Shown: positions 1 to 64,000 of the stretch, piece after piece
How positions within the stretch are numbered: the stretch's first letter is position 1
How the letters are laid out: each line of letters begins with the position of its first letter
NCBI RefSeq assembly: GCF_000010345.1
Contig: NC_009663.1
Location: 2,294,001-2,358,000 of the forward strand
Source: Sulfurovum sp. NBC37-1
GTDB taxonomy: Bacteria; Campylobacterota; Campylobacteria; Campylobacterales; Sulfurovaceae
DNA: 64,000 bases
Direction: 5' to 3'
The notes under the pieces: generated by a model
Seen by the model: the letters and a program-made list of their open reading frames with translations, nothing else
Told to the model about the DNA's origin: nothing
The model's database searches: none
Made by a program: the position numbers and the translations under genes

Positions 1-43
1 TCAAATACTATAAGAATTAAAATTCAATGCAGGGAGGCACTAA

Positions 44-1363
44 ATGCCGAGTCGTAAAAAACTACACCTTATCAGCCTCGGCTGCACCAAGAACCTCGTC
101 GACAGCGAAGTGATGCTCGGGCGTCTCAAAGAGTATGAGATCACCGATGACAATACGGAAGCCGATGTCATCATCGTCAATACCTGCGGGTTCATCGATG
201 CGGCCAAAGAAGAGAGCATCAACACGGTGCTCAACCTGCATGACGAACGAAAAGAAGACTCCATTCTTGTTATGAGCGGCTGCCTCTCCGAGCGCTACAA
301 AGAAGAACTTCAGCAGGATATGCCCGAGATCGATATTTTCACTGGTGTGGGTGATTACGAGAAGATTGATGAGCTCATCGCTTCCAAGCAGAGTACATTC
401 TCTCCGGAAGTCTACCTGGCGACTGAGACATCGGGAAGGGTCATTACCGGGTCGAACTACCATGCCTATATCAAAATCGCTGAAGGATGCAACCAGGCAT
501 GCTCTTTCTGCGCCATTCCGAGCTTCAAGGGCAAACTGCACTCGCGTTCACTTTCTTCCATCGAGAAAGAGGTACGCATGCTGGCAGAGCAGGGCTACTA
601 CGACTTTTCTTTCATCTCCCAGGACTCTTCTAGCTACGGGAGAGATATGGACCTCAAAGACGGGCTTATCGACCTCATCAAAGTAGTCGAAGCCATTGAG
701 GGTGTACGATCGGCACGCATTCTGTATCTCTATCCAAGTACAACAACTTTTGAACTCATAGACACCATTGCTGACTCCAAGATCTTCCAGACCTATTACG
801 ACATGCCCATTCAGCACATCGACGATGCCGTTCTTAAAACTATGAAACGCGGTTTCGGGGAACAAAAGACCATCGAACTTCTTGAACACATGAAAAGCAA
901 ACCTAACGCTTTCCTAAGGACTTCTGTCATTGCCGGGCACCCGGGAGAGAGCCAGAGGAGCTTTGAAAAGCTCTGCAGCTTCATGGAGGAGTTCGGTTTC
1001 GACCGATTCAACACTTTCCACTACTCCAACGAAGAGACAACGACTGCCTACCAGATGGAACAGATCCCTCAGGATATCATCAACGAGAGAGCTGAGATAC
1101 TTGGGGAGATCGCGGAAAGATCTACACTCAGATCGCTTGAAAAGATGGTAGGAAAAACAGTAGAACTCGTCATAGACGGAGAAAGTGATGAACACGAATA
1201 CCTCCTGAGTGCAAGGCCCCTGCAGTGGGCAGTGGACATCGACGGAGAGATCCTCATCAATGATACATCCGATCTTCCTGTGAAGTATGGAAAAGTATAT
1301 GAAGCAAAAGTGACGGAACTTGTTGGGATGCAGCTTTTGGCAACTTTGATTAAGGAATGCTAA
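44..1363 (+). CDS. rimO: Ribosomal protein S12 methylthiotransferase RimO
   Basis: Radical-SAM enzyme that adds a methylthio group to the conserved aspartate of ribosomal protein S12. The 439-residue protein has the family layout: an N-terminal UPF0004 domain opening with ISLGCTKNLVDSE and carrying further cluster cysteines (NTCGF, SGCLSE), a central radical-SAM domain with the CxxxCxxC motif CNQACSFCAIP near residue 150, and a C-terminal TRAM-like RNA/protein-binding region. The sequence SFKGKLHSR after the radical-SAM motif and the opening favour RimO over MiaB, which is encoded separately at 4093-5388. A strong GGGAGG ribosome site lies 7 bases before the ATG. Length is normal. It appears to be a single gene, ending in a structured 3' region. 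Confidence 0.95.
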   Translation: MPSRKKLHLISLGCTKNLVDSEVMLGRLKEYEITDDNTEADVIIVNTCGFIDAAKEESINTVLNLHDERKEDSILVMSGCLSERYKEELQQDMPEIDIFTGVGDYEKIDELIASKQSTFSPEVYLATETSGRVITGSNYHAYIKIAEGCNQACSFCAIPSFKGKLHSRSLSSIEKEVRMLAEQGYYDFSFISQDSSSYGRDMDLKDGLIDLIKVVEAIEGVRSARILYLYPSTTTFELIDTIADSKIFQTYYDMPIQHIDDAVLKTMKRGFGEQKTIELLEHMKSKPNAFLRTSVIAGHPGESQRSFEKLCSFMEEFGFDRFNTFHYSNEETTTAYQMEQIPQDIINERAEILGEIAERSTLRSLEKMVGKTVELVIDGESDEHEYLLSARPLQWAVDIDGEILINDTSDLPVKYGKVYEAKVTELVGMQLLATLIKEC

Positions 1364-1388
1364 CACACGCAGTGTGATGCGTGTTCTT

Positions 1389-1443
1389 GTCCTTCCGAAC
1401 ACCCTTGGAAGCAAAGCGATTTGAGAGGAAGGACGCTTTTTTT
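1389..1443 (+). terminator. Rho-independent terminator after rimO
   Basis: GTCCTTCC (1389-1396) pairs with GGAAGGAC (1427-1434) and is followed by GC and a run of seven T. A second, mutually exclusive hairpin is possible: GTGTTC (1381-1386) with GAACAC (1397-1402). A third stem, ACACGCA/TGCGTGT (1365-1384), lies just after the rimO stop codon. Confidence 0.75.
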
Positions 1444-1509
1444 GTTTCGTTTTTTCTAAACAAATGAAGAGAATAGCAATGCCACAGTTTGGCTAAAAGG
1501 TATTTTTAA

Positions 1510-2481
1510 ATGACATTAGATACAAAAAATCTCAAAAATAAAAAGAATCTCCTAGCCTTCTCTGCCGGAGTCGACTCCTCAGCCCTGTTTTTTCTACTCA
1601 TAGAAAACAACATCAGATTCGACATCGCTATTGTAGACTACAACATCAGAGAACAGAGTAAAAACGAGTTAGCCCATGCCAAAGCGTTGGCAAAAGAACA
1701 TAAACTCTTCTGTCATACCATTCAAGCACCTATGTTTGATACACACTTTGAAAGCAAAGCACGAAAATTCCGTTATAAATTCTTTGAGTCACTCATTCAG
1801 ACAGAGGGATATGACAACCTCATCACTGCCCATCAGCTTAATGACCAGCTTGAATGGCTGCTGATGCGCCTGACTAAAGGAGCAGGGGTTTCTGAGCTTA
1901 TAGGGCTGGAACCTGTAACACATAGAGAGAATTATACTTTAGTCAGACCTCTCCTTGAGTACAGCAAAGATGAACTGCTTATTTATCTGAAAGAAAATAA
2001 TCACCCCTATTTCATCGATGAGAGCAATATTGATGTAAAGTATGAGCGTAATCTTTTTAGAAAACAATTTTCTGATCCTCTTATAGCAAAGTATAAAGAG
2101 GGGATCAAACGCAGCTTTGATTACTTGAGAAAAGATAAAAAATCTCTTGAAAAAGATTTTGAAACAATTTTCACAGAAAAAAAGTTAAAAATCATCAAAC
2201 TGCATACCATCTCTGCAAAAATCAAGGCAGCCGATCTTTCTTTAAAAGAGCTAGGCTATCTTCTTTCTGCAGCACAACGCCAGGAAATAGCTAAAGAGCA
2301 AACCCTCGTCATAGGAGGAGAGTGGGTGGTAGAAATACAAGATGATCTGCTTTATATCGCTCCCTACAGAACAGATAGTATGCCAAAAGAGTTTAAAGAG
2401 CAATGCCGTATACTGAAAGTACCGCAAAAGATCAGAGCTTACCTTTTCAAAGAGAATATACACATTCAAGATCTCCCGTAG
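1510..2481 (+). CDS. tilS: tRNA(Ile)-lysidine synthase TilS
   Basis: ATP-dependent enzyme that converts cytidine 34 of tRNA-Ile(CAU) to lysidine so that it reads AUA codons. The PP-loop motif near residue 20 reads SAGVDSS, close to the family's SGGxDS. It is followed by DYNIREQS and TAHQLNDQLEWLLMRL, the usual HxxNDxxET-type segment with small changes. The protein is 323 residues, matching the shorter form without a large C-terminal domain. Translation starts at the ATG after AAAAGG. The gene is visibly richer in A+T than its neighbours. Confidence 0.85.
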   Translation: MTLDTKNLKNKKNLLAFSAGVDSSALFFLLIENNIRFDIAIVDYNIREQSKNELAHAKALAKEHKLFCHTIQAPMFDTHFESKARKFRYKFFESLIQTEGYDNLITAHQLNDQLEWLLMRLTKGAGVSELIGLEPVTHRENYTLVRPLLEYSKDELLIYLKENNHPYFIDESNIDVKYERNLFRKQFSDPLIAKYKEGIKRSFDYLRKDKKSLEKDFETIFTEKKLKIIKLHTISAKIKAADLSLKELGYLLSAAQRQEIAKEQTLVIGGEWVVEIQDDLLYIAPYRTDSMPKEFKEQCRILKVPQKIRAYLFKENIHIQDLP

Positions 2482-2504
2482 GGTGGTGCATTTTGCCCAC
2501 CATG
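2478..2504 (+). repeat. REP-like palindrome, GTAG-headed
   Basis: Begins GTAGGGTGG and closes with CCCACC around a short TTT loop (one bulged T). It overlaps the tilS stop codon and forms an inverted pair with 2603-2627. It shares the GTAGGGTG head with the palindromes around the RAYT gene at 42 kb. Confidence 0.6.
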
Positions 2505-2602
2505 TAAGAAAATATGCAAACGATCACATTCTTTCCGAAAGGACCGGAATATATGATTTTGCCTTTCGGCGGACCATTCATTTTATACAAATTTGTTCTT
2601 GT

Positions 2603-2627
2603 GGTGGGCATAAATGCGCCACCCTAC
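2603..2627 (-). repeat. REP-like palindrome, inverted partner
   Basis: Read on the minus strand it is GTAGGGTGGCGCATTTATG followed by CCCACC, nearly the same as 2478-2504. The two copies enclose about 100 bases in inverted orientation, as in a two-REP (BIME) unit, between the convergent tilS and xer genes. Confidence 0.6.
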
Positions 2628-3466
2628 AGATTTTTATCTGCCAACGGATGCGCACTCATGTACTCCTGCATCTTCTTGACAGAACCAAGTTTGGTATAGA
2701 CCTGTGTAGTAGCCATCGTCTCATGACCAAGCAGTTCACTGACATCTGCAATACGTGCACCATGGTTGAGCAGGTGCGTGGCAAAGGAATGACGCAGCTG
2801 ATGGGGCGTGACTTTCAGTCCTTCTTTTTTAAACAGTTTTGTCAGTTTGTATCGCAGCTGCGCGGCATTCATCGGAGCATTCCCTTTTTCAAAGAGATAC
2901 CTTTTGGGGCCATTCTGATCCATATATACACCGATCAGCTTTTGCAAAGATTTCATCAGAGGCAGTTCCCTTACTTTATTGCCTTTTCCGTGTATCTGTA
3001 TCCATTCGCCTTTGATATCTTCAAGTTTCAGCCCGCTGAGTTCGGAGATCCTCAACCCCAGACCGTAAAGCATACTGATAAGCAGTTTTTCTTCCACATT
3101 GGCTTTGGCCAACACTTCCTCTATATACTGTTCTTCAATGGGCTTTGGGAGGCTCTGGGGTACTTTAATGGACTCATCTGCTATAAGTTTTACCGGGATA
3201 TTGCACTGGTCTTCAAGATATTTGACAAAGGAGCGCACAGCTGAAAGTTTTTTGACGATGGTCTTTTTACTGTTTTTAACAATATTAAAGCGAAAAGGGG
3301 TGATGTCAAGAACACTTATGCCGTCCTCTTCGTAAAAATGGCTCACTCCGCTCATCTGGCGCAGTGCGATCTCATAGGTCGTTACAGATACTTCCGAATA
3401 ACCGCGTACATCAAGAAGATAATCAAGAAACGTTTCAATATATTCTTTCAGTTTCTCGTTATTCAT
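2624..3466 (-). CDS. Xer-type tyrosine recombinase
   Basis: Site-specific recombinase of 280 residues. The N-terminal SAM-like DNA-binding domain (about 1-90) is followed by a catalytic domain with all expected residues: Arg in GLGLRISEL, the HxxR box in HQLRHSFATHLL, and the final His...Tyr in LLGHETMATTQVYTK. The size and single-gene setting fit the Campylobacterota chromosome-dimer recombinase (XerH-like) rather than a phage integrase. No integrase-style attachment site or phage gene is nearby. It is translationally linked with the downstream-encoded acyltransferase at 3466. Which Xer type it is cannot be settled without finding its dif site. Confidence 0.85.
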   Translation of the reverse strand: MNNEKLKEYIETFLDYLLDVRGYSEVSVTTYEIALRQMSGVSHFYEEDGISVLDITPFRFNIVKNSKKTIVKKLSAVRSFVKYLEDQCNIPVKLIADESIKVPQSLPKPIEEQYIEEVLAKANVEEKLLISMLYGLGLRISELSGLKLEDIKGEWIQIHGKGNKVRELPLMKSLQKLIGVYMDQNGPKRYLFEKGNAPMNAAQLRYKLTKLFKKEGLKVTPHQLRHSFATHLLNHGARIADVSELLGHETMATTQVYTKLGSVKKMQEYMSAHPLADKNL

Positions 3467-4086
3467 TATATAATTGTATGCTCCAGCATTCTCTCGGAAA
3501 GATAGGCTTTTGCTTCTTCGAAGTCCATTCCTTCCAAGCTGACGCTCTGCAGATAGAAATCAACTTTTGAAAAAGGTTTGGGAATGACGAATCTATCCCA
3601 GCTTTTCAGCTGCCAGTAATTCTCTGCCGTGAAATTCATAATAAAGATCGGCAGACCGCTTTTAAGTGCAATACCCACTGCACCATCACTCATTGAATGT
3701 CTTGGACCGCGTGGTCCGTCAGGGGTTATCAGCACTTCTTCACCTGCTTTGATACTTTTAAACGCTTGCAAAAGTACCTGTCTCGCGCCTTTTTTGGTAG
3801 AACCTCTCAGGGGTCTTATGTGAAAGAGTTTCAGTGTCCCTGCGATCAGGGAACCGTCGAAATGGGAAGAGATAATAGCCGAGGCAGGCCGTGTCTTATG
3901 GATCTTTCTATACGCCTGCGGACTCATAAAAAGTTCTCCGTGCCAGCAGACACAGACATGCTGTTCTTCACCGACAAGAGAGATGAAGTGGAATTTTTTG
4001 GAGGTGCTGAACCAGATGATCCGCATCAATACATAAAGAAGAGGAGGAAGAATGACCTTCGCCACAGTTCTGAAGAAATGTTTCAT
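3466..4086 (-). CDS. DUF374 lysophospholipid acyltransferase-like protein
   Basis: A 206-residue protein of the DUF374 family, related to lipid A/lysophospholipid acyltransferases. An N-terminal hydrophobic segment (about residues 8-27) should anchor it in the inner membrane. The segments WHGELFMSPQAYRK, SSHFDGSLIAGTL and ITPDGPRGPRHSMSDGAVGIA are the conserved acyltransferase-like blocks. The exact substrate is unknown; a role in envelope lipid or lipopolysaccharide acylation is inference. It sits directly between miaB and xer on the same strand with almost no spacing, so the three are probably cotranscribed. Confidence 0.8.
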   Translation of the reverse strand: MKHFFRTVAKVILPPLLYVLMRIIWFSTSKKFHFISLVGEEQHVCVCWHGELFMSPQAYRKIHKTRPASAIISSHFDGSLIAGTLKLFHIRPLRGSTKKGARQVLLQAFKSIKAGEEVLITPDGPRGPRHSMSDGAVGIALKSGLPIFIMNFTAENYWQLKSWDRFVIPKPFSKVDFYLQSVSLEGMDFEEAKAYLSERMLEHTII

Positions 4087-4092
4087 TATATT

Positions 4093-5388
4093 CTATACCA
4101 ATACACCGTCAAGTGCGCCACGTGATGTTTTGATTATTCTGACGTCCACGATCTTCCCAAGAAGCTCTTCACTTCCCTCTACAAATACAAGCTTGCCGTC
4201 ATCACTGCGTCCGGAGACCCTGCCGTTAGATTTGAGTTCGTCAAAATAAACTTCGTGTACTTTTCCAAGCTGGGCATCCATGATCTCATCGAGTATCTCC
4301 GTATGTCTTGTCTGCAACCGTGTCAGCCGTTCGCCTGCGATCTTGTTATCTATCTGCTCTTCAAATTCTGCCGCTTCCGTATGGGGTCTGGGAGAGTACT
4401 TGAAGGAAAAAAGCTGCTCAAAACGTACTTTTTCCAACACATCCATTGTATCTTCAAAGTCCGCCTCGGTCTCACCAGGGAAACCGACAATGATATCTGT
4501 CGAAATAGTCGCTTCGGGGCAGAGCATACGAATCTTTTCACAGCGGCCCAGAAAATTTTCTTTGGTATAACCGCGTTTCATTACTTTGAGTAGAGAAGTA
4601 GAACCGCTCTGCAGCGGCACATGGATCTGTTTGCATATCTTCGGGTTGGAAGCAAACTCTTGGATGAAGGCATCATCCATATGCAGAGGGTGGGGAGAGG
4701 TAAATCTGATACGCTCCAAACCTTCGATCTTCGATATCTTTTGAAGCAGTCCGGTAAAATCTATCTTCTCTTCGGTTGCGCCGAAACGTCTGCCGTAATT
4801 GTTGACGTTCTGCCCTAAAAGCATCACCTCTTTTGCACCCGTAGCTACTGCTTTTGTGATCTCCTGCACCAGCAGGTCGCTTGGTATGGATATCTCATCG
4901 CCTCGGGTCGCCGGAACAATACAGAAGGTACAGGACTTGTCGCACCCGATGGAGATGTTCACCATTGCTTTGAAAGGGTTGGTCCTGTATTCACCGAACG
5001 CATAGGTACTCTCGTCGTAATCCGTATCGATCTCGACGGCATGTTTTTTATCGACCACCTCCGTGATCTTCGAAACATTTCTTGCACCGATGACAAAGTC
5101 CACTGACGGTGCTCTTTTGATGATATCTTTCCCCAGGTGGCTTGCCGTACATCCTGCAACGCCTATTTTAGCTCCGGGTTTTTTATATTTGTTGAACACA
5201 CCGATCTCGGAGAAGAGTTTGGCCACGGGTTTCTCTCTGACGGAACAGGTATTGATGATGATCAGGTCTGCTTCTTCAACATTCTGGGTAAGTTCGTAGG
5301 GTTCTTTCTGGTTCAGTTCCGCGATCATATGTTCGCTGTCGCGGACATTCATCGCACATCCGAGTGTTTCAATAAATAATTTTTTCAT
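4093..5388 (-). CDS. miaB: tRNA-2-methylthio-N6-dimethylallyladenosine synthase MiaB
   Basis: Radical-SAM methylthiotransferase acting on i6A37 of tRNAs, the step after MiaA (encoded at 18957-19862). The 431-residue protein begins [19 protein letters not shown], with UPF0004 cysteines in [13 protein letters not shown] and AGCTAS, the radical-SAM motif [15 protein letters not shown] near residue 150, and a C-terminal TRAM domain ending in the [15 protein letters not shown] region. These signatures distinguish it from RimO. It heads the miaB-DUF374-xer unit. Confidence 0.95.
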
Positions 5389-5484
5389 TTCAATAGTAGG
5401 GTAGACGATAGTGAGTAAGTAGGATAAAGATGGAATGATTATGTAAGATTCTACCGGTCACGCACTATGCGCTACCTGCTCTCC

Positions 5485-5724
5485 TTAGGCAATGATGTGT
5501 ACTTCGTAGATGAACTCGTTGTCATCAAGACCGTATTTTACTTCACGCATATAAACAGAATATCCCTTCTCTTCGAAATACTCGATAAGCTCCTTGAGCT
5601 CTTTGTGGGAATTGTCCTTGTCGAAATAAAATATAGATCTGTTTGCTAGTTCCTCTTCCAGTTTTTTCAATTCGATGGTTTTCGGTTTTGCTTTCAGGGT
5701 GGTTCTAGCAAGTTTCAGTTTCAT
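5485..5724 (-). CDS. HP0268-family small protein
   Basis: A 79-residue acidic/basic protein whose whole length resembles the H. pylori HP0268 family: MKLKLARTTL at the start, RSIFYFDKDNSHKEL in the middle and EFIYEVHII at the end. HP0268 was reported to have metal-dependent nicking-nuclease and ribonuclease activity; whether this copy does is inference. The family is typical of Campylobacterota, which supports the placement of the genome. It lies between miaB and the divergent nusA. Confidence 0.8.
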   Translation of the reverse strand: MKLKLARTTLKAKPKTIELKKLEEELANRSIFYFDKDNSHKELKELIEYFEEKGYSVYMREVKYGLDDNEFIYEVHIIA

Positions 5725-5811
5725 TTCTATATACCTTTTGTTCTATTGTTATTCAGTTTATGACATTAATTTCATTTATTATACTTTATTTTCGGTAAAG
5801 CTTAGATGAGC

Positions 5812-5817
5812 TATAAT
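5812..5817 (+). promoter_or_regulatory. Probable -10 box for nusA
   Basis: TATAAT about 98 bases upstream of the nusA start in an AT-rich stretch. There is no obvious -35 box, which is usual for vegetative promoters in Campylobacterota. Confidence 0.5.
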
Positions 5818-5914
5818 TCTATTCTTCAAAAACACTGCTCCCCTGACGTTCTTAACACTGTATATGTTACCTCTTGTAGCGGTATGAATTGAAACTTTAT
5901 CAAGGAAATGAATT

Positions 5915-7078
5915 ATGGAAAAAATATTAGACATTATCGATGCGATTGCACATGAAAAGAATATTTCAAGAGAACACGCTCTCGAAGCGTTCAAGGAAGC
6001 ATTGGTCAATACCGCCAAAAAACTGACAAGCTTCACAAGTAACTTTGAAGTGACGATCGACAATGACACCAAAACCTACTCCGTGCAGAAAGTCATTACC
6101 ATTGTGGCGGACGATGACGAACAGCTTTTTGTCGAAGTGGGAAAAGAGGATAACAAAGAGATGATACCCTCGGATGCTGTTATGCCTCTCTCTGAAGCAA
6201 AGGAATTCGATGAATCACTCGAGATCGGTGACAAGTTGACAGAGGAATTCGTTCTCGAAGACTACGGGCGTACAGCCTCTGCCAACCTTTTTAGAGAACT
6301 CGAGTATCACATCCAGAGACGTATCGAGCAGGATCTCTTTGAGAAATACAGAGAGAAGGTCGGTACCGTCATGCTGGGAACTGTCAACCGAATTGATGCA
6401 GATGACAACACCCATGTGGAGATCGGTGAGCTCAAGGGTATCCTGACACTCAGAAACCGTATCAAAGGCGAGAAATTCAAGCGTGGTGACACCATCAGGG
6501 CACTGCTCAGATATGTTAGTGTCGATCCTCAGTACGGCCTTTTCCTCGAACTGACAAGAACCTCACCCAAATTCCTTGAAGCACTGATGGCAAGCGAAGT
6601 GCCCGAGATTGCGGACGGTGTCGTAGAAATTGTCAATGCAGCAAGGATACCGGGGGAACGAGCGAAGATCGCTCTGAAAACCGAGCAGATGAACGTGGAC
6701 CCTATCGGTGCGGCCGTCGGTGTCAAGGGTGTACGTATCAACGCGGTAAGCGAAGAGCTGAACGGTGAGAACATCGACTGTATTGAGTACTCGCCAATCC
6801 CGGAGATATTCATCACAAGAGCACTCAGCCCTGCAATTACACAGAGTATCAAAGTGGATCAGGATGAAAAGAAAGCCGTTGTCAATATTACCGGGGACCA
6901 GAAAGCCAAAGCCATCGGAAAAAGCGGGATCAACATCCGTCTGGCATCTATGCTGACAGGCTATACCATCGAACTGAATGAAGTCGAAGGCGTGACAGAA
7001 AGACAGCCTGAGTCTGCTGCCGGCGGTGAAGCGGAGAAAACGAAAGATACGAGTGCGTTGGAAGATCTGTTTAAATAA
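5915..7078 (+). CDS. nusA: Transcription termination/antitermination protein NusA
   Basis: RNA polymerase-binding elongation factor of 387 residues. The N-terminal domain starts MEKILDIIDAIAHEKNISREHALEAFKEAL, followed by an S1 domain (about 135-200), then two KH domains with NAARIPGERAKIAL and GVKGVRINAVSEELNGENID, and a second KH ending in GKSGINIRLASMLTGYTIEL. It lacks the acidic C-terminal repeats of enterobacterial NusA. An AAGGA ribosome site precedes the ATG; an earlier ATG at 5908 runs into a stop after seven codons. It is not followed by infB here, so it stands alone. Confidence 0.95.
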   Translation: MEKILDIIDAIAHEKNISREHALEAFKEALVNTAKKLTSFTSNFEVTIDNDTKTYSVQKVITIVADDDEQLFVEVGKEDNKEMIPSDAVMPLSEAKEFDESLEIGDKLTEEFVLEDYGRTASANLFRELEYHIQRRIEQDLFEKYREKVGTVMLGTVNRIDADDNTHVEIGELKGILTLRNRIKGEKFKRGDTIRALLRYVSVDPQYGLFLELTRTSPKFLEALMASEVPEIADGVVEIVNAARIPGERAKIALKTEQMNVDPIGAAVGVKGVRINAVSEELNGENIDCIEYSPIPEIFITRALSPAITQSIKVDQDEKKAVVNITGDQKAKAIGKSGINIRLASMLTGYTIELNEVEGVTERQPESAAGGEAEKTKDTSALEDLFK

Positions 7079-7119
7079 TTATTATATACGCGTGGATTCC
7101 GTATTACAATTCAGGCTAG

Positions 7120-7140
7120 TTCCCATACTTTGCGTGGGAA
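7120..7140. repeat. TTCCCA...TGGGAA palindrome
   Basis: Inverted repeat TTCCCA / TGGGAA separated by nine bases, in the 187-bp gap between nusA and tpiA. It resembles the short TTCCCACGC-type dispersed palindromes known in other proteobacteria. It could serve as a bidirectional terminator, though there is no T run. Confidence 0.5.
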
Positions 7141-7197
7141 TTTATATGAGTATATAAAAAAACAGAGAGTTGGTTTTGGAACAATCAGAGACGTATG

Positions 7198-7222
7198 CGT
7201 TACCACGTTCAACGTGGTAACG
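7198..7222. repeat. Perfect 12-bp palindrome
   Basis: CGTTACCACGTT and its exact complement AACGTGGTAACG, separated by one base, between the convergent nusA and tpiA genes. No T run follows in either direction. It is either a strong hairpin in both transcripts or a dispersed palindromic repeat. Confidence 0.7.
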
Positions 7223-7235
7223 AGTTAAGAAGCTG

Positions 7236-7256
7236 TGAGTAACCCCACCCTACGCG
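7236..7256 (-). repeat. Degenerate REP-like remnant
   Basis: GTGAGTAACCCCACCCTACG carries the CACCCTACGCG end seen in the REP-like palindromes at 19.9 and 42.5 kb, but its stem is eroded. Confidence 0.35.
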
Positions 7257-7265
7257 ATTTAATAA

Positions 7266-7955
7266 TTATGCAAAGATCATCTGCGTAAAACTCTCCACCT
7301 CCAGAGAAGCAGAACCCACCAAAACACCATCCACACTCTCGATAGCAGTAATTTCTTTAATGTTTGCCGGCTTTACGGAACCACCATATAGAAGTGGTCT
7401 GTCAAAATGCTGTTTGAGTGCAGCATGGGTAGAGGCGATCGCTTCTGTTGTGGCGGAGTGTCCCGTACCGATCGCCCAGATCGGTTCGTAAGCAACGATC
7501 ATTTTCTCATAACTGAGGTCAATCCCTTCGAACTGGGAAAGAAGATGTACCATCACGGCTTCCTCTCCTGCTTCCCTTACCTCCAAAGCCTCGCCGATAC
7601 AGTAGATGATCTCAAAACCCTGTGATTTGAAATAGGAGAACTTTTCAGCCACAAATGCCTGATCTTCACCCAAAATATCACGCCGTTCACTATGTCCGAT
7701 GAGAATGGTTTTGATAGCGAATTCGTCAAGCTGATCGAGGCCAATCTCACCAGTAAAGGCACCATTCTTCTCCAGATAAGCGTTCTGTGCACCGATTGTG
7801 AAGTCACCATCATAATGGTCAAGTGCCGTTGAAGGAGGAAAGACAAACACACGGTCTTCACTGCGTTTTGAAGCCAATTTCTGATTCAAAGCATCCAGAT
7901 ATGCTTTGGTTGATGCACGTGTATGATTCATTTTAAAATTGGCTGCAAAGATCAT
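7266..7955 (-). CDS. tpiA: Triosephosphate isomerase
   Basis: Interconverts dihydroxyacetone phosphate and glyceraldehyde 3-phosphate. The start was taken as the ATG at 7955 (MIFAANFKMNHTRAS), which has AAGGGA upstream and matches the family N-terminus; a longer frame to 8039 adds an unrelated basic stretch. The protein is 229 residues, slightly shorter than most. Catalytic residues are visible: Lys in NFKMNH, His in IGHSERR, Glu in VAYEPIWAIGTG, and the phosphate-binding LLYGGSVKPAN. Last gene of the gap-pgk-tpiA unit, about 106 bases after pgk. Confidence 0.93.
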   Translation of the reverse strand: MIFAANFKMNHTRASTKAYLDALNQKLASKRSEDRVFVFPPSTALDHYDGDFTIGAQNAYLEKNGAFTGEIGLDQLDEFAIKTILIGHSERRDILGEDQAFVAEKFSYFKSQGFEIIYCIGEALEVREAGEEAVMVHLLSQFEGIDLSYEKMIVAYEPIWAIGTGHSATTEAIASTHAALKQHFDRPLLYGGSVKPANIKEITAIESVDGVLVGSASLEVESFTQMIFA

Positions 7956-8061
7956 TATATATCCCTTGATTTTCTTAAATATTTTTACCCATTTCGGAAG
8001 TGATGGCTTCAGCCTCACCAAAATGCGGAGCCAAAGCACCGCTTCCAGCTATGCTTGTTTT

Positions 8062-9258
8062 TTAGTTTTCCAGTGCTTCTATGCCCGGAAGCTTTATGCC
8101 CTCAATAAGTTTCAGGCTTGCACCGCCACCGGTACTGACAAAGGTCATCTCATCTACGTCTCCAGCTCTCTGAGCCACATCGGCTGTATCACCTCCGCCA
8201 ACGATGGTCGTAGCATGCGTCTCGGCGATATGGTGGGACATCATAATGCTTCCCTTCGAGAACTTGTCCATCTCGTAAACACCCATCGGTCCGTTCCAGA
8301 TAATCGTCTGCGCATCATTCAGGACTTCACGGAAAAGCCTTGAACTTGCTGGTCCCGTATCGAGTCCCATCCAGTCATGCGGGATCTCCTGGGAAGGAAG
8401 ATATTTGACAGCGGTATTTTCAGAAAATTCAGGTGCTACGACAAAATCGACAGGAAGATAAAATTTCACTCCCAAAGAATGTGCCTTTTCCATAATATCT
8501 CTTGCTTCTCCAATCAAATCATCTTCCACAAGTGATTTACCGATCTCATAGCCCTGTGCTTTCAGAAAGGTAAAAGCCATACCTCCACCGATGATCACTT
8601 TGTCAACTTTGTTCAGCAGATTATTCAGTGCTTGAAGTTTTCCGGAAACTTTTGAACCCCCAACCACGGCAATAAAGGGTCTGATAGGGTTCTCAAGTAC
8701 TTTACCGAAGAAGTTCACTTCTTTACTTAAAAGAAAGCCAGCTGCTTTGTGGTCTTTATCAAACTGCATAGCAATCGCATAGATTGAAGCATGCTTTCGG
8801 TGACAGGCACCGAAAGCATCATTGATATAGACATCTGCAAACGATGCCAGCTCTTTGGCAAATGTTTCATCATTGGCTGTTTCCCCTGCTTCATAGCGGA
8901 GGTTTTCAAGCATTAAAATATCCCCCTCCTGAAGTTTTGATGCTTTTTCTTTGGCATCCGGACCGACAACATCATTTGCCATATATAGTTCATTTTTGAT
9001 CTTCAAAAGCGTGTGCAGTCTTTTGGCTACCGGACGCAGAGAATATTTTTCTTCATATTTTCCCGGTTCCGGTCGTTCATAATGGGAAGCAAGAATAATC
9101 TTGCATCCCCTGTCAATACAGTAGCGGATCGTATGCAGAGCAGAGCGGATACGTCTATCATCCGTAATGTTTCCAAATTCATCTTTCGGTACGTTAAAGT
9201 CACAGCGTATAAATACTCTTTTCTCGTCAATCTCGATATCTTTGATTGTTCTTAGCAT
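8062..9258 (-). CDS. pgk: Phosphoglycerate kinase
   Basis: Transfers phosphate between 1,3-bisphosphoglycerate and ADP (reverse direction in gluconeogenesis or CO2 fixation). A 398-residue monomer of normal length. The N-terminal domain has [20 protein letters not shown] and the substrate-binding HYERPEP; the C-terminal domain has [24 protein letters not shown] and the nucleotide-binding GGGDTADVA. It begins 13 bases after the gap stop codon, so the two are cotranscribed. Confidence 0.96.
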
Positions 9259-9271
9259 AAATTCCCCAATA

Positions 9272-10267
9272 TTATTTTTTACTGATGTGTACAGCCATAT
9301 CTACGAGTCTACAGGAATAGCCCCACTCGTTGTCATACCAGGAAAGTACCTTTACCATATTGCCACCGATCACCTGAATGGTGTCGAGTGCAACAACACT
9401 GCTGAGTTCCTCTCCGACAAAGTCCTGAGAGACCCTGTACTCTTCATCTACACCAAGGATCCCCTTATGTGTACCCTCACTTGCGATCTTGAATGCCGCC
9501 TTGACCTCATCAAGGATCACCTCTTCTCTGAGTGTCACTGTCAGGTCCACCATGGAGACATCGGGTGTCGGTACCCTTATAGCCTGTCCGTTGAGTTTAC
9601 CCTCAAGGTTCGGCAGTACTTTGGATATTGCTTTGGCCGCACCTGTCGTGGTTGGCAAAATATTCACGGCACCGGCACGTCCTTTTCTCGGATCTTTCTT
9701 GTGTTTGGCATCGAGGATTGGCTGAGAAGAAGTATAGGAGTGGATAGTGGTCATCAGACCTTTCTGTATGCCGAAAGCATCATCAAGTACTTTGGCAACC
9801 GGAGCCAGGCCGTTCGTGGTACAGCTTGCATTGGAAACGACAGTCTGCCCAGCATACTCATCGGCATTGGCACCCAGTACGAATGTGGCCGTATCATCCT
9901 TCGCAGGTGCGGAGAAGAGCACTTTTTTGATCCCGTTATCGAGGTAGGGCTGTACGCTCTCCGCTGTAAGGAATGCTCCCGTACACTCAAGCACGATCTC
10001 TGCACCGCAGGAAGCAAAATCGATCTTTTCAAGTTCACGTTCTGCAAAGATCTTCGCTTTGGTCTCTGCGATATTCACATAACCATCCGTAACTTTAATA
10101 TCGTTACGTCTGCCATGCACAGAGTCATACTTGAGGTTATACTCAAGCATCTCTTCCGTACCGCTTGCATTCACGGCAACCAGATCGATATCATCTCTGT
10201 CCGCAATGATACGCGCCACACATCTGCCGATCCTTCCCAATCCGTTTATCGCTACTTTTACTGCCAT
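9272..10267 (-). CDS. gap: Glyceraldehyde-3-phosphate dehydrogenase, probably NADP-preferring
   Basis: Phosphorylating GAPDH of 331 residues with the active-site Cys in [13 protein letters not shown] and the NAD(P)-binding NGLGRIGR at residues 8-15. At the end of the second beta strand, where NAD-specific enzymes carry Asp (as in VAIND), this one has VNAS (residues 32-35). Bacillus subtilis GapB, an NADP-preferring gluconeogenic enzyme, has Ala-Ser at the same place. I therefore infer an anabolic role. A clear AAGGAtgGG ribosome site precedes the ATG. First gene of the gap-pgk-tpiA unit and divergent from nadD. Confidence 0.93.
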
Positions 10268-10340
10268 TTCCCATCCTTAATTTTCATAGGGGTAAAACTA
10301 TGTTAAAATTGCGTAATTTTACAGTAAATGAGGTTAGCAT

Positions 10341-10907
10341 TTGGTTAATCAGTCCAAGCCTGAAGTTGCAATATTCGGGGGGAGTTTCGACCCGCCGCAC
10401 AAAGGACATCAACAAATCGTCCGGAAGGCTGTCCAGATTCTGGACATCGATAAACTTATTGTGCTTCCTGCCTACCTGAACCCTTTCAAGAACGTTTCTC
10501 TGGCAAATCCGGAAAAACGCCTGGAGTGGTGCTATCAGCTTTTTGACGGTATACCCAAGGTGGTCGTCGATGATTATGAGATCCGGCAGAACAAAAGTGT
10601 ACGAACCTCACAAAGTGTAAAACATTTCAATAATACATACAGTGTAAAGTATCTTATTATCGGTTCTGACAACCTGTCAACATTGACAAAATGGCATGAA
10701 TTCAAGTGGCTCAACGACCATATTACCTGGGTGATCGTTACAAGAAAAGGGCACCCAGTACAAACAGAGGGGCTCAAGTCCTGGAGAATTCTGGAAATAG
10801 ATTTTCCGATCTCTTCTACCACGATAAGAGAGAAAAAAGATCTGCGCTATATTGACAACAAAATAAAACAATCGGTCGAAAAGACCATAAAGGACAAAAA
10901 AGAATGA
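10341..10907 (+). CDS. nadD: Nicotinate-nucleotide adenylyltransferase NadD
   Basis: Adenylates nicotinate mononucleotide in NAD synthesis. The 188-residue protein has the nucleotidyltransferase motif FGGSFDPPHKGHQQIVRKA near the N-terminus and the C-terminal IDFPISSTTIREKKD, equivalent to the ISSTxIR box. Translation is read from a TTG at 10341, preceded by GAGG; no ATG lies upstream of the conserved motif in frame. The stop overlaps the rsfS start by four bases (ATGA), so the two are translationally coupled. Confidence 0.92.
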   Translation: MVNQSKPEVAIFGGSFDPPHKGHQQIVRKAVQILDIDKLIVLPAYLNPFKNVSLANPEKRLEWCYQLFDGIPKVVVDDYEIRQNKSVRTSQSVKHFNNTYSVKYLIIGSDNLSTLTKWHEFKWLNDHITWVIVTRKGHPVQTEGLKSWRILEIDFPISSTTIREKKDLRYIDNKIKQSVEKTIKDKKE

Positions 10908-11251
10908 CAACAGAAGAGAGAATAGACAATATCGTCAAGGTACTTGATGAGAAAAAAGCGGAAGAGATAGAAGTATTCAACCTTGAAGATGCTGATTATA
11001 TTGCAAACTATGTGATCATCGCAAATTCACTGAATCCCAAACATACCATTGCACTTTTCGAGCACCTCAAAAAAGACCTGAAACCGTCGGGAGAGGCATT
11101 TCTTGCAAGCGACGTGAGTGATGACTGGGTCGTAGCGGACCTTGGAGATATATTGATACACATCATGATACCCGAGTATAGACAGCGCTATTCGCTTGAA
11201 GCATTTTTAAGTGAAATGGTAGAGAATCAGAAGAAGAACAAAGAATCATAA
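10904..11251 (+). CDS. rsfS: Ribosomal silencing factor RsfS (Iojap family)
   Basis: Binds ribosomal protein L14 and blocks subunit joining under poor growth conditions. The 115-residue protein shows the DUF143/Iojap core: EIEVFNLEDADYIANYVIIANSL followed by SDDWVVADLGDILIHIMIPEYRQRYSLEAF. The nadD-rsfS pairing is common in bacteria. Confidence 0.92.
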   Translation: MTTEERIDNIVKVLDEKKAEEIEVFNLEDADYIANYVIIANSLNPKHTIALFEHLKKDLKPSGEAFLASDVSDDWVVADLGDILIHIMIPEYRQRYSLEAFLSEMVENQKKNKES

Positions 11252-11273
11252 CCTGATTTTATGGCATTTCCAA

Positions 11274-11618
11274 TTAGAATATCTGTCTCCAGATATCTTC
11301 ATAGCGCGACCCACCTATAAGAGAGAATAGTACGAAAGAGAGAGGCACGATCAGGGGAGAGAAGATGACCCACCAGATATACCGGTCTCGGAGGATATAA
11401 TACATTATTCCTCCCCAGGAAAAGAAACCCAATACAATATTCAGTATTTTTAGGGGGAAGATAGCTATGGAGACACGGAAACCGACCCACAGGATATAAA
11501 GCATCACACTAAAGCTCACTACAGAAATAAAAAGTTTTTTTACATTCCTGTTTCTGTTGTATTTGACAATGATCATGACAAATGTTGCCAGGATCGCCAG
11601 TATGATCACTGCTTTCAT
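11274..11618 (-). CDS. Hypothetical inner-membrane protein
   Basis: A 114-residue hydrophobic protein with about four predicted membrane segments (roughly 3-19, 30-48, 53-72, 82-100). A short basic stretch (KYNRNRNVKK) follows the first, and the C-terminus is hydrophilic (GGSRYEDIWRQIF). I recognise no family. It starts about 22 bases after the argS stop codon on the same strand, so it may ride on the argS transcript. Confidence 0.6.
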   Translation of the reverse strand: MKAVIILAILATFVMIIVKYNRNRNVKKLFISVVSFSVMLYILWVGFRVSIAIFPLKILNIVLGFFSWGGIMYYILRDRYIWWVIFSPLIVPLSFVLFSLIGGSRYEDIWRQIF

Positions 11619-11639
11619 TTTCTATCCTTTAAAGATTCC

Positions 11640-13337
11640 CTAGAGTTTATCTACTACCTCAATGCCAAGTATATCCAAGCCCTGCTTAATGGTTTTTGCC
11701 GTCATATCCGCTAATGCGAGACGTGACTGTTTCGTTGCTTCATCAACGCCTTCTTTCAAGATGGGGTTCTGTTCGTAGAAACGCATAAAGAGTGTGACCA
11801 GTTCGTACAGGTAAGTCGTGATCTGGTTGGGAGCGGCATCTTCCGCTGCTCTCTCAAGTATCTCTTCAAAACGAAGCAGCATCACACCCAAACGGTGCTC
11901 GAGCGCATCGGTGATAACGATATCACCTTTGATATCACCCCCGTAACGTCTGAAGATACTCTGTATACGTGCATAGGCATACTGCATATAAAGAGAGGTA
12001 TTCCCCTCGAATGACAGCATCTTGTCCCAGTTGAAGATATAGTTCGATTCACGGTTGATGGAAAGGTCGGCATACTTCACCGCACCGATACCGATAGTCT
12101 TCGCCAGTTTTTCCACCTCTTCTTCCGAATAGTCATCTTTCTCTTTAATGGCCGCTTTGGCTTTGACCACCGCTTCATCCAAAAGGTCTATGAGCTTTAC
12201 AGTTCCACCGTCGCGTGTTTTGAATGGTTTACCGCCTTTATCCATCATGGTACCGAAAGCGACATGCTCAAGTCTGACATCTTTGGGTACAAAACCGGAC
12301 ATTTTGGCTACCTTGAAAATCTGCTTGAAGTGCTCACCCTGTCTGGCATCCACCACATAGGAGATACGTTTGGCACCCAGTATGTTGGCTCTGTAGCGCA
12401 AGGCCGCAAGATCGGTCGTCGCATAGAGGTACCCGCCATCTCCTTTCTGGACGATCACGGGGATCTCGTCCTCTTCAAAGAAGACGCATTGTGCCCCTTC
12501 ACTCTCTCTCAGCCTGCCCTCTTTTGCAAGATCCGCTACCACTTCGGGAAGGTCTTCATTATAAAAACTTTCTGCTTTGACATCTTCGCGTGTCAGCCTG
12601 ACACAGAGCTTATCGTACACTTCTTCACAGTGCCCCAGGGAGATATCGATAAATTTCTGCCAGAGATTCAGACAGTGTTCGTCCCCGCTCTGGATCTTGA
12701 CAACATATTCTCTTGCTTTATCGGCAAAAGCTTCATCCTCGTCAAAACGCTTCTTGGCATCCTTGTAAAACTGCTCCAGGTCTTTCAGGCTGCCTGAACC
12801 GTCTTCTCCCCTCTCTTCGAGATAGGCAATGAGCATACCAAACTGTGTTCCCCAGTCACCAATGTGATTCTGTCGGATCACCTCGTCGCCAAGGAATTCC
12901 AGAAGATTCGCCAGCGTATCACCGATGATCGTGGAACGCAGATGCCCTACATGCATCTGTTTTGCCATGTTCGGCCCGGAATAATCGACGACCACTTTTA
13001 TTGGATTACTTGTCTTCTCGATACCCAGTCTCTCGTCGGCACGCGCTTTTTCACAAGCCTGCGCCACCCATGTATCATTCAGCCAGAGATTGATAAACCC
13101 GGGCCCTGCAATCTCCGCTTTGGCCACGATACCTGAAAAATCAAGATGCTCCATGATCTCAGAGGCGATCTCTCTCGGGTTCTTCCTCAGTTTTTTGGAA
13201 AGTGCCATGGCACCATTGAACTGATAGTCTCCAAATTCCGGCTTGGTCGCTTCCGAGACAGAAATGGGTTCCGCATCGATACCTGCTTTGTCAAAAGCTG
13301 CTTTGATGACTTTGTTAACTTCTTCTTTTAACTTCAT
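11640..13337 (-). CDS. argS: Arginyl-tRNA synthetase
   Basis: Class I synthetase of 565 residues. It has the N-terminal Add-1 domain (EFGDYQFNGAMALSKKL), the HIGH-type motif as HVGHLRS near residue 130 and a C-terminal DALR anticodon-binding domain (SLYMQYAYARIQSIFRR onward). The KMSKS equivalent is degenerate (KPFKTRDGGTVKL), as is usual in ArgS. It is followed in the gene order tatA-gmk-poly-E-rich protein, the same neighbourhood I recall for H. pylori HP0319-HP0322. Confidence 0.95.
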   Translation of the reverse strand: MKLKEEVNKVIKAAFDKAGIDAEPISVSEATKPEFGDYQFNGAMALSKKLRKNPREIASEIMEHLDFSGIVAKAEIAGPGFINLWLNDTWVAQACEKARADERLGIEKTSNPIKVVVDYSGPNMAKQMHVGHLRSTIIGDTLANLLEFLGDEVIRQNHIGDWGTQFGMLIAYLEERGEDGSGSLKDLEQFYKDAKKRFDEDEAFADKAREYVVKIQSGDEHCLNLWQKFIDISLGHCEEVYDKLCVRLTREDVKAESFYNEDLPEVVADLAKEGRLRESEGAQCVFFEEDEIPVIVQKGDGGYLYATTDLAALRYRANILGAKRISYVVDARQGEHFKQIFKVAKMSGFVPKDVRLEHVAFGTMMDKGGKPFKTRDGGTVKLIDLLDEAVVKAKAAIKEKDDYSEEEVEKLAKTIGIGAVKYADLSINRESNYIFNWDKMLSFEGNTSLYMQYAYARIQSIFRRYGGDIKGDIVITDALEHRLGVMLLRFEEILERAAEDAAPNQITTYLYELVTLFMRFYEQNPILKEGVDEATKQSRLALADMTAKTIKQGLDILGIEVVDKL

Positions 13338-13404
13338 AATAATTTCCGTAAATAGTGTGGGGCTGTAGATAGGTCAAGCAATAGATACTTGAGGGGAGAT
13401 ATCT

Positions 13405-13437
13405 GAACGCTCAGCACTGAATGCCAAGCGTTTTTTT
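13405..13437. terminator. AACGCT/AGCGTT hairpin with T run
   Basis: AACGCT (13406-13411) pairs with AGCGTT (13427-13432), followed by five more T on the plus strand. It lies between tatA and argS, both on the minus strand, where the hairpin is preceded by an A run. It may limit tatA read-through into argS, but the polarity is wrong for a classic terminator. Confidence 0.35.
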
Positions 13438-13438
13438 A

Positions 13439-13666
13439 TTAAGCGTTTTCGCTTTTTTTCTCTTCAGCCGCTGCTTCGACTTTCGGCTCTTCTTTTTTGG
13501 TGATCTCTTTCACTTCTTCCTCTTCGTCATCTTCTTTGATGGCTTTCTTGAAGTCTTTGATACCCTTACCCATTCCTTTTGCAAGGTCTGGAATTTTTTT
13601 CGCTCCGAATAGAAGTACGACGATCGCCAAAACGATCAACAACTCCGGCATACTTGGCATACCCAT
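13439..13666 (-). CDS. tatA: Twin-arginine translocase subunit TatA
   Basis: Pore-forming subunit of the Tat system for folded protein export. A 75-residue protein with one membrane segment ([15 protein letters not shown]), the conserved FGxKK hinge ([24 protein letters not shown]), an amphipathic helix and a charged Glu/Lys tail. The start at 13666 has AAAGGATG upstream. tatB and tatC are not in the window. Confidence 0.93.
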
Positions 13667-13713
13667 AGTTCATCCTTTATCTGCACCAAGGGTGCAATAT
13701 TAAAATTTGGATA

Positions 13714-13719
13714 ATTATA
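13714..13719 (-). promoter_or_regulatory. Probable -10 box for tatA
   Basis: TATAAT on the minus strand, 47 bases before the tatA start. A TGCACC/GGTGCA hairpin (13682-13696) lies in the leader between this box and the gene. Confidence 0.5.
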
Positions 13720-13732
13720 CTTAAATTAGTTT

Positions 13733-13760
13733 AAGGGAACCTCTAATCATAGGTTCCCTT
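13733..13760 (-). terminator. Hairpin after gmk
   Basis: Perfect ten-base stem AAGGGAACCT / AGGTTCCCTT with an eight-base loop, four bases past the gmk stop codon. The T run is poor, so it may act as an RNA-stability or intrinsic terminator hairpin. Confidence 0.5.
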
Positions 13761-13764
13761 CATC

Positions 13765-14376
13765 TTATCCCAGCCACCGCTGTATGAATTTCTCTTCATC
13801 TTCCCTGCTCTGCTTGAGCCTCGCCGCTTTTGCGACAATAATGAATTTCTGTGCCGCCTCTTCCACTGTATCGTTTATGATCGTAAAATCATACTCGCCG
13901 ACCGCACGGATCTCCTCTTTTGCATTCGAAATACGTCTGAGGATCACCTCTTCATCATCCGTACAGCGTGCCCGTAGTCTTGCTTCAAGTTCTTTCAGCG
14001 TAGGCGGCGTGATAAAGGCGGAGGTGGTGATATCGTCCATCTTCGCCCGTACCAGCCGATGCCCCTGTATATCGATATCGAAAATGACCAACTTCCCCTG
14101 CTCCAGTGCCTTGTTAACCGGTTTGAGTGATGTACCGTAATAATTGCCGTGTACCTGGGCATACTCCAGAAAATTTCCCGCTTTGATGTCTTCTTCGAAT
14201 TCCTCTTTACTGACGAAGAAATAGTCCACACCGTCCTGTTCCCCCATACGGGGGTCCCTTGTCGTCGTGGAAATGGAGAAATAATACTCCCCTATCTCAT
14301 CGGATGCCGCATTGATGATCGTACTCTTACCTGCACCGCTTGGCCCCGAAAGAACTAGTATCGCACCTTTATGCAT
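13765..14376 (-). CDS. gmk: Guanylate kinase
   Basis: Phosphorylates GMP to GDP. A 203-residue protein with the P-loop LVLSGPSGAGKST at residues 7-19, the GMP-binding STTTRDPRMGEQDGVDYFFV and GNYYGTS. Start and stop codons overlap with the upstream poly-E-rich gene (TGATG), showing translational coupling. Confidence 0.95.
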   Translation of the reverse strand: MHKGAILVLSGPSGAGKSTIINAASDEIGEYYFSISTTTRDPRMGEQDGVDYFFVSKEEFEEDIKAGNFLEYAQVHGNYYGTSLKPVNKALEQGKLVIFDIDIQGHRLVRAKMDDITTSAFITPPTLKELEARLRARCTDDEEVILRRISNAKEEIRAVGEYDFTIINDTVEEAAQKFIIVAKAARLKQSREDEEKFIQRWLG

Positions 14377-15254
14377 CAGTCATGATCCTTTAGTTTCAGT
14401 GTCATCTCTATCTTTTTGCCCTTAAGCAGCTTTTTGATCTTTTTGGGCTTGAGCTTGAAAAGTTCATCGGTAAACGCTTTCTGTATGTCATCAAACTCAT
14501 CTTTGCTGAAAGGCCCTGTCTCTACCCTTTGTTTCTTCTTTTTGGATTTTTTGCCAGTACCCAACGTCTCAACGATCTCCTCTTCCTCAACGATCTCCAG
14601 TCCATCTGCGATCAGTTGTGCCTTGATCGCGTCTATCTTTCGCTGTTCGACCACTTCATCCGGTAGTTCTTCTTCGGTCGGGAGACTCTCCTCTTCTTCC
14701 TCCATATCCAACAGACCCTTGATCTTTTCGATCTCTTTGCTGTCAAGGATATGTGGACTCTCAGGAAGGATCTCTTTTTTTGCCTCTTCTTGCGCCTCCT
14801 CCAACTCTTCTTCGATCTCTCCGCTTGAAAGCGGAAAGATCGATGGAACCTCATTCCCTTCAACTTCTCCGGCAGGAATATCTTCCTCGTTCTCCAAAGG
14901 AAAGATCACCGGTTCTTCCTCAACCTCCTGCTTCTCCTCTCTTACCTCTATACTCTGTATGACTTCCAGGATCTGAGAAGGAAGAAAAGGCTTTTGAAGT
15001 GTCATATCAAAACCGGGAACACTCTCCTGCCTATAAGAGATAAATACCTTTCTCCCCACACTGCGATGATTGTCAATGAACTCTCTGACAGCGTCGGTAT
15101 AAGAAGCATCATCTACGAAGGCCAGATCGTAGTCCTTATCCTCTTCTATATCTTTAATATCCTTCACTTCATCCAGTTCGATATGTTCATCACGTGTACA
15201 CAAAGCAAAAAGCCTGGAGACAACAGGATTAAAATTGATAAGTAGGATTTTCAC
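14376..15254 (-). CDS. Poly-E-rich protein with receiver-like N-terminus
   Basis: About 292 residues. The first 110 resemble a degenerate response-regulator receiver (MKILLINFNPVVSRLF, DYDLAFVDDASYTDAVREF, VFISYRQES, LQKPFLPSQI). The middle (about 115-225) is dominated by Glu. The C-terminal 70 residues are Lys-rich (KKSKKKKQ, KPKKIKKLLKGKKIEM). I chose the GTG at 15254, which has GGAG eight bases upstream and begins directly with the fold; a frame from 15275 would add seven residues. Gene order matches the H. pylori poly-E-rich gene next to gmk. Function is unknown; a scaffold or envelope-associated role is possible. Confidence 0.7.
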   Translation of the reverse strand: MKILLINFNPVVSRLFALCTRDEHIELDEVKDIKDIEEDKDYDLAFVDDASYTDAVREFIDNHRSVGRKVFISYRQESVPGFDMTLQKPFLPSQILEVIQSIEVREEKQEVEEEPVIFPLENEEDIPAGEVEGNEVPSIFPLSSGEIEEELEEAQEEAKKEILPESPHILDSKEIEKIKGLLDMEEEEESLPTEEELPDEVVEQRKIDAIKAQLIADGLEIVEEEEIVETLGTGKKSKKKKQRVETGPFSKDEFDDIQKAFTDELFKLKPKKIKKLLKGKKIEMTLKLKDHD

Positions 15255-15458
15255 AGCAGAGACTCCAAAAAGCATAATAGTTTATTCTTATTGTAATATA
15301 ACTTTGGTTAGTTGCGGTTAATCTAGATAAAGGCACTGCTAAAACCCACCCTTAACCAGTAATTTGGATTTCTATTTCGGGATTTGGGAATATCACTTTC
15401 CTGATAAAAAGTATTTTTTGATAGAATATAAAGACAAAAAATCATGGAGAGCAAAAAA

Positions 15459-15893
15459 ATGGCATTATTTGGGTTGATAAAATCAAAAGAACACAAGTTG
15501 GCAACAAAGTGGGAAAAAGAACATGTTGCGCTTGTGGAGCTTGCCGGAAAAATAATAGCGGCATACGCATCGGGGGATACAGCTCTTGCAAAGCTGGAGA
15601 TAAAAAAAATGGGGAAGGCTGCCTCAGAGCATGTTATGAATGAAGATCTTGAGTTTATGAAGCTTGAAAAAAAAGCAAAACTAGATGATAAAACAAAAGC
15701 AAAAATTCAGGAGTTTCAAAAAACATTTAAAAAAGATAAGTTGGCACTGCTCTCTTTTCTTGCAAAATACGGACAGGATGATTCCGTTCTAGATGGGGAG
15801 TTTTTTGACGACTTTAACACTATCATCGAAGTAGTATCAGACAGAATAAAATACGAAGAAGAGAACCTTTACAAACTTATGAAGGATAATTGA
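15459..15893 (+). CDS. Hemerythrin-like four-helix protein, incomplete ligands
   Basis: A 144-residue, highly helical, charged protein. KWEKEHVALVELAGKI and SEHVMNEDLEFMKL (the HxxxE spacing) look like the first half of a hemerythrin HHE domain, and RIKYEEENLYKLM resembles its C-terminal helix. The third-helix histidine and HxxxxD ligands I would expect are absent, so a normal diiron site is doubtful. I chose the ATG at 15459, nine bases after GGAG; the ATG at 15444 contains that site. A TAGAAT box lies at 15422. Function unknown. Confidence 0.55.
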   Translation: MALFGLIKSKEHKLATKWEKEHVALVELAGKIIAAYASGDTALAKLEIKKMGKAASEHVMNEDLEFMKLEKKAKLDDKTKAKIQEFQKTFKKDKLALLSFLAKYGQDDSVLDGEFFDDFNTIIEVVSDRIKYEEENLYKLMKDN

Positions 15894-16252
15894 GTCACAC
15901 TCCCATATCATAAAGGCAAAAAGACGGGTTTCATACAGGCGCCTATAAAAGGGTCTCTCCTGACTTAGGAAGTAAAAGATATTCACTATTATTCATTACT
16001 TAGCATATCCTCCAGAATCTTTTGGACTCTATTATAGAGCTATAAGGCTTTTATTTGTACAAAATAGTAGTATGATTTGATTTCTAATAATCTATTCAGA
16101 TCTTTTCGTTTGGAAATCTCACTGAATCTTTTGAAATTCTTATTCAGAAATAATAGATACTTTTTTCTTACCTGCAAATATTACATTATTGCTGCATATG
16201 AACAATATTTGTGTAGTGATTTTGTGTTTTTTGCTTATTTCTGAAAGAATAA
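15894..16252. other. AT-rich intergenic region without a gene
   Basis: About 360 bases between the hemerythrin-like gene and the tRNA-Arg region. I see no open frame with a ribosome site, no RNA gene and no clear repeat. It is strongly AT-rich. Confidence 0.5.
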
Positions 16253-16281
16253 AAAGGAGGTTAAACCCGCGAAACACGGTG
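16253..16281 (-). terminator. Possible terminator of tRNA-Arg
   Basis: On the minus strand, CCGTG-TTT-CGCGG forms a short stem just past the tRNA, with the run CCTCCTTTTTATT some nine bases later. Confidence 0.35.
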
Positions 16282-16287
16282 TATAGG

Positions 16288-16364
16288 TGGTACGCCCATC
16301 AGGATTCGAACCTGAGACCTTCGGTACCGCAAACCGATGCTCTATCCAGCTGAGCTATGAGCGC
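16288..16364 (-). tRNA. tRNA-Arg (anticodon GCG)
   Basis: A 77-base cloverleaf on the minus strand: acceptor GCGCTCA pairing with TGGGCGT, D arm GCTC/GAGC, anticodon stem TCGGT/ACCGA with loop TTGCGGT (anticodon GCG, codon CGC), T arm CAGG-TTCGAAT-CCTG, discriminator A and an encoded CCA. The first acceptor pair is G-U. Confidence 0.92.
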
Positions 16365-16402
16365 ACATATATAGTAAGAGCAGAATTTTACCCAAAAAAC
16401 CT

Positions 16403-17104
16403 TTATTTATCAAGTAAGTGCATCGGGCCGAAAAGGGCAAGCGCTCTTGGATTACTGATGAACGTATGGTTATAGGGATGCTCCAGCTCAATCGACTCGA
16501 AGTTTTCAAGCGGCAGCTTCTTTTTCAGCTCTTTGGCGTGGGTTCCGAAAAGGATGAGCTTTGGCTGCTGTGCTTCAAGGGCCTTCAGGAGGCTCTGCAC
16601 GAAGGGCCGCCAGGCTTTGACATGTCTGGTCGAACTTTTCTTATCCGTAAAGACCAGAGCGGTATTAAGCAGCAGGACGCCGTTCTTTTCAAAATTGATC
16701 CTGAGCTCCCGGATAGAGGAGATAAGGGATGTTTTGTCTATCGCTGCAATAGCATCCTGTGAAAGATCTTCCAAAGAAAGATCGCCCCGTGCCACCAATG
16801 CCATCTTGACGAAATTACGCAAACTCGTTGCCCGGTTCACTTCTTTGCTCAATCCTTTGTCGGAAAATATCTCCTTTACTTTTGCATCGATGAAAGCATA
16901 GCCGCTGGCACTCTCCATCCGGGGATAGGGATCCTGACCGAAAAGGATATATTTTACCTTCTCTCTGGGCAGTGTCTTGAAGGCATTCAGGTAGTTTTCT
17001 CTGTTCGGGATATACCCGCTGTCTTTTTCAAGAAAAGAGCGATACGCCTCCTCAAGTTCTCCATACGCCTCCTGAAGAATCTTCTCCCAGCTGTTAGACG
17101 GCAT
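16403..17104 (-). CDS. Uracil-DNA glycosylase-family protein, divergent
   Basis: A 233-residue protein of the uracil-DNA glycosylase superfamily, which removes uracil from DNA. Motif A is ILFGQDPYPRMESASGYAF (normal Ung: GQDPYH), keeping the catalytic Asp and the Tyr. LLLNTALVFTD matches the LLLNxxLTV uracil-binding block, and the leucine-loop box HPSPLS is replaced by EHPYNHTF, keeping His. Activity is likely but specificity may differ from standard Ung. Its start overlaps the upstream 106-residue gene by 11 bases. Confidence 0.75.
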   Translation of the reverse strand: MPSNSWEKILQEAYGELEEAYRSFLEKDSGYIPNRENYLNAFKTLPREKVKYILFGQDPYPRMESASGYAFIDAKVKEIFSDKGLSKEVNRATSLRNFVKMALVARGDLSLEDLSQDAIAAIDKTSLISSIRELRINFEKNGVLLLNTALVFTDKKSSTRHVKAWRPFVQSLLKALEAQQPKLILFGTHAKELKKKLPLENFESIELEHPYNHTFISNPRALALFGPMHLLDK

Positions 17105-17414
17105 GGTCTTTTTTGATCTTGTCGAATTTGATGATGAGCTCTATCTTGCTGATAGGGATACCGAGTTCATCAGCAATCTCTTCCCTGCTCTTTCCTTCTT
17201 CCAGCAGTGCCATCACTTCGTCATGCGCCGAAAGGTTCTCGATGACATCCTTGACTGCTACACGTGAAGCCTGAAGATTCTGTATCGTCGTATCTTTGAC
17301 TTCCAAAATCTCCTGCAACACCTTTTTCTCTTTCTTCAATTTACTGTTCACAGTCAAAAGATAGAATACGATCAAAACCAGTGCAGCGATGATCCCTATT
17401 TCCATAGTACCCAT
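17094..17414 (-). CDS. Membrane-anchored coiled-coil/helix-turn-helix-like protein
   Basis: 106 residues: an N-terminal membrane segment (MEIGIIAALVLIVFYLLTV), a coiled-coil-like stretch (about 24-55), and a C-terminal segment LLEEGKSREEIADELGIPISKIELII that reads like a small helix-turn-helix. GGAGG eight bases before the ATG supports this start. It follows mqnP directly (the stop abuts the start) and overlaps ung. I do not recognise a characterised family. Confidence 0.65.
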   Translation of the reverse strand: MGTMEIGIIAALVLIVFYLLTVNSKLKKEKKVLQEILEVKDTTIQNLQASRVAVKDVIENLSAHDEVMALLEEGKSREEIADELGIPISKIELIIKFDKIKKDHAV

Positions 17415-18305
17415 TTATATTACCTCCAGGATGATAAAAAACAGAAAGACAAACCCCAGATACCCGTTCACGGTAAAAAAAGCCCTGTCGATCTTTGTAA
17501 AGTCTTTGTTGACAAGATAGTGCTCATATGTCAACATAATCGCAGCGAATAGTACCGCTGTCCATGCCCAGATACCCAGATTCGCATTCACGATGAACAG
17601 AGCCCAGAAAAGGACGGCCAGTATATGAAATACTCTGGCGATCAGCATTGTTTTCTCTGCCCCAAACTGTGAAGGAACAGAGTGCAGATCGTTGGCTTTG
17701 TCGAATGCCATATCCTGCAGTGAATAAAGAAGATCGAAACCTGCTACCCAGAACATCACTCCGACAGCGAGATAGACCGACCAAAATGTGATCTCCCCAG
17801 AGACAGCTACCACACCCGCGATGGGTGCCAGGCCGAGGCTAACACCGAGTATGAGATGTGCCAGTGCAGAGAAACGTTTAAAGACGGTATAGGCACCCAG
17901 TACTATCAGAATCGGTACAGAGAGTTCAAAAGCAAGCGCATTGATGAGATAGGCAACGCCGATAAAGATCAAGGCATTGATGACAATAAAAAGGAGCATC
18001 TGCCCTGTGGAGACACGGCCGTCAACCGAAGGTCTGTTCTTTGTTCTGGGATTGAGTATGTCAATATCTCTGTCAAGATAACGGTTGACACCCATAGCAA
18101 AATTACGGGCACTCACCGCTGCCACTGTTCCGAGAAACAACAGCTTCCAGCCGAACCATCCCGATCCGCTGTCCAGATAGGAAGCGACCAGCATGGCAAT
18201 AAAGATGAACGGTAGTGAGAACACGGAGTGCTTGAGCATCACCAGTTCGGAAAAATCATTCAGTTTTTCAAAAAAAACATTTCTTTTCAACTCTTCACTC
18301 TTCAT
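17415..18305 (-). CDS. mqnP: UbiA-family prenyltransferase, MqnP type
   Basis: Integral membrane prenyltransferase of 296 residues with about eight membrane segments. The two Asp-rich Mg-prenyl-diphosphate motifs are NRYLDRDIDILNPRTKNRP (near residue 75) and LYSLQDMAFDKANDLHSVP (near 200). Campylobacterota make menaquinone by the futalosine route, where this homologue performs the MqnP prenylation step; that assignment is by family knowledge and not shown by the sequence alone. It lies between pssA and the 106-residue gene in one minus-strand unit. Confidence 0.8.
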   Translation of the reverse strand: MKSEELKRNVFFEKLNDFSELVMLKHSVFSLPFIFIAMLVASYLDSGSGWFGWKLLFLGTVAAVSARNFAMGVNRYLDRDIDILNPRTKNRPSVDGRVSTGQMLLFIVINALIFIGVAYLINALAFELSVPILIVLGAYTVFKRFSALAHLILGVSLGLAPIAGVVAVSGEITFWSVYLAVGVMFWVAGFDLLYSLQDMAFDKANDLHSVPSQFGAEKTMLIARVFHILAVLFWALFIVNANLGIWAWTAVLFAAIMLTYEHYLVNKDFTKIDRAFFTVNGYLGFVFLFFIILEVI

Positions 18306-18321
18306 TTTTCACTCTTCTCTT

Positions 18322-18879
18322 TTACGGATGTGGTATTTTCAACTGGCTGTTCAGTGACCAGGCGATCCCCACGACCAGCAGGGTAATCACAAAAACACTG
18401 GGTACGATATGGTAAGAGAATAGCAGATAGAGTACCCAGAGCAGTATGGCACCAAGCGGTGTCGGCACGCCTTCAAAGTACTTTGCTACTTCACCTGCAT
18501 CCACTTTCAGGTTGAATTCTACCAGTCTGCGCAGACCCAAAATAATATAGGCAATGAAAACAAGCCCTACAATCAGTTCTTCCCATCCGCTCGTAAAACT
18601 GCCCTTCAATGCATAGAACAGCAGGAACGGCGGCATGACGACAAAAGAGATAAAATCGGCAAAGCTGTCCAATTGTATTCCGAATTCGGTCGAGAGCTCA
18701 TATTTGCGCGCCAGCTTGCCATCGATGATATCACAGGCTCCCGCGATCCATGCCAGGATGATCGCTGTGAAAAAATCTTCCTTGACAATGAAATAAATGG
18801 CAATAACTCCCAGTGAAACATTCAGATAGGTCACTATATTGGCGATATTGAAACGATTATGCTTATCGAACAGATCCAT
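18322..18879 (-). CDS. pssA: CDP-alcohol phosphatidyltransferase, probable phosphatidylserine synthase
   Basis: A 185-residue membrane enzyme with the complete CDP-alcohol phosphatidyltransferase motif DG-x2-AR-x8-G-x3-D-x3-D (starting DIIDGKLARKYELSTEFG), placed after the first two membrane segments. Substrate assignment to serine is by similarity to short bacterial PssA proteins (GIQLDSFADFISFVVMPP); a PgsA-like role is less likely but cannot be excluded by reading. About 16 bases separate it from mqnP. Confidence 0.8.
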   Translation of the reverse strand: MDLFDKHNRFNIANIVTYLNVSLGVIAIYFIVKEDFFTAIILAWIAGACDIIDGKLARKYELSTEFGIQLDSFADFISFVVMPPFLLFYALKGSFTSGWEELIVGLVFIAYIILGLRRLVEFNLKVDAGEVAKYFEGVPTPLGAILLWVLYLLFSYHIVPSVFVITLLVVGIAWSLNSQLKIPHP

Positions 18880-18956
18880 GCACTCTCCAAGATATTAGTT
18901 TACAATTTTACCCTCTTCGTACTTAACACTTAGCCGCAACTTGTTATCATTGTACA

Positions 18957-19862
18957 ATGAATCAACCTATCAGGCAACTTGCCCTTATCGGTCCTACAGC
19001 TTCAGGAAAGACTGCACTTGCCATTAAGGCAGCGCAGGCTCTCGATGCCCACATTCTTTCCATCGACTCACTTTCAATATACAAAGAGATAGATATCGTC
19101 TCGGCAAAACCTACAAAAGAAGAACAAAAAGGTATAAAACACTTTGGTATTGACTTCATTGCTCCGAATGAGGATTTTGATGTAACTACTTTCATTCGAC
19201 TCTATGAAGATGTCCATGTCAGGGCAGTGGCTGACAACAAGAACCTTGTGATCGTTGGCGGAACGAGTTTCTATCTCAAGATGCTTATGGAAGGTATCAG
19301 TAAACTTCCAAAGATATCGGAAACGACAAAAAGAAGAACAACCGAAGCCCTCAGAGATCTCCAAAAGAGTCATGAATGGCTCTCTACTCTTGACCCTGAC
19401 TATATGCAGAAGATCTCATCAAGCGATCCTTACCGTATTGAAAAAGCACTGGATATCTATTTCGAGACGGGAACATGCCCAACTGAGTATTTCAAGGCAT
19501 TCCCACCCAAACCTACCATACAGTCAGAACTACCCATCTATCAGATCGAGACAGACAGGGAATTACTCAGAAAACGTATCTCACTGCGTACCCAGATGAT
19601 GCTGGAAGACGGATTGATCGATGAGATATGTATGCTGGAAGAGAAATACACAAGAGCACCCAACTGTATGAAAGCCATCGGTATCAAGGAAACGCTTGCC
19701 TATCTGGACGGTATCTACGAGAGAGAAATGCTCAAAGAGAAGATCACTGTCAATACAGCCCGACTGGCCAAACGTCAGACGACATTTAATCATTCTCAGT
19801 TCGATAATGTGATAAAAGGTAGTGTTTCGGAGTTGGAGAAAATATTACTGCAGGGTGCGTAG
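18957..19862 (+). CDS. miaA: tRNA dimethylallyltransferase MiaA
   Basis: Transfers a dimethylallyl group to A37 of UNN-decoding tRNAs, giving the substrate for MiaB. The 301-residue protein has the P-loop LIGPTASGKTALA at residues 10-22, the SIDSLSIYKEIDIVSAKPT segment (Asp-Ser motif), IVGGTSFYLKMLMEGIS and the C-terminal AKRQTTFNHSQF, equivalent to the family's KRQxTWxR. There is no clear ribosome site before the ATG. A GGTGCGT hairpin ends the gene. Confidence 0.93.
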   Translation: MNQPIRQLALIGPTASGKTALAIKAAQALDAHILSIDSLSIYKEIDIVSAKPTKEEQKGIKHFGIDFIAPNEDFDVTTFIRLYEDVHVRAVADNKNLVIVGGTSFYLKMLMEGISKLPKISETTKRRTTEALRDLQKSHEWLSTLDPDYMQKISSSDPYRIEKALDIYFETGTCPTEYFKAFPPKPTIQSELPIYQIETDRELLRKRISLRTQMMLEDGLIDEICMLEEKYTRAPNCMKAIGIKETLAYLDGIYEREMLKEKITVNTARLAKRQTTFNHSQFDNVIKGSVSELEKILLQGA

Positions 19863-19871
19863 ACACGCACC
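19854..19871 (+). repeat. GGTGCGT/ACGCACC hairpin at miaA end
   Basis: Seven-base stem overlapping the miaA stop codon. It lies 15 bases before another REP-like palindrome and may help terminate transcription. Confidence 0.5.
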
Positions 19872-19886
19872 ACAGGATAGATAAAA

Positions 19887-19909
19887 GGTGGGTGAACCCA
19901 CCCTATGCG
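19887..19909 (-). repeat. REP-like palindrome (GGTGGG-TGAA-CCCACC)
   Basis: Perfect stem with a TGAA loop, ending CCCTATGCG. On the minus strand it reads CGCATAGGGTGGG, similar to the GTAGGGTG-headed palindromes at 2.5 and 42 kb. It sits between the convergent miaA and nuoN genes. Confidence 0.6.
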
Positions 19910-19913
19910 TTTC

Positions 19914-21404
19914 TTAATATCCGGACGCAGATATCATATAATAGATATAGGATACAAGCGGTTGGACATAGAAGATTGCTGCTATTGTAGCTACTGCCGC
20001 AAACCCTACTACCGCCATCAATGGCTTGGAGAGGTTATAGTAGACTGTATCGACATCTTTTACCGGATCTTTGAGGAACATATAAACCACGAGCTTCAGG
20101 TAATAGTATGCTGCAATAGCCGAGTTCAGACCCATCACGATTGCCAGCCAGACATACCCGGAGTTGACCGCTGCCTGCATGACATAGATCTTGCCCCAGA
20201 ATATAGAGAATGGCGGTACACCTGCCAGTGAAAGCATGAAGATCGCCATGATCACTGCACCCATCGGCATGATCTTGATGAAGCCTGCAAATTTCTCGTA
20301 TGGATGGTCAAATCTGGCATTGAATCTTCTGTTCTTGTGACGTGACATCCAAAGCATCGCAAATGCCCCAAGGTTGGTGAACATAAAGAGTCCATAGTAG
20401 AAGAATATCGCTGTTGTACCCTCTGTCGTGTCAAGTGCCAATGCCGCGATAATGAAACCTGCATGGGAGATGGATGAGTATGCAAGCATACGTTTGACAT
20501 CTTCCTGTACCAGTGCCATGAGGTTCGCCAGTGTCATGGTAAGTACTGCAAGTACCAGGATGACCACTCTGACCCACTCGACACCCAGATCGATATACAT
20601 ACCGAAAATTCTGATAGAGACGACAAAAGCTGCTACCTTTGGTACGACAGACATATACCCTGCCAATGGAGCAGACGCTCCTTCATACACATCCGGTGCC
20701 CAGGTATGGAAAGGGAAGAGTGAGAGTTTGAAGGCAAACGCCACCAAAAGGAGTACGGAAGATCCGAAGATAGCGATCATCAGTCCCGTTTCACCCATTC
20801 TTGCAGCCAATACATCCGCTACCCTATAGAGTTCTATCGATCCCGTCAATGCATAGATCACTGCTGAACCCATAGCAAAGAAGGCCGCTGCCAAAGCACC
20901 CATGGTAAAGTACTTCACAGCCGCCTCATACGAGTTGCTTCTGTTATGAAGAGCAATAAGCGTATAAAGTGAAAGTGACGCTGTCTCAAGACCCACAAAG
21001 ATCAGGATCAGGTTGTCACTTGCAACCATGAACTGGAACCCTGCTACCATAAAGAGGAAGAGTGCAAAGAACTCCGGATAGGAATACTCGTGGAAACGTT
21101 TGGAGGTCAAGGCCAAAGGTGTAAAGAGGATCGAAGCTACGATGATCAGAAGCTGAGAGACAATGGAGACACCGTCGATCAGCATCACATCGAAGAAACC
21201 GCGTTCGTTCACGTTCAGTCCAAGCGTTGCACCAAAATCGATCACCAGGATCAGTATGGTCAACATCACATAAAGTGATTTGTGCAGGTTCTTGTTGATA
21301 AGGTCAAGTATCAAAATGATCAAACCGCCTGCGATCGCAACAAGCATCGGTGCAAGCGTAATGAGATTAAGACTTTCCATACTTACATTAATAGGCTGTA
21401 ACAT
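19914..21404 (-). CDS. nuoN: NADH-quinone oxidoreductase subunit N
   Basis: Antiporter-like proton-pumping subunit of complex I, 496 residues with about 14 membrane helices. The family's key charged positions are visible: Glu in FVGLETASLSLYTLIAL, and Lys in AFKLSLFPFHTWAPDVYEGA and LVQEDVKRMLAYSSISHAGFI. It is the last gene of the nuo operon; its start and the nuoM stop share a base. Confidence 0.95.
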   Translation of the reverse strand: MLQPINVSMESLNLITLAPMLVAIAGGLIILILDLINKNLHKSLYVMLTILILVIDFGATLGLNVNERGFFDVMLIDGVSIVSQLLIIVASILFTPLALTSKRFHEYSYPEFFALFLFMVAGFQFMVASDNLILIFVGLETASLSLYTLIALHNRSNSYEAAVKYFTMGALAAAFFAMGSAVIYALTGSIELYRVADVLAARMGETGLMIAIFGSSVLLLVAFAFKLSLFPFHTWAPDVYEGASAPLAGYMSVVPKVAAFVVSIRIFGMYIDLGVEWVRVVILVLAVLTMTLANLMALVQEDVKRMLAYSSISHAGFIIAALALDTTEGTTAIFFYYGLFMFTNLGAFAMLWMSRHKNRRFNARFDHPYEKFAGFIKIMPMGAVIMAIFMLSLAGVPPFSIFWGKIYVMQAAVNSGYVWLAIVMGLNSAIAAYYYLKLVVYMFLKDPVKDVDTVYYNLSKPLMAVVGFAAVATIAAIFYVQPLVSYIYYMISASGY

Positions 21405-22936
21405 TACTTAACCTCCCTTCCATTAGTTGATTCAGGCACTTTGATCATATCTTTTGCCTCCTGCGTTATCGCTTTTTCATCCATGAACGTCAACATCGCT
21501 TTGACAGAATTGTCGATCGGTGCAAGTACCGGTTTGGGATAGACACCCAGCCATATTACGATCAGTACCAATGGTACCAGTGACCATGTTTCTTTACTGT
21601 TAAGGTCTTTCAGTGACTTGTTCTCTTCTTTGGTCACCGGACCGAAGAAACTGCTTTTATAGACTGAGAGCATGTAGATCGCACCGATGATGATGGATGT
21701 ACCTGCCAATACTGTCAGCACAGGTGAAACCTGATAGAAACCGAGAAGCACAAGGAATTCACCGACGAATCCGATCGTCAACGGTAAACCCACAGAAGCC
21801 ATCAGCATGATCCCGAAGATCACGGCATATTTCGGCATTACAGATGCCAAACCGCCAAATTCGCTCATCAGCTTTGTATGTCTTCTGTCATAGATCACAC
21901 CTACAAGCATGAACAGAGCGCCCGACACAATACCGTGTGAGAGCATCTGGAATACAGAACCACTGATACCTTCTGCGTTCATTGCAAAAATACCGAGCAT
22001 GATGATACCCATGTGTGAAACGGATGAGTATGCAATGACCTGCTTCATATCTTTCTGTGCATATGCCACCATCGCCGTATAGATGATCATCACGATGGAG
22101 AGTGCCGCAATCGGTGTGATCGCCAATACGGATGCATCAGGGAACATCGGAAGCGAGAATCTTACAAAACCGTACGTACCCATTTTCAACAATACCGCAG
22201 CAAGGATAACAGAACCGATGGTCGGTGCTTGACCGTGCGCATACGGCAACCAGGTGTGGAACGGGAACATCGGCACTTTGATCGCAAAACCGACGAAGAA
22301 GGCTGCAAAGAGCCAAAGCTGGTAATTGACCGGAAGTACCAATGCATACCAGTCTGTGATCGCAAAGCTCCATACACCTGTCAAATTATGGTACACGTAC
22401 GCTACGAAAAGCATACCTACCAGCATGATCAGTGATCCCGTGAAGGTATAGAGGAAGAACTTCACTGCCGCATAGACTCTGAGCGGCCCACCCCATGCTC
22501 CAATGATATAGAGCATTGGTACAAGTGACAGTTCCCAGAAGAGGTAGAATATGATCGCATCGAGCGCAACGAATACACCGACCATTGTCATCTCCAGGAA
22601 AAGGAGTGTGATGATCATATTTTTGATATTCTCCGTGATACTCATACTCATCATACCGATCAGTGTCATCAATGTCGCCATCAGGATAATGAAGAGAGAG
22701 ATACCGTCCACCCCGAGGTAGTAAGAGATACCGAAATCAGGAATAATAGGAATCAGCTCGACGAACTGCATCCCTGCATTCGCTGTATCGAAACTGAACC
22801 ACAGCCAAACAGAGAGAAGGAACTCGATAGCCGCTACGGTAATACCGTACGCTCTCGCACTGTCCTTGTCTACAACAAATCCCAACAATCCAGCGATCGC
22901 AGGAAAAAACACCAATATACTTAAAATATTTTCCAT
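21404..22936 (-). CDS. nuoM: NADH-quinone oxidoreductase subunit M
   Basis: Antiporter-like complex I subunit, 510 residues, about 14 membrane helices. FYLFWELSLVPMLYIIGAWGG holds the conserved Glu; FAIKVPMFPFHTWLPYAHGQAP and YAQKDMKQVIAYSSVSHMG hold the conserved Lys residues of the proton channel. Twelve bases after nuoL. Confidence 0.95.
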   Translation of the reverse strand: MENILSILVFFPAIAGLLGFVVDKDSARAYGITVAAIEFLLSVWLWFSFDTANAGMQFVELIPIIPDFGISYYLGVDGISLFIILMATLMTLIGMMSMSITENIKNMIITLLFLEMTMVGVFVALDAIIFYLFWELSLVPMLYIIGAWGGPLRVYAAVKFFLYTFTGSLIMLVGMLFVAYVYHNLTGVWSFAITDWYALVLPVNYQLWLFAAFFVGFAIKVPMFPFHTWLPYAHGQAPTIGSVILAAVLLKMGTYGFVRFSLPMFPDASVLAITPIAALSIVMIIYTAMVAYAQKDMKQVIAYSSVSHMGIIMLGIFAMNAEGISGSVFQMLSHGIVSGALFMLVGVIYDRRHTKLMSEFGGLASVMPKYAVIFGIMLMASVGLPLTIGFVGEFLVLLGFYQVSPVLTVLAGTSIIIGAIYMLSVYKSSFFGPVTKEENKSLKDLNSKETWSLVPLVLIVIWLGVYPKPVLAPIDNSVKAMLTFMDEKAITQEAKDMIKVPESTNGREVK

Positions 22937-22947
22937 CTATCTTCTCC

Positions 22948-24846
22948 TTACACAAACATCGCTGAAATAACTGCGACTACCAAGAGTAACACAGCACCGA
23001 CAGCCATCCAATTCAGATAGTTCGAAAGGTTACCAGTCTGCATCTTTCTTGAACTGTCACCACTCTTATAAAGGAACTTGGCTATACCGTCAACGCTGGC
23101 ATCCACTATCTTCATATCCACATCTTTCCACATCATTTCCGAAAGCATCGCATACGGTTTTGTAATGACTGCCTCGTAGAGGTTCGGAATATAGTACTGG
23201 TTGGCAAGCAGTTTGTAGATGAAGCTGTTCTCAAGCTTCTCATCTCTTACAAGTCCTTTGTAATATTTCTTATACGCCAGTACGATACCGCCTACGGCAA
23301 AGACAAGAACGATCAATCCGAGGACCAGTGCCAGGTGGTGCGTATGCTCACTCATATGATAGTCAGGCAGCAGTTTGGTCACGAAGTGTTCGAAACCTCC
23401 CATAAAGAAACCTGCGATCACCGCAAGAATAGCCAACGGAGACATTGCGATCAGTACAAATTTGTACATTTCATGCGGATGAATTCCGTATTTCTTATAT
23501 CTCTCGTCACCTTCAAAGGTCAGGAAGACCTGTCTGAAACTGTAGAAGGCTGTCATACCCGCTGTGACGACAAGGACAGCCCACAAAAAGAGTGTCCCCT
23601 CATTAAATGCCGTTTCAATAATGGCATCTTTGGAGAAGAAACCTGCAAAGAACGGGATACCCGCCAATGCCAATGAAGCGACACCCATATAAATATAGGT
23701 CCACTTCATCGTCTTTTTCAATCCACCCATCTTGAAGATGTCCAGTTCGTCATGCATCGCATGCATTACGTTACCTGCACCCAGGAAGAGCAGGGCTTTG
23801 AAGAAGGCGTGTGCTGCAAGGTGGAACAGTGCGATCCAGTATGCACCGAGTCCTGCCGCTGCGAACATGTAGCCAAGCTGTGAAAGTGTCGAGAAGGCGA
23901 TGATACGCTTCAAGTCTCTGTTGACCAATGCCATAGAAGCTGCGAAGATCGCAACGAAAGTACCCAATGCCGCGATAAAATAACTCACTTCCGGCGTCAT
24001 GGAAAAGAGCGGGTTCGCTCTGATCACAAGGAAAACACCGGCTGTTACCATGGTTGCTGCGTGAATCAGTGCCGAGACCGGCGTAGGACCTTCCATCGCA
24101 TCTGTCAGCCAGGTGTGGAGCGGAAACTGCGCCGATTTACCCATCGCACCGATAAAGAGTGCGATCGCTGCCGCATTCAGTATTGAACCGCTCAGATCAG
24201 GAAGTGCTGCAAATACAACATCATACTGAAGGCTGCCTACATTCCAATAAATGATGAAGAGTCCTATCAACATACCGAGGTCGGCGATACGGTTCATAAT
24301 GAATGCTTCGTTCGCTGCCCATGATGGGGAGATAGAAGGATTCTCTTCTCTGGAAACGTCTTCTTTGTGGTACCAGAAACCGATCAGTAACCATGAACAG
24401 ACACCAACACCTTCCCATCCGATAAAGAGTCCGGCAAAGTTGTCTGACATGACAAGAATCATCATGGAGAAAACGAATGCTGACAGGTATGAGAAGAATC
24501 TGTTGAAACTCTTGTCATGGTCCATATATCCTATTGAGTAGATATGAACAACCGTTGATACCAGTGTAACGACCGTCATCATAGTTACGGAGACCTGATC
24601 GACCACGAAACCGAACGGGATATGCAGGTCACCTGCGGAGATCCAGTCCATCATCGTGACATGTACTGGCATGCCTGTCGTTGCCACATAAAAAGCCAAT
24701 ATGGCAGAGGCCAGGAATGAGGTAAAGAGCAGCAGTGACGCCACAACACCGACAAAGGTCTGTCTCGGGCTCATTCCAAAGAGCGCAGCGAACATTGAAC
24801 TTACAAACGGAGCAAACAATGCTATATATACTAAAGTTTCCATCAT
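22948..24846 (-). CDS. nuoL: NADH-quinone oxidoreductase subunit L
   Basis: Largest antiporter-like subunit, 632 residues, with about 16 membrane helices and the C-terminal amphipathic HL helix and anchor. Motifs include FIGWEGVGVCSWLLIGFWY (conserved Glu), GKSAQFPLHTWLTDAMEGPTPVSALIHAATMVTAG and NRDLKRIIAFSTLSQLGYM. Start shares a base with the nuoK stop codon. Confidence 0.95.
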   Translation of the reverse strand: MMETLVYIALFAPFVSSMFAALFGMSPRQTFVGVVASLLLFTSFLASAILAFYVATTGMPVHVTMMDWISAGDLHIPFGFVVDQVSVTMMTVVTLVSTVVHIYSIGYMDHDKSFNRFFSYLSAFVFSMMILVMSDNFAGLFIGWEGVGVCSWLLIGFWYHKEDVSREENPSISPSWAANEAFIMNRIADLGMLIGLFIIYWNVGSLQYDVVFAALPDLSGSILNAAAIALFIGAMGKSAQFPLHTWLTDAMEGPTPVSALIHAATMVTAGVFLVIRANPLFSMTPEVSYFIAALGTFVAIFAASMALVNRDLKRIIAFSTLSQLGYMFAAAGLGAYWIALFHLAAHAFFKALLFLGAGNVMHAMHDELDIFKMGGLKKTMKWTYIYMGVASLALAGIPFFAGFFSKDAIIETAFNEGTLFLWAVLVVTAGMTAFYSFRQVFLTFEGDERYKKYGIHPHEMYKFVLIAMSPLAILAVIAGFFMGGFEHFVTKLLPDYHMSEHTHHLALVLGLIVLVFAVGGIVLAYKKYYKGLVRDEKLENSFIYKLLANQYYIPNLYEAVITKPYAMLSEMMWKDVDMKIVDASVDGIAKFLYKSGDSSRKMQTGNLSNYLNWMAVGAVLLLVVAVISAMFV

Positions 24847-25148
24847 TACCCCTTCATACTTGCAAGATCGTCAAGATCGAGACTGCCATATCTTTTGTAC
24901 AATACAATCAAGATACCAAGGCCCACAGCTACTTCACTTGCAGCAATCGCAATAATAAAGAATGCAAACATTTGGCCTGTCAGGTCATTGTAGTAGTGCG
25001 AGATCGCTGCAAATGCGATATTGACCGCATTGAGCATTACTTCAGTTGCGAAGAAAAGCATTAAAAGATTCCTTCTTCTCAATACACCCATCAACCCGAT
25101 AGAGAAGATCAGTGCAGAGACGATAAGATAGTGAGATAAACCTATCAT
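24846..25148 (-). CDS. nuoK: NADH-quinone oxidoreductase subunit K
   Basis: Small membrane subunit (100 residues, three helices). FFATEVMLNAVNIAF and AIAASEVAVGLGILIVLYKR carry the two buried Glu residues of the central proton path. Overlaps nuoJ by four bases. Confidence 0.95.
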   Translation of the reverse strand: MIGLSHYLIVSALIFSIGLMGVLRRRNLLMLFFATEVMLNAVNIAFAAISHYYNDLTGQMFAFFIIAIAASEVAVGLGILIVLYKRYGSLDLDDLASMKG

Positions 25149-25708
25149 TTTGCATCCTTTTGTGTCAAGATTTCATCATCTACACTGGTGTCTTTAGTGA
25201 GACTCTGATCCATTTTTTTACCGGCAAGGATGATCCCTGCTATCATAGCTACAAGCAACATGACCGCTGCCACCTCGAACGGTACAAGGTACTTTGTGAA
25301 AAGTACGATACCGACATCCTGTGCATTACCCACACCTTCATGCATCGGATAAAGTGCCTGGATCGATTCATTGTAGATCGGTGCAGCAAACATGAGTACC
25401 AGTGCCAATGCACTCAAGCCGCCAAGCACAAAGATCAGTGCAGGATTGGTATTTTTTTCTTTGATATCTTTAGTTGCATCAAAGAACATCATCGCAAATG
25501 AATAAAGTGCCATGATCGCTCCTACATATACGATAAGCTGGACCACACCAAGGAAATCCGCTCCAAGGATAAAAAAGAATCCCGAGATCAATACCATCCC
25601 CGCCGCAAGCGATGTCATGGCATAAAGTACGTTCTTGCTCATAACCGTGATAAGGAAAAGTCCTATTGTTAAAGCCGAAAATAGGTAAAAGGCTATTGTT
25701 TCATACAT
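25145..25708 (-). CDS. nuoJ: NADH-quinone oxidoreductase subunit J
   Basis: Membrane subunit, 187 residues with five helices. FLGVVQLIVYVGAIMALYSFAMMFF is the signature third helix. The loop between helices 4 and 5 and the charged C-tail (MDQSLTKDTSVDDEILTQKDAK) are variable. Between nuoI and nuoK in the normal order. Confidence 0.93.
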   Translation of the reverse strand: MYETIAFYLFSALTIGLFLITVMSKNVLYAMTSLAAGMVLISGFFFILGADFLGVVQLIVYVGAIMALYSFAMMFFDATKDIKEKNTNPALIFVLGGLSALALVLMFAAPIYNESIQALYPMHEGVGNAQDVGIVLFTKYLVPFEVAAVMLLVAMIAGIILAGKKMDQSLTKDTSVDDEILTQKDAK

Positions 25709-25719
25709 ATCTGCTCCTC

Positions 25720-26343
25720 CTAATACGCAAGTGGCGTTTTTTTAATGTTCTCATCAGCGTTAGGCGAAACGGCACCGAATCCGTCATATTCCTGCTGAAG
25801 GTTGAGCTTGTCGATCGGAGTCAACATATCCTCAAAGAGAGAGAAACTCGCTCTCTGCTCTGAAGCAGTCTCATATCTCTGTCCGTGTACGATCGCCAGT
25901 TCCGGACACACCTCTGCACAATACCCGCAGAAGATACAGCGTCCGAAGTTGATCGTGTATTCACTGACCTCTTTTCTTTGATTCTCATCATATCTCGTAT
26001 CCATTGTGATACAGTTGGAGATACAGATCTTTTCACACAGTCCGCAACCGATACATCTGTAATGACCGCTTTCGAGCAATCTGAGCATATCATGGATCGC
26101 TCTGTATCTTGGAGAGATCGGCAGTTTTTCAAACGGGTATTTCACCGTATGCATCTGTCCTCTGAAGAGGGCATTGATCATCTCACGCATCGTAACACCG
26201 AGACCGACAAGCAACTCAAGCTTGAAGGTCCTGTTCACAACCTGTTTGAACTTATCCATGCCTGTCTTTGGACTTTCTCCAAGATCAAGCATTTTATAGT
26301 TCTGCGTACCTACGTTTCTGTTTTTAAATTGTTCTAAACCCAT
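25720..26343 (-). CDS. nuoI: NADH-quinone oxidoreductase subunit I
   Basis: Peripheral subunit with two [4Fe-4S] clusters (N6a, N6b) bound by CIGCGLCEKICISNCI and CIFCGYCAEVCPELAI. 207 residues, slightly long because of an N-terminal extension (FKNRNVGTQNYKMLDLGESP) before the amphipathic helix that lies on the membrane. All eight cluster cysteines are present. Confidence 0.95.
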   Translation of the reverse strand: MGLEQFKNRNVGTQNYKMLDLGESPKTGMDKFKQVVNRTFKLELLVGLGVTMREMINALFRGQMHTVKYPFEKLPISPRYRAIHDMLRLLESGHYRCIGCGLCEKICISNCITMDTRYDENQRKEVSEYTINFGRCIFCGYCAEVCPELAIVHGQRYETASEQRASFSLFEDMLTPIDKLNLQQEYDGFGAVSPNADENIKKTPLAY

Positions 26344-26352
26344 ACCTGCTCC

Positions 26353-27384
26353 TTACACCATCATCACGATACCGGTGATCACTACGTTTATCACGGCGAT
26401 CGGCATCAAAACTTTCCAACACAGCCACATCAACTGATCCGGTCTGACATGCGGCCATGCTGCTCTCACCCATAGCATCAGGAAGAAGAAGAATCCTACC
26501 TTCAGGATGATCGTCAACCAACCGATACCTACTTCACTGTATCCACCAAGGAACACGACCGCCGCAATGATGGAGATCGTGATCATGTTGGCATATTCAC
26601 CGATGAAGAACATACCCCATCTCATTCCCGAATATTCCGTTGCATATCCGGAAACGACTTCGGCTTCATGCTCCAGAAGGTCAAACGGTGTTCTGTTCGT
26701 TTCTGCAAATCCTGCAATAAGGAAAAGCACAAACGCTACAGGCTGTTGCCAAATGAGCCAGTGGCTGATACCTCCTGCCTGGGCATTGTTGAAATCAACA
26801 AATGAAAGCGATCCGACCAGCATGATCGGTGCCAGGATCGAAAGACCTGTCACAACTTCATAACTCAGAAACTGGATCGCCGTTCTTGCCGCACCGATGA
26901 TACCCCATTTGTTCGCCTGTGCCATACCGGCAAGCAGGGGACCGTAAAGCCCCGCCGCCATCATACCGAGCACAAAGAGAATACCAATGTTCAGGTCTGC
27001 TGCAATGGACGGTACAAATACACCGCCGAGCACCGGTATCCACTCAGGGATCGTAAAGTCCGGAAATACCGGTACTGCCGCCAATGCGATGAAAGCGGTT
27101 GCCGCAGTGATCGAAGGTGCCACCTTGAAGATCAGGCTGTTCGCGTTCTGAGGTACGATATCTTCTTTGGTAAAGAGTTTGATACCGTCGGCCACCAGCT
27201 GAAGCAGTCCGTAGGGACCTACGTGCATAGGCCCGAGTCTTCTCTGCATGAATGCCAGTACCTTTCTTTCAATAAATGTACCGAAACCGGCGATCGCCGA
27301 GATCACTGCCAGAATAATGATGGCTTTGATGATGACACCGGCTGCCGTCACTTCCGGTAAATTTTGTACGAGTGTTGTTTCCAT
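26353..27384 (-). CDS. nuoH: NADH-quinone oxidoreductase subunit H
   Basis: Membrane subunit that forms much of the quinone-binding cavity, 343 residues, eight helices. ERKVLAFMQRRLGPMHVGPYGLLQLVADGIKL and AETNRTPFDLLEHEAEVVSGYATEYSGM are the conserved quinone-site blocks. Spaced normally between nuoG and nuoI. Confidence 0.95.
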   Translation of the reverse strand: METTLVQNLPEVTAAGVIIKAIIILAVISAIAGFGTFIERKVLAFMQRRLGPMHVGPYGLLQLVADGIKLFTKEDIVPQNANSLIFKVAPSITAATAFIALAAVPVFPDFTIPEWIPVLGGVFVPSIAADLNIGILFVLGMMAAGLYGPLLAGMAQANKWGIIGAARTAIQFLSYEVVTGLSILAPIMLVGSLSFVDFNNAQAGGISHWLIWQQPVAFVLFLIAGFAETNRTPFDLLEHEAEVVSGYATEYSGMRWGMFFIGEYANMITISIIAAVVFLGGYSEVGIGWLTIILKVGFFFFLMLWVRAAWPHVRPDQLMWLCWKVLMPIAVINVVITGIVMMV

Positions 27385-27385
27385 A

Positions 27386-29848
27386 TTACACCTTTCTCAT
27401 TGTTACTGTTTGATATCTGGCAGGGCCAAATAGCTCATACACGTTCTGCGCACTTTTGAAATCGGAGAGCTTTGTGATATCGCCGGTCATCTTCTCGTCT
27501 GCGATCACGTCAACAACGATACTTCCGTTTTCAAATACCACTTCCACTTTCTCTCCAAGTGCTTCAGCCTTCTCGACACTTGCATACAGACCGAACGGTT
27601 CAAATATCTCATGTGCTTTATCTGAGAAGTCTGAGAACTGTCTGGCCGGGTTACATCGGTAAACGATCTCACCTTCAAGTGCTGCATTCTCATCGAATTT
27701 CTCTACAGAAGGTGTTTTGGCCTTTCTGTTGGATGTCTTCAGGAGGTAGCCTCTGTTCTCCATACCGTCATTGAGATAACCGTTCGGCAGTGCATCGAAC
27801 TCTACTTTCTGGAATCCTTTTGAAGTTGGCAGTTTGACGGTCCAGTCGACCGTCAGGCTTTCACCGTCATCAATGAGTTCCGAAACAAGATCATTCAGCT
27901 CGTATCCGCCATACCCGACAGCTGCATTGGTCGGTACCACTCTCTTGGAAATGTTCGTGAAAGTCCCTTCCTGCTGATTCATCGCCGGCATATCAAGATC
28001 TCCGTCACCCAGTGCGGAGAGCCTGAAATCACCCGGTTCGTTGTAACCGACAGTGAAACTTTCGGCTTCATCGTCAAGGTCACAGATCAGCGCTACACCG
28101 AGTGCATTGGCTTTCGGTGGCGCCATCACGACATCAATAGAAGAGGTCTCTTCGATCAGTGCAATGAGTTTCGCCAGATTTTCCGCTTTATCGTGATAAT
28201 AGAAATCTTCACCTATCATCATGGAGAAGGATTCTTTCTTTTTCATCATCTTCTCAAACGTATCTGCAAAGGTAGCCGAATCTCCGCCGAGAAGGTCGAC
28301 CAGGCCGTTCTTCTCGACCGTGATCTCTTTCTCTACCATTTCAGGGACCTTTTTGGTGACCTCTTTGCTTTCGCCTGTCTCTTCATCGACAACAGTCTCG
28401 GTCACATCTTTCATGACCTTCTCTTTGATCGTCTTCGTTTCGGTTGACTTAAAGCCGGCAAGATACTCTTTGACCTCTTCCGGCAATTTCTCTTTGTCCG
28501 CAAAAAGATCAAGTACAAGGTAGAGCGCCGCTTCTTCCAAGCCTGGCTTGTGTGTGAAACACTCAACACTCTTACCAAAGCTTGGGATAAGCGTATCGCC
28601 TATCGGGTGGAAATAGAATCCCGCACCCTTATTCATCTTCTGGACATTGTTGAAAGCATACTTCATTCCGGGTGCATCATTTCTGAGTGCCGAGCCAAGG
28701 GCAATGACAAAGTCACTCTTCTTCATGATCACATCGTTGTCCGTTGTCCAGAATCTGTTACCGGAGGCTTTCTGATAGTATCCGAGGAATTTCTGGAAAG
28801 CACGTACTTCAGGGTTGTAGAGCTTCAATCCCAACTTCTCTTTGAGTGTTTGAAGCATCAAAGCCTCTTCATTCGTGATCACCGAGTTGAAACGCACGGT
28901 CTGTGCTTTTTTGAAAGCTTCCAGTGCTTCAGCAAATGCTGTTTCATCTTTGGAGACATCGGCATTTTCAAAATCATAGGCAAAACGCGCCGCACCGTCA
29001 AGGGAAACATAATTCCATTCGTTGGTCACACGGAAGATCTTTTCGTTCCGGTCTTCTATGGAGGCAGGCTTCACTTCATAATAGATCTGGAAACCATCAG
29101 AAGAGTGTGCAGAAACAGCAGGAACTCTTTTCAGATCCCAGGCATTTGACTTGTACTGGAAGTCTCTGCTGACCAATGCACCGACAGGGCAGACCGCAGC
29201 ACATTCACCACAATCCGAACAGTTCGTATATTCCGTTCCGTTACTCGGTGCGATGACGGACTTCTGGAGTTTGTTCCACATGGCATAGGCATCTTTCGGC
29301 ATCGTATCTTTGAAACCTTTATCGAGTGCTTCTCCGCCTCTTTTGACCGTCGTAAGCGCAGCATCACCGATCATGTCTTTACAGACGGTCGTACATCTTT
29401 CACACACGATACAGAGACCTGCATCGTAATGCAGTACGGAACTCCAGTTCTTCACTTCCCGTTTGGTATCCGGGATCATATAGGACTGTGAATCCACACC
29501 CAGTTCAAGGGTATAGTTCTGAAGTTCACACTCCCCGCTCTTGTCACAGACGCCACACTGAAGCGGGTGGTTCACGTCATAGACTTCCATGATCGCACGG
29601 CGTTCTTCAAGGATATTCGGCGTATCTACCGTGATCTCCATGCCTTCTTTGACTTTTGCGTTACATGCATATACCTGTTTTCCGTCGGCCTCTACGAGAC
29701 AAAGACGACACGCCAGTGTCGGTGAACATCTTGTCAAGTAACAGATCGCGGGAATAAAAACATCGTTGGCACGTGCGGCGTTGAGGATGTATTCACCCTC
29801 CTGGACCGCGACTTCTTTACCATCGATTTTAATATTGACTGTACTCAT
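27386..29848 (-). CDS. nuoG: NuoG paralogue 1: N7 cluster lost, extra [4Fe-4S] cysteines
   Basis: Large peripheral complex I subunit, 820 residues from the ATG at 29848 (AGGA upstream; a TTG seven codons earlier is less likely). The [2Fe-2S] N1b cysteines are C36, C47, C50 and C62; N5 is H94-C98-C101-C107. Two full ferredoxin-like sets follow: C146/149/152/156 and C210/213/216/220. All N7 ligands are gone: the site reads VPAVSAHSSDG, and the fourth Cys is Asp in SLDGAARF. A charged Lys/Glu insertion lies at about 480-530. The second NuoG lies immediately upstream. How the two share one complex is unknown. Confidence 0.88.
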   Translation of the reverse strand: MSTVNIKIDGKEVAVQEGEYILNAARANDVFIPAICYLTRCSPTLACRLCLVEADGKQVYACNAKVKEGMEITVDTPNILEERRAIMEVYDVNHPLQCGVCDKSGECELQNYTLELGVDSQSYMIPDTKREVKNWSSVLHYDAGLCIVCERCTTVCKDMIGDAALTTVKRGGEALDKGFKDTMPKDAYAMWNKLQKSVIAPSNGTEYTNCSDCGECAAVCPVGALVSRDFQYKSNAWDLKRVPAVSAHSSDGFQIYYEVKPASIEDRNEKIFRVTNEWNYVSLDGAARFAYDFENADVSKDETAFAEALEAFKKAQTVRFNSVITNEEALMLQTLKEKLGLKLYNPEVRAFQKFLGYYQKASGNRFWTTDNDVIMKKSDFVIALGSALRNDAPGMKYAFNNVQKMNKGAGFYFHPIGDTLIPSFGKSVECFTHKPGLEEAALYLVLDLFADKEKLPEEVKEYLAGFKSTETKTIKEKVMKDVTETVVDEETGESKEVTKKVPEMVEKEITVEKNGLVDLLGGDSATFADTFEKMMKKKESFSMMIGEDFYYHDKAENLAKLIALIEETSSIDVVMAPPKANALGVALICDLDDEAESFTVGYNEPGDFRLSALGDGDLDMPAMNQQEGTFTNISKRVVPTNAAVGYGGYELNDLVSELIDDGESLTVDWTVKLPTSKGFQKVEFDALPNGYLNDGMENRGYLLKTSNRKAKTPSVEKFDENAALEGEIVYRCNPARQFSDFSDKAHEIFEPFGLYASVEKAEALGEKVEVVFENGSIVVDVIADEKMTGDITKLSDFKSAQNVYELFGPARYQTVTMRKV

Positions 29849-29849
29849 A

Positions 29850-32108
29850 TTAATTTCCTGCCCTTTCAAAATCTAGCCTCTTAAATCTATAAGAGGATAC
29901 CAAAGCTCCACTTAATCCCATATCAAATGTAGGGTTAAGGGCAATGGTTCCTTTCATGGTTGTGTCGATCCTAAACAGACGATCGAAATCCACACCATCG
30001 ATAGTGAACCGTATACGGTCACCGTCTTTCAGTTTGGTCGCCATAGCGAATTGCTGTGAGCCCAGAAGTACCGCTTCGTCTTCCAGCAGGGATGACTTAG
30101 CGGTAAATGCCGAGAACTGCTCTGTCGGATTGCAGCTGTAGACCACAGCTCCATCATAGCCTTCCAGCTCTTCCACCTCTTCGAGGATTCTGCTGACAGA
30201 GACTTTTTTAGCCTTCAGCAGATAGCCTCTATACTCATTACCGACACTGTCGAAGTAGTCGGGAAGCGCATCAAACTCGATAGCTTCAAACCCCTTCTCT
30301 TCCGGCAGTTCCTCAGTATATCCGATGGTATATTCCGCATCCAGCCCCAGTGCATTGGCAATATCGTTCAAAACATAGCCGCCATTCGAAAGAGCCACAT
30401 TCATTGGAACAACACGCTTGTCTACTGTAGTTATCGTGCCTTCCTGCTGATTCATCGCCGGCATATCAAGATCACCGTCACCCAAGGCAGAAAGGGTAAA
30501 GTCGGCAGGCATATTGTAACCGACCGTACTGCCTTCCGCCTCATCATCCAGGTCACAGATCAGTGAGAGTCCCATCGCATTGCCCGCCGGCGGTACACAG
30601 ACTACATTGAAGCCTGCATACTGTTCAAACAGGGCAAGCAATTTGGCGATCTGCTCCGCTCTCGGATGTGCATAGAGGTCGGACCCGACCACCAGTGAGA
30701 AACCGCTCTTCTTGCGTAGTGATTTTTCAAGGGCTTCAAGTTCCTCTTCTCCCACATTGGTCTCGGCGGAAAGGTATCCGATATCGAGGTCATCCATAAA
30801 CGACTTGACGGATTTTGGCAGGTCCGCTTCAGCCAGCAGTGCAGCTACCAGCAGTGCGGCAACCCCCTCTTCACTTCCCACTTCATACTTGATGAACTGG
30901 GTCACGATATTCTGTATCTCTTTGTCTTCAAGCGGATGCATGTAAGCCACTCTCGCCTGGTGCCACTTGCTCGCCATATTGATATGGTACTTCACCGCAG
31001 GCGCATCGTCATTGATACGCGAACCGAATACGATCACTGCTTTAGACTCGGAAATCGCTTTTAGCGTACCGCCGTAGAGATGCTTCCCGGTAATACTGCT
31101 ATAAGCTTGCATGAATTTCTGATAGGCTCTTGCTTCCGGAGAGACAAGTTTAAAGCCAAGTTTCTCTTTGAGCTTTTGCAGTATCAGCGCTTCCTCGTTG
31201 GAGGTTTGGTTCGAGAGAAGAACGGTACCGGCTTTCTTAAAAGCGTCAACCGCTTTTGCAAAAGCCTCTTTATCTTTGGTCACACCCTCGTTGGCATAGT
31301 CAAAACCGAATCTGCCCGCACCACAAAGATTGGTAAATTCAAACTCATTGGTCACACGGTAGATCCTGTCATTCTTCACTTCATAATACATCTGGCATCC
31401 GCCGCCGCAATGCGGGCATGCGCTTGGGATCTTCGTCAATTCCCAGGCATTGGCCGTATATTTGAACTTCGTACTGACCAGTGCCCCTACGGGACAGACT
31501 GCTGCCGCTTCGCCCAGGGAAGCGTAATTCTTCTCTTTTTTGGTATTGATGATGGTCGAACCGTATCCACCGAATTTTATTTTGAGTGCTTCATCTCCGG
31601 TGATCTCAGTTGAGACACGCACACACTTTTCACACATGATGCAGAGCGCAGGGTCGTAGGAGACATGCCCCCAGTTCTCTACCGGTCTGTTCTGGTCTCT
31701 TGCCGTAAAGTCCTGTGCTTCAAGATTGAACTCCATGGTCTTGTTCTGAAGGTCGCATTCGCCGCTCTTGTCACAGACACCGCACTCAAGCGGGTGGTTA
31801 ACATTGTAGAGCTTCATAATGCTCTGACGTTCTTCGTAGAGTGCCGTACTGTCGGTTGTGATGACCGCACCGTCCGTCGCTTTTTCCTGGCAGGAGAGGA
31901 TCATTCCCTCCACACCTTCGACCTCGACCACGCACATACGGCATGAACCGATCGGCAGCACCTTTGTCAGGTAACACATGGTCGGGACATAAATATCATT
32001 CTCTCTGGCAATCTCCAGAATGGTCTTGCCAAAGGTACTTTTGAACTCTTTGCCGTTGATAGTGACTGTGATCTCTTTTCCGGTATTCATAGAATTATGT
32101 ACACTCAT
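29850..32108 (-). CDS. nuoG: NuoG paralogue 2: canonical N1b, N5, N4 and N7 set
   Basis: 752 residues from the ATG at 32108; a longer frame to 32222 would overlap the upstream gene and adds an unrelated basic stretch. Cluster ligands follow the usual NuoG pattern: N1b C45/C56/C59/C73, N5 H105/C109/C112/C118, N4 C156/C159/C162/C205, N7 C231/C234/C238/C262 (SACPHCGGGC). It shares with paralogue 1 the unusual blocks ICDLDDEAE-TVGYN and SALGDGDLDMPAMNQQEGT in the molybdopterin-like domain. Two bases separate its stop from the next gene's start. The ribosome site is weak (GGTG), suggesting coupling to the flavoprotein upstream. Confidence 0.88.
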   Translation of the reverse strand: MSVHNSMNTGKEITVTINGKEFKSTFGKTILEIARENDIYVPTMCYLTKVLPIGSCRMCVVEVEGVEGMILSCQEKATDGAVITTDSTALYEERQSIMKLYNVNHPLECGVCDKSGECDLQNKTMEFNLEAQDFTARDQNRPVENWGHVSYDPALCIMCEKCVRVSTEITGDEALKIKFGGYGSTIINTKKEKNYASLGEAAAVCPVGALVSTKFKYTANAWELTKIPSACPHCGGGCQMYYEVKNDRIYRVTNEFEFTNLCGAGRFGFDYANEGVTKDKEAFAKAVDAFKKAGTVLLSNQTSNEEALILQKLKEKLGFKLVSPEARAYQKFMQAYSSITGKHLYGGTLKAISESKAVIVFGSRINDDAPAVKYHINMASKWHQARVAYMHPLEDKEIQNIVTQFIKYEVGSEEGVAALLVAALLAEADLPKSVKSFMDDLDIGYLSAETNVGEEELEALEKSLRKKSGFSLVVGSDLYAHPRAEQIAKLLALFEQYAGFNVVCVPPAGNAMGLSLICDLDDEAEGSTVGYNMPADFTLSALGDGDLDMPAMNQQEGTITTVDKRVVPMNVALSNGGYVLNDIANALGLDAEYTIGYTEELPEEKGFEAIEFDALPDYFDSVGNEYRGYLLKAKKVSVSRILEEVEELEGYDGAVVYSCNPTEQFSAFTAKSSLLEDEAVLLGSQQFAMATKLKDGDRIRFTIDGVDFDRLFRIDTTMKGTIALNPTFDMGLSGALVSSYRFKRLDFERAGN

Positions 32109-32109
32109 A

Positions 32110-34119
32110 TCACACCGCCACCATTGAAATATAATAACATCGCATACATCTTTCTGCTTCCGCGATGGCCTCTTCCCCGGTAAATCCGAGATTGACCTCT
32201 TTGTTGTTGGTCCTTCTCTCATCTACACCGAGTTTTTCACTCTCAGCTCTCGGAAGCCCCGGCATCCAGCCCGTGATCTTCTCTTTCTTGTCATAGACTT
32301 TGAGCCGGTTAAGATGGTCTTCCATGATCTCGTCATCCGTCAGGGTACATTTACCGTCATAGATGTAGCGGCTGATGACCGAAGCAGCACGGCGTGCCTG
32401 GCCTACGGCATTGACTATCGTCATTGGGCCGTACTCACAGTCACCTGCGGCAAAAAGTCCCGGACGCGTGGTCATAAAATCCTTGCCGTTTGTCAGGATA
32501 CTGTTCCAGGATGTCATCTCGAGACTCCACTCTTCAGGCAGTAGCTGTGTGTCAAGTGCCTGAGAGACCGCAGGGATCAGGTAGTCACATTCGATCTCGA
32601 AATCCCCGCCTTCAATCTTGACAAGCTGTGCACGTCCTCCGTTGGGATCCGGTACAAGCTCGAAACGGTTCACTTTGAGTTTCGTGATCTTCTCACCGTC
32701 ATCGAAAATCTCTTCGATCGCCGAGTGGAAGATGAACTCCACACCCTCTTCGACCGCCTCATGATACTCTTCATAGGTCGTGTTCCGGATGATCGTCTTC
32801 TCATCACGACGATAGAGCATGATCACCTTCTTGGCGCCTTCACGGATGGAACATCGTACGACATCCATTGAGGTAAACCCACCACCGACACAGACAACGA
32901 CCTTGTCTTTCAAGTCTTCGGAAGCCGGTGAACCTATCCCGTACTTATGCCAGAGATTGACCTTGTCAAGCATTGAGATAGCACCCCAGTAACCGCCCAT
33001 TTTCGGGTTTTCGTTTGCAGCACGCACTTTTTTGGAAAGTCTCGCACCAAACCCGAGCAGTGTGGCATCATACTCAGCATCTATCTCTTTGAGACGCTCC
33101 GCATCCACTCTGTGGTTGTTGGTAATGCTCACTGTCGGCATACTGAGAACCAGTTCGATATCTTTGTTGTACTTGTCTACAGGCATTCTGTACTCGGGTA
33201 CACCCACGGCAACTTCACCGCCGTTAACGGGTAGTTCTTCGAAGATATCGACCTGTATCCCTTCGAGCGCCAGGTAGTATGCCGCTGTCAGCCCTGCCGG
33301 TCCCGCTCCGATGATCGCGACTTTCTTACCATCGTTCCTTGGAGGCTTCGGCTCCTGCGGATGCAGCCATTCAAGGTCATGGTCGGTTTCATAGTCCGCA
33401 CCGAGACGCTTCAGTTCCATAATGGAGATAGGCTCATCGAGGTTTGCACGGCGACAGGCATCTTCACACGGATGGGGACAGACACGTCCGCAGGTGTGTG
33501 CCAGAGGCATCGTCTGTCTTGTGGCTGCCAGCGAATCGGTAAATACCATATCCCTTACACCCTCTATATAGGCAGGGATATCCACATGCGCCGGACACAT
33601 ATCCGTACACGGTGCGGTAACCTTGGCGATATAGTCTGTCTCTCCACCGTAATGTTTCGACGGAATCTGCGCATCGATACAGGTATCGAACTGATCCTTA
33701 TAGTATTCCATCAGGTCAAGAATGGGTTTTGGAACCGTTTTCCCGATCTCACATTTGGATGTAGCCATCATGGTTTTGCTGATCTCTTTGAGATGGGCAA
33801 TATCATCATGCGAACCTTCGCCTCTGGCGATCTTGTCAAGCAGATCATAAAGAATTCTACCGCCCCATCTACCCGGTGCACAACGTCCACAGGCTTCGGA
33901 ATATTCCTGATACTGTGCCGCATACTTTGAAGCCAACTCCACTGCATCAATGTTCTCGTCAAAAATGGCAACGCCATCCCAGCCAATGAACGCTTTGGAG
34001 TTCTTCTCCCCGTGGTAGGTCTCAGGCAGTTTGAATTCGGATTGGCTCGACTCGTCAGAGGGTTTACCGCGGTTGTCGATAAACTCGCCTCTCCAAGTTG
34101 AGAATACAATTCCAGACAT
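32110..34119 (-). CDS. NuoF-cluster / GltD-type flavoprotein fusion
   Basis: 669 residues standing where nuoF should be. Residues about 70-140 match only the C-terminal iron-sulfur part of NuoF (EACGRCAPGRWGGRILYDLLD), with C77, C80 and C123 but Gly83 in place of the third N3 cysteine. From about 165 it is a GltD/NfnB-like oxidoreductase: cluster cysteines C171, C175, C210, C214, C218, C222; FAD motif GAGPAG at 271-276; pyridine-nucleotide motif VGGGFTSMD near 411; YRRDE at 436-440, compatible with NADPH; and FAD-closing GLFAAGDCEYGP. A CxxC pair (658, 661) ends the protein. NuoF's FMN/NADH domain is missing. I infer electron entry from NADPH or another donor. Confidence 0.8.
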   Translation of the reverse strand: MSGIVFSTWRGEFIDNRGKPSDESSQSEFKLPETYHGEKNSKAFIGWDGVAIFDENIDAVELASKYAAQYQEYSEACGRCAPGRWGGRILYDLLDKIARGEGSHDDIAHLKEISKTMMATSKCEIGKTVPKPILDLMEYYKDQFDTCIDAQIPSKHYGGETDYIAKVTAPCTDMCPAHVDIPAYIEGVRDMVFTDSLAATRQTMPLAHTCGRVCPHPCEDACRRANLDEPISIMELKRLGADYETDHDLEWLHPQEPKPPRNDGKKVAIIGAGPAGLTAAYYLALEGIQVDIFEELPVNGGEVAVGVPEYRMPVDKYNKDIELVLSMPTVSITNNHRVDAERLKEIDAEYDATLLGFGARLSKKVRAANENPKMGGYWGAISMLDKVNLWHKYGIGSPASEDLKDKVVVCVGGGFTSMDVVRCSIREGAKKVIMLYRRDEKTIIRNTTYEEYHEAVEEGVEFIFHSAIEEIFDDGEKITKLKVNRFELVPDPNGGRAQLVKIEGGDFEIECDYLIPAVSQALDTQLLPEEWSLEMTSWNSILTNGKDFMTTRPGLFAAGDCEYGPMTIVNAVGQARRAASVISRYIYDGKCTLTDDEIMEDHLNRLKVYDKKEKITGWMPGLPRAESEKLGVDERRTNNKEVNLGFTGEEAIAEAERCMRCYYISMVAV

Positions 34120-34733
34120 TATTTAGCCTTTGGTTTTCTGGCAGTGTTTCTTTTGGCTGCAGGTTTTTTCGCAGGCTGTTTTTTGGGTGCCGGCTTGCTT
34201 GCTTTTGCAGCAGCCTCTTTTGCCGCTGTTTCTTCAGCTGCCTTTTTCTCGGCTTCCGCTTTTTCTGCCGCTGCTTTTTCCGCTTCAGCCTTGGCCTTGG
34301 CCTCTTCCGCCGCTTTTTTCTCTGCTTCGGCTTTTTCAGCTTCTTCTTTGGCTGCTGCTTCCGCCGCGGCTTTTTCGGCTTCCGCTTTTGCCTTGGCTTC
34401 TTCTTCGGCTTTCAGTGCAGCCGCTTCTTCTGCCTCTTTAGCCGCTTTTTCCGCAGCTGCTTTGGCTGCCGCGATCTTCTCGGCACGCTCTTTTCTTGTT
34501 TCATCATCCACTTTTTTGACAACTACTGTCCAGTCCACTTCATTGAACTTCAGTGAGTTCATCAGGTCGTGTCCCGTCTCTTTGATCACATCGGCAGACT
34601 TCTGGATGGAAGAGAAATCTCCTACTTCAAAAAGGAAGATACCTACTTCACCGACCTTCAGTCCTTTATCGATAAGTTCGACCATTCTGTCATAGAAATC
34701 GTCATGTAAATGTCTTAAATCATATCTTTTCAT
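34119..34733 (-). CDS. NuoE-position protein with long Ala/Glu/Lys tail
   Basis: 204 residues at the nuoE position. The first 75 (MKRYDLRHLHDDFYDRMVEL to VDWTVVVKKV) form a small domain like the NuoE substitutes of Helicobacter/Campylobacter. It has no cysteine, so the NuoE [2Fe-2S] cluster cannot form. Residues about 78-180 are almost only Ala, Glu and Lys, predicting one long charged helix as in TolA, and the last 25 are basic and Pro/Ala-rich (KPAPKKQPAKKPAAKR), histone-H1-like. Its stop overlaps the start of the flavoprotein gene. Confidence 0.75.
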   Translation of the reverse strand: MKRYDLRHLHDDFYDRMVELIDKGLKVGEVGIFLFEVGDFSSIQKSADVIKETGHDLMNSLKFNEVDWTVVVKKVDDETRKERAEKIAAAKAAAEKAAKEAEEAAALKAEEEAKAKAEAEKAAAEAAAKEEAEKAEAEKKAAEEAKAKAEAEKAAAEKAEAEKKAAEETAAKEAAAKASKPAPKKQPAKKPAAKRNTARKPKAK

Positions 34734-34745
34734 ACGCTATTCTCC

Positions 34746-35975
34746 TTAACGATCGACTTCACCGAATACGATATTGGTAGAACCAATGATCGTAACGACG
34801 TCAGCAATATATGTTCCTACAAGAATTTCCTGCAGCAGTCCGGTATGGAAGAAACTCGGGGCTCTACACTTCAGTCTGTAAGCATACGGCTCACCCTCTG
34901 ATTTGATGTAGAATCCAAGCTCCCCTTTCGGAGACTCAGTCGGTACATAGACTTCACCTTTCGGCGGTCTCATACCCTGTGTGACCAGCACAAAATGCTG
35001 CATCAGAGCATAATTCTGCGTCATGATCTCCTCTTTCGGAGCGGAGATGTACTGAGGTGCATGTGCCATCAACTGAGGTTCACTCTCTTTATACTTGGAA
35101 ACAAGCTGTCTGAGAATTCTTGTAGACTGATGCATCTCTTCCATATAAAGTCTGTAACGTCCGTAGGAATCACATCTGTCGGAGACAGGAATATCAAAAT
35201 CGAGTTCACCGTAAAGCTCGTACGGCTCTTCTTTTCTGATATCCCAGTTGACACCGGAACCTCTGAGCATCGGACCCGTACAGCCCCATGAAAGTGCATC
35301 TTCCGCAGAGATCACCCCCACATCTTCCAGACGCATCTTCCAGATACGGTTTTCCTGAAGCAGGGCGTTGTATGTATGTTCCAACTCATGATCGACTTTG
35401 TCACACCATGAGATCATTTTCTCGATCCAGCCGTTCGGAAGGTCCAAAGGCACACCGCCGATACGTACAGCAGAGTGTGTCAGTCTTGCTCCACAGTAGT
35501 CTTCCATAAGGTCCATACCGAATTCACGTTCACGGAAAGCGTACAGAAATACGGACATTGCACCGACATCGAGGGCATGTGTCGCAATGAAGAAAAGGTG
35601 GGAGATGAGACGGTTGATCTCAAGAAGCATTGTTCTGATGACCTGCGCACGTCTCGGTGCTTCGATACCAAGCAGTTTCTCTACCGCCAGCGCATAGGCA
35701 TAGTTGTTTGCCGTGGACGCGATATAGTCAAGTCTGTCTGTGGTAGGGAGGAACTCGTTGTAGGTCATGTTTTCCGCCATTTTTTCGATCCCTCTGTGAA
35801 GGTAACCGATGTCCGGATAGGCTTTGACCACCTGCTCACCTTCAAGCTCAAGAACAAGTCTAAGCTGTCCGTGCGCCGAAGGGTGCTGAGGACCGAAGTT
35901 GATCACCATTGTGTTGTCGTCGCGCTCGAAATTGAGGTTTTCGAAAAACGGTGTTAATTTATTTGGTTGTTGCAT
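34746..35975 (-). CDS. nuoD: NADH-quinone oxidoreductase subunit D
   Basis: 49-kDa-type subunit that with NuoB and NuoH forms the quinone site; 409 residues. [22 protein letters not shown] holds the conserved His near the quinone, and [18 protein letters not shown] and [17 protein letters not shown] are family blocks. It is a separate gene, not fused to nuoC. Confidence 0.96.
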
Positions 35976-35984
35976 TCTCTCCCC

Positions 35985-36770
35985 TTATCTTCGCTCATCC
36001 AGCTGTTTACCGGATTTTTTAGTGTAATCCACAAGGATCGTTTCGCTGTACTCGATCGGATTCTCTTTTTCTCCCTCGGAAATATCTGCACCGAACGGCA
36101 CTTCATAGCCGACTCTGGAGAAACGTTTTGTATCGTATCTGTCGATACGTGCAGGGTCTCTGTTCTCAGGCCCGATCACATCTCTGTACTCTTTACCGAA
36201 GATCTTGTCAACTTCATACCAGGAAGCGAACTCGTCACCATGTAACGGATATGTTTTCAGAAGAGGATGTCCTTCCCAGTCATCCGGCATAAGGATACGC
36301 TTGAGGAACGGATGGTTGTTGACCTTGATACCGAACATATCGAACATTTCACGCTCAGCAAAGTTCGCTGACCTGAAAAGCGGTTGAATACTCTCGATCG
36401 CTTCATTTTCTTTAATACGCGTAGTCACTCTGACTCTTTTGGCTTCCGTAATATTCAGCAGCTGCCAGAAAAGTTCGAACTCGCCGTCCTGTGCCAGGTA
36501 ATCTACCGCCGACTGTTCTGAGCACTGTGTATAACCGCATGTCTCTTTAAGGGTTTTCATGACATCGAAATTGTCTGTTGCTTTAATGTGGATGACAAGC
36601 TGCCCGACAGAAACATAAGACTCTTTTGCTTTTCTGCCCAGTGCTTTGACCACATCTGCAAAGTGGCTTCCCTCTTCCACTTCCGTCTGAGGTACACGCG
36701 GTGCCACCCAGTATCTGTCCGTATAGTATGATTTTTTCTGTACGTTGTCTTTTGGAGTATATTTTCTCAT
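35985..36770 (-). CDS. nuoC: NADH-quinone oxidoreductase subunit C
   Basis: 30-kDa-type subunit, 261 residues. The conserved block SANFAEREMFDMFGIKVNNHPFLKRILMPDDWEGHPLLKTYPL is present. An N-terminal extension of about 45 residues precedes the usual start of homology. Start shares a base with the nuoB stop. Confidence 0.94.
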   Translation of the reverse strand: MRKYTPKDNVQKKSYYTDRYWVAPRVPQTEVEEGSHFADVVKALGRKAKESYVSVGQLVIHIKATDNFDVMKTLKETCGYTQCSEQSAVDYLAQDGEFELFWQLLNITEAKRVRVTTRIKENEAIESIQPLFRSANFAEREMFDMFGIKVNNHPFLKRILMPDDWEGHPLLKTYPLHGDEFASWYEVDKIFGKEYRDVIGPENRDPARIDRYDTKRFSRVGYEVPFGADISEGEKENPIEYSETILVDYTKKSGKQLDERR

Positions 36771-37288
36771 TACACCAACCTCAAATTCTGTTTTGTATTG
36801 TTATTCATATTTGCAGACTCTCTTCTGATCTTCTTCTGAAGCATCATCAGTGCATACTGAAGCGTTTCAGGTCTTGGTGCACACCCCGGAAGGTAAATAT
36901 CAACAGGAATAATTCTGTCAACCCCCTGCACGGTTGCATAGGTGTTGAACATGCCGCCTGTGTTTGCACAAGAACCCATAGAGATGACCCATTTCGGTTC
37001 AGTCATCTGGTCATACAGTCTTCTTGCGAATTCAGAGTGCTTCTTGGAAAGCGTTCCTGCCAGGATCATGACATCTGCCTGTCTCGGGGAAGCCCTGAAG
37101 ATCGTACCCATTCTGTCGAAGTCGTAACGTGACGCACCTGATGCCATCATTTCGATCGCACAACATGCGAGTCCGTATGTCAACGGCCAGAGCGAGTTTG
37201 AACGCCCCCAGTTTACCAATTTGTCTACCGAAGTCAATGCTATCGGCAAGCCTGCTGCTGAGGCGTAATTTACTTGATGCTGTGCCAT
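36770..37288 (-). CDS. nuoB: NADH-quinone oxidoreductase subunit B
   Basis: Carries the terminal [4Fe-4S] cluster N2 that reduces quinone. 172 residues with the tandem cysteines in [12 protein letters not shown], then [10 protein letters not shown] and LPGCAPRPE. Overlaps the end of nuoA by 19 bases. The C-terminal tail ([12 protein letters not shown]) is variable. Confidence 0.96.
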
Positions 37289-37659
37289 TCAAGTGCTCCT
37301 TTCTTCCATGCATATACAAAACCGATCGCAAGTAGTACTATAAATAGTATCATCTCCGCAAATCCGAACCAGCCAAGCAGTTTAAAGTCGATCGCCCATG
37401 GAAACATAAAGATAATTTCCACATCGAACAGGATGAAAAGAAGTGCGATCAGGTAGAACTGCGCCGAGATAGTGTTCGGCTGCTTGGTGACTTCCGGCCC
37501 ACACTCATAGATGGTGAGCTTTAGCTTTTCGGTATCGAGTTTGGCCAGTTTTCTACTGACGATACGTGCCAACATCAGTGTTGCAGGAAATGCAACGGCT
37601 GTCAGAGCAAATAGAACAAATACACCAAAATACGGGTGTTCTGTAATTACATGAGTCAT
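37270..37659 (-). CDS. nuoA: NADH-quinone oxidoreductase subunit A
   Basis: Membrane subunit with three helices, 129 residues. [10 protein letters not shown] is the conserved loop and [15 protein letters not shown] the conserved second helix. First gene of the operon; the leader between 37660 and 37843 is AT-rich and includes an inverted repeat GAGAAT-N12-ATTCTC (37684-37707) that could be an operator. Confidence 0.95.
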
Positions 37660-37843
37660 GTTAATCCCTTTACTTTATTATCATGAGAATCGTCACGAGA
37701 GTATTCTCAGAATATCACTTCAATAGTATCCAAAAGAGTATTAAAGTAATTGAGGCATATTTTTCTTTCCAATTTACACGGGGAGGACTGTAACCATGTG
37801 AAACAAAAAACGGGTAGAATGTCAAAAAAATTAAGGAAACGTT

Positions 37844-38248
37844 GTGAAAAAGCCGATGAACGTACTCTACTGGGTCGCCATGATCGCCCTAATTTTCTAT
37901 TTTGCCTACACCAAAGGGTGGATACTGGCCAATTTTGACTCCATCACAGCCAAACAGGCAGAGACCCTACTTGTGAACGATGACAATGTCACGCTTTTGG
38001 ACGTCAGAAGTATCCCCGAGTACAAAATCGGCCATGTCAGAGGCGCAAAACTGATCCCTCTGGGAAAACTCGAAGCAAACCTGGACAAACTCAAATCCGA
38101 CAAAAACAAAAAGATCATCGTCTACTGCCGCAGCGGAAACCGAAGCGTCGCGGCATCACGCATATTGGAGAAACACGGTTTCGTACCACTCAACGTGAAA
38201 CAGGGGATGATCGGCCTGCTGGGGACCGACCTGGAGATCGTGAAGTAG
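37844..38248 (+). CDS. Membrane-anchored rhodanese-like protein
   Basis: 134 residues: an N-terminal membrane segment (about 7-24) followed by a single rhodanese domain that should face the periplasm. The active-site loop CRSGNRS is complete, and DVRSIPEYKIGHVRGAKLIPLG is the usual lead-in. Rhodaneses move sulfane sulfur; in a sulfur-metabolising organism such a role is plausible but not shown. Translation starts at a GTG preceded by AAGGA six bases away. Divergent from the nuo operon. Confidence 0.85.
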   Translation: MKKPMNVLYWVAMIALIFYFAYTKGWILANFDSITAKQAETLLVNDDNVTLLDVRSIPEYKIGHVRGAKLIPLGKLEANLDKLKSDKNKKIIVYCRSGNRSVAASRILEKHGFVPLNVKQGMIGLLGTDLEIVK

Positions 38249-38289
38249 TTTTGGATTCCATATTTCATTGATCTGTATGGATTAAAAAT

Positions 38290-38316
38290 GGTGCCGTCAG
38301 GGGACGGACACCCTAC
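38290..38316 (-). repeat. REP palindrome a (GTAG-headed)
   Basis: Minus-strand copy: ends CACCCTAC, stem GTGCCGTC / GACGGACAC around AGGG with one mismatch. Differs at one position from 42505-42531 and at two from 41809-41835. Confidence 0.75.
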
Positions 38317-38357
38317 ATGATAGAGGGTGAGATATGGCATTACATTTTTGGGGAACC

Positions 38358-38384
38358 GGTGCCGTGGGGACACGGACACCCTAC
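38358..38384 (-). repeat. REP palindrome b (GTAG-headed)
   Basis: Minus-strand copy ending CACCCTAC, stem GTGCCGTG / CACGGACAC. Same family as a, with a diverged loop. Confidence 0.75.
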
Positions 38385-38410
38385 GAGATTAATGTTGTAA
38401 TGGTATGTCT

Positions 38411-38436
38411 GTAGGGTGCTGTGCCCTCACAGCACC
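38411..38436 (+). repeat. REP palindrome c (GTAG-headed)
   Basis: GTAG followed by a perfect nine-base stem GGTGCTGTG / CACAGCACC with a CCCT loop. Identical over all 26 bases to 42429-42454. It lies 19 bases past the stop codon of the restriction enzyme gene. Confidence 0.85.
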
Positions 38437-38454
38437 AAAACCTGGTATCACCGG

Positions 38455-41400
38455 TCAATCATTCCCCTCCACCACGGCAATCTCTTCTTCCGTCAATCCG
38501 TAGAGTTCATACACCATTTTGTCAATCTCTTTGTCGGTGTTGTCAATTTGTCGTTGCAATTCCAGAAGTTCTGTTTTGTGCTCATTGAAATACTCCTCCC
38601 ATTCGTCCTGCTCCTTGAGGGTGAGGGTGATCTTTTTCTTTTTGAGTTCTTTGAGGAAGGTTTTGAAGTCGAGCTCGTAGAAGGCTTCGAGTTTTTTGCT
38701 GGGTTTGTCGAGGTCGTAGTTGTCGGTGAGGCGGTTGAGGAATTTATGTTTTTTTGTTTCCAACAATTGGTTTAATTTTATAATTTTTTCAACATACTCT
38801 TCCATTATTTTTTTCTTAACTACATTTGTAAACTCAGCTACTGGTATCTGCTCAATATTTTGTGTAAACAGTCTTAATCGCCACTGACCTCCCCGCAATG
38901 CTTCGCAAATACTTTTTAGATAAAACCAGCATAGTTTTGAGTTTAAAATGCCCAATAAAAACAGATCATCTCCCGGTATAAGATAAGTGGTGTTTGTTGA
39001 ATAGGAGCCGCTCAGGTCCAGACAAAACTTTGGACCTTGCGACATATCAGGATAAAAGATTTTTGGCTTCTCAAATACTTCATAATAGTCACACGCTCTC
39101 AGTTCCCACCAAAACTCACCCTTGTCGTAACGCTTACGTCCTTTTTCTGCAAATGGCTCCAGCCAGCTGTATAGCGACGGATTGTGGTCTTTCAGCCAAT
39201 TCCACGCATCAGATTCATCTGTTAATCCTGACTGTTCCCTTGTCCAGCCTTTTGGGAATAATAATAAGTACTTATCCGCAACAGGTGTTTTGTATCTGCC
39301 AAGATCCTGTCCTGCAAAAAAAGGCTTTAATATCTCTGCATTACGAATATCCTCGACTATCAATCTATCTCTTATTTCCTTGCGAATTACAAAGGCTTCA
39401 TTTAGACCAGTTAGAACACCTCTGAATATATCATTTTTAATATATTCTTTCAATGTAAACTTATTTGACTTAATCTTGTCATAAAGTTTCAATATCGATT
39501 CATCTGCCAACTGCCAGCGATTATCATTAAGTCTACTTTGATGCATTTTCCCTTTACTATACTGCTCAATTTCCTGCATATCAGAACTATCTTTAATATA
39601 GGTCGAAATATAGTTATTGTCCTCGTTGTTTTTGCGACCAATAAAAATCACCGGATATGTGGTAGCCTCTTCAAATACCGTATCATCCCCAAAATCTATC
39701 AACTTTTCTATGACTGTATTATACTTTAGATATTTACGTAAATTTGCTCCACTACCGCTTTTGAAATAAGAACTTGAAGAGATATATGACATATGTCCAT
39801 TTTCTTTGAGGAGAGAGAATGCCTTTTCATAAAAGTACACATACAGGTCCGCCGTACCATGATAGGTTTGATAATGATTTTTAAAAAAGTCTTTGTCTTC
39901 AGCACTTAAAAGCTCCTGCCGTACATACGGCGGATTCCCGATCACCACATCAAAGCCGCCTCTTGGAAGTGATGCTTCAGCTTCACCCTTCTGCAACTCT
40001 TTTTCCGAAGCTGAAGCATCGGCTCCAAAGACTTCCGGGAACTCCTCTTCCCAGACAAAGGCATCTTCTGCCACAGACTTGTCATCTATGAGTGAATTCC
40101 CTACCTTTATCTTGTCTGCCAATTTGTTGAGCTTTCTTCCGCTTTCCACCGTTCTGAGCCACAAAGAGAGTTTGGCGATTTCCACGGCTTCGGCGTTGAT
40201 ATCGACTCCGTAGAGGTTGTTCTCCAGAATGCCTTTTTTGACATCGTAGAGCCCAAGCACAGAACCGCCCATCAGTGTCCTGATACCCTCGTCTATGAAG
40301 TCATGCTCTTCCAACAAATGATTCAGTGCCTGATTGAGAAATGCGCCCGAACCGCAGGCGGGGTCGAGTATCTTGAGTCCGAGTAGATATTCACGATAGG
40401 CTTCGAGTGCCTCTTTTAGCTTCGTCTCTGTTTTGTTGAGCTTTTTGGGGTTCTTCGGCACCTCTATCTCCACGTCATCCAATCCAAGTGCCTCTTTTTT
40501 GGCCTGACAGAGTTTTCCCAGTGTATTGTCGACGATGTACCTCGTGATGTACTCCGGCGTGTAAAAAACACCGTCTTTCTTCCGTTTGGACTTTGACGCG
40601 TCAAAATCGGTATCGTTGATACGCGCTTTTAGCTCTTCGATGTCGTTGAGCGAGTTCTCAAAGATATGCCCGAGAATATTCACATCGATGTCGGTATTGA
40701 AGTCGTAGGCACTCAGCGCCAGAGGGCAGGCATCGATGACATGATTGTCGATCTTCAAACTTTCAAGCACCTCATCGGCGGCAAAAAGCCCGCCATTGTA
40801 TTCGGGGATGTTCAGTTTTTTGTTACCCTGATTGATCGCTTTGAAGTAGATCTTGTAAAAATGCCACAGGTCACGGTCTTCGATGTCGCCTTTGTAATGG
40901 TCTATGATGGACTGAATGGTGTTGGGAGGAAGGATGCCCCGGTCTTCGGCAAAGAAGATGAACACCATACGGTCCAGGATGGTCTGCGTCTTTTCAAGCA
41001 AAAGATGCCGGTCTGTCTGCGGGTTGTTCTCAATGATGTTTTCAAAAAGATTGAGCCTAAGCCCGGCATATTTTTTGTAAAGCTCGTTGGAGATGCTCTC
41101 TTCCTGGAGTTTGGAATCCTGTTTCAGCTTTAGAGGAATATCGGCAAAGAGTTTTTCTTTGTTGAGCAGATAGTAGAACAGCCCAAAACGCTCCTCATCC
41201 AGCATAAAAAGGTTGAACTCTTCATATCTGTCCGAATACTCCACATAAAAGCGAAGCTTCTCAAAGTTGGAAGTGATGATGTATTTACAGGCAGGATGGT
41301 TGTTCTTGTAGTTGAACGCCTGATCAACGATCTTGTCCATGGATTTGGTTTTGGTTGATTTGAGTTCGATGACGGCGATGACCTTGCCATCTTTAAGTAT

Positions 41401-41664
41401 CGCACCATCCGCTTTCTTACTGTCGCTGACATTTTTCTGTTCGGCTATAAGGTCATACCCCGGCGAAGGATTGAGCGTATAGCCCAAGACCTTGACAAAA
41501 AGATCATCCAGAAATCCGTACTGATACTGCTCTTCCTTTGAGGTTTTGATATTGGCTATTTTTGAGAGGAATTCTTGTTTGTAGGTCTCGTATGCCTTTG
41601 ACACAGAAGCTGTGTCCATATTTCTCAGGTAGTTTCGGAGGACGGAGTTTTGGAACAGGGACAT
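38455..41664 (-). CDS. Type IIG restriction-modification enzyme (Eco57I-like)
   Basis: 1069 residues combining cleavage and methylation. The N-terminal nuclease domain has the PD-(D/E)xK pattern D85...E100-L-K102 (ADGAIL, VIELKS). A helical linker leads to an amino-methyltransferase: motif X-like GVFYTP at 366-371, SAM motif I LDPACGSGAF at 433-442, and catalytic motif IV IGNPPY near 575-580, typical of N6-adenine enzymes. The last 350 residues, with WWELRACDYYEVFEKPKIFYP, look like a TaqI-type target recognition domain. No separate specificity subunit or phage-defence partner gene adjoins it. The recognition sequence cannot be read from the protein. Flanking REPs suggest acquisition. Confidence 0.88.
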   Translation of the reverse strand: MSLFQNSVLRNYLRNMDTASVSKAYETYKQEFLSKIANIKTSKEEQYQYGFLDDLFVKVLGYTLNPSPGYDLIAEQKNVSDSKKADGAILKDGKVIAVIELKSTKTKSMDKIVDQAFNYKNNHPACKYIITSNFEKLRFYVEYSDRYEEFNLFMLDEERFGLFYYLLNKEKLFADIPLKLKQDSKLQEESISNELYKKYAGLRLNLFENIIENNPQTDRHLLLEKTQTILDRMVFIFFAEDRGILPPNTIQSIIDHYKGDIEDRDLWHFYKIYFKAINQGNKKLNIPEYNGGLFAADEVLESLKIDNHVIDACPLALSAYDFNTDIDVNILGHIFENSLNDIEELKARINDTDFDASKSKRKKDGVFYTPEYITRYIVDNTLGKLCQAKKEALGLDDVEIEVPKNPKKLNKTETKLKEALEAYREYLLGLKILDPACGSGAFLNQALNHLLEEHDFIDEGIRTLMGGSVLGLYDVKKGILENNLYGVDINAEAVEIAKLSLWLRTVESGRKLNKLADKIKVGNSLIDDKSVAEDAFVWEEEFPEVFGADASASEKELQKGEAEASLPRGGFDVVIGNPPYVRQELLSAEDKDFFKNHYQTYHGTADLYVYFYEKAFSLLKENGHMSYISSSSYFKSGSGANLRKYLKYNTVIEKLIDFGDDTVFEEATTYPVIFIGRKNNEDNNYISTYIKDSSDMQEIEQYSKGKMHQSRLNDNRWQLADESILKLYDKIKSNKFTLKEYIKNDIFRGVLTGLNEAFVIRKEIRDRLIVEDIRNAEILKPFFAGQDLGRYKTPVADKYLLLFPKGWTREQSGLTDESDAWNWLKDHNPSLYSWLEPFAEKGRKRYDKGEFWWELRACDYYEVFEKPKIFYPDMSQGPKFCLDLSGSYSTNTTYLIPGDDLFLLGILNSKLCWFYLKSICEALRGGQWRLRLFTQNIEQIPVAEFTNVVKKKIMEEYVEKIIKLNQLLETKKHKFLNRLTDNYDLDKPSKKLEAFYELDFKTFLKELKKKKITLTLKEQDEWEEYFNEHKTELLELQRQIDNTDKEIDKMVYELYGLTEEEIAVVEGND

Positions 41665-41757
41665 ACAGGAACCTATGTGTTTTGATTTGGATTATTATAG
41701 CAGATGTTTTTGGGTTTTGTTATGTGTGTTGGATTGGTTTTACATGGTCAAGGGTTG

Positions 41758-41784
41758 TGGTACTGTGAGGAAACAGCACCCTAC
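41758..41784 (-). repeat. REP palindrome d (GTAG-headed)
   Basis: Minus-strand copy ending GCACCCTAC with stem ACTGT / ACAG. A decayed relative of the 38411/42429 type with a few substitutions. Confidence 0.65.
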
Positions 41785-41808
41785 TCGGACTACGTTATCA
41801 AATTCCCC

Positions 41809-41835
41809 GTAGGGTGACTGTCCCCTGACGGCACC
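41809..41835 (+). repeat. REP palindrome e (GTAG-headed)
   Basis: Plus-strand GTAGGGTGACTGTCCCCTG followed by ACGGCACC; the same sequence type as 42505-42531 in the opposite orientation. With d it forms an inverted pair 20 bases past the RAYT stop codon. Confidence 0.75.
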
Positions 41836-41854
41836 AAAAACAATTTAGATATAT

Positions 41855-42334
41855 TCATTTACGTTTAAATCGAAATGACGAATATTCCCATTGGTTCGGT
41901 TCATCGACATATCCGTGCTTGACCGGGTTATGATACATGTATTGCATCTTTTCCAACATATCTTTTTCATTTCGGATGGTATGTTCGTAATAGCGTTTTT
42001 GCCAAATACCTGAATGTTTTCTCCGATAAGGAGATTGGTTTAACGTCATTTTGGCTTTTACCTTGATTGCATGATCCAAACCATACACAAAACTTCTTTT
42101 GATATGGGATATAATTTTGGGGTACTCTTCAACATTTTTGGGTGTAATGATCATATGGAGATGGTCGGGCATGATTACAATCGCGGCAATACGGTAATCA
42201 TAGTTTTTTTTGCTCAGCTGAAAACTTTTACGGAGAATGTCAATATGTTTTATCAGAAAAGGTTTCCGTCTGTGTGTTACCATGGTAATGAAATAGCTAT
42301 ATCCGTTTTGGAATATTCGTTTGTAATCTGCCAT
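41855..42334 (-). CDS. REP-associated tyrosine transposase (RAYT)
   Basis: Y1-type HUH endonuclease of about 159 residues. IVIMPDHLHMIITP holds the His-x-His metal motif, and the catalytic tyrosine is most likely in WQKRYYEHTIRNEKDM. YHNPVKHGYVDEPNQWEYSSF is the usual RAYT ending. I chose the ATG at 42334 (MADYKRIFQNGYSYF), where family homology begins; longer starts (ATG at 42364/42367 or TTG at 42370) lack a ribosome site too. RAYTs recognise GTAG-headed palindromes in other bacteria, and such palindromes flank this gene on both sides. They do not carry insertion-sequence ends, so it is classed as a domesticated transposase. Confidence 0.88.
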   Translation of the reverse strand: MADYKRIFQNGYSYFITMVTHRRKPFLIKHIDILRKSFQLSKKNYDYRIAAIVIMPDHLHMIITPKNVEEYPKIISHIKRSFVYGLDHAIKVKAKMTLNQSPYRRKHSGIWQKRYYEHTIRNEKDMLEKMQYMYHNPVKHGYVDEPNQWEYSSFRFKRK

Positions 42335-42428
42335 ATCAAAAGTGTATAATAAAACTATGGTCATCATCAATAATATGGCAAATTGTCATGTTTTTGGAAT
42401 ATAGATTCTAATGTTATGCTGTATTCGC

Positions 42429-42454
42429 GTAGGGTGCTGTGCCCTCACAGCACC
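42429..42454 (+). repeat. REP palindrome f (GTAG-headed)
   Basis: GTAG plus perfect nine-base stem GGTGCTGTG / CACAGCACC; identical to 38411-38436, four kilobases away. Confidence 0.85.
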
Positions 42455-42504
42455 AATATTTTGGGATGGGAACATGTTGGTTTTTACCGGAATAATTGTG
42501 AGCT

Positions 42505-42531
42505 GGTGCCGTCAGGGGACGGTCACCCTAC
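42505..42531 (-). repeat. REP palindrome g (GTAG-headed)
   Basis: Minus-strand copy ending TCACCCTAC, stem GTGCCGTC-AGGG-GACGGTCAC. Pairs in inverted orientation with f, giving a BIME-like unit upstream of the RAYT gene, and lies 32 bases past the AAA ATPase stop. Confidence 0.75.
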
Positions 42532-42562
42532 GCGGGGACAAGACTGTGTTCAATCGGGCAGA

Positions 42563-44296
42563 TTATACCTTAAACCCCATACTCTTCGCTCCGTCGAAAC
42601 TGCTGCCAAGCTCTTTTTCTATCTCTTCGAGGAAGTCCCGGTTGGAAAAGACACTTTCTTCTCTGACGGCGACTTTGTAGGCAGTGTTTCGGATGACAAG
42701 GTTGATCTGTCCGCCGGTGAGTTCGTATTTTGCCAGTGCTTCGACATCGAAATCTTCCGCATAGTCCGCTTTTTCGGGGAGCATGAACTGCCAGAGTCTC
42801 AGGCGCTGTTTTTTACCGGGTTTTTTGAACTCTATCTTGTAGTTGAAGCGTCTCGAGAAAGCTTTATCGATATTCCCGAGAAGGTTCGTGGTCGCAATGA
42901 GGATACCTTCGAACTTCTCTATCTGCTCGAGGAAGATGTTCTGCATCTGGTTGTGCATCTTATCTGCCGAAGAGCCTGCCCCTTCGCTTCGGGAACTAAG
43001 GAACTGGTCGGCTTCGTTGAGCAGCAGTATGGGATCGACCTTTGCTTTTTTACTCAACTCCTTGAAGTCGTCGAAGATACGCCTGACATTCTTTTCACTC
43101 TCCCCCACATACATGGAAAGGATCTTCGAACAGTCAAAAGAGAGAATGGGACGTTTGAGGGTCTTTGCCAAACTCATCGCTGTCATCGTTTTCCCCGTAC
43201 CTGCTGCACCGTAGAAAATGATGCGCGCATCGATGCCTTTTCGCTTGTCTTTGATACCCCACTCTTTGAGTTTCTTGAAAACCTCTTTGTCAACCTGTTT
43301 GACAACATTGTTCAGAGTCTCTCTTGTTTTGGGGTGAAGCACGACATCATCGAGCGTCGTGGCAGGCTTGAGATATTCGAAAAGCTCCTGTTCCTGCACC
43401 AGCGCATCGAGCTTGAGTTTGGTGACCTTCTTTTTTTTCTTGGGATGAATGATCCGCTGCATCACTTCTTCCTGCAGATAGAAAGAACGGCTCACACCAC
43501 CGAACATATTGAGTATCTCTTCATAGTCGATGATATCTTCGGTAATGAGCTTTGCTCCATCTTCAAGCAGGGCACGGTTCTTGATCTTCTCGTATTCGTC
43601 GAAGGAGATCAGTTCTATAAGCGTGTTCATGTCTCTGAACTGTCCTTCTCCTCCGCTGTATTCCTCTTTCAGGAGGGCGAGGAAGATGCGCTGTTCCTTT
43701 TCATCGAGTCCTTTCTCCTTGAAGAACTCTTCCACCACGATAGGCGTTTCAGTAATCTTCACGCGTTCCTGTATACGTGTTGTCAAGAGTGTCAACTTGT
43801 TCTTCAATCGGCCGATGCTCAGGGAGTTATCCGCAAAGCCCTGTTTGAAGGTTGCGATCTTGTGCAGCAGGGCCACCATGTCGAACTGGTCCTGAAGATA
43901 CTCCAGATGGTCGGTGTAGGGCTTGATCTCGGGAAGATAGATCTCCAGAGAGCCCTCTTCGAGGAGACGCAGAAGGGAGATGCTCGGCGTTACGGAGGTG
44001 TTGAGTATCTCTATCTGTGATGTTTCATGCGCTTTGACCTGACCGAAACTCATCTGAATGAACCAGCCCAGATCGAGCAGATTCTTGACCAGTCCAAGTT
44101 GGTTCAGGTAGGCGTGGCCTTTGTCCGGAAAGTTGTCCTGCAGAAGTTCGAGCACAGGCACTTCTTCTATGCCTTTGACATAACGGCGGCAGACATACTG
44201 CACCAGTTCCGCCTCTGTTTTCGTACATTTCAAATGTGTATAGATCGAGGTTTTTTCTACCTCTTTTGCTTCAATAAAATCAATAAGATATTTCAA
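42563..44296 (-). CDS. AAA-family ATPase
   Basis: 577 residues. The N-terminal 330 are helical and of unknown fold. The C-terminal AAA module has Walker A FYGAAGTGKTMTA, pore-loop-like KILSMYVGESEKNV, Walker B PILLLNEADQFLSSR (Asn at the position usually Asp, as in some AAA subfamilies), sensor 1 GILIATTN and the arginine finger FSRRFNYKIEF. It resembles stand-alone cytosolic AAA ATPases seen in Campylobacterota. Substrate unknown. It lies just outside the REP-framed block and may be an old resident. Confidence 0.8.
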   Translation of the reverse strand: MKYLIDFIEAKEVEKTSIYTHLKCTKTEAELVQYVCRRYVKGIEEVPVLELLQDNFPDKGHAYLNQLGLVKNLLDLGWFIQMSFGQVKAHETSQIEILNTSVTPSISLLRLLEEGSLEIYLPEIKPYTDHLEYLQDQFDMVALLHKIATFKQGFADNSLSIGRLKNKLTLLTTRIQERVKITETPIVVEEFFKEKGLDEKEQRIFLALLKEEYSGGEGQFRDMNTLIELISFDEYEKIKNRALLEDGAKLITEDIIDYEEILNMFGGVSRSFYLQEEVMQRIIHPKKKKKVTKLKLDALVQEQELFEYLKPATTLDDVVLHPKTRETLNNVVKQVDKEVFKKLKEWGIKDKRKGIDARIIFYGAAGTGKTMTAMSLAKTLKRPILSFDCSKILSMYVGESEKNVRRIFDDFKELSKKAKVDPILLLNEADQFLSSRSEGAGSSADKMHNQMQNIFLEQIEKFEGILIATTNLLGNIDKAFSRRFNYKIEFKKPGKKQRLRLWQFMLPEKADYAEDFDVEALAKYELTGGQINLVIRNTAYKVAVREESVFSNRDFLEEIEKELGSSFDGAKSMGFKV

Positions 44297-44337
44297 TCAT
44301 TTTCCTATAGTTTTCTTTAAGTATAACAAATCTTTGA

Positions 44338-44343
44338 TATACT
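44338..44343 (+). promoter_or_regulatory. Probable -10 box for 44374 gene and PTS genes
   Basis: TATACT 31 bases before the start of the exported DUF1566-like gene, in the short gap divergent from the AAA ATPase. Confidence 0.45.
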
Positions 44344-44373
44344 CTTACTAATCAAGTTTTCAAAGGAAGAACC

Positions 44374-44787
44374 ATGTCAAGAATTCTAATGACCCTTTTG
44401 GCGCTCTCAGCCTTTGCCTCGGCAGAGATAACGATGATCAAAGACCCGAAGACCAACCTGATGTGGGAAGACACCCCGCATGTCAGAGAAACCAAGATCA
44501 CACAGCCCCGCGCAAAGGAGTATTGCAGCGAACTCCAACTGGGGGGATACAGTGACTGGCGACTTCCAACGATACACGAACTGCTTACGATCGTAGATTA
44601 TAACCGTGTTTCTCCGGCCATTCCCAAAGCATTCTCCTATATTGAAGATGAATCCTTTTACTGGACGAGTACCCGTGTGGCAGACGAGGACGATGCCTTC
44701 TGGGGCGTGAACTTCAAACGCGGTGCCAGCTCCAAAGCTTCTGAGTATTATGACCGCTATGTACGCTGTGTAAGGGATATTAAGTAA
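44374..44787 (+). CDS. Exported DUF1566/Lcl-like domain protein
   Basis: 137 residues with a signal peptide (MSRILMTLLALSAFASAE, cleavage after ASA) and one DUF1566 domain: DPKTNLMWEDTP, RAKEYCSELQLGGYSDWRLPTIHEL, FYWTSTRV and YVRCVRD. Two cysteines could form a disulfide. Such domains occur in secreted and surface proteins of many bacteria; the role is unknown. The stop lies three bases before the HPr-EI start, so it is cotranscribed with the PTS genes. Confidence 0.8.
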   Translation: MSRILMTLLALSAFASAEITMIKDPKTNLMWEDTPHVRETKITQPRAKEYCSELQLGGYSDWRLPTIHELLTIVDYNRVSPAIPKAFSYIEDESFYWTSTRVADEDDAFWGVNFKRGASSKASEYYDRYVRCVRDIK

Positions 44788-44790
44788 GCT

Positions 44791-46617
44791 ATGTCCCTTT
44801 TTGACAGGTTTTTTCCCAAAAGTCAGAGCAGTATACTGCACATTACCTCCCAAAACGGATTTCATCTCCGTCCTGCAGCACGTTTTGCGGCAGAAGCCAA
44901 AAAATTCAATGCTTCTATCGAAGCTGAAACACGGGGAAAAAGTGTCAATGCAAAACAGGTCAATGCCCTTCTTTCGCTCAACCTTGAACAGGGTGACCAT
45001 TTTGAATTGACCTGCAAGGGAAAAGATGCCAAAGAAGCCATCGAACAGCTCGAAGCATTCTTTCATATCTTGATGGAAGATGACAGAGAGAATGAAAGTA
45101 TAAAAAAAGAAGAGACCGCGTATGAAAGCCCTGTCATAGATGCAGAGATCATTTCAAGAGGTGTAGTCATCGCGCCTGCCTTCAGGTACAAGGAGGAGAC
45201 GGTCAAAAAAGAGTGTGATCTAAACTTTTCTGAAGCCCTTGCAAAAAGCCTTGAAGAGCTCGAAACACTTTTTGAAACACATAAAGCAAATGAAGATGCC
45301 GCCATCTATCTTGCGCAAAAAGAACTTTTAAGCGCCATTGCGAAAGATGTCGATTCCCTCGAAGAGTTCGAACTGACCATCGAAGAGGAGTCCGCCCGTC
45401 TGGTCGGGAGCAAAATGGCAGCAAAGATCACCGACTACAAAGATATCCTGCAGCGCATGCGGAAACAGATGGGCATAGAGACAGAAATGATCCTGCCTGA
45501 AACTCCCTCTATTCTTTTGGCTGAAGAACTTCTCCCCAGCCAGATAGAGCGGCTCAAAGAGAGTAACGCTGAAGGGGTGGTGCTCAAGGAGACGACACTG
45601 ACCTCCCATACGGCTATTCTGCTTCGGGGAAGCGGTATTCCCTCCCTCATTGCCGATTACAGTCCTCTTAAAGAGGGAAGCGGGATCATCATGGATGCCA
45701 ACAGCGGGCTCATCGTCATGGAGCCGACAACCAAAGATATTCAGAAAGCGAAAGAACGTCAAAAGGATGATCAGGCACAGAAAGATATTGCTTCACAGAA
45801 ACGTTTTGAAAAGGCATTAACACGTACCCAGAAACAGATCAGAGTCTTTGCCAATGTGATAGACGCCGTTTCTGCAAAAATTGCAAAAGAAGAAGGCGCC
45901 GAAGGAATCGGTCTGCTGCGTACCGAGTTTCTCTTCAAAGAGAAGCAGCCTACACTCGAAGAACAGGCCGATGCCTACAGGGAGATATTTGAACTCTTTG
46001 ACGAGATCACGGTACGTACCCTCGATGTGGGAGGGGACAAAAAACTGCCCTACCTTAGCCTTCCCCACGAAGAGAACCCTTTTCTTGGCATCAGGGGGAT
46101 CCGGCTTTACAAGACGCATCCGCAGCTGATGGAAGAACAGCTCCATGCGATCTTCCTTGCCGCCAACGGGCGCCCACTCAAAGTGATGTTTCCCATGGTC
46201 AGCACCGTCGAAGAGTTTATGGAAGCAAAAGAATTTGCTCTGCAGACAGCAAAGAAGCATAATATTGATGTTTCTGCCATACACTTTGGCATCATGGTCG
46301 AAGTCCCTTCCGTACTCTTCCTGATCAAAGAATTCAACAAAGTCGTAGATTTTTATTCCATCGGGAGCAATGACCTGACCCAGTATCTCTTCGCCATGGA
46401 GAGAACCCATCCCTCGCTCAAGGTGGACGAACACTCTCCCGTTGTCTATGATGCTATCAGGACCGTTGTCAAGCAGGCGGACAAGCCGGTCAGTATCTGC
46501 GGAGAGCTTGCCGCCGAGCCCGAAGCCATCGGAAAGCTGCTGAAGATCGGCATCGAGACACTGAGCGTATCACCAAAAAGCATTGCAGCGACCAAGGAGG
46601 AGATCAGACATGTTTAG
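44791..46617 (+). CDS. PTS HPr-Enzyme I fusion
   Basis: 608 residues joining two general PTS proteins. Residues about 15-95 are HPr with phospho-acceptor His25 in NGFHLRPAARF. The regulatory Ser46 of Gram-positive and enteric HPr is Gln here (NAKQVNALLSL). From about 110 comes Enzyme I: phospho-His in TLTSHTAILL, GIGLLRTEFLF, PEP-site LDVGGDKKLPYL, SNDLTQYLFA and active Cys in SICGELAA. Phosphate should pass PEP to EI to HPr to the EIIA encoded at 51817-52287, then to EIICB. The order is as in FruB/PtsA-type fusions but without an EIIA domain. It overlaps the next gene by eight bases. PTS genes are unusual in Campylobacterota. Confidence 0.9.
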   Translation: MSLFDRFFPKSQSSILHITSQNGFHLRPAARFAAEAKKFNASIEAETRGKSVNAKQVNALLSLNLEQGDHFELTCKGKDAKEAIEQLEAFFHILMEDDRENESIKKEETAYESPVIDAEIISRGVVIAPAFRYKEETVKKECDLNFSEALAKSLEELETLFETHKANEDAAIYLAQKELLSAIAKDVDSLEEFELTIEEESARLVGSKMAAKITDYKDILQRMRKQMGIETEMILPETPSILLAEELLPSQIERLKESNAEGVVLKETTLTSHTAILLRGSGIPSLIADYSPLKEGSGIIMDANSGLIVMEPTTKDIQKAKERQKDDQAQKDIASQKRFEKALTRTQKQIRVFANVIDAVSAKIAKEEGAEGIGLLRTEFLFKEKQPTLEEQADAYREIFELFDEITVRTLDVGGDKKLPYLSLPHEENPFLGIRGIRLYKTHPQLMEEQLHAIFLAANGRPLKVMFPMVSTVEEFMEAKEFALQTAKKHNIDVSAIHFGIMVEVPSVLFLIKEFNKVVDFYSIGSNDLTQYLFAMERTHPSLKVDEHSPVVYDAIRTVVKQADKPVSICGELAAEPEAIGKLLKIGIETLSVSPKSIAATKEEIRHV

Positions 46618-47992
46618 TCTTTTGCAAAAGATCGGTAAGGCGCTAATGACCCCTATCGCGGTACTGCCTGTTGCGGCACTGCTGCTTCGCCTGGGATTTG
46701 GCGATATTTTTGACGGGCAGGCAGCCCTTGTCATGAAGAGTGCCGGAGAGACGGTCTTTGCCAACCTCGATCTGCTATTCGGTATCGGTATCGCCTACGG
46801 CTTGGCAAAGAACAACGACGGCGCCGCCGCACTCTCGGGTGCCATCGGTGTACTCATCGCCAAAGCGGTTTACAGCAGTATTGACAGTAATGTCAACATG
46901 GGTGTCTTCGTGGGCATCATCATCGGTGTGATCGCAGGGGTGCTTTACAACCGATACCACGACATCAAGCTACCTGAATTCCTCGGCTTTTTCGGAGGAA
47001 AACGTTTCGTTCCCATCATTACATCCATTGCTGCGATAGCGGTGGGAGTGCTGGCTGGATACTTCTGGCCCTATGTACAAAATGCCATCGATGCTTTTTC
47101 GAACATGATCATAGGACTTCAGGAATTCGGTACATTCCTTTACGGAGTACTGAACCGTCTGCTCATCCCTCTGGGACTGCACCACATCCTCAACTCCGTC
47201 TTCTGGTTTCAGCTTGGGGACTTCACTTACATGAAGGATGGCGTGGAAGTGGTTGCCAACGGTGACCTACACCGCTTCTTTGCGGGAGATCCGTCTGCCG
47301 GGGTCTATATGTCAGGCTTCTATGTGGTCATGATGTTCGGCCTGCCAGCCCTGGCCTATGCGATCTACCTCAACACACCTAAAACGTACCGTGCCAAAGC
47401 CGCTGCTATTCTTGCCGGTGTAGCATTCACCTCATTTCTTACCGGTATCACCGAACCCCTGGAATTTCTTTTCCTCTTTGTCGCACCGCCACTTTTCCTC
47501 CTGCATGCCATACTCACCGGCCTGGCACTGGCAACGGCACAGCTTCTGAACATTCATGCCGGCTTCGGTTTTTCGGCAGGCTTCATCGACTATATAATTA
47601 ATTACAAACTGGGTAAAAACGTATGGATGATCCTGCCTTTGGGTACGGTCTTTGCCATCATTTACTTTACTGCAAGCTACTATCTGATCAGGACTATGAA
47701 ACTAAAGATACTCGAAACTGAACTCTCTGAAAGTGGTGAAACAGAGGGAAGTAGTACCTCAACGGAAGCGGAAGCATTCATTTCCGCCCTGGGAGGGAAA
47801 GAGAATATCCTGAATACGGACGCCTGCATCACACGTCTGCGCATGAGTGTGAATGACAGTTCCGATCTCAAAGATGAAGATTTTACAGTACTAGGAGCTA
47901 AAGGAGTGATCCGTCCGGACAAAAAATCCATACAGATCGTTCTGGGGACAAAAGCAGAGAAAATAGCTGAGGAGATAAGGGAATCACTGTAG
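46610..47992 (+). CDS. nagE: PTS transporter EIICB, N-acetylglucosamine type
   Basis: 460 residues from the ATG at 46610, which has AAGGAGG nine bases upstream; a longer frame to 46583 only overlaps the previous gene. The EIIC domain starts LLQKIGKALMTPIAVLPVAALLLRLG and has about ten membrane segments, including LGLHHILNSVFWFQ and FLTGITEPLEFLF. The EIIB domain (about 385-460) has the phospho-Cys in ILNTDACITRLRMSVND. No EIIA domain is fused. GlcNAc as substrate is inferred from sequence type and from nagA on the opposite strand; glucose or another amino sugar is possible. Confidence 0.85.
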   Translation: MFSLLQKIGKALMTPIAVLPVAALLLRLGFGDIFDGQAALVMKSAGETVFANLDLLFGIGIAYGLAKNNDGAAALSGAIGVLIAKAVYSSIDSNVNMGVFVGIIIGVIAGVLYNRYHDIKLPEFLGFFGGKRFVPIITSIAAIAVGVLAGYFWPYVQNAIDAFSNMIIGLQEFGTFLYGVLNRLLIPLGLHHILNSVFWFQLGDFTYMKDGVEVVANGDLHRFFAGDPSAGVYMSGFYVVMMFGLPALAYAIYLNTPKTYRAKAAAILAGVAFTSFLTGITEPLEFLFLFVAPPLFLLHAILTGLALATAQLLNIHAGFGFSAGFIDYIINYKLGKNVWMILPLGTVFAIIYFTASYYLIRTMKLKILETELSESGETEGSSTSTEAEAFISALGGKENILNTDACITRLRMSVNDSSDLKDEDFTVLGAKGVIRPDKKSIQIVLGTKAEKIAEEIRESL

Positions 47993-48032
47993 CCATAAAA
48001 TATGCCAAACTTTCCCTCTGCCTATATATAGG

Positions 48033-48064
48033 GTAATAATAAAGTAATTGTATTCTTTTATAAT
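48033..48064 (+). promoter_or_regulatory. GTAAT-repeat promoter 1
   Basis: Two direct GTAAT repeats 11 bases apart (48033-48037, 48044-48048), then ten bases, then TATAAT (48059-48064). The repeats sit where a -35 box would be, the usual layout of an OmpR/PhoB-family activated promoter. It drives the 37-codon ORF at 48116. Confidence 0.7.
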
Positions 48065-48115
48065 TCACAAGTTCAGAGAGTGAATTTTCTGACAAATTAT
48101 TATAAAGGATAAACT

Positions 48116-48229
48116 ATGCAAAACCTTATGACAAGTATCGCACTTATAGCGATACTGACACTCCCTTTCAGTATTCTATTTTCTGTAATCATATGGACAT
48201 TATCATCCGGACATTCCTGGCATAAATAA
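48116..48229 (+). CDS. 37-residue membrane protein
   Basis: ATG preceded by AAGGA seven bases upstream. The product is nearly all one hydrophobic helix (TSIALIAILTLPFSILFSVIIW) with a short polar end, SSGHSWHK. It follows GTAAT promoter 1 by about 50 bases. I know no family. Size and setting suggest a small membrane regulator or stress peptide; a coding role still needs proof. Confidence 0.55.
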   Translation: MQNLMTSIALIAILTLPFSILFSVIIWTLSSGHSWHK

Positions 48230-48253
48230 AATGTTCATAAGAATCTTACTGAG

Positions 48254-48285
48254 GTAATACTAAAGTAATAGTATTCACATATAAT
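48254..48285 (+). promoter_or_regulatory. GTAAT-repeat promoter 2
   Basis: GTAAT at 48254-48258 and 48265-48269, ten bases, TATAAT at 48280-48285. Same spacing as promoters 1 and 3. The flanking sequence also matches promoter 1 (AGTATTC against TGTATTC). No clear ORF follows. Confidence 0.7.
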
Positions 48286-48291
48286 TTTACT

Positions 48292-48400
48292 GTATCACAT
48301 AGTTGATACAGTTTTTCAAAAGGAGACATCAAGTACATATATCCCTTTTTTTACTTAGCCTAACTTTTTTGTTTTTAGCATCTTCGGCTTTCTGCCGAAG
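48292..48400 (+). ncRNA. Putative small RNA or orphan leader
   Basis: Region from the expected start of promoter 2 to the end of a seven-base hairpin (CTTCGGC / GCCGAAG). It contains a good ribosome site but only an ATA or ATC at usable distance, opening an 8- to 11-codon frame ending at 48363. It could be a small RNA, a leader, or a decayed small gene. Confidence 0.35.
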
Positions 48401-48506
48401 GTAAGTTTTATTTCACAGTTCATAACTTTCATTCCAATCAAAATATCCTTATATTATCATTACATCATCTCTTGGATCTACATTACATCAATTTAACACA
48501 GGAGAG

Positions 48507-48538
48507 GTAATAAAGAGGTAATTTTCTTTTTCTATACT
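48507..48538 (+). promoter_or_regulatory. GTAAT-repeat promoter 3
   Basis: GTAAT at 48507-48511 and 48518-48522, ten bases, TATACT at 48533-48538. It precedes the 67-codon exported protein gene by about 50 bases. Confidence 0.7.
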
Positions 48539-48589
48539 TCGTTCATCCGGATAGCAATTATCCGGTGTAATTTACCAAAAGGATAGCTC

Positions 48590-48793
48590 ATGAAAAAACT
48601 CCTCATGATAATCGCTGCCATAGCGATGACCAGTCTCTTTGTACAGGCAAACGAGACGACAAGCACAGAAGCAGCAAATGCCGATGCAACCAAGCAGGTA
48701 ACAGAAAGTGTATCTGCCCAACACGATACAGATACTGCTGCCACAGAGCAAGCAGAGAAAACAGTAGACGAAAAAACTACTGAAAAACATTAA
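48590..48793 (+). CDS. Small exported Ala/Thr/Glu-rich protein
   Basis: 67 residues: a clear signal peptide (MKKLLMIIAAIAMTSLFVQA, cleavage before NET) and a mature part of about 47 residues rich in Thr, Ala and Glu with no Cys (STEAANADATKQVTES). It looks disordered. AAAGGA precedes the ATG by seven bases. It is driven by GTAAT promoter 3 and closed by the hairpin at 48834. No family recognised. Confidence 0.65.
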   Translation: MKKLLMIIAAIAMTSLFVQANETTSTEAANADATKQVTESVSAQHDTDTAATEQAEKTVDEKTTEKH

Positions 48794-48833
48794 TATTCAA
48801 AATATAATGCCATAACTTCATAAACTCCTTCTT

Positions 48834-48853
48834 CTTCCGGCGTTTGCCGGAAG
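48834..48853 (+). terminator. Hairpin after small exported protein
   Basis: Perfect eight-base stem CTTCCGGC / GCCGGAAG with a GTTT loop. The T run is absent. Similar in form to the hairpin at 48382-48400. Confidence 0.5.
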
Positions 48854-48959
48854 TATCCAGTATACTCTTAATTATAATGTATTTTAATCATATTTATATT
48901 TTTATTGTATAATTAAAGCAATCAAAAAGGCAACAAAAAGAAAGAGAGTATTGTATCCT

Positions 48960-49925
48960 ATGTGGAAGATCTTGATATTTCTATTTTTATTTTTATTGAG
49001 CGGATGTTCTATAAACAGCCTTACTATGTGGGGCGAGTTGGACAAAGTTCATGTTGTCAAGTCTACACCTTATGTCAAACACTACAGAGCCTATTTTCAA
49101 AGAACAGACCTGCATACAATCCAAAAGAGTAAAAAATATCTCTTTTTTTACAATAAACACACAAAAGACCTGGCGATCCTTCTGCATCCGACATACAAAT
49201 ATGTACTGTACAGTTTTTCCCATCCCAACCTTGTTATCAAAATCAATTCTGATCGCAAACATGGGTACCGTCACATGCTGAAAATACTCAAACGTAAAGG
49301 ATACAGGGTAATTTCCCCCCATAGTGTAGGGTACACGACCCACATTGCTTTACGGCGTTATAAAAAAGTCAAAACTATTTTGGTTGAAGTAAAAGATTAT
49401 CAACATTTACAAAGTTTATACAAAAAAGCCATAAGAACCTACAATGCAAAAGGAATCAAACATATCCAAACAAGACTACCCAAGGTCCTGATAGATTCTT
49501 ATTATACGAAATATAAAGCGCAAGCTACTACATGGGAGCAATCAGAACAAGTGGAGATCATTGCATCGAAACTGCGTTTAAATGAACCTATCCCAGAAAA
49601 AGAAGAGATATCCCAGAAAAAAGAGGTAGAAGCCAAAATAACAACTGATATCGAAGAAAACAATACAGAACAGCTCTATACTTATTATTTAAAAAATGCC
49701 TCCTATTATGAATTGAACAATTTTCTCTCTTCTTCAGAGGCAAGAAGTACATTCAGTACTACGCAATACAACAATTTAAAAATCAGGAACCAGAGACTGG
49801 AAGAAAAAAACCTTTTGGAAAACGGATCACTCGAAGAGCTGATTACTACATACAAAAAAGACAAAAGTCCCATATACAAACAAAAGATTATGCAGCGCAT
49901 CAAAGAGATACAGCAAAACGAATAA
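48960..49925 (+). CDS. Lipoprotein of unknown function
   Basis: About 321 residues. A lipoprotein signal (ILIFLFLFLLSGC, lipobox LSGC) is followed by an unrecognised mature protein: a basic globular part to about residue 215, then charged helical sequence (EKEEISQKKEVEAKITTDIEEN) and a C-terminal helical part. I chose the ATG at 48960; a TTG at 48951 is only two bases from the GAGAG site. The gene is strongly AT-rich, like the two-component genes beyond it, and unlike the nuo operon, which suggests a different origin for this stretch. Confidence 0.7.
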   Translation: MWKILIFLFLFLLSGCSINSLTMWGELDKVHVVKSTPYVKHYRAYFQRTDLHTIQKSKKYLFFYNKHTKDLAILLHPTYKYVLYSFSHPNLVIKINSDRKHGYRHMLKILKRKGYRVISPHSVGYTTHIALRRYKKVKTILVEVKDYQHLQSLYKKAIRTYNAKGIKHIQTRLPKVLIDSYYTKYKAQATTWEQSEQVEIIASKLRLNEPIPEKEEISQKKEVEAKITTDIEENNTEQLYTYYLKNASYYELNNFLSSSEARSTFSTTQYNNLKIRNQRLEEKNLLENGSLEELITTYKKDKSPIYKQKIMQRIKEIQQNE

Positions 49926-49999
49926 AAGGGCTGTATGCCAAATATTCCGTAAAGTCTTAGATGAAATTCTTTCCTGATCTGTAGATGATTTTCTTTGAC

Positions 50000-51052
50000 C
50001 TATTCTCTTATCAATTTATCTAAATCCAATATAATTATGGTTCCCTGCCCTTCTTCACTTTTTACTTTTATGGATATATTCAGTTCATTACAAAGTTTTT
50101 TTACGATATGTAAACCGATACCGATGCCTCTGTCCTGTTCTTTATAATATCTTTCAAAAATTTTATAAGGATTTTTAATTCCTTTTCCTGTATCTTCAAT
50201 ATGGAGCATTGTATTCTCTACATAAACAAATACTCTCCCATCACGCTTGTTATATTTGCCGGCATTGCTCAGTAAATTATCAAGGATACGGGTCATGGCA
50301 TCTCTATTGGTCTGAAGCAGTGTTTTTTCCAGAGAAAGTTGATACACAATGTCGGGATAGAGAATTTTAAAATACTTTATGCGTTTTTCCAGCAGTTCTT
50401 TCAAATTAAATATTTCTGTCTGCACCGGAATTCCCTTCAGAAATATTTGTAAATTATTCTGTAGGGACAAAATGGTTTCTATATTGTTTTCAAGTCGTTC
50501 AATTTTACGATTTTCCCCTATCTCTTTTTTAAACAGTTTAAAATTAATACGCATGGAGCTAATAGGTGTATTGAAGTCATGCAGGATATCTTTCACAAAC
50601 TCTTCATTCATACGCAGTGCTTTGCGAAGAGGCATAAGTGCATATAATGAAAATAAAAAAGAGACAAAAAGTACAAAAAGTGAATAAAGAAAAAATTTGT
50701 TATAAATATTGTATTTAACTTTTGCAATACGTGATAGATATTGCTTCTTCGGATAAATAACCTGCATGAGATATTTTTCTACTGTCGGTATTTTGAAATA
50801 GCTGTAAAAGTCCCCATATTTGTTATAAAGTATATTTTCCTCTTTGTCCTTTTCTTTCTCCACGAAATCCGTTTGCAAACCATCACATTGAACCTTGTAG
50901 GCACAAAGCTTCATTTCGATTTGTATTTTTTCTTTTAATTCTGTTTTTTTATCCTGAAACTCATGCCAAAAATTAATGACAAGCAATACTTCCAAAAGAA
51001 TGAAAAAAATAAAAAAACTTTTGAGAAATGATTCTAGCTCATATGCTTTCAA
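50000..51052 (-). CDS. Sensor histidine kinase
   Basis: 350 residues with two membrane segments (about 10-27 and 115-137) enclosing a roughly 90-residue periplasmic sensor. The dimerisation box holds the phospho-His in KDILHDFNTPISSMRI. The ATPase domain shows the N box (ILDNLLSNAGKYN), the G1 box (IEDTGKGI) and a G2-like RGIGIGLHIVKKL. Overlaps the response regulator gene by 14 bases, so the two form an operon. The input signal is unknown; neighbours suggest envelope, phosphate or sugar status. Confidence 0.9.
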   Translation of the reverse strand: MKAYELESFLKSFFIFFILLEVLLVINFWHEFQDKKTELKEKIQIEMKLCAYKVQCDGLQTDFVEKEKDKEENILYNKYGDFYSYFKIPTVEKYLMQVIYPKKQYLSRIAKVKYNIYNKFFLYSLFVLFVSFLFSLYALMPLRKALRMNEEFVKDILHDFNTPISSMRINFKLFKKEIGENRKIERLENNIETILSLQNNLQIFLKGIPVQTEIFNLKELLEKRIKYFKILYPDIVYQLSLEKTLLQTNRDAMTRILDNLLSNAGKYNKRDGRVFVYVENTMLHIEDTGKGIKNPYKIFERYYKEQDRGIGIGLHIVKKLCNELNISIKVKSEEGQGTIIILDLDKLIRE

Positions 51053-51674
51053 TCATATACCCTTGGCCTCTGATATTGCGTATATTTATATCCAGCTTGT
51101 TTTTCAGTTTGGCGATATTCACCCTCAATGCATTTGCATTGGGCTGTTCCAAAAAATCCATCAGTATAAAACTGTCGACTACTTTATCCTGTTGGGTGAT
51201 CAAAGCATGAAAGATATTGAGCTGCACCTCACCGAGACTAATGAGTTCAGAAGCTTTTTTTACCGTTTTACTGGCGAGATCATAGGATATCTCATCATAA
51301 TGTATTGCCATATCTTTTTGATTGTATTTACTTTTGATACGTACAATAAGTTCTTCAGGATCAAAAGGTTTTTTAATATAGTCTTCCGCTCCAATCTCAA
51401 ATCCTTTTGAAATTGAATTAATATCGGTCAAAGCGGTAATATAGATCGCAGGGGTTTCATCACCTGCTTCTTTTAAAGAGGAAAGTACATCAAACCCATC
51501 AATATCGGGTACATTGACATCCAAAATATACAAATCATAGTTTTTTTCAAATGTTAGATCAAATACCTCCGGCCCCCTATGGGCGGTATCAACACTGTAT
51601 CCTTCAAGCTCCAAAAAATCTTTTAATGAGGCACACAGTATTTTGTCATCTTCCAATAATAATATTTTCATCAT
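51039..51674 (-). CDS. OmpR-family response regulator
   Basis: 211 residues. The receiver has the acidic pair in LLLEDD, the phospho-Asp in LYILDVNVPD, Thr in YITALTD and Lys in DYIKKPFDPEE. The C-terminal winged helix ends NIRNIRGQGYMIE, the usual OmpR/PhoB wing. This family binds tandem direct repeats of 11-base period, the spacing of the three GTAAT promoters about 3 kb away. That link is inference. Confidence 0.92.
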   Translation of the reverse strand: MMKILLLEDDKILCASLKDFLELEGYSVDTAHRGPEVFDLTFEKNYDLYILDVNVPDIDGFDVLSSLKEAGDETPAIYITALTDINSISKGFEIGAEDYIKKPFDPEELIVRIKSKYNQKDMAIHYDEISYDLASKTVKKASELISLGEVQLNIFHALITQQDKVVDSFILMDFLEQPNANALRVNIAKLKNKLDINIRNIRGQGYMIESI

Positions 51675-51718
51675 TATTAAGTATATACAACAAGTATTAA
51701 CATAATATTAGTTCACTA

Positions 51719-51817
51719 CTATTTCTTTTTCTTCGGGCTTTTCAATACAATAAAAAAAACGACAAGAATTACGGCATAAACAATATAGCTGATAACCTCA
51801 TTATTATTTTGCGGCAT
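51719..51817 (-). CDS. 32-residue membrane protein coupled to EIIA
   Basis: Short frame whose ATG overlaps the EIIA stop codon (TAATG), with GGAAG seven bases upstream. The product has a polar start (MPQNNNEV), one hydrophobic helix (ISYIVYAVILVVFFIVL) and a basic end (KSPKKKK), a tidy single-pass topology. It may assist or regulate the PTS permease, though nothing in the sequence proves this. Confidence 0.6.
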   Translation of the reverse strand: MPQNNNEVISYIVYAVILVVFFIVLKSPKKKK

Positions 51818-52287
51818 TATATCACTTCCATAATGGCATCACCGGTGATGACCACATTGGTATTTTTGTCAATAGCCTCATACTTGCTCTCATCTGTGAT
51901 CAGAATAGGAGTTACGATATCTTTGGCATGCGCTTTGATGTAATTGAGATCTGCTTTAATAATGGGGTCTCCCGCTTTGACCTCATCTCCCTCCTGTGCC
52001 AGGCGTTCAAAGCCTTCTCCCTTGAGGGCTACCGTCTCCAAACCTATATGCACCATCACTTCCAGGTCCTGATCACTCTTGACAGAATAGGCATGGTTGG
52101 TTGAAAATATTTTTGTGACCACTCCGTCAATGGGTGCGGTAAAGACTTCTCCGACAGGGAGAATGGCAAGACCATCTCCTGCCATCCTCTGTGAAAACAC
52201 TTCATCATCAACACTTTCCAGCGTCAACAGCTGTCCATCTACAGGGGAAAACACATCTCTTCTTTTGCGTTTAAAAAAACCGAACAT
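51817..52287 (-). CDS. crr: PTS EIIA, glucose/GlcNAc (Crr) type
   Basis: 156 residues, a free-standing EIIA. FSPVDGQLLTLESV opens the domain; the two active-site His lie in STNHAYSV and VMVHIGLETVALKGEGF. It should accept phosphate from HPr and pass it to the Cys of NagE, completing the chain split between the two strands. It lies two bases after nagA. Confidence 0.9.
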   Translation of the reverse strand: MFGFFKRKRRDVFSPVDGQLLTLESVDDEVFSQRMAGDGLAILPVGEVFTAPIDGVVTKIFSTNHAYSVKSDQDLEVMVHIGLETVALKGEGFERLAQEGDEVKAGDPIIKADLNYIKAHAKDIVTPILITDESKYEAIDKNTNVVITGDAIMEVI

Positions 52288-52289
52288 AC

Positions 52290-53414
52290 TTATCCTTTAT
52301 ATTTCACTTCACCGTTTACGATTGTTGTTATGATACTGAAATCTTCATCAAAGATGACCATATCTGCATCATAACCGCTTTTGAGTTCGCCTTTTTTCAG
52401 ACCAAGTTTCTCTCCCGGGACCTTTGTTACGGCATTGACCGCTTCGATCAGTGTCATCCCTGCTGCCTCAGTCATATGTTTTAAGGCATCATTCATCTTC
52501 AGAACCGAACCCGCAAGCGTACCGTCATCCAACGTGGCCTTTCCCTCTTCCACTGTTACCCTTCTCCCGCCAAGGTCGTAAATACCGTTTTTCATACAAC
52601 CTGCACGCATGGCATCAGTAATCAGTATCAGCCGCTCACCTTTGACCCGGTGTACAAGTTTTAGTACAGAAGGGTGGGTATGCACCAGGTCTGCAATGAT
52701 ATCGCAGCTGATATCCGAGTCGAACACGGCACCCACGATGCCCGGCTTTCTATGGTGGTAAGGGTTCATCGCATTAAACAGATGCGTGGCATGGGAGATC
52801 CCCCAGTCAAAACTCTCTTTGCTCTGCTCAAAAGTGGCTTCACTGTGTCCGATACTCAATACTATATGAGGGTAGTGTTTCGAGAGATACTTGATGAATG
52901 ATTCCGCTTCCGGCATCTCCGGGGCAATAGTGATCATCCTGATCTGATCCAGATAGGGCTCAATGAGTTCAATGCTGGGTTCACGGATATACTGTCTGTC
53001 CTGTGCACCATGTTTTTCAGGGTTGAGAAAAGGCCCTTCAAGATGTATTCCAAGTATCTTCGCTCCCTCCATTGTTTCAGCATGCTCTTTAACATTTCGT
53101 AAAGCCTTGTCAATAGCTTTCTCGGACATGGTCATCGTAGTCGCCAGGAAAGATGTGGTACCTGTACGAAGCAGGATCGAAGAAATGGTCTGCAGCGCTT
53201 CAGGTGTGGAGTCCATCACATCCGCACCGCCTGAGCCGTGTATGTGAATGTCAATAAAACCGGGGCTGACATACGCTCCCCCAGCATCGATGATCTCGAC
53301 ACATTCTGCCGGGGTCTCATCGGAGAGAGATATGATCTTATCGTCAAAGAGCAACTGTTTTCCCTCCACGATCCGATCATCTACAATGAGTTTTGCATTG
53401 ATAATGGTTTTCAT
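52290..53414 (-). CDS. nagA: N-acetylglucosamine-6-phosphate deacetylase
   Basis: 374-residue amidohydrolase that removes acetate from GlcNAc-6-phosphate, the product of PTS uptake. GFIDIHIHGSGGADVMD is the N-terminal metal site, ILGIHLEGPFLNPEKHGAQ the Glu-containing segment, SIGHSEA and THLFNAM the His ligands, and ILITDAMRAGC the catalytic Asp. nagB is not in the window. It supports an amino sugar as the PTS substrate. Confidence 0.94.
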   Translation of the reverse strand: MKTIINAKLIVDDRIVEGKQLLFDDKIISLSDETPAECVEIIDAGGAYVSPGFIDIHIHGSGGADVMDSTPEALQTISSILLRTGTTSFLATTMTMSEKAIDKALRNVKEHAETMEGAKILGIHLEGPFLNPEKHGAQDRQYIREPSIELIEPYLDQIRMITIAPEMPEAESFIKYLSKHYPHIVLSIGHSEATFEQSKESFDWGISHATHLFNAMNPYHHRKPGIVGAVFDSDISCDIIADLVHTHPSVLKLVHRVKGERLILITDAMRAGCMKNGIYDLGGRRVTVEEGKATLDDGTLAGSVLKMNDALKHMTEAAGMTLIEAVNAVTKVPGEKLGLKKGELKSGYDADMVIFDEDFSIITTIVNGEVKYKG

Positions 53415-53417
53415 TGA

Positions 53418-54962
53418 TTACATCTCATCTCTGAGCTTGTCCTTCAAAACACGTTTCAGTACTTTACCCGTTGCATTCTTGGGCAGTTCATCGATCACAT
53501 GGATCTGCTTGGGAAGTTTAAAGTTTGCCAGATTTTCCCGCATATGCTTTTTCAAAGAAGCCTCATCACAAGACTCGACATCTTCTTCAAGCTCAAGATA
53601 GGCTACCGGTATCTCACCGCTTTTTTCGTCTCTCACACCGATAACAGCTGAAGCTGCGACACCTTCAAAAGCGTCTATGACCTCTTCGATCTCTCTTGGG
53701 TAGATATTGATACCTTTAGATATGATAAGGTCTTTTTTCCTGTCCACGAGGAAAAGGAACCCCTCATCATCGAGATAACCCATATCGCCTGTCAACAGCC
53801 AGCCGTTGACAATAGTCTCCCTTGTCGCTTCGGGGCGGTTTAGATAGCCCTGCATGACATGGTCTCCCCTGACGATGATATCGCCTATCTCCCCAGTAGG
53901 AAGTTCATTCATATCTTCATCTACGATCTTGATCTCGTAGTCATGGGCTGCTGTACCTACAGAACCTGCCTTCTGTTTCTCAAAAGTGTTGACACAGACG
54001 ACAGGACTCGCTTCGCTCAGCCCGTACCCTTCGAGCAGCTTGGCACGTTTGAACTTTTTTGCCATGGCATTGAGCGTTTTGGGCTGCAAAGGGGCCGCTC
54101 CGGAGATGAATGCCCGGATATTATTGAACCAGATGAAGTACCAGGGAAGTTTCGCTTTGGCAAGTGCATTATATACGGAAGGAATTCCGAAAAAAAGTGT
54201 TACCCGTTTTGTCAATGTTTGCTTGAAAATGTTACTAAACGGTTGAAGCGATTTGATGATCACAATACTTCCTCCTGCATACAGGGGAAGGATCACACCG
54301 ACCGTAAAGGTAAAGGCATGGAACATCGGTAAAAAGACGATTATCCTATCTTTGGGTGTCACCTTGATAAGTTTTCTGGCAAACTCAATATTTGACAGGA
54401 GATTTTTGTTGCTGAGCATCGCCCCTTTGGGCTTGCCTGTCGTACCGGAAGTGTAGATAAGGACAGCCGTATCGTCCAACTTTCTGGCGATATGCCTTGT
54501 GCTATCTGTTGTGGACAGCGCTTCCGAAAAAGTGAAATTTCTCTCATCTTTTCTGGGGCTTTCGCCTTCCCAGAGAATAAACCGGCACTGTACCGGTCCG
54601 TTGGACCTGTTGACAACACTCTCATGCACCGTAGACGCCACAAGCACCGTACTCTCACTGTCCTTGAGGATATAGCTGAGTTCATCCTCCTTGAGGAAGG
54701 TGTTGACAGGTACTACGATGGCACCTATTTTGGAAATGGCAAATACAGTATAGATGAATTCCGGCGAGTTGCGCAGAAAAAGTGCAACCTTGTCCCCCTC
54801 CTCAATACCTTTGTCGGCAAAAAAGGCGGCAAGTTTGTCTACGTTCTCCAGCACTTCCCCATAGGTGATCTTCTCATCACCGTCAAAAAGCGCGACTTTT
54901 CGTTTACGCTTTTGTACCTGGGCCGAGAGGAATTCATAGAAATTACTGTATGCGTAGTCCAT
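53418..54962 (-). CDS. fadD: Long-chain fatty acid-CoA ligase
   Basis: 514-residue AMP-forming acyl-CoA synthetase. The AMP-binding P-loop is LIYTSGTTGKPKGAMLS, then EGYGLSEASPVV, GWLLTGDMGYLDDEGFL and the hinge DRKKDLIISKGINIYPREIEE; the C-terminal Lys lies in PKNATGKVLKRVL. Stop and neighbouring starts are two to three bases from nagA and fadL, so it belongs to one long unit with them. Substrate assignment as long-chain fatty acid relies on fadL beside it. Confidence 0.85.
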   Translation of the reverse strand: MDYAYSNFYEFLSAQVQKRKRKVALFDGDEKITYGEVLENVDKLAAFFADKGIEEGDKVALFLRNSPEFIYTVFAISKIGAIVVPVNTFLKEDELSYILKDSESTVLVASTVHESVVNRSNGPVQCRFILWEGESPRKDERNFTFSEALSTTDSTRHIARKLDDTAVLIYTSGTTGKPKGAMLSNKNLLSNIEFARKLIKVTPKDRIIVFLPMFHAFTFTVGVILPLYAGGSIVIIKSLQPFSNIFKQTLTKRVTLFFGIPSVYNALAKAKLPWYFIWFNNIRAFISGAAPLQPKTLNAMAKKFKRAKLLEGYGLSEASPVVCVNTFEKQKAGSVGTAAHDYEIKIVDEDMNELPTGEIGDIIVRGDHVMQGYLNRPEATRETIVNGWLLTGDMGYLDDEGFLFLVDRKKDLIISKGINIYPREIEEVIDAFEGVAASAVIGVRDEKSGEIPVAYLELEEDVESCDEASLKKHMRENLANFKLPKQIHVIDELPKNATGKVLKRVLKDKLRDEM

Positions 54963-54963
54963 C

Positions 54964-56184
54964 TTAGAACTCGTAGGCTACGCCCAGTGTTGTCAGATAT
55001 GCTCCTCCACCTGTAAATCCGCCACCATTGGATAATACCCGGTTCTCTGCAACTCCTGGAGTCAAAGAACGTGCATCTTTACCGTCATACAGGAATGCAG
55101 CACCCCACGAAAGAGCATCTGTCTGCTGATAGCGGAATCCCATTGAAAAGATCTTTGCATCAGAGTCCGGCAATTCAAAGCCTATTGTTTTGTCAGGTAC
55201 CGGTGTTTCATCAACCGCAAAGCCCATCATAAGTGTAATTTTATCCAATGCGATGGTAGCACCTATTCTGAATGTATTGGTGTCTTCCCAGTCCTTGTCA
55301 ATCGGTGTATTGAAAGCCCCATCCAATATAGGGTTTGCGATAATACTGCCATAATTAAAATCCAATGTCTTATATTTGGACCAATAGGTTCTCTCATATA
55401 CTGCCTCAAGCGTAAAAGTATTGTTCCATGTTTTTGAAACGGCGATATTCAGTGCAGCAGGAAGCGGCACGGTAACATCTGCGTCATACTGTTTGCCTAC
55501 CCCACCGAAATAGAGATTTGCCTGGCCTTCTTCTTTCAGGTCGATATTGGACCGGTAGGTAACAGCAAGGTTAATGTCACTTGTCGGTTTGTATAGCAGT
55601 GCAAGGTTATACCCGAATTCTACGGTATCACCTTCCATTTCCCGTTTAATGGGAGCACCTGCAGCCGCACCATCACTGTCAACCACTCCTTCACTATAGA
55701 CGAGGCGGACACCTCCACCGATACTGAAATCATCAGTCACCTTGTAGGAAACAGAAGGGTTCAGTTCTATGATCTTAAGCGTAAACTCTTCGGCATACAA
55801 CTTTTGATAAGGCGTGTTCCAGCGTTTGGTAAGTCCTCCTGGTGCAGTAAGACTCACACCCCATCTGAAATCTCCTATAGCATTAGCCACATAATGGGCA
55901 TTGGGGATCCAGATATTCTCTTCTTCCGATTCGCCGCTGTATGGTGGCATCAGCGTATATACATTCGAAGGAAGATTGGCAAGGGTTATACCACCCTCCA
56001 CATACTGCTTGTCTGCCATGAAACTCATAGCTGCGGGGTTGTAATAGTTCGTATCCGCACCTGAAGTATGGGCTACATAGGCAGCTCCGAGTGCCATAGA
56101 ATTGAGTGACTGCTCGGGAATTTTATATCCGGCTGCCATCAAAAGTCCGCTTGTAATTACACTTAATGCTATTATTTTTTTCAT
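54964..56184 (-). CDS. fadL: FadL-family outer-membrane fatty acid transporter
   Basis: About 406 residues. A signal peptide (MKKIIALSVITSGLLMAAGY) is followed by the family's N-terminal hatch start YKIPEQSLNSMALGAAYVAHTSGADTNYYNPAAMSFM, and a beta-barrel that ends in an aromatic residue (LGVAYEF). I chose the ATG at 56184, seven bases after AGGAG; another ATG two codons earlier sits too close to it. Imports long-chain fatty acids or other hydrophobic compounds across the outer membrane. Confidence 0.9.
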   Translation of the reverse strand: MKKIIALSVITSGLLMAAGYKIPEQSLNSMALGAAYVAHTSGADTNYYNPAAMSFMADKQYVEGGITLANLPSNVYTLMPPYSGESEEENIWIPNAHYVANAIGDFRWGVSLTAPGGLTKRWNTPYQKLYAEEFTLKIIELNPSVSYKVTDDFSIGGGVRLVYSEGVVDSDGAAAGAPIKREMEGDTVEFGYNLALLYKPTSDINLAVTYRSNIDLKEEGQANLYFGGVGKQYDADVTVPLPAALNIAVSKTWNNTFTLEAVYERTYWSKYKTLDFNYGSIIANPILDGAFNTPIDKDWEDTNTFRIGATIALDKITLMMGFAVDETPVPDKTIGFELPDSDAKIFSMGFRYQQTDALSWGAAFLYDGKDARSLTPGVAENRVLSNGGGFTGGGAYLTTLGVAYEF

Positions 56185-56194
56185 TTTCATTCTC

Positions 56195-57451
56195 CTAATA
56201 TCCTATTGTTGTATGTCTTGCTTCTGCAAACATATGTGCTGCTACACCATACGCTACCGGTCCACATTCGAAATGATTATATCTCAGTGCTGTTGTCGGA
56301 TCTTTCGTAACGGCAATTTCAACCGGTACAATACTTACATCTGCCGCACCATAGGCATTCATTGTTGCTTCTGCAAGTTTTGCCATAGGGAATGGCACCA
56401 CATTGTCACCCAGACAGTGAACCAGTCTTACAGGTGTTTGTGGTCCCCAGTCATTTACATTGTTCTCAAGTGTTGCTTTTCTTAACCAATTGTCAGGGTT
56501 TATAAGAAAATCATATCTGAAATCCGAATTGATCAATCCATCAGTTGCATTTGGTAACTGTGGATCTATCTCAGGGCGCGCCTGTGATCCGTCAAACAAA
56601 GTTTTAACTTCAGAATCATAGGGTTCGTTAAAAACTGATGACAAGTCTTGATTGTAAGAGAGTGTATAAGCATAGGCTACGTATGCAACATATGAGGGAA
56701 TAGGCAATACATCTTGACTTAATTGACCCATCGCTGTTTGATTCATATCATAGGGTCCTGCCATCGGTGCAGCAAGTGTTACCTGAAGCTCACCGTCCTG
56801 TTCAATCTTTTCGAGTGTTGCAAGTGCATCATATCCACCCTCGCTGTATCCTGTAATGAAAAGTTGCCCGTTCAGTGGAATGTCATTAGCCTGTGCAAAT
56901 GCTTTGGCAGCCTTAATAAAATCAACAGTTGCATTTGCCGCTGACTTTTTCATAAGAAAAGGATGGTAATGATCAACCGAATCCCCAAAGCCTATGTAAT
57001 CCGGTTGCAGCGTTACAAAAGCATACAATGATGTAAGAATCACCGAAGCTCCTGCTGGTGCACTTGTTGTAGAAGCTACAACTGTTGGTGCATCCGCATT
57101 TGCCATGATGGTATCATGATCATCACTGACCACAGAAAAACCTGCTTGTTTCATTGCCTCAGGTACCTCTGTAGGAATGACCAACAGTCCGGAAACTTTC
57201 ACGCTGTCCCCATGTTCATCTGTAGTCGTATAGGGGATTTTATAAGCTTTATATCCATATACTGTAGTCGACTCATCTATACCTGGCATTCCTGCTTCAA
57301 TAAGACTTGTTTTGATACTGTTTCCGTCCAGATCTACAACAACCTCACCGCCTTGAACCACCGCATTGTCAGGTTGGTGCAGATCGCTTCCGCATCCTAC
57401 AAACCAAAATAGCGACAGAGCTAGTAACACTTTTGAAATTTGACTTTTCAT
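56195..57451 (-). CDS. Lipase-like alpha/beta-hydrolase lipoprotein
   Basis: 418 residues. A lipobox (ALSLFWFVGCGS) predicts a lipid-anchored exported protein. The mature part has the secretory-lipase-like plan: YKIPYTTTDEHGDSVKVSGLLVIPT, LQPDYIGFGDS, and the nucleophile elbow FITGYSEGGYDALATLE (GxSxG). Likely acid and His residues lie in VHCLGDNVVPF and RYNHFECGP. It is first in the unit before fadL and fadD, which suggests it releases fatty acids for uptake. Confidence 0.8.
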   Translation of the reverse strand: MKSQISKVLLALSLFWFVGCGSDLHQPDNAVVQGGEVVVDLDGNSIKTSLIEAGMPGIDESTTVYGYKAYKIPYTTTDEHGDSVKVSGLLVIPTEVPEAMKQAGFSVVSDDHDTIMANADAPTVVASTTSAPAGASVILTSLYAFVTLQPDYIGFGDSVDHYHPFLMKKSAANATVDFIKAAKAFAQANDIPLNGQLFITGYSEGGYDALATLEKIEQDGELQVTLAAPMAGPYDMNQTAMGQLSQDVLPIPSYVAYVAYAYTLSYNQDLSSVFNEPYDSEVKTLFDGSQARPEIDPQLPNATDGLINSDFRYDFLINPDNWLRKATLENNVNDWGPQTPVRLVHCLGDNVVPFPMAKLAEATMNAYGAADVSIVPVEIAVTKDPTTALRYNHFECGPVAYGVAAHMFAEARHTTIGY

Positions 57452-57489
57452 TCTTTTCTCTCCTTCTTTTTATGTCCATCCTATGCTGA

Positions 57490-57525
57490 ACTTGATTCAA
57501 GATCCCTTGTGATCCTGAATCAAGT
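57490..57525. repeat. Palindromic element (ACTTGATTCA...TGAATCAAGT)
   Basis: Ten-base perfect arms with an inner GATC/GATC pair around a six-base loop, followed by CCAGGATGACG. It lies between the nfo stop codon and the lipase start on the minus strand. Its text resembles the CATCCTGGACTTGATTCAGG-type dispersed repeat of other proteobacteria. It may also stop transcription after nfo. Confidence 0.6.
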
Positions 57526-57539
57526 CCAGGATGACGTTA

Positions 57540-58430
57540 TTACTTTTTCACCAAAGCGTACAGCGCTTTGATCTCCTCGGGCCAGAGCGATTCATCGATA
57601 GTTTCCAGGATGAGCGGTATGTCATCCATACGCGGATCGTTCATGATGAAACAGAAAGCATCCCAGCCTATCTCTCCCTGTCCCAGAGAGGCATGTCTGT
57701 CCACCCTGGAGCCCAGTTTTGGTTTGGAATCGTTGATATGCATTCCCATCAGATACTCAAACCCGACGATACGCTCGAAGGCATCCATCGTTTCGTCATA
57801 CGCTTCCCTGGTACGCAGGTCGTAGCCTGCGGTAAAGGTGTGGCAGGTGTCGAGACAGACGCCTACCCTGCTTTTGTCTTCCACTTTCTCTATGAGGTGT
57901 GCGAGATGTTCGAACTTATACCCGAGGTTGGTTCCCTGTCCTGCCGTGTTCTCAATGACAAGTTTCACATCGGAACCTTTGGTCGCTTCGATGGCAAGGT
58001 TCATCGACTCGGCGATAACGTCAAGGCAGTGCAGTTCGGCTTCCATCAGTTTTTCATGATACTCCGGATCTTTCTTGGGGATCTTCACAAGGTGTGAACC
58101 CGGATGGAAATTGAGCTTGTCCAGTCCAAGCTGATTGCAGCGTTCAAGTTCATCGATGAATGCAGCCCTTGATTTTTCCAGCTTTTCCTCTTCGGGATGT
58201 CCGAGATTGATCAGGTAGGAGTCATGCGGCAGTACGTGTTTGGGCAAAATGCCTGCGGTCTCCAGATTTTTCTTGAAAGCTTCTATGGTCTTCTCTTCCA
58301 GGGGTTTAGCAACCCACTGTCTCTGGTTCTTTGCAAATACGGCAAAAGCTTTGGCGCCGATGGCCATGGCATTGAGCGGCGCATTGTCCACTCCTCCGCT
58401 TGCACTGACATGCGCTCCTACGAACTTCAT
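57540..58430 (-). CDS. nfo: Endonuclease IV
   Basis: AP endonuclease with a three-zinc TIM barrel, 296 residues. [19 protein letters not shown] opens the fold; metal ligands appear in [70 protein letters not shown] and ILETID. Overlaps the upstream lipoprotein gene by four bases. Confidence 0.95.
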
Positions 58431-58912
58431 TGTTTGATCACCTTGATGAGAATTTCATTTATTGTATCACGGAAGACAATTTCATTATTTAAAACGCTGT
58501 ATTCTATGTTATATTTGCCGGGATTTTTGATCTTTTGTGTAAAGCCGTTACTTTTTGTGCTCATATTCGCACCGTTAAATACCGCTTTGCCCCTGAAGAT
58601 ATTTTCTATTGTGTCAGCCGGATAGTCACTGCTAAGTACCTGTGTATTGAAGGTACTTTTGGGCATACACTGCAGTCGGCTCATGCAGACGGAATCTTTG
58701 GATATATTCAGAGTCATCAGAGCCTGGCCGCTGCCGTATATCTCCGCTTTGAGCTCATCGCTGTTCTCATAGATAAATCCCATGTCTGCATATTTGAACG
58801 CGGGTGTTTTTAGTACGATATAGGCGCTGTTCTGCTTTGTGTATGTAGGTTCTGCGCATCCCCACAGTCCCCATAGGAGCAGAACTGCCAAAAAATATTT
58901 CAGATATTGCAT
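58427..58912 (-). CDS. Small lipoprotein of unknown function
   Basis: 161 residues with a lipobox ([12 protein letters not shown]). The mature part is mostly beta-like with two Cys ([10 protein letters not shown]) that may pair. I recognise the general look of a Campylobacterota lipoprotein but no function. Coupled to nfo by a four-base overlap. Confidence 0.65.
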
Positions 58913-58973
58913 TGAAATTCCTGTTTTTTAGTAAATTGTATACAGCTTAAGAGTGATTTAAGCGGTCAATCTA

Positions 58974-58979
58974 TATAAT
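58974..58979 (+). promoter_or_regulatory. -10 box for the tRNA-Glu pair
   Basis: TATAAT 20 bases before the first tRNA-Glu, so transcription would start about 12-14 bases before the mature 5' end. Confidence 0.6.
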
Positions 58980-58999
58980 GTCGTCCACAAGTTGTGAAT

Positions 59000-59074
59000 G
59001 GCCCCTTCGTCTAGCGGTTAGGATCCATGGTTTTCATCCATGTTACAGGAGTTCGAGTCTCCTAGGGGTCACCA
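59000..59074 (+). tRNA. tRNA-Glu (anticodon TTC), copy 1
   Basis: 75 bases with encoded CCA. Acceptor GGCCCCT / AGGGGTC, anticodon stem CATGG/CCATG with loop TTTTCAT (anticodon TTC), T arm AGGAG-TTCGAGT-CTCCT. Confidence 0.96.
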
Positions 59075-59101
59075 TTTATATCTTGTAAACATTATTTTGT
59101 T

Positions 59102-59176
59102 GGCCCCTTCGTCTAGCGGTTAGGATCCATGGTTTTCATCCATGTTACAGGAGTTCGAGTCTCCTAGGGGTCACCA
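59102..59176 (+). tRNA. tRNA-Glu (anticodon TTC), copy 2
   Basis: Identical in all 75 bases to copy 1, 27 bases downstream. Recent tandem duplication, or copies kept identical by gene conversion; the spacer is unrelated to the upstream flank. Confidence 0.96.
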
Positions 59177-59256
59177 ACTTAACTTTCCCAAACACAAATC
59201 AAAAATCCATTATACCGATACAAACTTATTGATCATGACGAAACGTATCGTCAGTT

Positions 59257-60546
59257 CTACTGTCCTACTGCATGGTCAAGCTGCGCCATAGCGATAAAAT
59301 AGTCATAATAGGAATTCACCAGCTCGGAAAGCGAACGGATGTAGCCCTGCTGTGCTTCCTGCAGTTCCACGAAATCGGAGAGTTCGTTCTCGTAGCGTTT
59401 TTGTGCCTGCCTGAGTTTCTTTTGGCTTGCCAGCGCGATACTCTCAGAGAGCTTTACGTTCTCTTTTGCGCGCCTGATGGCGATATAGCTCTCTGTCACC
59501 TGGTTTCTGACCGCCAGTTTGACACTCTGTACCTGCGTGGCTGCCTTGAGGACCCCTACCTTTGCCTCTTCCACCTGCGCATCGGTCTGATAGCCGGAAA
59601 AGAGGTTCCAGTTCATCTGCACTGCGACCTTCCCCTGGTCGGTCGGCATCAGTGCGGTCACCTCATCATCCGCATGCTGTTTGGTATAGTCGGCGCCAAC
59701 AGAAATGGTCGGGTAGTAGTCCCCCTCCAGACTCTTGACATGTGCTTTGGCCCCCTGCACATAATGCTTCGAACTTTCCAGCACATAACGGTGTTCATAG
59801 GCATACTGCTCGAAATAGGATAGAGAACTCCGTACCTGCGGCAGCTTGCTGCTCAGATGCGGCAAAGGGAGCTTGCGTGCATAAAGCACATAGTCGCCGT
59901 TATAGGGGACAAAACCTATCTCGGCTTCCAGCTGGGCGCGCTGTATCTCGAGCTGGTACCTTGCATTTTTGAGGTCCAGCCTCGCCTGCTCCAAGCGTAC
60001 CTCGGCATCGGTCACGTCTATAATGGTCTTGATCCCGGAGGCCAGATAGCGTCTGGCACGATTGAGCTGCTGCTTTTGCAGCGAGACATTCTTTTTCTGC
60101 ACTTCAATGATGCTTTTGGTCTTGAGAATGTCATAATAGATCTTTTTGACATAATAGATCTTGTCCGAAATGGTCTGCTGCATCTGTGCCTCGAGTGCCA
60201 GGACCTCTTCACGGCTGCTGCCGACCAGACCGGAAGTCTTTCCGAAATCATAAAGCAGCTGAGAAGCGCCCAGCGTACCGCTGAGCAGGTTGATGTTTTC
60301 CACCGACTGCTGTGTGAACTTCGTACGCTGCTTGCCGCCCGTTCCGCTCAGGTTCACATTCGGCAGATAGAACCCTTCTGCACCTTTGGCACGCTGTTGT
60401 GCTGCCTTGAAATCAAGACGGCTGCTGTCGATGTCAGGACTGTGTTCGATAGCCATTTTAACCAGGTCATCCACATACAGCGTAGCTGTTCCCGCTTTAA
60501 GGATACCCGTAAGCAGCAGTGCTGCCAGCCAGTAGCGCATACTCAC
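59257..60546 (-). CDS. TolC-family outer-membrane efflux channel
   Basis: 429 residues with a signal peptide (MSMRYWLAALLLTGILKAGTA) and the duplicated outer-membrane-efflux domain of two long helix-rich halves (AIEHSPDIDSSRLDFKAAQQRAKG; RRAKENVKLSESIALASQKKLRQAQKRYENELSDFVELQEAQ). No lipobox, so TolC-like more than OprM-like. Overlaps the pump gene by four bases; last gene of the efflux operon. Confidence 0.9.
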   Translation of the reverse strand: MSMRYWLAALLLTGILKAGTATLYVDDLVKMAIEHSPDIDSSRLDFKAAQQRAKGAEGFYLPNVNLSGTGGKQRTKFTQQSVENINLLSGTLGASQLLYDFGKTSGLVGSSREEVLALEAQMQQTISDKIYYVKKIYYDILKTKSIIEVQKKNVSLQKQQLNRARRYLASGIKTIIDVTDAEVRLEQARLDLKNARYQLEIQRAQLEAEIGFVPYNGDYVLYARKLPLPHLSSKLPQVRSSLSYFEQYAYEHRYVLESSKHYVQGAKAHVKSLEGDYYPTISVGADYTKQHADDEVTALMPTDQGKVAVQMNWNLFSGYQTDAQVEEAKVGVLKAATQVQSVKLAVRNQVTESYIAIRRAKENVKLSESIALASQKKLRQAQKRYENELSDFVELQEAQQGYIRSLSELVNSYYDYFIAMAQLDHAVGQ

Positions 60547-63500
60547 TTTTTCTCCTTGCTGAACCGTTCTTTCATTCGCTGCAGGACCACGAAGAGTACC
60601 GGTGTCAATAAAAATGTCAACAGGGTCGACATCAGCATACCGCCAAAGACCGCCGTTCCCAGTGACTGACGCGATGCCGCGCCCGCACCCGAAGCGAAGA
60701 CCAGCGGCAGTATTCCCAGCAGGAAGGCGAATACGGTCATCAGAATGGCCCGCAGCCTGAGAATGGAAGCCTCAATGGCACTGCTGACGATATCTTTGCC
60801 TGCCGCATGCAGCTCTTTGGCAAATTCGACGATGAGAATGGCGTTCTTGCTCGACATTCCGATGAGCAAAACCAATCCGATCTGCGCATAGATATCATTC
60901 AGCAGTCCGGCCATCATATTGGCCCCGAGCGCACCGAACATCACTACCGGAATGGGCAGCATGACCATCAGCGGTGTCAGCCAGCTCTCATACTGTGCGG
61001 AGAGGAACAGGAAGACCATCAGCAAAGAGAGCATGAAAATATACAGTGCCGCATTCCCCGCCTCCTTCTCCTGCAGCGTGATACCAGAGTACTCATACCC
61101 AATACCTGCCGGAAGATACGCTGCTGCAAGCTCTTCAATGGCCGCAATGGCATCGGAAGAGCTGTACCCTTCTCTGACATTGTGCACACCGTTGACACCG
61201 ATGGACTGGTAGCCGTTGAAGCGGGTAATGACGTTGGGGCCCACCCTGTTTTGGATCTTGACGATGGTGCTCAGCGGTATCATTTCACCTTTGTTGTTCT
61301 TGACAAAAAAGGTCGTGATGTCATGGATATTCGTTCTGTAGCGGGGATCGGCCTGCAGAAAGACACGGTAGGTCTTGCCGAATTTGTTGAAATCGTTGAC
61401 ATAGTAGGAGCCCAGGTAGGTCTGCAGTACGGCAAAGACATCGTTAAGTTTGAGCCCGAGTGAGAAGACCTTATCCCGGTCGATGTCCACATAGAGCTGC
61501 GGGTAATCGGCATTGAACATCGTATATGCTATTTTGATCCGCTTGTCGGCGTTAAGCCTCTGTATGAAAGCGTGCGCCTCTTTTTCAAACTGTTTCATCG
61601 GCATGGCACTGCGGTTCTGCAGCTTGAACTCGAACCCACCGATAGCCGAAATACCGGGGATGGAGGGGGCACCGAAGAAGCGGGTGTTGGCTTCGGATAC
61701 CTCCTTGTTGACCATTTTGGTCAGTTCGGAAATAAGGTACGGGACAGATGTCTCTTTCGTGGTCCGGTCTTTCCAGTCGTCCAGTATGATGTAGAATGTC
61801 GCATTGGAGGAGTCGGATACACCCGTAATGGTATTGTAGCCGTTGATGCTCACCACGTCAGAGACCCCTTTGACCTCTTTGATCATTTTGACCATTTTCT
61901 GCGTCGTTGTCTCGAGATTCTTCAGTACCGTACCCGGCTGCATCGCGACCGATGCGATCAGCGTCCCCTGGTCCTCATCGGGTAAAAATCCCGTAGGCAG
62001 GACTTTGAACATCGCGTAAGTGGCTCCCACAAGCAGCAGATAGAGCAGAAGTACGACCACCCAGCCGCGTATCAGTACTTTGAGTATTTTTTCATAAACG
62101 TTTTTCAGTGACTCAAGGGCATTGTTGAACGCCCGAAAGAAAAAATTCTTCTCCCCTTCATGCGGGCGCAGGATCATTGCGGCAAGCGCGGGTGAAAGTG
62201 TCAGCGCCACGACGGCTGAGATAAGCACGGAAAAAGAGATGGTCATCGCGAACTGCTGGTAGAGTGCCCCGGAAATACCCGGAATGAATGTGACGGGCAC
62301 AAAGACCGCCAGCAGGACAAGCGTAGTCGAGACGATCGGCGCGAAGATCTCTTTCATCGCCGTGACCGTCGCCTCTTTGACAGAGATACCCGGATGCTTC
62401 TCCAGGTTGGCCTCTACATTCTCTACCACAAGAATGGCATCATCCACCACGATACCGATGGCGAGGATGAGTCCGAAAAGCGTCAGCGTGTTGATGCTGA
62501 AACCGGCGATGAACAGGACGGCAAAGGTACCGATGAGCGAAACAGGGATGGCCACGGCGGGAATGATGGTCGCCCGGAAGGACTGCAGAAAGAGATAGAC
62601 CACGAGCAGGACCAGCAGCAGCGCTTCAAAAAGCGTCTTGACCACTTCATCGATGGAAACTTCAACGAACTTCGTCGTATCGTATGTGGCGGCGAGCTTT
62701 ATCTCTTTGGGAAAGCGTTTTTGCAGACTTGCCAGCTTCGCTTTGACACGCTGTGCAACATCAAGGGCATTGGCATCGGGAAGCTGGAAAATACCGAGTT
62801 GTGCGCTGGGCTTTCCGTTGAGACGCGCCGAACTGATGTAACTCTCGGAACCAAGCTCCACCCTGGCGATGTCACGCAGGTAGATCTTCGAACCGTCCTC
62901 GTTCTCACGTATGATGATCTGTTTGAACTCCTTGGCTGAATTCAGACGCGTCTTCGCCACCAGTGTATACTGGTACTTTGTCTGTGCGGAGAGTGCCGTA
63001 TCGCCAATGGTCCCCAGAGAGACCTGAAGGTTCTGCTCCTTGATTGCCTGTGTGATCTCTTTGAGCGTCACGCCCAGGGCCGAGAGCTTGTCCGGATTGA
63101 GCCAGACACGCATGGCATAGCGGCGTTCCCCAAAATTCACGACATCCGAGACCCCGTCGATACGCTTCAGCTCATCGACGATATTGAGCGAAGCGAAGTT
63201 GGAAAGGTAGAGTGCGTCATGCTGCGGGTTCGAGGACTGTACGGAAATGATCTGCAGCATCGAAGAGGAGAGTTTTTTGGTACTGACCCCTTTTTGCGTC
63301 ACTTCCACAGGCAGTGTCGGCATCGCCAGTGCGACACGGTTCTGCACATCGACGGTCGCCAGGTCCAGGTTTCGGGAAAGATCGAAATAGACCTTGATCT
63401 TGGACGTACCGTCCGATGAAGAGGAGGACTCCATATAGATCATCCCCTCCGTACCGTTGAGCTGCTCTTCTATGGGTGCGGTGACGGTCTTTTCGACCAC

Positions 63501-63668
63501 TTCCGCCGAACCACCCGGATAGTTCGCGCTCACCTGTACAGTAGGCGGAACGATCTGAGGGAACTGTGCCACGGGCAGGATGTTCAGAGCAATGAGTCCC
63601 ACAATGACGATGAAAATGGAGATGACCATCGCCACAACGGGGCGCTTTATGAAGAAAACGGAGAACAT
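60543..63668 (-). CDS. RND efflux pump, HAE1 (AcrB) family
   Basis: 1041 residues, normal length, 12 membrane helices and two large periplasmic loops. FIKRPVVAMVISIFIVIVGLIAL opens the protein. The proton-relay Asp pair is in GLILAIGIVVDDAILVVENVE, and the Lys-bearing helix is VLLIGMSSKNAILIVEFAKE. This places it with hydrophobic-drug and bile-type exporters, not metal (CzcA) pumps. Its start shares a base with the adaptor stop codon. Confidence 0.94.
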   Translation of the reverse strand: MFSVFFIKRPVVAMVISIFIVIVGLIALNILPVAQFPQIVPPTVQVSANYPGGSAEVVEKTVTAPIEEQLNGTEGMIYMESSSSSDGTSKIKVYFDLSRNLDLATVDVQNRVALAMPTLPVEVTQKGVSTKKLSSSMLQIISVQSSNPQHDALYLSNFASLNIVDELKRIDGVSDVVNFGERRYAMRVWLNPDKLSALGVTLKEITQAIKEQNLQVSLGTIGDTALSAQTKYQYTLVAKTRLNSAKEFKQIIIRENEDGSKIYLRDIARVELGSESYISSARLNGKPSAQLGIFQLPDANALDVAQRVKAKLASLQKRFPKEIKLAATYDTTKFVEVSIDEVVKTLFEALLLVLLVVYLFLQSFRATIIPAVAIPVSLIGTFAVLFIAGFSINTLTLFGLILAIGIVVDDAILVVENVEANLEKHPGISVKEATVTAMKEIFAPIVSTTLVLLAVFVPVTFIPGISGALYQQFAMTISFSVLISAVVALTLSPALAAMILRPHEGEKNFFFRAFNNALESLKNVYEKILKVLIRGWVVVLLLYLLLVGATYAMFKVLPTGFLPDEDQGTLIASVAMQPGTVLKNLETTTQKMVKMIKEVKGVSDVVSINGYNTITGVSDSSNATFYIILDDWKDRTTKETSVPYLISELTKMVNKEVSEANTRFFGAPSIPGISAIGGFEFKLQNRSAMPMKQFEKEAHAFIQRLNADKRIKIAYTMFNADYPQLYVDIDRDKVFSLGLKLNDVFAVLQTYLGSYYVNDFNKFGKTYRVFLQADPRYRTNIHDITTFFVKNNKGEMIPLSTIVKIQNRVGPNVITRFNGYQSIGVNGVHNVREGYSSSDAIAAIEELAAAYLPAGIGYEYSGITLQEKEAGNAALYIFMLSLLMVFLFLSAQYESWLTPLMVMLPIPVVMFGALGANMMAGLLNDIYAQIGLVLLIGMSSKNAILIVEFAKELHAAGKDIVSSAIEASILRLRAILMTVFAFLLGILPLVFASGAGAASRQSLGTAVFGGMLMSTLLTFLLTPVLFVVLQRMKERFSKEKK

Positions 63669-64000
63669 TACTTCACGGTCTTTTTGATGGGATTGGGCAC
63701 TTCTTCGGGTGCCACTTTACTGCCTTCGGTCAATCCGCTGAAGACGCCGACCACGACGCGGTCGCCTTCTTTGAGCGTGTCGCCCACCAGCACGAGTTCG
63801 TTGGTCGAGAAGACAGGTTTGATATGTTTGATGCGTATCGTGTCGTTCGCATCCACCAGCTGTACGAAACGTCCCAGCTGGTCCTGGGAGATCTGGTCGG
63901 GATGGACGGCAAGTACTTTGTAATTGCCTATAAAGAGGTCTATCTCCACGAAGCTGCCCGGGAATACCAGCCCTTTGCGGTTGTCGACCACGGCGCGCAT
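63668..64000 (-). CDS. RND periplasmic adaptor (MFP), C-terminal part
   Basis: The last 110 residues of a membrane-fusion protein; the gene continues beyond the right edge of the window. FPGSFVEIDLFIGNYKVLAVHPDQISQDQLGRFVQLV and GDTLKEGDRVVVGVFSGLTEGSKV match the beta-barrel and membrane-proximal domains. First gene of the adaptor-pump-channel operon. Confidence 0.88.
   Translation of the reverse strand: MRAVVDNRKGLVFPGSFVEIDLFIGNYKVLAVHPDQISQDQLGRFVQLVDANDTIRIKHIKPVFSTNELVLVGDTLKEGDRVVVGVFSGLTEGSKVAPEEVPNPIKKTVK

Follow-up and report, generated by a model that had tools for sequence, protein, structure and literature searches.

Gene content of the locus

Within the window, i.e. the whole 64-kb stretch of Sulfurovum sp. 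NBC37-1 DNA that was analysed, three promoter-like sites of one layout, GTAAT-N6-GTAAT-N10-TATAMT, lie on the + strand inside 510 bp. Site 1 (48033-48064; half-sites 48033-48037 and 48044-48048, -10 box TATAAT at 48059-48064) precedes a gene for a 37-aa membrane miniprotein (48116-48229, +; MQNLMTSIALIAILTLPFSILFSVIIWTLSSGHSWHK), with AAAGGA just before its ATG. Site 2 (48254-48285; half-sites 48254-48258 and 48265-48269, -10 box TATAAT at 48280-48285) precedes a putative small RNA of ~125 nt (48287-48412, +), and site 3 (48507-48538; half-sites 48507-48511 and 48518-48522, -10 box TATACT at 48533-48538) precedes the gene of a 67-aa exported acidic protein (48590-48793, +; MKKLLMIIAAIAMTSLFVQANET...), which has AAAGGA as its ribosome-binding site. 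A sequence-only reading of this DNA had described the 37- and 67-codon ORFs and a histidine kinase/OmpR-type pair nearby, and all of these are present.

The kinase gene (50000-51052, -; Pfam HATPase_c and, weakly, HisKA) and the response regulator gene (51039-51674, -) lie 1.5-3.6 kb from the three sites. The regulator, our proposed binder of the sites, appears to be of the OmpR/PhoB type: its receiver domain is clear in Pfam (Response_reg, 95.5 bits), Trans_reg_C scores 23.5 bits, slightly below the cut-off of 26.2, and the protein aligns with PhoB over its length at 27% identity. Its recognition helix, NALRVNIAKLKNKL, is conserved across the regulator family. Convergent with the kinase gene is that of a 321-aa lipoprotein (48960-49925, +), with no motif directly upstream here. 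This lipoprotein is conserved beside the kinase in ~30 loci; its AlphaFold2 model has a pLDDT of 88, and a Foldseek search of the model against the PDB gave nothing better than E = 0.1. A 32-aa single-TM ORF (51719-51817, -; C-terminal KSPKKKK) is found between the EIIA and regulator genes, and most relative loci have a homolog in this position.

Across the ~30 loci the gene order is AAA ATPase, PtsH-PtsI, GlcNAc EIIBC, variable small genes, lipoprotein, kinase, regulator, 32-aa membrane ORF, EIIA, NagA and acyl-CoA ligase, the names being those assigned by our own reading of the sequences. This conserved GlcNAc-PTS/NagA order suggests that the locus is tied to amino-sugar or cell-wall metabolism.

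The three sites share an exact promoter layout

In each of the three sites the second GTAAT starts 11 bases after the first, and exactly 10 bases separate it from the -10 box. An exact pattern scan of the whole window found zero-mismatch copies at 48033, 48254 and 48507 (+) only, in agreement with the identical layout noted in the sequence-only reading. Shuffled sequence never gave an exact match (20,000 dinucleotide shuffles for the 610-bp region, 200 shuffles for the whole window). The whole genome (a single contig of 2,562,277 bases) contains four exact matches, the three window sites and a fourth at C1:1413822, and 150 related genomes contain 61, compared with none for the reversed control pattern in the same 150 genomes. 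A scan of this kind was what the sequence-only reading had put forward as its check. When both gaps were left free in 100 relatives, the N6/N10 spacing was still the dominant one (exactly kept in 41 of 68 matches).

PhoB binds tandem head-to-tail 11-bp direct repeats (PMC4415409). In PhoB/pho-box promoters of E. coli and of the genome's own Pho system, the second repeat replaces the -35 box, ten bases before the -10 box; the window sites likewise have direct repeats spaced 11 bp, the second at the -35 position 10 nt before the -10 box. This likeness, together with the N6/N10 spacing in the relatives, argues for a PhoB/OmpR-type promoter, as had been claimed.

Two types of site in one genome

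With the half-site relaxed to GTWAY, nearly all good sites of the genome fall in two clusters, that of the window trio and a Pho cluster ~36 kb from it. In the latter, sites with the identical N6/N10 layout precede pstC, pstS, a PhoB-like regulator gene (best NCBIfam match TIGR02154 PhoB, below its cut-off), a PiT transporter gene and porin-like genes. Since the genome's own Pho cluster uses the same arrangement, the layout of the window sites is that of a pho box. The trio could then be ordinary pho boxes of the PhoB-like regulator 36 kb off, with the tiny genes as part of the phosphate-starvation regulon, a reading to which both the common layout and the common GTAAT/GTWAY half-site lend weight.

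The bases beside GTAAT point the other way. Exact sites across the relatives divide by the base preceding the second GTAAT, 48 having A or G (consensus GTAATAyTnARGTAATRsTcTT) and 12 having T (consensus GTAATCATTTTGTAAT). The T type is the phosphate type: its sites precede pstS, porin-like genes and once a small ORF, and the first GTAAT of pho sites is mostly followed by CA. Sites 1, 2 and 3 of the window have A, A and G before the second GTAAT and A after the first, hence all belong to the A/G type, and no phosphate genes follow them. Moreover, the recognition helix of the window regulator differs from that of PhoB. The plain pho-box reading was dropped as the main one once the A/G and T sub-types had been separated.

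A pho-type promoter also stands before a small basic ORF, MKISNTLKKIIKKDGSHSLSSRTVNKLKSSKEFSYLVDIKRA, outside the window (L011:2064-2192, i.e. C1:2384064-2384192). A homolog in another genome (L016) is likewise behind a pho-type box, and the ORF looks like a conserved phosphate-regulated miniprotein.

The A/G-type sites follow the kinase and sit at the regulator and kinase genes

Orthologs of the window kinase (55-77% identity) are present in 37 of 78 genomes of the genus, its own genome counted. An A/G-type site was found in 23 of these 37 and in 2 of the 41 kinase-negative genomes (p = 3e-8, Fisher, a value that overstates independence as the 78 genomes are related to each other). Note that the matches in G046, G067 and G068 come from another conserved promoter, that of an 80-aa protein; without them the counts are 21/37 and 1/41 (p = 6e-8). 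The exact A/G site is absent in 14 of the 37 kinase-positive genomes. The phosphate type, in contrast, is unlinked to the kinase (2/37 with and 4/41 without). Given this difference, and the fixed placement of A/G-type sites at the genes of the window pair's own family described below, we consider it improbable that the trio are pho boxes. The promoters may well work like PhoB-type ones, yet by the comparisons made they are not members of the Pho regulon; some cross-talk with the phosphate regulator is possible.

A third conserved promoter, GTAATCCTTTCGTAATACTCTATG-TATAAT with N9 or N10, occurs in L025, L038 and L040, where it precedes an 80-aa protein, MSxKEAKTLDERIDRIYKMAKEHYGEVRF; free-gap matches to it are found in G005, G008, G013, G027, G052 and G060.

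In 19 of 40 relative loci the regulator gene has a matching site no more than 40 bp in front of it, and in further loci TAAT-N7-TAAT stands there ahead of TATACT. The corresponding promoter in the window (51680-51711, -; CTAATATTATGTTAATACTTGTTGTATATACT), conserved upstream of the regulator in relatives, is degenerate in our genome, with two mismatches and TTAAT as its second half. The regulator system is probably self-regulating, to judge from this placement. The -10 box of the regulator gene is only a few bases from its ATG (window 51674-51685), as it is in relatives, so that the regulator message probably has almost no leader.

In distant relatives a site is found ~10 bp or less from the kinase stop codon, followed by a gene for a small exported protein. 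These kinase-end loci (553 kb) contain 14 sites with at most one mismatch and none for the reversed controls. We built one matrix from the kinase-end sites and one from the regulator promoters, both from relatives only, and scored 127,938 window positions. The first ranks site 2, site 3, site 1 and the regulator promoter at 1 to 4, and gives phosphate boxes 6-17 compared with 20-28 for A/G-type sites; the second ranks the window's regulator promoter first, then site 3 and site 2. As the sites had been picked for their likeness to the pattern, these scores are partly circular, which the fixed position is not.

Co-occurrence with the kinase and placement at the regulator and kinase genes are thus the basis on which we infer that an OmpR/PhoB-type winged-helix regulator binds the sites. 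They favor the nearby regulator, already suspected from its proximity, as the binder, and we regard it as likely that the adjacent two-component system uses the three sites as activator-dependent promoters. It is very improbable that another regulator of the PhoB/OmpR family, such as that of the paralogous pair at C1:797272-798925, controls them: the paralogous regulator is of the same family and 44% identical, but it has a different recognition helix (NALRFHISNINK) and no A/G-type site near it, and the association is with orthologs of the window's own kinase. The paralogous pair (L222) adjoins genes for a Cys-rich exported protein, a cytochrome c, a PepSY-like protein and a permease, and is perhaps a metal response.

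The predicted targets are mostly miniature envelope proteins

Taking the 19 distinct exact A/G sites downstream of which lies an ORF with its own ribosome-binding site, and scoring N-termini as signal-like by a simple hydropathy rule, we found 16 of 19 targets with a signal-like N-terminus, versus 148 of 375 background ORFs (39%); the 37-aa membrane protein is a 17th. Many of the A/G-site targets are 58-126 aa long. Others are lipoproteins, and one, behind a one-mismatch site, is a 461-aa exported protein with a peptidoglycan-binding domain. In the distant relatives the targets are periplasmic proteins of 95-185 aa.

At least eight other genomes (L019, L027, L033, L037, L039, L094, L095 and L102) have homologs of the 67-aa protein, 58-73 aa long, downstream of a promoter of this type. 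The 37-aa protein has a homolog of 32 aa, 61% identical, behind a two-mismatch copy of the promoter (L099:5892-5987). This L099 locus, from a second species, holds the full trio beside the same pair, i.e. a 67-aa exported protein, the 32-aa membrane homolog and the site-2 RNA. Searches of the tiny proteins against Pfam and NCBIfam returned sub-threshold matches only. The suggestion of a local regulon of miniature envelope genes gains support from the recurrence of the trio and from targets that are mostly small and exported, membrane or lipid-anchored, as predicted from their sequences.

The leader of the 67-aa gene contains a stem-loop (48546-48565, +; core CCGGATA-gcaat-TATCCGG). The leaders in L019, L024, L027, L037, L094, L095 and L102 also have stem-loops, often GTTCGGATA...TATCCGAAC, immediately downstream of the start point. 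The sequences vary and the pairing is kept among these small exported genes, an observation that is suggestive only.

A candidate small RNA behind site 2

Downstream of promoter 2 there is a ribosome-binding-like AAGGAG with no start codon and no obvious ORF. The putative RNA consists of a 5' stem-loop (48289-48312), a single-stranded AAAAGGAG and a terminator-like stem-loop (48380-48402). The region is conserved at L099:6058-6184, where both stems are kept, the terminator-like one with one compensatory change, and where a start codon is again missing; a 33-aa TTG frame of the window is not kept. A covariance model of the RNA found just two copies among the 78 genus genomes. A blastn search in the genus gave noise only, missing the G015 copy contained in the covariance model. 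Rfam covariance models run over window positions 44000-54000, up to E = 1, gave no match to the site-2 RNA, and duplex predictions between it and neighbouring messages were not discriminating. The features of a regulatory small RNA, namely an own promoter, a terminator-like stem, a conserved structure and no conserved ORF, are thus assembled here, in two genomes only, and a small RNA is the simplest reading of the predicted site-2 transcript.

It has also to be considered that the likeness of the sites is the trace of a local duplication, sites 1 and 2 having been copied recently, with constitutive promoters and a decayed gene behind site 2. Sites 1 and 2 do have TAAAGTAAT-GTATTC in common outside the motif, and site 2 has a ribosome-binding site that lacks a start codon. 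However, the conservation of the site-2 region in L099, with both stem-loops and without a start codon, is at odds with decay, site 3 and the sites of the relatives have the motif alone in common, the remaining sequence being different, and the exact N6/N10 spacing dominates. We judge this explanation slightly less probable still than the pho-box one.

Proposed mechanism and comparison with known systems

Our best reading of these sequences is an uncharacterised OmpR/PhoB-family system, housed in a conserved GlcNAc-PTS locus, that would activate miniature envelope genes and a small RNA. The kinase would sense a presumably envelope-related signal and phosphorylate the regulator. By analogy with PhoB, two regulator subunits would sit head to tail on the two 11-bp half-sites, consensus (G)GTAATACTnA, and the second half-site, in place of a -35 box and 10 bases from TATAMT, would serve to recruit RNA polymerase, with activation rather than repression as the presumed direction of control. 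The outputs at this locus would be the 37-aa inner-membrane protein, the ~125 nt small RNA and the 67-aa exported acidic protein, and the regulator gene itself would probably come under feedback. Elsewhere in the family, sites of this kind would drive other small exported or lipid-anchored proteins. More tentatively, and with a good deal of doubt, a dedicated two-component system in the GlcNAc-PTS/NagA locus would switch on almost purely miniature products (a membrane miniprotein, a secreted acidic miniprotein and a small RNA) under the same signal. Free-living Campylobacterota would then have an envelope response that senses amino sugars or the cell wall and that differs from the ones described for Campylobacter and Helicobacter.

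Compared with PhoB/pho-box promoters, the window sites have A/G instead of T before GTAAT, and they would have another cognate regulator and small envelope rather than phosphate genes as targets. PhosSR of Campylobacter jejuni has a direct-repeat box. It is a two-component phosphate system of the phylum (PMC9449129) and, as a phosphate regulon, it matches the separate pho-type sites of our genome, unlike the window system. Similar in target type is DccRS of C. jejuni, also an OmpR-type pair of this phylum, which activates a small number of genes whose products are putatively periplasmic or membrane proteins (reviewed in PMC9449129); the window system differs in its GlcNAc-PTS locus and in the predicted RNA among its outputs. 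In distant relatives (L105, L107-L111) the kinase gene is followed immediately by one for a small periplasmic protein, an arrangement that might be likened to the CpxRA/CpxP type of envelope stress response, but these small proteins differ from CpxP-like ones in having no Pfam match above cut-off to a known family.

For an unstudied two-component family of Sulfurovum and its relatives, a DNA target can hereby be predicted, along with a regulon that is open to testing. A single regulator would be tied to a candidate small RNA and to short conserved ORFs that annotation easily misses. The cell would also have two regulators using almost identical promoter layouts that differ by the bases beside GTAAT, which makes for a clean example of how specificity and cross-talk work among PhoB/OmpR-type regulators. 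A pair of this type in a different family of the order (L216 and L217) lies near another repeat-like promoter, with TTTAC/TTAAC half-sites, and a small exported protein, which suggests a drifting motif within a constant architecture.
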